In this document: in pieces, positions 1 through 21,749 of the stretch
Numbering within the stretch: the first letter of the stretch is position 1
How the letters are laid out: each line of letters opens with the position of its first letter
From: Flavobacterium sp. UBA6721
Lineage (GTDB): Bacteria > Bacteroidota > Bacteroidia > Flavobacteriales > Flavobacteriaceae
Reading direction: 5' to 3'
DNA length: 21,749 nucleotides
Assembly: GCA_002454195.1 (NCBI GenBank)
Contig: DKIJ01000036.1
Coordinates: forward strand, 1 to 21,749
Notes under the pieces: generated by a model
What the model saw: the letters and a program-made list of their open reading frames with translations, nothing else
Told to the model about the DNA's origin: nothing
Database searches by the model: none
Made by a program: the position numbers and the translations under genes

Positions 1-1213
1 AGTTATCAGCAAATACTGCATCAGTTACTAAAACCGAAGCGGTACAAACTCCTGCATCAGTATTCACAGCAATATTAGCTCCTGGAGTTATTGTTGGATT
101 GATATTATCCGTTACCGTTACTGTTTTTGAGCCAGTGATAGTATTTCCAACAGCATCGGTTACCGTATAGTTGATGGTAGTTACACCTTTGTTAAAAGTA
201 AAAGTTTCCACCTGACCAGCAGTAGAAGCTTTAATTGTAGCACCGCTAAGGGTATAAGCAATAGTTGCCCCTGGGCAGTTATCAGCAAAGACTGCATCAG
301 CTACCACAACCGAAGCGGTACAAACTCCTGCATCAGTATTTGCGGTTTGGTTTGCTCCCGGAGTTATGGTTGGATTGATATTATCCGTTACCGTTACTGT
401 TTTTGAGCCAGTGATAGTATTTCCAACAGCATCGGTTACTGTATAGTTGATGGTAGTTATCCCTTTGTTAAAAGTAAAAGTTCCCACCTGACCAGCAGTA
501 GATGTTTTAGTTGTCGCTCCACTAAGGGAATAAGAAATAGTTGCCCCCGAGCAGTTATCAGCAAATACTGCATCAGCTACCACAACCGAAGCGGTACAAA
601 CTCCTGCATCAGTATTCACAGCAATATTAGCTCCCGGAGTTATGGTTGGATTGATATTATCCGTTACCGTTACTGTTTTTGAGCCAGTGATAGTATTTCC
701 AACAGCATCAGTTACCGTATAGTTGATGGTAGTTATCCCTTTGTTAAAAGTAAAAGTTCCCACCTGACCAGCAGTAGAAGCTTTAATTGTAGCACCGCTA
801 AGGGTATAAGCAATAGTTGCCCCTGGGCAGTTATCAGCGAAGACTGCATCAGCTACCACAACCGAAGCCGTACAAACTCCTGCATCAGTATTCACAGCAA
901 TATTAGCTCCCGGAGTTATGGTTGGATTGATATTATCGGTAACTGTTACTGTTTTTGAGTTAGTTATAGTATTCCCAACAGCGTCGGTTACCGTATAGTT
1001 GATGGTAGTTATCCCTTTGTTAAAAGTAAAAGTTCCCACCTGACCAGCAGTAGAAGCCTTAATTGTAGCACCGCTAAGAGTATAAGCAATAGTTGCACCC
1101 GAGCAGTTATCAGCGAAGACTCCATCAGCTACTACAACCAAAGCGGTACAAAGTCCTGCATCAGTATTAGCGGTTTGATTTCCTCCAGCTGTTATAGTTG
1201 GATTAATAGGATC
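1..1213 (-). repeat. 276-bp tandem repeat array encoding HYR units
   Basis: Four full units (1213-938, 937-662, 661-386, 385-110) and one partial unit (109-1) have an exact period of 276 bp (92 codons), shown by the recurrence of agttatcagc at 1, 277, 553, 829 and 1105. Units 2 to 5 are nearly identical at the DNA level; unit 1 is more diverged (AGGNQTANTDAGLCTALVVV). Variants are mosaic: QTANT occurs in units 1 and 4, IAVNT in units 2, 3 and 5. That pattern suggests recombination or gene conversion between units. The number of further units is unknown because the array is cut by the window edge. Confidence 0.95.
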
Positions 1214-2047
1214 AGAAACATTAAATTCTCGGGTTTCAATATTTGTGGCTGATGCTGAAGAAGTAATTTCGAGTGAAACAAGATATTGACCAATTACTGA
1301 TGGTGTGAAACTGGTTATGCTTGTTTCTGAACTATCGTTTAAAGTTCCAGTAGCTAAAATAGTAAGGTTTCCATTTGGATCTCTTACTATCCATTTGTAG
1401 CTAACATTGATTTCTGTTCCAGAATATCCACCTGCTAAATTAATTGGTGTGCAATCTGTGGCAGATATTGGACTTGTAAGTGGGTTAGTTATTTCGGTAT
1501 TTACATTTCCACCTGATGCAGCTACTTCTCCAAAAGTATATACATTTGAACCTCCGCCAACACATGCAGCATAATTTTTAGTTCCAATAAATATTTCATT
1601 ATTATTAGTACAACTACCACTAAAGTTACCACCGTTTTCTAAAGTTATTATAGCTGATGAAGGTAAGTTTAATCTAATTTTATTAGTATTAAAATTCAAT
1701 ACTCCTCCATTAATATTTAAAGTGTTCGTTAATAGGTTTATGGTGTTAGGCGAAGATGAAGGATTTAAATTTAAAGTTCCAATAATATTTATATTACCCA
1801 TTGAAAGGGTCGACATATTCGATGTTATTGAAATTGTATTTCCAGTTGTAATTGTAATATTATAACTCCCTGAGATTTGACCCGGAAATGTTGTAGCATC
1901 AATCCATGAACTGCCTGAATATATTTCCCAAGATGAAATTGATTCCCAATTGCCAGAAGTTTTTGATCTAAAATCACCATCAACTTGGCCAAAAGAATTT
2001 ACTAAGCTAAACAATAAAAGAAATAAGAATAAGTAGTTTTGTTTCAT
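1..2047 (-). CDS. Secreted HYR-repeat protein, 3' end outside window (partial)
   Basis: The frame is open from an ATG at 2047-2045 to the left edge, giving 682 complete codons with no stop. It starts with a signal peptide (MKQNYLFLFLLLFSLVNSFG, cleavage probably after GQ). Residues ~22-100 have a Trp-rich start (SGNWESISSWEIYSG) followed by a Ser/Thr/Asn-rich beta-strand stretch. Residues ~170-278 look like a PKD/Ig-like module (YKWIVRDPNG...SFTPSVIGQYLVSLEI). From residue 279 on there are nearly identical 92-residue units, each with a Cys pair (GVCTASVVVADAVFADNC) and the core INYTVTDAVGNTIT, which is the HYR (hyalin repeat) pattern. Such proteins in Flavobacteriaceae usually end in a T9SS sorting domain, which here would lie beyond the edge. 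The likely role is surface adhesion or matrix; no enzymatic domain is visible. The preceding 416 bases carry a candidate promoter. Confidence 0.9.
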   Translation of the reverse strand, partial: MKQNYLFLFLLLFSLVNSFGQVDGDFRSKTSGNWESISSWEIYSGSSWIDATTFPGQISGSYNITITTGNTISITSNMSTLSMGNINIIGTLNLNPSSSPNTINLLTNTLNINGGVLNFNTNKIRLNLPSSAIITLENGGNFSGSCTNNNEIFIGTKNYAACVGGGSNVYTFGEVAASGGNVNTEITNPLTSPISATDCTPINLAGGYSGTEINVSYKWIVRDPNGNLTILATGTLNDSSETSITSFTPSVIGQYLVSLEITSSASATNIETREFNVSDPINPTITAGGNQTANTDAGLCTALVVVADGVFADNCSGATIAYTLSGATIKASTAGQVGTFTFNKGITTINYTVTDAVGNTITNSKTVTVTDNINPTITPGANIAVNTDAGVCTASVVVADAVFADNCPGATIAYTLSGATIKASTAGQVGTFTFNKGITTINYTVTDAVGNTITGSKTVTVTDNINPTITPGANIAVNTDAGVCTASVVVADAVFADNCSGATISYSLSGATTKTSTAGQVGTFTFNKGITTINYTVTDAVGNTITGSKTVTVTDNINPTITPGANQTANTDAGVCTASVVVADAVFADNCPGATIAYTLSGATIKASTAGQVETFTFNKGVTTINYTVTDAVGNTITGSKTVTVTDNINPTITPGANIAVNTDAGVCTASVLVTDAVFADN

Positions 2048-2229
2048 GATTTACACTATTTAAATTCAGAAAACAACTTTGTGGTATAAGCATTTACATA
2101 AAATTGAGTTATGTTTTTTTGCTGTGAGATGTTTTTGAAAGAGATTAGTTTTTTCTCTGTTCTTAGGAAATAGGGCTAATGTTTTTTGAAATTTAATTCA
2201 AGAAACAGTGAGGATCAATTTGTTTGGAA

Positions 2230-2247
2230 ATCACTTTCTAAAGTGAT
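2230..2247. promoter_or_regulatory. Dyad symmetry ATCACTTT-CT-AAAGTGAT
   Basis: Two perfect 8-bp arms are separated by 2 bp. It lies about where transcription from the candidate promoter at 2252-2280 would start, so it could be an operator for a dimeric repressor. This is inference from position and symmetry only. Confidence 0.35.
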
Positions 2248-2251
2248 ACTG

Positions 2252-2280
2252 TAAAATTACTTATTTAAGTACTGTGACAA
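2252..2280 (-). promoter_or_regulatory. Candidate promoter for the HYR-repeat gene
   Basis: On the minus strand a TTG (2280-2278) is followed after 18 bases by TAATTTTA (2259-2252). This is close to the Bacteroidetes -33/-7 pattern TTG-N19-TAnnTTTG, with the last G replaced by A. The implied 5' untranslated region is about 195 bases. A perfect 8-bp dyad lies just downstream near the expected transcription start. Confidence 0.35.
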
Positions 2281-2283
2281 TAG

Positions 2284-2317
2284 TTTAATCGATAACGTGT
2301 AGGATAACTCGATTAAA
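2284..2317. promoter_or_regulatory. 9-bp inverted repeat TTTAATCGA/TCGATTAAA
   Basis: Perfect 9-bp arms at 2284-2292 and 2309-2317 are separated by 16 bp, and the sequence GATAAC occurs twice (2291-2296 and 2303-2308). It lies directly upstream of the -33 element of the candidate HYR-gene promoter. It could be an activator site; there is no T-run on either side, so a terminator is unlikely. Confidence 0.35.
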
Positions 2318-2463
2318 TACAGATAATTGTAAGTGGTATATATTCAAGGTGTTTTTTTGTTGCGGCTAACAAAATTATAAGATTTTTAACACTTTGTTGT
2401 GTTTCTAAAATACTATTCGCTCAAGAATTGAATAATCTGTTTTTGTAGGAAAAGTTTTTTAGA

Positions 2464-3501
2464 TTATCTGTATTTTTTTAACTCTTGCTTAGGGAAGTTT
2501 TTCGAGTAAATTATCTTTCCAGAATCAGTAATCATGATATAGCTATAATCTGGATATTGTTTCAATAATTGAATCGCTTTTTTTTTGCCTAGTATCATTG
2601 AAGACGTACTAAAACCATTTGCTATTTCGGCATTAGGACCAAAAACGGTTACACTACACAATCCTGTAGATGGATAACCTGTTGCAGGATTAATGATGTG
2701 TGAATAGCGTTTTCCATTGAAAACAACAAATTTTTCATAAGAGCCAGATGTTGTAACAGCGCCTTTTTTAAGCGGGATAGAGGCTAAAACACGATCAGGA
2801 TGAAAAGGATTGGTAATACCAATATTCCAGGGTTTTCCATTTAGTTGTGTTCCCCATACACTCATATCACCAGTTGCGTTTATAATACCAGAATGGATGC
2901 CTTTAGCCAGCATCATTTCTTGGCATTTATTCGTAGCATAACCTTCGCCAAGCGCTCCAAAACCAATTTTCATGCCTTTTAGTTTTAGGAAAATGGTTGA
3001 ATTCACACTGTCTAAAATAATGTTTTTATACCCTACTTTTTCTACTGATTTTTTAATGGCTTCTTCCGAAGGCATTTCGGTCATGGAACCATCAAATTTC
3101 CAGATTTTATCCATGGCTGCAAAACTGACATCAAAGGCACCGTTAGTTATTTCTGAAAAATGCAAGGCTCTTTTAGTCAACTCAAAAACTTCTTTGTCGA
3201 CTTTTACTGGTTGGATTCCTGCATTTTGATTCACTTGTGAAACTTGAGAGCTAGGTTTCCAATCGGAGATTAGGTTTTCAATGCGACTGATTTCGGTAAT
3301 GATGGTATCAATGTTTTTCTCAGCCGAAAGGGAGTCTTGTGCCACAATGCTAATGTCGAATCGACCACCCATAAGCATTGTTGTTCTTTTTCTTAACACT
3401 TGTGAATGACAAGTAAAGCTCAATAATAAAAAGCCAATTAAAAGGGGACTATTGAAATATTTAGCTGTCATTTTATAAAAAGAAAAAGTGTTTAATAACA
3501 A
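2464..3501 (-). CDS. apbE: FAD:protein FMN transferase (ApbE family)
   Basis: 345 residues. ApbE enzymes move FMN from FAD onto a Thr/Ser of a target protein on the outer side of the inner membrane. An N-terminal hydrophobic segment (residues 18-30, LLIGFLLLSFTC) indicates export; the Cys context is a poor lipobox. Family motifs are in order: MGGRFDI 44-50, the E-x-x-x-S segment near 75-85, TNGAFDVS 119-126, GFGALGEGYATN 180-191, NATGDMSVWG 208-217, TTSGSYEKF 250-258, RYSHIINPATGYP 265-277. At 294-299 the sequence is ANGFST where many ApbE proteins have AD[AG]LxT, so a usual Mg-binding Asp is Asn. It is last in the operon and overlaps the reductase gene by 10 bases if Met1 is used. Met11 (3471) would give a shorter, more typical signal peptide and is a real alternative. 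Confidence 0.92.
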   Translation of the reverse strand: MLLNTFSFYKMTAKYFNSPLLIGFLLLSFTCHSQVLRKRTTMLMGGRFDISIVAQDSLSAEKNIDTIITEISRIENLISDWKPSSQVSQVNQNAGIQPVKVDKEVFELTKRALHFSEITNGAFDVSFAAMDKIWKFDGSMTEMPSEEAIKKSVEKVGYKNIILDSVNSTIFLKLKGMKIGFGALGEGYATNKCQEMMLAKGIHSGIINATGDMSVWGTQLNGKPWNIGITNPFHPDRVLASIPLKKGAVTTSGSYEKFVVFNGKRYSHIINPATGYPSTGLCSVTVFGPNAEIANGFSTSSMILGKKKAIQLLKQYPDYSYIMITDSGKIIYSKNFPKQELKKYR

Positions 3502-5666
3502 TCGGTCAAAATCAGCCCTTTGGCTTTGTACGTTGAAAGGGGAGTACTATTTTTAGCTAAGCAAATAGAGTCTAAAACCTTTTCTACATCAAATTGCATG
3601 GCCAATGCTCCGCAAATCATCACAATTCCATTGTTTTGTAATAAATCAGCAAAGAAATCGGCATCCATCTGAATCAAATCCATTACATAATGTTTGTTTG
3701 CTTCTCGGGAATATGCCAGATTGAAATTTTTCAATTGTTGTTTTTGTTTCATTTCAGAAGCAAAATTTTCATAATGCTTAGTAATTTCTGTTTTTTGGCG
3801 AAAGCCAGAATACAAATGAATTTCGGTTTTATTCTTGTTTTGTTCAATCATTCCTAAAAACGGAGCAATACCTGTTCCATTTGAAATCAAGGCTACCTTG
3901 GTTGCTTTTTTTGGGAAATGAAAAGCCTTATTATTGATGATTTGCGTTTTTATCGTATCACCTGCTTTTAGATTGTATAAAAATCCAGAGCCTAAACCAT
4001 TCGGATGCAATTTTACTGCTAATTGAATGTTGCTATTATGAGTTCCAATAGAATACAAGCGTTCTCTATTGTCATTAGCTGGGTAAATAGCTAAAAGGTC
4101 ACCGGAAGTGAATTTGCTTCGCATTCCGGCTCTTAAGGTCAGTAAAAATGTTTGTTCTTTCTCCGAAACCATAGTTTTGTCTAACACCATAAGTTGTTGT
4201 AAAACCTTTGGAATATGATTGTAAACGGATGGAGTAGTGCTAAGTGAAATTCCGGTTTTGGAACTCCACAATTTTACCCAATTGACAAACTCTTCTGCCG
4301 ATTTATCATTGACTGTTTGCAATTCTAAAAAGCGATTGGTCCAAGATTGTTTTTCTAAAAGGGCATCTATTTTCTTTGCATAACCACAAAAATCAGGGTA
4401 GGATTGAGAACCAAAACCTATCACGGAATAATTGATTTGTTGTTGTTGATTAATCTTTTCTAAAAGTGATTCAAATTTAGTAGCATTCGAGGGCGCATCA
4501 CCTAATCCGTAAGTAGATGTGAAAATTAATAAATGTTCGGCTTTGGGATAGGCTGAATAATTGTTCATTTGCCCAATAAATGCTTTTTCGCCCTGGGCGA
4601 TTAATTCTTTTAAAAAAGCATTAGCAAAACGTAACGAACTACCGTTTTCGGAACCAACTAATAAAATGTATTTGCTTTCTTCGGCTTTATACTTGTTTTT
4701 AATACGGCTGGCACTTCTTTTAAAAGTCATAGCAAATCCTGAATAGATAAAAAATAAGATATTCAATGATGCTAATCCAAGTACGAAAGCCCAGATTGCA
4801 CTTGCTCTTCCGGTATGTAAATCCAGACTTAAATCGGCCAGTAATTTTGGAGTTGGGTATAATTCTTCGGATACAATTGCATTCGAATATTGGTTTACTT
4901 CAATTTTTCGGTCTTTTAATTCAAAAGTATAATAGTCTTCTTCATCATCTGAAAAGGGGAATTCAATTTTTGAAACTTCGGCTAATGAAGTCTGTTTTAA
5001 ATCGAAAGTTTTTTGTTGGGGTTTGCTGTTTTCATTTGCTGTTTTTTCTCCTTTTTCAAAAAGATGAAAACGTTCCATAGATAAATATGTTCCCGAAAGA
5101 GCCAAAATTAAAATAGGAATCAAGGCCAAACGTCCCAATAATACATGATAATATTGGGCAAAATATTCTTTGATGATTTTTGAAAAAAAGTTGCGAATTC
5201 CTTTTTGTCTTTTTAGTACCAATACAAAACCAGAAATGGCTATTAAAAATAAAAGAAAGGCATTAATTCCAATGATAAGTCTTCCTGTTTCATGCAGAAA
5301 TAAAGAACGATGCAAGCCCGTAATCCATTTGATAAAATCACTTTTCTTTTGAGGTGTACTAATGATTTTTCCATTGGTAGGATCTATAATTGCGTTGACA
5401 TCATTTCCATCTTTGTCAATAGCCTGTATGCTTACAAACTGATTGTGATCGACACTTATTTCTGTAATTTCTGGATACATTTTGTGAAGCGTAGACAAGG
5501 TTTTATCCAAAGAAATTGATTCGAAATTTTTCACTCTTTGAGACGGAATTTTCTCCTGAATAGCATCTACAGCAAGGATTGTACCTGTTACAGATGCTAA
5601 AAATAAGAATGCAGCAGAAAATACCGCCAAAGAGAGGTGAGCGTATCGCCAAACGGAAAGAGTCAT
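3492..5666 (-). CDS. PepSY-TM / flavodoxin / FNR fusion: transmembrane NAD(P)H oxidoreductase
   Basis: 724 residues. The N-terminal ~330 residues are a PepSY-associated membrane module with hydrophobic helices near 11-33, 129-150, 174-195 and 288-312, and soluble PepSY-like segments between them. His10, His119, His125, His174 and His284 sit at or near helix ends and are candidate heme ligands, as in PepSY-type reductases. A flavodoxin domain follows (~333-465; FMN loop GSENGSSLRFA 338-348, TSTYGLGDAPSNA 383-395). Then comes a ferredoxin-reductase-like FAD/NAD(P) module (~485-724; RLYSIGTH 536-543, SNGTGIAPFLG 595-605, YSREANKHYV 652-661, MICG 683-686). This C-terminal half resembles sulfite reductase flavoprotein and P450 reductase. 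Likely path: NAD(P)H to FAD to FMN in the cytoplasm, then through membrane heme to a periplasmic acceptor. It follows the DUF2271 gene by 12 bases, which makes that product a likely partner. The substrate is not shown by the sequence. Confidence 0.9.
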   Translation of the reverse strand: MTLSVWRYAHLSLAVFSAAFLFLASVTGTILAVDAIQEKIPSQRVKNFESISLDKTLSTLHKMYPEITEISVDHNQFVSIQAIDKDGNDVNAIIDPTNGKIISTPQKKSDFIKWITGLHRSLFLHETGRLIIGINAFLLFLIAISGFVLVLKRQKGIRNFFSKIIKEYFAQYYHVLLGRLALIPILILALSGTYLSMERFHLFEKGEKTANENSKPQQKTFDLKQTSLAEVSKIEFPFSDDEEDYYTFELKDRKIEVNQYSNAIVSEELYPTPKLLADLSLDLHTGRASAIWAFVLGLASLNILFFIYSGFAMTFKRSASRIKNKYKAEESKYILLVGSENGSSLRFANAFLKELIAQGEKAFIGQMNNYSAYPKAEHLLIFTSTYGLGDAPSNATKFESLLEKINQQQQINYSVIGFGSQSYPDFCGYAKKIDALLEKQSWTNRFLELQTVNDKSAEEFVNWVKLWSSKTGISLSTTPSVYNHIPKVLQQLMVLDKTMVSEKEQTFLLTLRAGMRSKFTSGDLLAIYPANDNRERLYSIGTHNSNIQLAVKLHPNGLGSGFLYNLKAGDTIKTQIINNKAFHFPKKATKVALISNGTGIAPFLGMIEQNKNKTEIHLYSGFRQKTEITKHYENFASEMKQKQQLKNFNLAYSREANKHYVMDLIQMDADFFADLLQNNGIVMICGALAMQFDVEKVLDSICLAKNSTPLSTYKAKGLILTDCY

Positions 5667-5678
5667 CTAGCTATGTTG

Positions 5679-6161
5679 TTATATTTTGCTTAAACGTACG
5701 TAACGAATGTACCCTTTTCCTTCTGTTTTTGAAGTAATTCCTTCAGTAGTTAGAGGAATTTCGGCATCTATGGTATGGTATTTTTGGTCTTCAACTGCCG
5801 ATTCAAAACGCAATTTGTAACCACTATTAATTTTGGCATCGTCAATTTCAATAGTAGTAATGCTTCTGTCTCCACCAGTAACTGAGGCTCCTGTAATGGC
5901 ACTGATATTATTGGGTTTTTTTGAATAGAATTTATGCCATTCTTTCAACGTTTTGTACCATTTTTTATCGTCACCCATTACATAAAGTGTTTTTTCGTAA
6001 GCGCCTTTTGCATTGACTAAAGAAACAACGATGTAAGCCCCTTCACCCACATAGTTTGACATTTGTAACATGCATTTGTATTTGCTGCTTTGAGCTGAAG
6101 ATTGAAAAGAAATTAGGCAGATAAATGCGCTTAATAAACCAGTTTTAAAAATTGATTTCAT
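5679..6161 (-). CDS. DUF2271 exported protein, probable flavinylated electron carrier
   Basis: 160 residues. A signal peptide (residues 1-23, ending QSSAQ) shows export. The body matches the DUF2271 pattern: YIVVSLVNAKGAYEKTLYVM (43-62), then WYKTLKEWHKFY (68-79) and the segment NISAITGASVTGGDRS (85-100). TGASVT at 90-95 fits the ApbE acceptor consensus [DST]GA[ST]x[ST] known from NqrC and RnfG, so Thr95 is a candidate site of covalent FMN. The gene lies 4 bases downstream of the ankyrin gene and 12 bases upstream of the PepSY reductase, with apbE in the same operon. Family membership is well supported. The flavin role is inference from motif plus context; a purely structural partner of the reductase is the alternative. 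Confidence 0.85.
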   Translation of the reverse strand: MKSIFKTGLLSAFICLISFQSSAQSSKYKCMLQMSNYVGEGAYIVVSLVNAKGAYEKTLYVMGDDKKWYKTLKEWHKFYSKKPNNISAITGASVTGGDRSITTIEIDDAKINSGYKLRFESAVEDQKYHTIDAEIPLTTEGITSKTEGKGYIRYVRLSKI

Positions 6162-6165
6162 TATA

Positions 6166-7683
6166 TTATTTTAAAATTTCAACAGCAATGTTGTTTTTCG
6201 TTAGGGTTTCATTTTCTTTGGCTAGGTCGTAAGCCGTTTCGTCAAAGTCGGTTTTGATGTCTTTTTTAGCACCAATTGATAATAAATATTTCAAAATTGC
6301 ATCGTTTTTTGCAATCATGGCCGCTTTATGTAAAGCAGTTAACCCATTTTTGTTCTTTGCATTGATGTCAATATTTAAATCGGCTAATTTTTTTAGCAAA
6401 GTTATATCATTTTTTAGCACAGCAAAATGATAAAGGCTGCTTCCGTCTTTTTGAGCTTCTGCAAGATGTAATCCGTTATCTTGTAATAATTTTAATTTAG
6501 TTGCAAATGGGTCTTCTTTAGGAGTAGTTGAAGCTTCAGGACCTCGACCGCCACCCAATATTTGAGGACGGTAAGATTGAATTAAATAATATCCTAAATT
6601 GTTTCCGTCTTTATCAACAACATTTATATCCGCTTTTTGACTTAATAAGAGTTCCACTGCTTTAGGACTTCCGTTTTGAACAGCTAACGATAAAGCCGAT
6701 TCTCCTTTTGCATTTTTGATATTGATATCTTTTACTTTAGAAACCAATAATTCCAAGGCATCAGATTCTCTCGATGAAACTGCATTCATCAAAGCCGTAT
6801 TTCCGTCATTATCTGCTTTGTTTATATCAACTCCTTTGCTAAGGAAATAATCGATAATTTCATTTTGATTGGCTTTACGAACGATATTGTGTAAAACTGT
6901 TTCTCCGTCTGTAGAAATTACGCTTGGGTTTAATTTTAAATCTTCAGCAAGATATTTATATAGTTCTAAAGTATTTGCTTCACGTCTCGAACCTTGAGCT
7001 GCAATTAATAAAGCATTATTTGTTGGTTTTACTCCTTTTTGAAGCAAGGTTTTCAAAACTTCTATATTTCCGGTTCTTGCTGCATAATCAAATGCAGTAA
7101 GTCCTTTGTTATCTGTGTCTTTTAATGAAAGTCCTTTGGAAATGAAATAATTAGTAAGTGTTAGGTCTTTGTCGTATGGAATTGCCATCAATAAAAGGTT
7201 AACTCCCTCTTTGTCTTTTTTCTTAGGATCCATTCCTGCTTTGAAAAAGGCATCATAAACAGTTGTGTTTTTTTGTCCGCTGCTTACTGCAAAAGTCAGG
7301 GGAGTATTTCCTTTGCTGTCTTCAAGATTGAGATCAGAACCTTTTGCAATCAAATAATTGATGATTTCAACATTGCCTTTGTTGGCAGCCCAATGCAGGT
7401 AAATACGGTTATCATGTGTCATTTTTTTTACGCCATTTCCTGGTTGTTCAACAAGGAACTTGATTGTTTCAGCAGGAGCATCGTTATTGATGGCAATAAC
7501 TACCGCATCAAAAGCATTGCTAGTGCTTTCTGAAGGATTGTTTCCTTTAGCAATTTCAGCTTTAATAGCTGTAACATCTGGAGCAGATTTCCAAAAAGAT
7601 TGTTCTAAAAGTGAATTTTTTTGTTGGGCATTAACCAAACTTATTACAGTCAAGGCAATTGAAACAAATAGATTTTTCTTCAT
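6166..7683 (-). CDS. Exported ankyrin-repeat protein
   Basis: 505 residues with a signal peptide (MKKNLFVSIALTVISLVNAQ), so it acts in the periplasm or at the surface. About eleven ankyrin repeats cover residues ~55-500. Clear units are NRIYLHWAANKGNVEIINYL (92-111), then 125-, 160-, 194-, 259-, 293-, 326-, 413- and 447-, usually DGxTxLxxAxxxGxxxxVxxLLxxGxDIN. A Gly-rich insertion near 377-386 (GGGRGPEAST) separates two blocks. Ankyrin repeats bind proteins and there is no catalytic domain. As first gene of the operon with DUF2271, the PepSY reductase and ApbE, it probably scaffolds or protects the periplasmic redox partners, which is inference from context. The region upstream contains a TACATTTG box. 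Confidence 0.88.
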   Translation of the reverse strand: MKKNLFVSIALTVISLVNAQQKNSLLEQSFWKSAPDVTAIKAEIAKGNNPSESTSNAFDAVVIAINNDAPAETIKFLVEQPGNGVKKMTHDNRIYLHWAANKGNVEIINYLIAKGSDLNLEDSKGNTPLTFAVSSGQKNTTVYDAFFKAGMDPKKKDKEGVNLLLMAIPYDKDLTLTNYFISKGLSLKDTDNKGLTAFDYAARTGNIEVLKTLLQKGVKPTNNALLIAAQGSRREANTLELYKYLAEDLKLNPSVISTDGETVLHNIVRKANQNEIIDYFLSKGVDINKADNDGNTALMNAVSSRESDALELLVSKVKDINIKNAKGESALSLAVQNGSPKAVELLLSQKADINVVDKDGNNLGYYLIQSYRPQILGGGRGPEASTTPKEDPFATKLKLLQDNGLHLAEAQKDGSSLYHFAVLKNDITLLKKLADLNIDINAKNKNGLTALHKAAMIAKNDAILKYLLSIGAKKDIKTDFDETAYDLAKENETLTKNNIAVEILK

Positions 7684-7767
7684 TAGGATTTTGTATTTGT
7701 CGTTTAGATATAGTTTGATTCTTTTGGTTTAATTTAACTTAGTTATTTAGAATAAATAAAAATAAGA

Positions 7768-7775
7768 CAAATGTA
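7768..7775 (-). promoter_or_regulatory. Candidate -7 box (TACATTTG) for the flavin operon
   Basis: TACATTTG on the minus strand matches TAnnTTTG about 85 bases upstream of the ankyrin gene start. No TTG is seen at the usual distance upstream, so it is a weak candidate. Confidence 0.3.
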
Positions 7776-7857
7776 AAAATTTAAAATAGATATACTAGTA
7801 TGAGAGTATTCTTTTTTAGGAAAAATTATGATTTTTAGGGAGCTCATAAATTAAAAA

Positions 7858-7897
7858 AAAATCTCTAATTGAATTCCTCAATTCAATTAGAGATTTT
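7858..7897 (-). terminator. Terminator of the LamG surface-protein gene
   Basis: A perfect hairpin with an 18-bp stem (7858-7875 with 7880-7897) and a CCTC loop is followed on the minus strand by a run of T (complement of the A-run 7853-7860). It lies 36 bases beyond the stop of the gene ending at 7933 and separates that gene from the flavin operon. Confidence 0.9.
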
Positions 7898-7932
7898 AAA
7901 AAAACACAACAAACTAATTTATGAAAATGATA

Positions 7933-10900
7933 TTATTCAACTAGAATTTTTTTAGTGAATTCTCCATTAGTAGTTTCCACTTTAACAATATAAACACCAA
8001 TTTTTCCTTTTTTGAAATGAACTTGGATATTTGATTGATCTCTGTTTTCTTGAATCTTCCAACTTTCTATTTCATTTCCAGAGTCATTGAAAAGTCGAAC
8101 TTTGCTTACTCTACAATTTTCGATTTCATTATTGATCTTTATGATGTCTGTTTTTTGAATATGAGTAATTGATATTTTATAAACAGGTTCTTCAACTACA
8201 GGTGGAGCGTCCGCTGGATTAAAAAAGCGCAATGAAAATCTTGTTGTATTAGTTCCAGCTACCAGATTTACTTCATAAGTATTTAATCTAATATTATTGT
8301 ACGTATTTGTTTCACTATCGTAAATGTAAATAGGCTGGTTTGCATCAAAATTTTCTAAATCATCAATTTTAAATTTGACAATACCTTCAGCGTCTGTTTT
8401 TATACCAAGAGGGTAAGAGGCATTTTTATCAAAAGCGCCTACACCTTGAATTACAAATTTTCCGGTTCCAATTGAGAAAAATAAATCATTTGGAAGATTG
8501 TCAAAAAGATAGGCATCATAACCATAATCGATTTCGTCAGTAGCTTTCCCATCCATAAAACCTAATAAAATTTGTCTGTGGTAATCGTTGTGAGAGTTGA
8601 AGCCCAAACGTATTTTTTTATAGTTGTTAGCTTGAACAGGATCATTACCATTGTTTTGCCATAGTTGTTTGGTTTGAGCTGTTATTTTGTACATGGTATT
8701 TGAGTTAACCGCATCATCTTCTTTGTGGAAAGCTCTTTGATTGTTGTTATAGGTTATTGTTCCTCCAGCACCAGTTTTTCCAATTACAAAAAAGGCTTGC
8801 CCAACAGGTATATAACGATTTGGAATTCCTTTAGAAGGAGTTCCTAGTTTACTTATAAAGTCTACATTAGCAGAAGATGGAGCAACACCTCCTGTTAAAT
8901 TTCTTGTAGCATAACCTCCTTGATAGTCTTTTAAGACATGAGTGTTGTTTGTACTGTAATGTTCCCAAAAATAAATAGTTCCACTTATGGAATTGCTATT
9001 GTCGTTTATAAAAGCTTCACTATCTAAAGCACTAGGATAAGGATTTCCAGCTAATAATAATTGATCTGCACTTACGGAATTCGAAGTTATTAAGCCGTTA
9101 TTTGGTTTTCCAACAAATGTATAGTTTTGAGTAGCAGCTGGTGCTCCACTTCCTTTCATGGTGTAACCTTGACCAACTCTAATATCTGCGTTTTCATTAA
9201 ATCGAACCCAGTTTGCATAAGCATTAGAATAGTTGTCAAATTTATATAGCCAATAGCGAGCAATACTTATCGGCACTGTAGGCGAACCGTTATATCCTCC
9301 AATCCAATTGATAGTTTGTGGAGTAGTAGTTGTTCCATCTTTCATTACTCCTTTTACAGTATAACTTACATTATTGGTGGTTGTATTTATCGTTCCTACC
9401 GGAGAGCTCCAATAGTTGTAGTTGTATAGATTTGATTGTCCTTGTTGGTCTCTTTCGATATATCCTGAACTACTAACATCTAAATCGCTATCCATTGTTT
9501 GGATTAATTGTGATTTTCCTACCAAATCAATTTTTCCATTTAATTTTAAATAACTTGAAATTTCAATTTTCGAATTATTATTGGCACTAATAGCATTACT
9601 ATTCACTAATAAACCTAAAACAGTTTTGTTTCCAGCCGAAGTTATGTTATGTGAAGTCTCCACAATATTCCACTCAATTGGAGTCGAATTGTCAATACCT
9701 AAGCTGTATGGAGGATCCCAAACAGTGTAATTGGTCCAAGTTTCATCGGTTTCCCATTCACCATTTGCTCCAGAAGTATATGGAATAGGAGCTGTATCTG
9801 GTTCAGGAAGATAGATTCCTTTTAGTTTTCCATTATTGGCATTACCTGATTTGTCTACAAGGTATCCATTACTTACATCGTCGGCATTGTTCATTTGAAA
9901 ATATCCAGAAAGATTTGACCAATTCAATCCGCTAATATTTTTAGGAATAACGGCACCTTTAACGTTATTACTACCATCATTTTCGATTTCTTGATTCATC
10001 ATTCTTCGAATTTGGTCATTTGTTAATGCAATATTCCAAATGCGAAGTTCATCAATCCAACCATTAAAATAGTTGTATGGAACATCGGTATTTTGACTCA
10101 TAGCACCAATAATAAAATCAACACTATTTGTAGTAGGATTAACTCCAGAGGTAGTTTTTTCTAAAATACCGTCAACGTATAAATTATAATTTGATCCATC
10201 AAAAGTAACGGCAACATGATACCATCTGTCTGTATCAATACTATGAGTAGTAGTGATTGAATTGTTGTTCCAATTAAAGGAAATGATATTGTTTACTAAT
10301 TTTAAATCGTATCCATTTGTAGCTGTTGGACTAAGATGTTTCGATAAGATAGTTTGAGTATTGTTGTTAGTTTGATTGGATTTTATCCATGCTTCAATAC
10401 TGAAATTACCACTATCAAGATTGAATTTGTTTTTAAAATTAATATTATCGTCTACACCATCAAAATTAACTACATTACATAGTTCTAATATAACAATTAC
10501 CTCGTCCGTTGTACCGCAGCTTGTTGTCCATCTAAGTGTATAGGTTCCAATATTTGGACTGTAAAAAGTTGAAGTTGGACTCGTGTTATTGGAGAAAATT
10601 TCACCACCACCAGAAGGTCCACTTACTATAGACCATGTGCCAGAGGCTCCTGACGAGGCATTTAGTGTTACAGTTTCGCCACCGCAATAGGTTACTTGAT
10701 CAGGACCTGCTAAACTGGATAGACATGAACTGTTATCGATAGCTACTGTTATTGATCCATCAATAGGTTGTTGACATACGCTATTGTCGTATCCTTGGAA
10801 GAAATAATTAGCAAAAGATGTTCCTGATGTAGCTCCAGTACCAGTAATAACTCCCGTTTCTAAAGAAACTTCAGGATTACATCCAGCACTTAATAAAATG

Positions 10901-12846
10901 GCGCAATCTGTTGTAACATTCAAATTAAAACTTAAATCGGCATATACATATTCTGGATGATTGGCAGTAATAGGTAGGGTTCCTAAATTCCATAATATTC
11001 GGTTTGTTCCAGCATCATAATACGGTACATTACTGGTTGTAAAACCATTGTAAGTATGGTAGGTAATAGTACTTCCTGTATTAAATAAAGCTGTTGCAGG
11101 TATTGGTATAGAAACTAAAGTATTATTGGTAGCTTCAGTTCCTTCGTTTGTAATATTTAAAGAAAAGTTTATCGCTTGCCCTGGTAGTGCATTTAATACG
11201 GGAGGATTTGTTACGTTATTGATAGAATTGACACTTATTAATCCTTGTGGATCTGGGACATAGGAGTCTACCGACATTGCAAATCCAAAGATGGTATATA
11301 CCTCATAGGTCGATCCAAATCGAAAAGTTGTAGAGGTTTGATTGTTGCCAATTACTGTATTTCCTGCATTAGGGATGGTAAACATACTAAAATCAACCCC
11401 TGTGTTATTTTGTAAAATGGGGTCGCTAGCACCTGCAGTTGGTACAGGGTAGATAGAGGAGTTAAAGAAGTTATTTGTTGCGTTTCCGGTATGGTTTAAA
11501 GTTAAGTAATTAGTAGTATTATAAACATTTGGGTCTGCATTTAGTTTTTGTACAGCCAAATAATCACTTCCAGAATTGGTAGCTACGTCACCTTCAGCTG
11601 CCATTACTCCTAGTTTCATATTGACCTGACCGGATGCCACTGTTGTAAAACCAGAAATTGGAATATTTCCAAATTCTCCACCACCAGATCTTTGACCATT
11701 TACGTAGGCATAACCATCAAACAATGTTACAGCACGGCTTTTCATTAATGGGTTTTCGTATATTACAACCATAACCCATCCGCCAGAATATCCTGGATTA
11801 GAATTAGTTCCTTCTACTAATGCAATATCAGCAACAGTGTAGGCACCCGCTCCATGCGCTTTAACGTAATCGGTAACTTCTTGATAGCCAATAAAAATCC
11901 CACTATGTGCAGCCCCAGGAAAGAGTATATTTGTATTAGCCGTTATAGTAGTATAGGATGTTGCTCCCGGTCCTTTTAATGAAATAACTTTTTTGTCGTA
12001 GTTTTTGTTGATAGTTGTATAAGTTGGAACTGTTCCTGATACATTGATTGATGCAGAAGAGTCTATTGTAAAATCAGTGGAATTTGCCATTGATGTTAAC
12101 CTAAATAGATTGTAGATTGTTAGTGTAACAGTTCCATCAGTAATGGTATATGGAGTTGTGAAAGTAGCAGTAGAATTTGTACCATTAGTGGTTAAAGCTG
12201 AAGGTATTGTAGTCGCTGTACCCCCATTATATGTAACGGAAATAACATTTGTGTTAGGAAAAGTAAAAACATAAGATTTTCCTGGTGCTGTAAAAGTATA
12301 TATCGGATATCGCATATTACTACTACCTCCTCTTGAAACTGTTAATGTGAAAGAAGTATTAGTAATCGCTTGATTATGTTTTACGGTTGAATTTGTATTT
12401 ATTGATGTTGTACCAGTTTGCACTTGTTTTGACGTAGTAAAAGTATCAGCATCTTGCGATTTACCTGTCCAGTATAAACCTGCATAAATAATAGTTGAAC
12501 AATCTGGGTTGGCGCTGTTTTCACCACCATTGGTTAATTCCAGCGAAGCTTTAGATGAATTCCAAGTGTTAGAATCACCATCAATGTCAACATATTTCAT
12601 GGCATTTCCTTCGTTGTTTGTGCCATTAGCATAATTGTTTAACGTAAGATTCGTATTTTCTAACATGGTAAAATCTCCCTTGATATTGTAGATTACCTTA
12701 GAAGGGGTAGCAGTTGAAGTTCTTTGGCTAAAATTTACTTGAGGAGAGGTTACAGTTTGCCCATACACTGAACTTGCAATCACTATTAATAGTAAGGCAA
12801 GGTAGGTGTTAAGGTTATTTTTTGTTCTAGAGTGATGTTTTTTCAT
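7933..12846 (-). CDS. Large T9SS-secreted surface protein with LamG-like domain
   Basis: 1637 residues. A signal peptide lies in residues 1-29 (LALLLIVIASSVYGQ). Residues ~30-530 are a Ser/Thr/Asn-rich region with a conserved-looking block (VSLKGPG-like to GDVATNSGSDYL). Residues ~536-642 resemble a DUF11-type repeat (LNALPGQAINFSLNITNEGT). Residues ~712-790 are PKD/Ig-like (LAGPDQVTYCGGETVTLNAS). Residues ~792-960 are a concanavalin/LamG-3 domain (NFDGVDDNINF, FSIEAWIKS, WYHVAVTFDGSNYNLYVDG, FNGWIDELRIWNIALT). A Trp-rich module (GEWETDETWTNY) and a YNYWSSPVG motif follow near 1020-1150. The last ~80 residues are a T9SS type A sorting domain ending KGKIGVYIVKVETTNGEFTKKILVE-like, which directs secretion and anchoring. 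Probable adhesin or matrix protein; the LamG domain may bind carbohydrate. It appears to be monocistronic. Confidence 0.92.
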   Translation of the reverse strand: MKKHHSRTKNNLNTYLALLLIVIASSVYGQTVTSPQVNFSQRTSTATPSKVIYNIKGDFTMLENTNLTLNNYANGTNNEGNAMKYVDIDGDSNTWNSSKASLELTNGGENSANPDCSTIIYAGLYWTGKSQDADTFTTSKQVQTGTTSINTNSTVKHNQAITNTSFTLTVSRGGSSNMRYPIYTFTAPGKSYVFTFPNTNVISVTYNGGTATTIPSALTTNGTNSTATFTTPYTITDGTVTLTIYNLFRLTSMANSTDFTIDSSASINVSGTVPTYTTINKNYDKKVISLKGPGATSYTTITANTNILFPGAAHSGIFIGYQEVTDYVKAHGAGAYTVADIALVEGTNSNPGYSGGWVMVVIYENPLMKSRAVTLFDGYAYVNGQRSGGGEFGNIPISGFTTVASGQVNMKLGVMAAEGDVATNSGSDYLAVQKLNADPNVYNTTNYLTLNHTGNATNNFFNSSIYPVPTAGASDPILQNNTGVDFSMFTIPNAGNTVIGNNQTSTTFRFGSTYEVYTIFGFAMSVDSYVPDPQGLISVNSINNVTNPPVLNALPGQAINFSLNITNEGTEATNNTLVSIPIPATALFNTGSTITYHTYNGFTTSNVPYYDAGTNRILWNLGTLPITANHPEYVYADLSFNLNVTTDCAILLSAGCNPEVSLETGVITGTGATSGTSFANYFFQGYDNSVCQQPIDGSITVAIDNSSCLSSLAGPDQVTYCGGETVTLNASSGASGTWSIVSGPSGGGEIFSNNTSPTSTFYSPNIGTYTLRWTTSCGTTDEVIVILELCNVVNFDGVDDNINFKNKFNLDSGNFSIEAWIKSNQTNNNTQTILSKHLSPTATNGYDLKLVNNIISFNWNNNSITTTHSIDTDRWYHVAVTFDGSNYNLYVDGILEKTTSGVNPTTNSVDFIIGAMSQNTDVPYNYFNGWIDELRIWNIALTNDQIRRMMNQEIENDGSNNVKGAVIPKNISGLNWSNLSGYFQMNNADDVSNGYLVDKSGNANNGKLKGIYLPEPDTAPIPYTSGANGEWETDETWTNYTVWDPPYSLGIDNSTPIEWNIVETSHNITSAGNKTVLGLLVNSNAISANNNSKIEISSYLKLNGKIDLVGKSQLIQTMDSDLDVSSSGYIERDQQGQSNLYNYNYWSSPVGTINTTTNNVSYTVKGVMKDGTTTTPQTINWIGGYNGSPTVPISIARYWLYKFDNYSNAYANWVRFNENADIRVGQGYTMKGSGAPAATQNYTFVGKPNNGLITSNSVSADQLLLAGNPYPSALDSEAFINDNSNSISGTIYFWEHYSTNNTHVLKDYQGGYATRNLTGGVAPSSANVDFISKLGTPSKGIPNRYIPVGQAFFVIGKTGAGGTITYNNNQRAFHKEDDAVNSNTMYKITAQTKQLWQNNGNDPVQANNYKKIRLGFNSHNDYHRQILLGFMDGKATDEIDYGYDAYLFDNLPNDLFFSIGTGKFVIQGVGAFDKNASYPLGIKTDAEGIVKFKIDDLENFDANQPIYIYDSETNTYNNIRLNTYEVNLVAGTNTTRFSLRFFNPADAPPVVEEPVYKISITHIQKTDIIKINNEIENCRVSKVRLFNDSGNEIESWKIQENRDQSNIQVHFKKGKIGVYIVKVETTNGEFTKKILVE

Positions 12847-12925
12847 AAGCTATTTTTTTTAAATGATTGCAGTTAAGACGACCATTTTTAAAAATGAATT
12901 TTGTTCAAACAGTTAGTTTGATGTC

Positions 12926-12933
12926 CAAAATTA
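12926..12933 (-). promoter_or_regulatory. Candidate -7 box (TAATTTTG) for the LamG surface-protein gene
   Basis: TAATTTTG on the minus strand matches TAnnTTTG about 80 bases upstream of the start at 12846. The -33 element is not clear. Confidence 0.3.
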
Positions 12934-13180
12934 ATAAACCGCTTATAAATATCGATTAAGTGTTTAAAAAAGTCGATGAAATACACTTTTTTAGCTTTAA
13001 AAGTAAGTAAATATTTATGATAATAAATGTTTGTAATTTAATCTATTGTACAGATTATCAGTAGATATGATTAAAAATTTCCAATGGTTTGCTTTTTTAC
13101 TTTTTTTACAAATTCTTTTCAAATTTTAATGTTAGAGTGTTACTGAAAATGACTATTTAGATGACTGTTTTTTTATAAAA

Positions 13181-13218
13181 AAAAAACAGTAGTAAAACTG
13201 CATTTACCACTGTTTTTT
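13181..13218 (-). terminator. Terminator of the outer-membrane receptor gene
   Basis: Arms 13181-13196 and 13203-13218 pair over 16 positions with one A-C mismatch around a 6-base loop. On the minus strand the stem is followed by a T-run (complement of the A-run from 13177). A second 11-bp hairpin (13164-13174 with 13180-13190) shares its arm AAAAAACAGT, so two overlapping folds are possible. Confidence 0.8.
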
Positions 13219-13260
13219 AATGTCTTTTCGTTATTAATTTGAAGTCAAATCGTACTTCTA

Positions 13261-15624
13261 TTATAAAAATCCGCCACCTTGTGTTTCATTAGTGTCCCTT
13301 GTTTTTCTTTGTACAGCTTTGTTTTTACCAGTACCAAAACGATAATTAAAACCAACATAAACAGAACGGCTTTCCCAATTGAATTGGCCATATTGATCTT
13401 TAGGAATTTCTACTGTAAAACGATAGCGCATCGTTTTAAATAAATCACTAAATTTTAGAGTCACTGTTCCATTTCCTTTTAGAATAGTTAGACTTGAACC
13501 TAAATCTGCTTTCCACATTGGTTTACCTAATAATTGTAAACCTAAATCGCGACCTCTATACATTCCGAATAATTGGAAACGTAAATTTTTTGTTGCTTTG
13601 AATGTGTTGTTAATACGAGCATTTAAGGCTGTTACATCAGCCGAAACAGCTTCGTCAGAAACTACTCCTCTGATTTTTTTATTATAGGCATCTAAGCTAA
13701 TATTAGAACTAAACCATTTAGCAAAATCCAAAGTAGATGAAATTTCAAATCCATAAGCATTGTTGTCATTTAAGTTAGCATAAGATAGAATCTTCTTAGA
13801 CGCATCATTAGGATTTTCATATAAATTTCGTGTGATTTCAGAATTAATTCTTCGGTAGAAAAAGCCAGTAGTTATAGAACCATTTTTTAATTTTCGAGTA
13901 TAATTCAACTCATAAGAATAGGTAAATTGAGGCTGTAAAGCAGGATTCCCTTCGGAGTCAATTTGTGGCGTACTCCATTCTCTAATCGGATTTAATTGAT
14001 TAATGCTTGGTCTGTCCACACGTTTAGATACACTTAAATTAAATGAATTCTTTTCGCTTGGAGAATAATTCACATAAGCAGAAGGATATAGATTAAAAAT
14101 ATTGGTGTTAAAAGAAGCGCTTTCATCTTCTTTATTAAAAACAGCTTTTGCTTCAAAATGTTCTAAACGGGTTCCTGCTTGAATGTTCCATTTGCCCCAT
14201 TGTTTGGAATAGGTCGCATAGGCTGAATAAATATTTCGGTCAAAAACAAAGTCGGAATTAGGAATTTCGTCAACCTTGAATTTGTTCTTTGTACTTTCAA
14301 TTCTGCTTTCTAATCCTAGCTCTAATTTGCTGCTTTCGCTTATTGGATTTACATAGTCTAAATTTACCAAAGTGTTATTTCCTTTAGTGTCAATGTAATT
14401 GGTTTTTGGGTTGTATATATAAAAAGCGGCGTCTTCAATATTTTTAGTATTGTTTTGATTGATTTCCAGTTCCAGTGTGTGTCCTTCTTTTTTAAAGTTC
14501 GTTTTATAATCTAAGTTATAAGTTTGTCCCAGGTTGTCAACAGCATTTAAGAATAATTGATTGATGTCTTGTTGATTCACAAAGTCGATGTAAGTTTCCG
14601 AATAGCCTTTTGCATCGAAAAAATTTTGATTAGTATAAAAGGAGATGGTGTTTTTTTCGTTCCAATAGAAATCAAAGCCCACTTTGGCAAGGTGTGAAGT
14701 GTTTTTATCTGTAAAAACATATTTCTGAAAATCTTCTTCACCAGATTCGGTAGTAAAGATGTTACCATTATTGTTGTATTTTCCATGATTCAATCCATAA
14801 TTGGCAAACCAATTGAATTTTCCTGATTTATAATTCATATCAAAAGATGAATTTACTTTTGGCGTTATAGCAAATGTAACTCCGTTATTCACGCTTCCAT
14901 TAAAACCAATTTTGGTGTTTTTATTTAAAACAATGTTGATCATGCCGCTCATTCCTTCGGGATTGTATTTTGCCGAAGGATTTGTGATAAGTTCAATTTG
15001 TTTAATAGAAGCAGATGGAATTTGTTGAAGCACTTGTGCTGCATCCATGTTGGTCGGTTTTCCATCAATTAAGATTTTTACATTAGTGTTTCCTCTTAAA
15101 CTTATGGCGTTTGTTTGAGGATCAACACTTACAGAAGGAATATTGTTCATGATTTCGGCAGCTGTTGCTCCAGCAGATATTAAATCTTTCCCCACGTTGA
15201 TTACTTTTCTATCGATTTTTTGCTCTACGATCGACTTTTCACTCACAATTTCTACGCTTTTCAATTCAATAGCATCTTCTTCAATGGCTATGGTGTTGAG
15301 ATTTAAAGATTTGTTTTTGTCTGTAAGTGAAATGATTTTACTGACCGTTTTGTAACCCATAAATTGTACTTCTATTTTATAAGTTTCCAATTCTAAGTTT
15401 TTAAAAAAAAACAAACCTTTTTCGGAAGTAACACCGCCTGTAATTACTTTGTTGTTTAGCAGTATTGTAATATTTACAAATGGTAAAGGTTCATTTGTTT
15501 TTTTGTCGATAACTTTTCCTGAAATGCTTCCAGGAGCTTCTGTCGCAGGAATGGGGTTTGGATGTTTAGCTATCATGGATACGATGTTTCCAATGAAGCA
15601 AAGTAATAAGAGTTTTAGTTTCAT
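13261..15624 (-). CDS. TonB-dependent outer-membrane receptor, outer membrane beta-barrel family
   Basis: 787 residues from the chosen start at 15624. A signal peptide (MKLKLLLLCFIGNIVSM) is followed by a carboxypeptidase-regulatory-like domain (~33-118; SISGKVIDKKTNEPLPFVNI, YKIEVQFMGYKT). Next is a plug (~130-236; NIPSVSV, ISLRGNTNVKILIDGKP, IELITNPSAKYNPEGMSGMI), then a long beta-barrel with alternating aromatic strands (OMP_b-brl_3 type). The C-terminal tail is charged and ends GGGFL, as is common in this subfamily. It transports or senses an unknown ligand across the outer membrane. No SusD partner gene is adjacent, so a polysaccharide-utilisation role is not supported. An ATG at 15666 is in frame, but it would put a non-hydrophobic leader before the signal peptide and overlaps a TATATTTG promoter box; 15624 is preferred. 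Confidence 0.9.
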   Translation of the reverse strand: MKLKLLLLCFIGNIVSMIAKHPNPIPATEAPGSISGKVIDKKTNEPLPFVNITILLNNKVITGGVTSEKGLFFFKNLELETYKIEVQFMGYKTVSKIISLTDKNKSLNLNTIAIEEDAIELKSVEIVSEKSIVEQKIDRKVINVGKDLISAGATAAEIMNNIPSVSVDPQTNAISLRGNTNVKILIDGKPTNMDAAQVLQQIPSASIKQIELITNPSAKYNPEGMSGMINIVLNKNTKIGFNGSVNNGVTFAITPKVNSSFDMNYKSGKFNWFANYGLNHGKYNNNGNIFTTESGEEDFQKYVFTDKNTSHLAKVGFDFYWNEKNTISFYTNQNFFDAKGYSETYIDFVNQQDINQLFLNAVDNLGQTYNLDYKTNFKKEGHTLELEINQNNTKNIEDAAFYIYNPKTNYIDTKGNNTLVNLDYVNPISESSKLELGLESRIESTKNKFKVDEIPNSDFVFDRNIYSAYATYSKQWGKWNIQAGTRLEHFEAKAVFNKEDESASFNTNIFNLYPSAYVNYSPSEKNSFNLSVSKRVDRPSINQLNPIREWSTPQIDSEGNPALQPQFTYSYELNYTRKLKNGSITTGFFYRRINSEITRNLYENPNDASKKILSYANLNDNNAYGFEISSTLDFAKWFSSNISLDAYNKKIRGVVSDEAVSADVTALNARINNTFKATKNLRFQLFGMYRGRDLGLQLLGKPMWKADLGSSLTILKGNGTVTLKFSDLFKTMRYRFTVEIPKDQYGQFNWESRSVYVGFNYRFGTGKNKAVQRKTRDTNETQGGGFL

Positions 15625-15663
15625 GATTGTATTTTTTTGAATTTTTGTTTCTAGTTGACAATG

Positions 15664-15671
15664 CAAATATA
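15664..15671 (-). promoter_or_regulatory. Candidate -7 box (TATATTTG) for the receptor gene
   Basis: TATATTTG on the minus strand matches TAnnTTTG and gives a leader of about 30 bases before the ATG at 15624. It overlaps the alternative upstream ATG at 15666, arguing against that start. No good -33 TTG was found. Confidence 0.4.
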
Positions 15672-15811
15672 CATCTTTTAGATAATACTTTGTAATACAT
15701 AGTACTGTTTTTTATAAAAAAATAATCTCTTACAAATTAATGAGCTCGAATTAGAAGGTTTTTTGGGGAAATTTATCTTCTTTTCTGATTTTCATATCCG
15801 TCTATAATGAT

Positions 15812-15819
15812 TATCTTTG
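15812..15819 (+). promoter_or_regulatory. Candidate -7 box (TATCTTTG) for argS
   Basis: TATCTTTG matches TAnnTTTG, is identical to the box in front of ffh, and lies 25 bases before the argS start. The -33 position reads TTT instead of TTG. Confidence 0.5.
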
Positions 15820-15844
15820 CGCACTTTAAAAATTCATATACAAA

Positions 15845-17623
15845 ATGACATTATCACAAACACTTACGCCATCTATAAAAAATGCTATTCAGGTTTTGTT
15901 CGACATCGAAGTTGATAAAGTTGAATTTCAGGCAACACGTAAGGAATTTGAAGGCGATATTACGATGGTAATTTTTCCTTTGTTGAAAATCATAAAAAGC
16001 AATCCAGTAGAATTAGGGAATAAAATAGGAAACTATTTAGTAGAAAATGTAGCTGAGGTTGCCAAATTTAATGTGGTTTCTGGATTTTTAAATATTGTAA
16101 TTTCGGATATTTATTATTTGAATTTTTTCAACGAAATTAAAGATGATGTTGACTATGGTTTTGTAACTCCAAGTCCAGATGACAAAGCAGTTATGGTAGA
16201 ATATTCTTCTCCTAATACAAACAAACCATTACATTTAGGTCACGTACGTAATAATTTATTGGGTTATTCGGTAGCTGAAATTATTAAAGCTTCCGGTAAA
16301 AAAGTATATAAAACACAAATTATCAACGACAGAGGTATTCATATCTGTAAGTCGATGTTAGCTTGGCAAAAATTTGGTAAAGATCAAACTCCAGAATCTA
16401 CTGGTTTAAAAGGGGATAAGTTGGTTGGAAATTTCTATGTAGCTTTTGATAAAGCATATAAAGAAGAAATTAACCAATTAATGACTGAGGGAAAAACCGA
16501 AGAAGAAGCAAAAAAACAAGCGCCAATTATTTTAGAAGCTCAGGATATGCTTCGCAAATGGGAAGCTGGAGATGAAGAAGTAGTGTCCCTTTGGAAAACC
16601 ATGAACCAATGGGTTTATGATGGTTTTGCTACAACCTATAAGAATATGGGTGTTGATTTTGATAGTTATTACTACGAAAGCAATACTTATTTGTTAGGAA
16701 AAGATGTAGTTCATATGGGATTGGAAAAAGGAATTTTCGAAAAAGATCCTGATGGTTCAGTTTGGATTGATTTGACTGCTGAAGGTTTAGATCGTAAAAT
16801 TGTATTGCGTTCTGACGGTACAGCGGTTTACATGACTCAAGATATTGGAACGGCTATCCAACGTGTAAAAGATATGCCGGATGTAGGAGGGATGGTTTAT
16901 ACAGTAGGAAATGAGCAGGATTACCACTTTAAAGTGTTGTTTTTAATCCTGAAAAAATTAGGTTTTGAATGGGCTGATAATTTATTTCACTTATCGTACG
17001 GAATGGTGGATTTACCTTCTGGAAAAATGAAATCACGTGAAGGAACTGTGGTTGATGCTGATGATTTGATGAAAGATATGAGTGATACCGCTCAGCAAAT
17101 TTCGGAAGAATTAGGGAAGCTAGACGGTTATTCAGACGAAGAAAAAGCGAAGTTGTATAAAACTATCGGAATGGGAGCTTTGAAATATTATATTTTGAAA
17201 GTAGATCCTAAAAAACGTATTCTTTTTAATCCTGAAGAATCAGTCGATTTTGCTGGGAATACAGGACCTTTTATTCAATATACCTATGCTCGTATTCAAT
17301 CGATTATAAGAAAAGCTGATTTTGACTTTTCTAATGTAACTTCTATTAATAGTATTCATGAAAAAGAGAAAGAATTGCTAAAACAATTACAATTATTCCC
17401 TGAGATAATTCAAAATGCAGCTCAAAATCATAGTCCGGCTTTATTGGCTAATTATACCTATGATTTGGTTAAAGAATACAATTCATTCTATCAGGCAGTA
17501 CCCATTTTAGGTGAAGCCGATTTAGAAATTAAAAAGTTCCGCGTTCAATTGTCTCAAAAAGTTGCGGATACAATTGCAGCATCTTTCAGACTTCTAGGAA
17601 TTGATGTTCCAGAGAGAATGTAA
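15845..17623 (+). CDS. argS: Arginyl-tRNA synthetase
   Basis: 592 residues, normal for bacterial ArgS. It charges tRNA-Arg with arginine in the cytoplasm. The N-terminal Add-1 tRNA-binding domain (~5-90) contains EFEGDITMVIFPLLK. The class I signature is SSPNTNKPLHLGHVRNN with HLGH at 130-133. The second signature, KMSKS-like, is GKMKSREGT with K394, M395, K396, S397, R398. The C-terminal DALR anticodon-binding domain includes YTYARIQSIIRKA and ends IDVPERM. It stands alone on the plus strand, divergent from the receptor gene, with its own -7 box and terminator. Confidence 0.98.
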   Translation: MTLSQTLTPSIKNAIQVLFDIEVDKVEFQATRKEFEGDITMVIFPLLKIIKSNPVELGNKIGNYLVENVAEVAKFNVVSGFLNIVISDIYYLNFFNEIKDDVDYGFVTPSPDDKAVMVEYSSPNTNKPLHLGHVRNNLLGYSVAEIIKASGKKVYKTQIINDRGIHICKSMLAWQKFGKDQTPESTGLKGDKLVGNFYVAFDKAYKEEINQLMTEGKTEEEAKKQAPIILEAQDMLRKWEAGDEEVVSLWKTMNQWVYDGFATTYKNMGVDFDSYYYESNTYLLGKDVVHMGLEKGIFEKDPDGSVWIDLTAEGLDRKIVLRSDGTAVYMTQDIGTAIQRVKDMPDVGGMVYTVGNEQDYHFKVLFLILKKLGFEWADNLFHLSYGMVDLPSGKMKSREGTVVDADDLMKDMSDTAQQISEELGKLDGYSDEEKAKLYKTIGMGALKYYILKVDPKKRILFNPEESVDFAGNTGPFIQYTYARIQSIIRKADFDFSNVTSINSIHEKEKELLKQLQLFPEIIQNAAQNHSPALLANYTYDLVKEYNSFYQAVPILGEADLEIKKFRVQLSQKVADTIAASFRLLGIDVPERM

Positions 17624-17633
17624 TTACAGAATT

Positions 17634-17660
17634 AAAACGGCTTCTTTTTGAGGTCGTTTT
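17634..17660 (+). terminator. Terminator of argS
   Basis: A 10-bp stem (17634-17643 with 17651-17660, two G-T wobbles) with a 7-base loop runs into TTTTTGTGTTT, 10 bases after the argS stop. Confidence 0.75.
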
Positions 17661-17690
17661 TGTGTTTAATAAAGTGTAAAATCAATGCCA

Positions 17691-17732
17691 ATAAACTAAT
17701 TATGTAATTGTCTAATTATCTAATTAGTTTAT
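17691..17732. repeat. 12-bp inverted repeat around the ffh promoter
   Basis: ATAAACTAATTA (17691-17702) and TAATTAGTTTAT (17721-17732) are perfect complements separated by 18 bases. The right arm overlaps the start of the -7 box, and TCTAATTA is repeated directly at 17711-17718 and 17719-17726. It could be an operator; the AT content makes chance more likely than the length alone suggests. Confidence 0.5.
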
Positions 17733-17737
17733 CTTTG
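17708..17737 (+). promoter_or_regulatory. Promoter of ffh (TTG-N19-TATCTTTG)
   Basis: TTG at 17708-17710, a 19-base spacer and TATCTTTG at 17730-17737 match the Bacteroidetes -33/-7 consensus exactly. The expected transcript starts near 17744, about 18 bases before the ATG at 17762. A 12-bp inverted repeat surrounds the -33 element. Confidence 0.75.
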
Positions 17738-17761
17738 CATTTCAAAAAAAATAACAATATC

Positions 17762-19120
17762 ATGTTTGATAATTTAAGTGATAAATTAGACAAAGCCTTT
17801 CATATACTAAAAGGTCACGGTAAAATTACCGAAATTAACGTTGCAGATACTTTAAAAGAAGTACGTCGTGCTTTGTTAGATGCCGATGTGAACTTTAAAA
17901 TTGCTAAGGATTTTACGGCTAGAGTAAAAGACAAAGCAATTGGTCAGGATGTATTAACTACTTTACAACCAGGACAATTATTGGTTAAATTAGTAAAGGA
18001 TGAGTTAACAGAATTAATGGGTGGTGATGTTGCAGGAATCAATTTGCAAGGTTCGCCAACAGTAATTTTGATGTCTGGTTTACAAGGTTCTGGGAAGACT
18101 ACTTTTTCTGGAAAATTGGCTAATTATCTTAAAACAAAGAAAAATAAAAAGCCGCTTTTAGTAGCTTGTGATATTTATCGCCCTGCGGCTATTAATCAGT
18201 TGCATGTAGTAGGAAATCAAATAGGAGTTGATGTTTACTCAGAACCCGATAATAAAAATCCTGTAGTTATTGCCGAAAATGCGATTGCTTTTGCAAAAGC
18301 AAACGGTCTGAATGTAGTGATTGTCGATACGGCTGGTCGTTTAGCTGTTGATCAGGAAATGATGGACGAAATTGCACGTGTTCATTCTGCAATTAAACCA
18401 CAGGAAACCTTATTTGTTGTGGATTCGATGACAGGTCAGGATGCTGTAAATACTGCAAAAGCATTCAACGATATCTTAAACTTTGACGGGGTTATCTTAA
18501 CCAAATTAGACGGTGATACTCGTGGTGGAGCTGCTTTGTCTATCAAATCGGTAGTCAACAAACCAATTAAATTTGTAGGTACAGGTGAAAAGATGGAAGC
18601 TATTGATGTTTTCTATCCAGACCGTATGGCTGAGCGTATTCTTGGAATGGGGGACGTTGTTTCCTTAGTAGAAAGAGCTCAGGAGCAATTTAATGAAGAA
18701 GAAGCTAGAAAATTACAAAAGAAAATCGCTAAGAACGAATTTGGTTTTGACGATTTCTTGGCTCAAATTCAACAAGTAAAGAAAATGGGTAATATGAAGG
18801 ATTTGGTTGGAATGATACCAGGTGCTTCTAAAGCCATGAAAGATGTTCAGATTGAAGATGACGCTTTCAAACATATCGAAGCCATTATTTATTCGATGAC
18901 TCCTGGAGAAAGAAAAAAACCGGCCTTAATTGATGTTAAAAGAAAAAACAGAATTGCAAAAGGTTCTGGAACGAAGGTAGAGCAAGTGAATCAATTGATG
19001 AAGCAATTTGATCAAATGAGCAAAATGATGAAGATGATGCAAGGTCCAGGAGGAAAAAACTTGATGAAAATGATGGGAGGAATGAAAGGGATGCCAGGTG
19101 GAATGCCAGGAATGAGATAA
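17762..19120 (+). CDS. ffh: Signal recognition particle protein Ffh (SRP54 GTPase)
   Basis: 452 residues from the ATG at 17762. It binds signal sequences of nascent membrane proteins and delivers ribosomes to FtsY. The N domain spans ~1-95 (LKEVRRALLDADVNFKIAKD). G-domain motifs are G1 GLQGSGKTT (106-114), DIYRPAA (137-143), DTAGR (189-193) and TKLDGDTRGG (247-). The Met-rich M domain from ~300 includes MTPGERKKP and the RNA-binding stretch KRKNRIAKGSGT, and ends in a Met/Gly tail (MKMMGGMKGMPGGMPGMR). A longer reading from TTG at 17708 is in frame, but that TTG is the promoter -33 element and the added residues have no counterpart in the family. The operonic relation to folD is doubtful because a hairpin separates them. 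Confidence 0.98.
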   Translation: MFDNLSDKLDKAFHILKGHGKITEINVADTLKEVRRALLDADVNFKIAKDFTARVKDKAIGQDVLTTLQPGQLLVKLVKDELTELMGGDVAGINLQGSPTVILMSGLQGSGKTTFSGKLANYLKTKKNKKPLLVACDIYRPAAINQLHVVGNQIGVDVYSEPDNKNPVVIAENAIAFAKANGLNVVIVDTAGRLAVDQEMMDEIARVHSAIKPQETLFVVDSMTGQDAVNTAKAFNDILNFDGVILTKLDGDTRGGAALSIKSVVNKPIKFVGTGEKMEAIDVFYPDRMAERILGMGDVVSLVERAQEQFNEEEARKLQKKIAKNEFGFDDFLAQIQQVKKMGNMKDLVGMIPGASKAMKDVQIEDDAFKHIEAIIYSMTPGERKKPALIDVKRKNRIAKGSGTKVEQVNQLMKQFDQMSKMMKMMQGPGGKNLMKMMGGMKGMPGGMPGMR

Positions 19121-19131
19121 ATTTTTTGTTT

Positions 19132-19168
19132 AAAGTTTAAGGTTCAACGTTTTTGAATCTTAAACTTT
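19132..19168 (+). terminator. Terminator of ffh
   Basis: A 15-bp stem (19132-19146 with 19154-19168, one G-T pair) and a 7-base loop lie 11 bases after the ffh stop, followed by AATTTTAAAT. The T-run after the stem is imperfect, so termination may be partial and allow read-through to folD. Confidence 0.7.
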
Positions 19169-19232
19169 AATTTTAAATAGAAATAACAATTAAAATTTTG
19201 GTTTAACTTTTAGTTGGGTTACCTACAGGAGA

Positions 19233-19262
19233 ACTTTAAACTTTAAACTTTAAACTTTTTAA
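19233..19262 (+). repeat. ACTTTAA heptamer tandem repeat upstream of folD
   Basis: Three perfect ACTTTAA units (19233-19253) and a degenerate fourth (19254-19262) end 14 bases before the folD ATG. The complementary pattern GTTTAAAGTTTAA occurs at 19128-19140 in the ffh terminator region, so long-range pairing is possible. Confidence 0.85.
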
Positions 19263-19276
19263 ACTAAAAAAGAAAG

Positions 19277-20158
19277 ATGCAAATACTAGACGGAAAAAAA
19301 ACTTCGGAAGATATTAAAAATGAAATTGCTGCTGAAGTACAACAAATGAAAGCCAACGGCGAAAAAGTGCCTCATTTAGCTGCAGTAATTGTTGGTAACA
19401 ACGGAGCAAGTTTAACATATGTAGGAAGTAAAGTTCGCTCTTGTGAGCAAATTGGTTTTGATTCTACATTAGTAGCTTTACCAGAAGAAACTACAGAAGC
19501 TGAATTGTTAGCAAAAATAAAAGAGTTGAATGAAGATGATAATCTAGATGGTTACATCGTACAACTGCCTTTGCCAAAACATATCGACGAAGAAAAAATC
19601 CTTCTAGCTATTGATCCTCAAAAAGATGTTGATGGTTTTCATCCAACTAACTTTGGACGTATGGCACTTGAAATGGAAACTTTTTTACCTGCTACTCCAT
19701 TCGGAATTATGGAGTTGTTAGAGCGTTATAAAGTGGGAACTTCAGGAAAACACACCGTTGTAATTGGTCGTAGTCACATTGTAGGTCGTCCTATGAGTAT
19801 TTTGATGAGCCGTAAAGGTAATCCTGGTGATTCTACAGTAACTTTGACACACAGTAGAACTAAAAATTTAGAAGAATATACTAAAAATGCCGATATCATT
19901 ATTACAGCTTTAGGAGTTCCTGAATTTTTAAAGGCAGATATGGTAAAAGAAGGAGTTGTAATTATCGATGTGGGAATTACTCGTGTGGATGATGCGACTA
20001 ATTCAAAAGGTTATGTAATTAAAGGAGATGTTGATTTTGAAGGTGTAAGTAAAAAATCTTCTTTCATCACTCCGGTTCCAGGTGGAGTAGGACCAATGAC
20101 AATTGCAATGCTGTTAAAAAATACGCTTTTGGCTAGAAAAATCAGAAGTAGAAAATAA
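19277..20158 (+). CDS. folD: Methylenetetrahydrofolate dehydrogenase / methenyltetrahydrofolate cyclohydrolase
   Basis: 293 residues, normal length. It interconverts 5,10-methylene-THF, 5,10-methenyl-THF and 10-formyl-THF using NADP, in cytoplasmic one-carbon metabolism. Family motifs in order: [21 protein letters not shown] with the YVxxK lysine at 52, [38 protein letters not shown], the dinucleotide-fold [14 protein letters not shown], and C-terminal [16 protein letters not shown] purine-rich AAAAAAGAAAG precedes the ATG. It follows ffh on the same strand with its own clear terminator; a separate promoter was not identified. Confidence 0.98.
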
Positions 20159-20180
20159 AATAGTGATAAACAATGTTTAT

Positions 20181-20212
20181 AAGCCTTAAACGAAAGTTTA
20201 GGGCTTTTTTTT
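20181..20212 (+). terminator. Terminator of folD
   Basis: An 11-bp stem (20181-20191 with 20196-20206, one wobble) closed by a GAAA tetraloop is followed by a run of T to 20212, 22 bases after the folD stop. A classic intrinsic terminator. Confidence 0.92.
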
Positions 20213-20269
20213 ATCTTAAAAATTGCATAAATTTTGTTGGAAAAAGCTTCTCAATACAATTTAATGAAA

Positions 20270-20277
20270 TACTTTTG
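20270..20277 (+). promoter_or_regulatory. Candidate -7 box (TACTTTTG) for corA and its leader
   Basis: TACTTTTG matches TAnnTTTG and the following bases (GCAGCACTTTAAAAA) resemble those after the argS box (GCGCACTTTAAAAA). Transcription would start near 20284, leaving a leader of about 105 bases before corA. The -33 position reads TTC at N19. Confidence 0.5.
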
Positions 20278-20303
20278 CAGCACTTTAAAAAACTCAATCC
20301 GCA

Positions 20304-20336
20304 ATGGACGATTATTATTCGGAAAAACTAGTATAA
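20304..20336 (+). CDS. Possible 10-residue leader peptide upstream of corA
   Basis: ATG at 20304 opens a ten-codon frame (MDDYYSEKLV) that stops at 20334-20336. It starts about 20 bases after the predicted transcript start and ends one base before the first arm of a hairpin pair. The second and third residues are Asp, a feature that in mgtL-type leaders makes translating ribosomes sensitive to low Mg. Such a short frame can arise by chance; its position is the main evidence. Confidence 0.35.
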   Translation: MDDYYSEKLV

Positions 20337-20337
20337 T

Positions 20338-20388
20338 ATAGCTTTTGAAATAGGTTTCAAAATGCTATTAACCTTTTTATAGCATTTT
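20338..20388 (+). promoter_or_regulatory. Alternative hairpins (antiterminator/terminator-like) in the corA leader
   Basis: Structure A: 20338-20350 pairs with 20355-20368 (13 bp, one bulged T, loop TAGG). Structure B: 20359-20368 pairs perfectly with 20379-20388 (10 bp, 10-base loop), with a T-run over 20385-20390. The segment AAAATGCTAT (20359-20368) belongs to both, so A and B exclude each other. B ends three bases before the corA ATG at 20392, so it could stop transcription or hide the ribosome site. The pairing is read directly from the sequence; the regulatory role is inferred. Confidence 0.55.
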
Positions 20389-20391
20389 TTA

Positions 20392-21318
20392 ATGAGAGCA
20401 TTTTATAAAAATAATAACGGATTAATTGAAGTTGAAGCATGGACTCCTAATTGCTGGATCAATGTTGAATGTCCAACAAAGTCAGAAAAAAAATATTTAC
20501 TTGATGAACTTCAAATTCCTGAAGCCTTCTATAATGATATTGCAGATATTGATGAAAGACCTCGTATTGAAGTCGAAAGTGGATGGACGCTTATTATTCT
20601 TCGAATTCCAGTAAAAAGTAACGATGTAAAACTACCGTTTCAAACAATTCCAGTAGGAATCGTTTTTAAAGGTGAAGTTTGTGTTACAATTAGTTTTCAA
20701 GAAACCGAAATGCTTACTGACTTTGTAGCTTACACTAAACGTAAACGAATCGATATCAAAGACAATTTTGATTTGGTTTTAAAATTATTATTGTCTTCTA
20801 GTGTTTGGTATTTGAAATATTTGAAACAAGTAAATCAAAAAATAAAATTAGCCGAAAATAATCTTGAAAAGTCTATCAAGAATGAAGAATTGCAAGCTTT
20901 ATTGCAAATCGAAAAATGCTTGGTTTTCTTCATGACTTCCTTAAAAGGGAATGATATTTTATTGCATCGAATTCGAAATATCAAATCACAAAAAGAAAAT
21001 TTTGATCCTGAATTGCTAGAAGATGTCGAAATTGAATTGCGTCAGGCTCAGGAAACTACAAATATTTATAGTGATATCTTAACGGGAACTATGGATGCCT
21101 ATGCCTCGGTTATATCAAATAATATGAATACGATAATGAAGCAAATGACTTCTATTTCGATTATACTAATGATTCCAACGTTGATTGCAAGCTTGTACGG
21201 AATGAATGTACCTAATAATTTAGAGAACAACCATTACGGCATTTGGATCATTATTTTTATTTCGTCTTTGTTGTCTCTTTTTGGGGTTCTTTTGTTTAAG
21301 CGTAAAAGATGGTTTTAA
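20392..21318 (+). CDS. corA: CorA-family divalent metal (Mg/Co) channel
   Basis: 308 residues. CorA proteins form pentameric inner-membrane channels for Mg and other divalent ions. The N-terminal ~235 residues are the cytoplasmic alpha/beta domain and long helices (ENNLEKSIKNEELQALLQIE, EIELRQAQETTNIYSDILTG). Two membrane helices follow: ~250-270 (ISIILMIPTLIASLYG) and ~283-302 (GIWIIIFISSLLSLFGVLLF). The signature GMN is at 270-272. The outer loop after GMN reads VPNNLENNHY rather than the MPE loop of the enterobacterial protein, so ion preference may differ. The C-terminus is basic (KRKRWF), as expected for the cytoplasmic end. The upstream leader suggests regulated expression. The gene ends 11 bases from the convergent receiver remnant. 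Confidence 0.93.
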   Translation: MRAFYKNNNGLIEVEAWTPNCWINVECPTKSEKKYLLDELQIPEAFYNDIADIDERPRIEVESGWTLIILRIPVKSNDVKLPFQTIPVGIVFKGEVCVTISFQETEMLTDFVAYTKRKRIDIKDNFDLVLKLLLSSSVWYLKYLKQVNQKIKLAENNLEKSIKNEELQALLQIEKCLVFFMTSLKGNDILLHRIRNIKSQKENFDPELLEDVEIELRQAQETTNIYSDILTGTMDAYASVISNNMNTIMKQMTSISIILMIPTLIASLYGMNVPNNLENNHYGIWIIIFISSLLSLFGVLLFKRKRWF

Positions 21319-21329
21319 AGACTTCAGTA

Positions 21330-21749
21330 TTAATTTTGGAGTTGGCTTTGTTTGGCTATTAATTCTTCCAAATTTTTTAATACCACGGGTTTGGTAATAA
21401 AATCATCCATACCCATAGAGATTGCTTTTATTTTATCTTCTTCAAAGGCACTAGCGGTAACCGCAATTATAGGTGTTGGATTTATTTGATATTTGGGTAA
21501 AGCATGGATTTTTTCGGTAGCTTGAAAACCGTCCATTTCTGGCATGTGTAAATCCATGAAAATGATGTCATTGTCGTTTTTTTCATAAAGACTTAGAGCT
21601 TCAAATCCATTTTTAGCAATGTCTGCGCTTATATTTATTTTGTCTAATAATTTCTTTAAAACCTTTTGATTGGATATGCAAACAAAAACGGCACATTAAG
21701 TTAAGCTACATTTTTGTAATTAATTTGATTGTTAAATTCTTCAATAGTT
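21330..21749 (-). pseudogene. Disrupted receiver domain, probably the end of a hybrid histidine kinase
   Basis: The 121 codons from 21695 to the stop at 21330 encode most of a CheY-like receiver: NQKVLKKLLDKINISADIAK, FMDLHMPEMDGFQ with the phospho-acceptor Asp, AVTASA and TKP. The first strand, normally hydrophobic residues followed by two acidic ones, reads AVFVCISNQ, so the Mg-binding acidic pair is missing. A stop (21698-21696) lies directly before it. In another frame, 21749-21704 reads TIEEFNNQINYKNVA and ends in a TAA (21703-21701), resembling a kinase-receiver linker. The simplest reading is a hybrid kinase gene with a small deletion/frameshift and a stop; sequencing error is an alternative. 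An ATG at 21557 would start inside the phospho-acceptor motif and is not a credible gene start. The gene probably continues past the right edge. Confidence 0.6.

Follow-up and report, generated by a model that had tools for sequence, protein, structure and literature searches.

A conserved acidic leader ORF and two mutually exclusive hairpins as a candidate translation-dependent attenuator of corA in Flavobacterium and other families

Introduction

The window analyzed here, a 21,749-nt stretch of DNA from Flavobacterium sp. UBA6721, carries the gene for the Mg2+ transporter CorA behind a ten-codon open reading frame (ORF) and two overlapping potential hairpins. Is this region a switch for corA, and if it is, what does it sense and at which step does it act? 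The corL-corA and mgtL-mgtA loci of E. coli and Salmonella, as described in PMC11552253, likewise have a short ORF in front of a Mg2+ transporter gene and two mutually exclusive RNA structures. In the account of mgtL in PMC11282234, ribosomes dissociate at the EPDP start of the leader when Mg2+ is low, and acidic or proline residues matter.

The idea of an attenuator upstream of corA is well supported by comparison between genomes, which bears on the ORF and its conservation, on the two mutually exclusive predicted structures, and on where these lie with respect to the corA start and the stop codon of the leader. From these features we infer that the ORF is translated, in which direction it regulates, that initiation rather than termination is controlled, that ribosome drop-off is the sensing step and that Mg2+ is the signal. 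Taken together, the region is probably a translation-dependent attenuator controlling initiation at corA, in which early ribosome loss is the ON condition and low Mg2+ the likely trigger.

Results

All features of the locus lie on the + strand. The upstream gene folD (19277-20158) is followed by a terminator-like hairpin with a long T-run (20181-20206), found in a terminator scan of 19900-21749, which parts folD from the corA transcript. A TAnnTTTG box pointed out in a sequence-only reading of the locus is present at 20270-20277 as TACTTTTG and represents a Bacteroidetes –7 promoter element; 131 of the 132 distinct Flavobacterium loci have a TAnnTTTG or TAnnTTCG box no more than 70 nt from the ATG of the leader. 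The spacing from promoter box to transcription start in F. johnsoniae is given as 4-5 nt in PMC6847099, and from this spacing and the position of the box, transcription would start at 20282-20283, about 21 nt 5' of the leader ATG. The same reading had placed a ten-codon frame, MDDYYSEKLV, at 20304-20336, and the putative leader ORF ATGGACGATTATTATTCGGAAAAACTAGTATAA, encoding MDDYYSEKLV*, has exactly these coordinates. Its most conserved part, as judged from the codon table and the unbiased motif search described below, is the core MDDYYS of codons 1-6 (20304-20321). Behind the ORF follow hairpin 1 (20338-20368; 5' arm 20338-20350, 3' arm 20355-20368), the proposed ON structure, and hairpin 2 (20359-20388; arms 20359-20368 and 20379-20388), the proposed OFF structure, which would occlude the start of corA. 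The ATG of corA, the gene proposed to be regulated (20392-21318; PF01544, E 4.1e-49), is three bases past the 3' end of hairpin 2.

To follow the frame in relatives, CorA was searched in 398 genomes of the genus, 364 of which had some match at an E-value of 0.001. The 150 matches listed ranged from 100 down to 62% identity; the loci of 30 were taken automatically and those of 80 of the other 120 by hand, which left 40, a few of which were added by later searches. Together with additions from the phylum sample described below and from close CorA relatives in named genomes, which belong to Flavobacterium, the set comprised 218 loci. Their upstream regions fall into 157 distinct ones, and Flavobacterium accounts for 140. 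In 136 of these 140, corA is preceded, at a distance of 68-93 nt, by an ORF that begins MD or MND, so that the frame is conserved in relatives as the sequence-only reading had suggested should be checked, and it has counterparts in other families as well. Because Flavobacterium leaders had to begin MD or MND under the search rule, residue counts within this set are partly circular; the leader starts of L024 and L030 were shifted to the inner MDDYYS or MNDYYS. The four regions in which no MD/MND leader was found are L108, L109, L110 and L112, and in these corA stands close behind the apparent end of folD.

A search with the unbiased motif ATGGAYGAYTAYTAYTCNGA in 299 genomes of the genus gave 33 matches in 33 genomes. 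All 33 lie before corA, each 85-91 nt upstream of a corA among those listed, and the backwards pattern used as a control gave a single match. The core varies in length by codon-sized steps (MDDYYS, MDDYYYS, MDDYS), and divergent Flavobacterium leaders such as MDDHPK, MDDDRKK, MDDSQRKYY and MDSYQRK keep the acidic start, which is partly imposed by the search rule. By comparison, the C-terminal half of the leader is unconserved, its length in Flavobacterium running from 4 to 24 codons. A peptide that acts in trans, on CorA or elsewhere, would account for the conserved N-terminal residues. We consider it extremely improbable, given this free C-terminal half and the cis arrangement of hairpins that is kept beside it.

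CorA orthologues were found in other families in a phylum sample of 296 genomes. Within the family of Flavobacterium, 149 genomes (mostly one per genus) gave other CorA matches of 21-42% identity, mostly of a longer type. In a second family (f11), an orthologue was found in 62 of the 101 genomes searched at an E-value of 1e-60; the analysis covered 60 of these 62 places and set aside two partial matches. This family is probably Bacteroidaceae, since the named proteins close to one of its CorA sequences, among the best 120 listed, come from Prevotella and Marseilla. A leader beginning MDD, as the search rule for f11 demanded (residue counts are again partly circular), precedes corA in 55 of the 60 loci at 90-248 nt, and was not found in the other five; examples are MDDYHAENMN, MDDYPANSNEKLG and MDDSNPRTYSIVLTYPAGL. 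The unbiased pattern ATGGAYGAYTAYYMNNCG had 50 matches in the 101 f11 genomes, 46 of them before corA, and its backwards control had three. A general genome element was rejected as an explanation of the motif, as all but four of the 50 f11 matches lie before corA. Of these four, one is within a frame that we take to be NlpC/P60-like, one is in a different long frame, one reaches a stop at codon 5, and one stands opposite a long ORF. The last, the frame MDDYYSMMSKEHFRVVCSHPPI* at L349:247, has no adjoining corA in the stretch read and is probably a chance match.

More distant samples extend the distribution. A sample of the order (346 genomes) showed the leader as MDDYHPERNNEFL or MDDYHPKRNYQLL in all three loci of a third family (f57) and in none of the one locus of f2. 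A sample of the class (295 genomes) contributed eight loci that represent six more families, and five of the eight have a leader: MDDYHPEID in L351, MDDSIPRETKTVSNK in L354, MDDYYPKNLIITE in L357, MEDYYPKNIIVSE in L358 and MDDYPADGNQRVKP in L360; none was found in L359, L361 and L362. One of these further-family leaders, MEDYYPKN, has Glu in place of Asp and was found without the MD/MDD start rule. In all, seven families show the leader (f1, f11, f57, f122, f112, f109 and f117). At the level of sequence, the observation made in one genome is confirmed and extended to seven families.

Two families outside the class, f12 and f17 (the latter perhaps Chlorobiaceae, as we assume), contributed fourteen loci whose CorA is 61-66% identical to that of the window. 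No MD/MND leader was found within 160 nt of corA in 13 of the 14; the remaining locus, L195, has the frame MDSEKYIRQSQA, which starts MDS 146 nt upstream and which we took to be spurious and set aside. Since these CorA proteins are so similar and yet have no convincing leader, the distribution of the leader, judged from the upstream regions, does not just follow CorA identity. The loci concerned (L180-L183, L185-L193 and L195) possibly hold a corA that was transferred without its switch. The leader was likewise found in neither of the two f5 loci.

We further analyzed the core codon by codon. Codon 2 (20307-20309) is GAC in 183 of 190 leaders (125/132 in Flavobacterium, 55/55 in f11 and 3/3 in f57), compared with a GAC share of 30% among the 317 Asp codons of the ORFs in the window; in the further families, L351 has GAT and L358 GAA at this codon. 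Of 132 Flavobacterium leaders, 108 have TCG at codon 6 (20319-20321), and of 55 f11 leaders, 52 have NCG (TCG, GCG or CCG) there despite the differing residue. Synonymous changes at codons 2-4 also occur. Conservation at synonymous sites, as it appears in this comparison, goes beyond what the peptide alone explains, and would be expected if the stretch were first of all a motif in RNA or DNA, such as the binding site of a protein, with the ORF incidental to it. The changes that the stretch has tolerated argue against such a motif, which we regard as highly improbable: indels are codon-sized, Asp is replaced by Glu, other substitutions preserve the amino acid, and the position of hairpin 1 tracks the stop codon. 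The codon-sized indels and the Asp-to-Glu change suggest instead that the leader ORF is translated.

The sequence-only reading had drawn two mutually exclusive hairpins that share 20359-20368, and folding confirmed both the hairpins and their overlap at these positions. Hairpin 1 (20338-20368) has a predicted energy of –9.2 kcal/mol and a z-score of –3.81, a fold matched by 1 of 200 shuffles. For hairpin 2, folded over 20357-20391, the values are –8.3 kcal/mol and –6.57, and 0 of 200 shuffles did as well. The fold of the whole 117-nt stretch 20284-20400 is unremarkable (z –0.94), and the idea of a conserved hairpin at the 5' end, across the start of the leader, was rejected, as the fold of 20284-20340 does not stand out (z –0.36). 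The case for the structures rests on the comparison between loci. For the other loci, we used a combined test that asked for stable hairpins (–4 and –5 kcal/mol) with at least 4 shared bases, and for an end of hairpin 2 no more than 6 bases from the corA ATG, with 20 dinucleotide shuffles per locus as a control; leaders more than 140 nt upstream (7 of 55 in f11) were left out of this test and of the geometry analysis below. It was passed by 92% of 132 distinct Flavobacterium loci vs 3% of shuffles, by 71% of 48 f11 loci vs 36% of shuffles, and by 100% of the three f57 loci vs 15% of shuffles. Crude hairpin windows gave mean z-scores of –1.48 for hairpin 1 and –2.18 for hairpin 2, the former window not taking in a clade whose hairpin 1 is longer.

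Compensatory changes, which had been proposed as a check on both stems, were found unevenly. The alignment of the window's own clade comprises 48 sequences, 45 of them distinct; in it, 91.5% of the cells of hairpin 1 are paired, and both the 19 cells changed on both sides and the covariation score are above all 500 shuffles; the two pairs changed on both sides are not above shuffles. Hairpin 2 of this clade is 84.8% paired, with covariation not above shuffles. The F. johnsoniae-type clade (50 sequences) has a hairpin 1 that is 95.8% paired with covariation above all 500 shuffles, and a near-invariant hairpin 2 that is 93.8% paired and shows no covariation. It is the third clade (20 sequences) that supports hairpin 2, with strong covariation and five pairs changed on both sides, while its hairpin 1 shows weak covariation. 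Sliding the partner by 1-3 columns reduced pairing to 22-73%. Alignment A2 was made without L114 and L129 (2 of 22), and no covariation alignment includes the 13 divergent sequences, of Flavobacterium type or from f11, that make up group X less L005, L088 and L265. Because kinship between the sequences inflates covariation scores, the stronger argument for the two structures is that clades and families appear to build the same two-hairpin layout from dissimilar sequence.

The position of hairpin 1 relative to the leader provides a further line of evidence. Its start lies at a median of 36, 39 and 40 nt past the leader ATG in Flavobacterium, f11 and f57, and its median distance from the stop codon, counted from the first base of that codon, is 4, 5.5 and 1 nt. 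The downstream reach of a ribosome is about 15 nt. With this reach assumed, the start of hairpin 1 would be under a ribosome at the leader stop in 131/131, 43/46 and 3/3 loci, one of the 132 Flavobacterium loci being without a usable fold. This placement fits the earlier proposal that a terminating ribosome would block hairpin 1 and favor hairpin 2. With codon 6 or an earlier codon in the P site, the start of hairpin 1 would lie beyond the ribosome in 129/131, 45/46 and 3/3 loci. On this model, a ribosome leaves hairpin 1 free as long as it is within the conserved codons 1-6, because from there it does not reach the start of hairpin 1.

At its other end, the predicted hairpin 2 comes to within a median of 0, 3 and 0 nt of the A of the corA ATG in Flavobacterium, f11 and f57, where 0 means that the A is paired. 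An alternative hairpin that covers the start or Shine-Dalgarno (SD) region, as in a translational attenuator, is thus predicted at corA. When the footprint of a terminating ribosome was masked, predicted accessibility of the corA start fell from 0.29 to 0.22, from 0.42 to 0.33 and from 0.45 to 0.25 in the three families, and shuffles were flat or rising; the change exceeded 0.1 in only 46 of 132 Flavobacterium and 22 of 55 f11 loci, and in 3 of 3 f57 loci. Without a ribosome, the corA start of Flavobacterium is predicted to be mostly buried at equilibrium (0.29 open), and the ON state would therefore need kinetic trapping by hairpin 1. An SD-like GGAGG precedes corA in L278-L281, L284, L290, L291, L293, L316, L335, L343, L351, L354 and L360; the phylum is described as naturally without SD sequences in PMC6847099. 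In five folded examples (L316, L335, L343, L278 and L290), the GGAGG-like site is paired in hairpin 2.

Hairpin 2 had also been described as terminator-like, and for the window there is something to be said for this, as six T follow the hairpin core (20383-20391). The description fails to generalize: among 136 Flavobacterium loci, 14, with the window as one of these, have at least five consecutive T in the last 12 nt ahead of corA, as do 3 of 55 f11 loci, and in 91 of the 136 the longest run is four. Neither is hairpin 2 among the predictions of the terminator scan of 19900-21749. A hairpin with a T-run, as in an attenuator with an intrinsic terminator, is thus not found before the gene across the loci, and an intrinsic terminator was rejected as the general output. 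Attenuation of transcription just before corA, whether by hairpin 2 as an intrinsic terminator or by Rho, through which corL and mgtL work according to PMC11552253, is improbable in our judgment; besides the rarity of T-runs, the pairing of an SD-like site in hairpin 2 in f11 examples speaks against it. Start-site occlusion fits these sequences better than intrinsic termination, since T-runs of at least five are rare and structure in the start region tunes initiation in F. johnsoniae (PMC6847099). Translational coupling or fusion of leader and corA was rejected, the two standing in all three relative frames.

Discussion

The features described above can be assembled into a mechanism. The transcript would begin about 21 nt before a short ORF with the acidic pair of MDD. 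A ribosome that finishes the leader would sit at the stop, on the 5' arm of hairpin 1, and so block this hairpin; the shared middle arm would then pair downstream as hairpin 2, burying the start region of corA and holding the gene OFF. In other families, hairpin 2 would bury the SD-like site. If a ribosome never starts, or is lost within about six codons, hairpin 1 could form and take the middle arm, and corA would be ON. The likely trigger for such loss, by analogy with E. coli mgtL, is low intracellular Mg2+, which would cause ribosomes to drop off at the acidic N-terminus.

With mgtL and corL the locus shares, at least as predicted, the essential layout, i.e., a putative short ORF immediately before the gene of a Mg2+ transporter, a pair of RNA structures that exclude each other, and an acidic N-terminus in the form of an MDD or MED start, the latter being partly circular through the search rule. 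Proline, which like the acidic residues matters in mgtL (PMC11282234), occurs at codons 4-7 in 27 of 55 f11 leaders by a count made by eye. The Asp-Asp of the leader is a milder motif than the EPDP of mgtL. Leader translation is inversely related to the transporter in corL and mgtL as described in PMC11552253, and would be so here; the proposed sign matches that of corL, where preventing translation by removal of the leader start raises corA in E. coli (PMC11552253). Unlike corL and mgtL, the locus belongs to a different phylum, and its output would seem to be that the corA start or SD site is occluded, where theirs is Rho termination.

By this analogy, a Mg2+ sensor is what we would, with good reason, infer. 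The same leader and hairpins could in principle answer to another signal that alters completion of the leader, such as the rate of initiation, the supply of Tyr or Asp, or an elongation or rescue factor. In favor of this, Tyr is common at codons 4-5 of Flavobacterium leaders; against it, the gene proposed to be regulated encodes a Mg2+ transporter, and leaders such as MDDHPK, MDDDRKK and MDDSNPR have no Tyr but keep the acidic start (partly by the search rule). We regard a signal other than Mg2+ as unlikely and low Mg2+ as the likely trigger.

Among systems known from the phylum, tetQ of Bacteroides is subject to translational attenuation, and in tetQ and erm-type attenuators, as presented in PMC5418344, a ribosome-binding site is exposed or buried by alternative structures in dependence on a leader. 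The corA leader would resemble these in its output and differ in its inferred sign, which is opposite in that a ribosome at the leader end would close the gene, and in its target, a Mg2+ transporter gene where theirs is a drug-resistance gene. Leader-peptide attenuation has also been described in the same genus, at amino-acid operons of F. psychrophilum (PMC9723704); those leaders act on the transcription of biosynthesis operons, in contrast to the control proposed here. The statement in the sequence-only reading that no such leader had been described in Bacteroidetes was, in view of F. psychrophilum and tetQ as reported in these two sources, too strong in its general form; for corA, none was found in the literature searched. 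The main text of PMC9723704, which tabulates 64 structured 5' regions, does not mention corA, and no corA leader element is described in the open-licence PMC literature among the matches listed, a bare entry in the supplement of PMC9723704 or in the B. thetaiotaomicron sORF list of PMC7366714 being possible. Neither the window nor 20 loci gave an Rfam match at the gathering score; a known Rfam element was rejected, the sole sub-threshold match being L10_leader (E 0.1) at 20159-20220, over the folD terminator.

Within the literature searched, CorA would be the first Mg2+ transporter of the Bacteroidota described as controlled by a leader peptide, with hosts that include soil and water flavobacteria and Prevotella-type bacteria. 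It adds a short ORF that is conserved in at least seven families and has a proposed role, and it makes ribosome loss at an acidic start, as a Mg2+ sensor outside the enterobacteria and with a different output, directly testable. A broader reading, to which we hold only tentatively, is that the leader is an old Mg2+ sensor of the Bacteroidia, in which ribosome loss at the MDD start is converted into occlusion of the corA start. If so, the logic of mgtL and corL had two separate origins or goes back much further than supposed, and the stability of ribosomes at acidic starts would be a general bacterial gauge of Mg2+. A natural test of the need for the core may be at hand in L088, where the leader is cut to MDVN* and the arms of hairpin 1 are, by eye, apparently kept.
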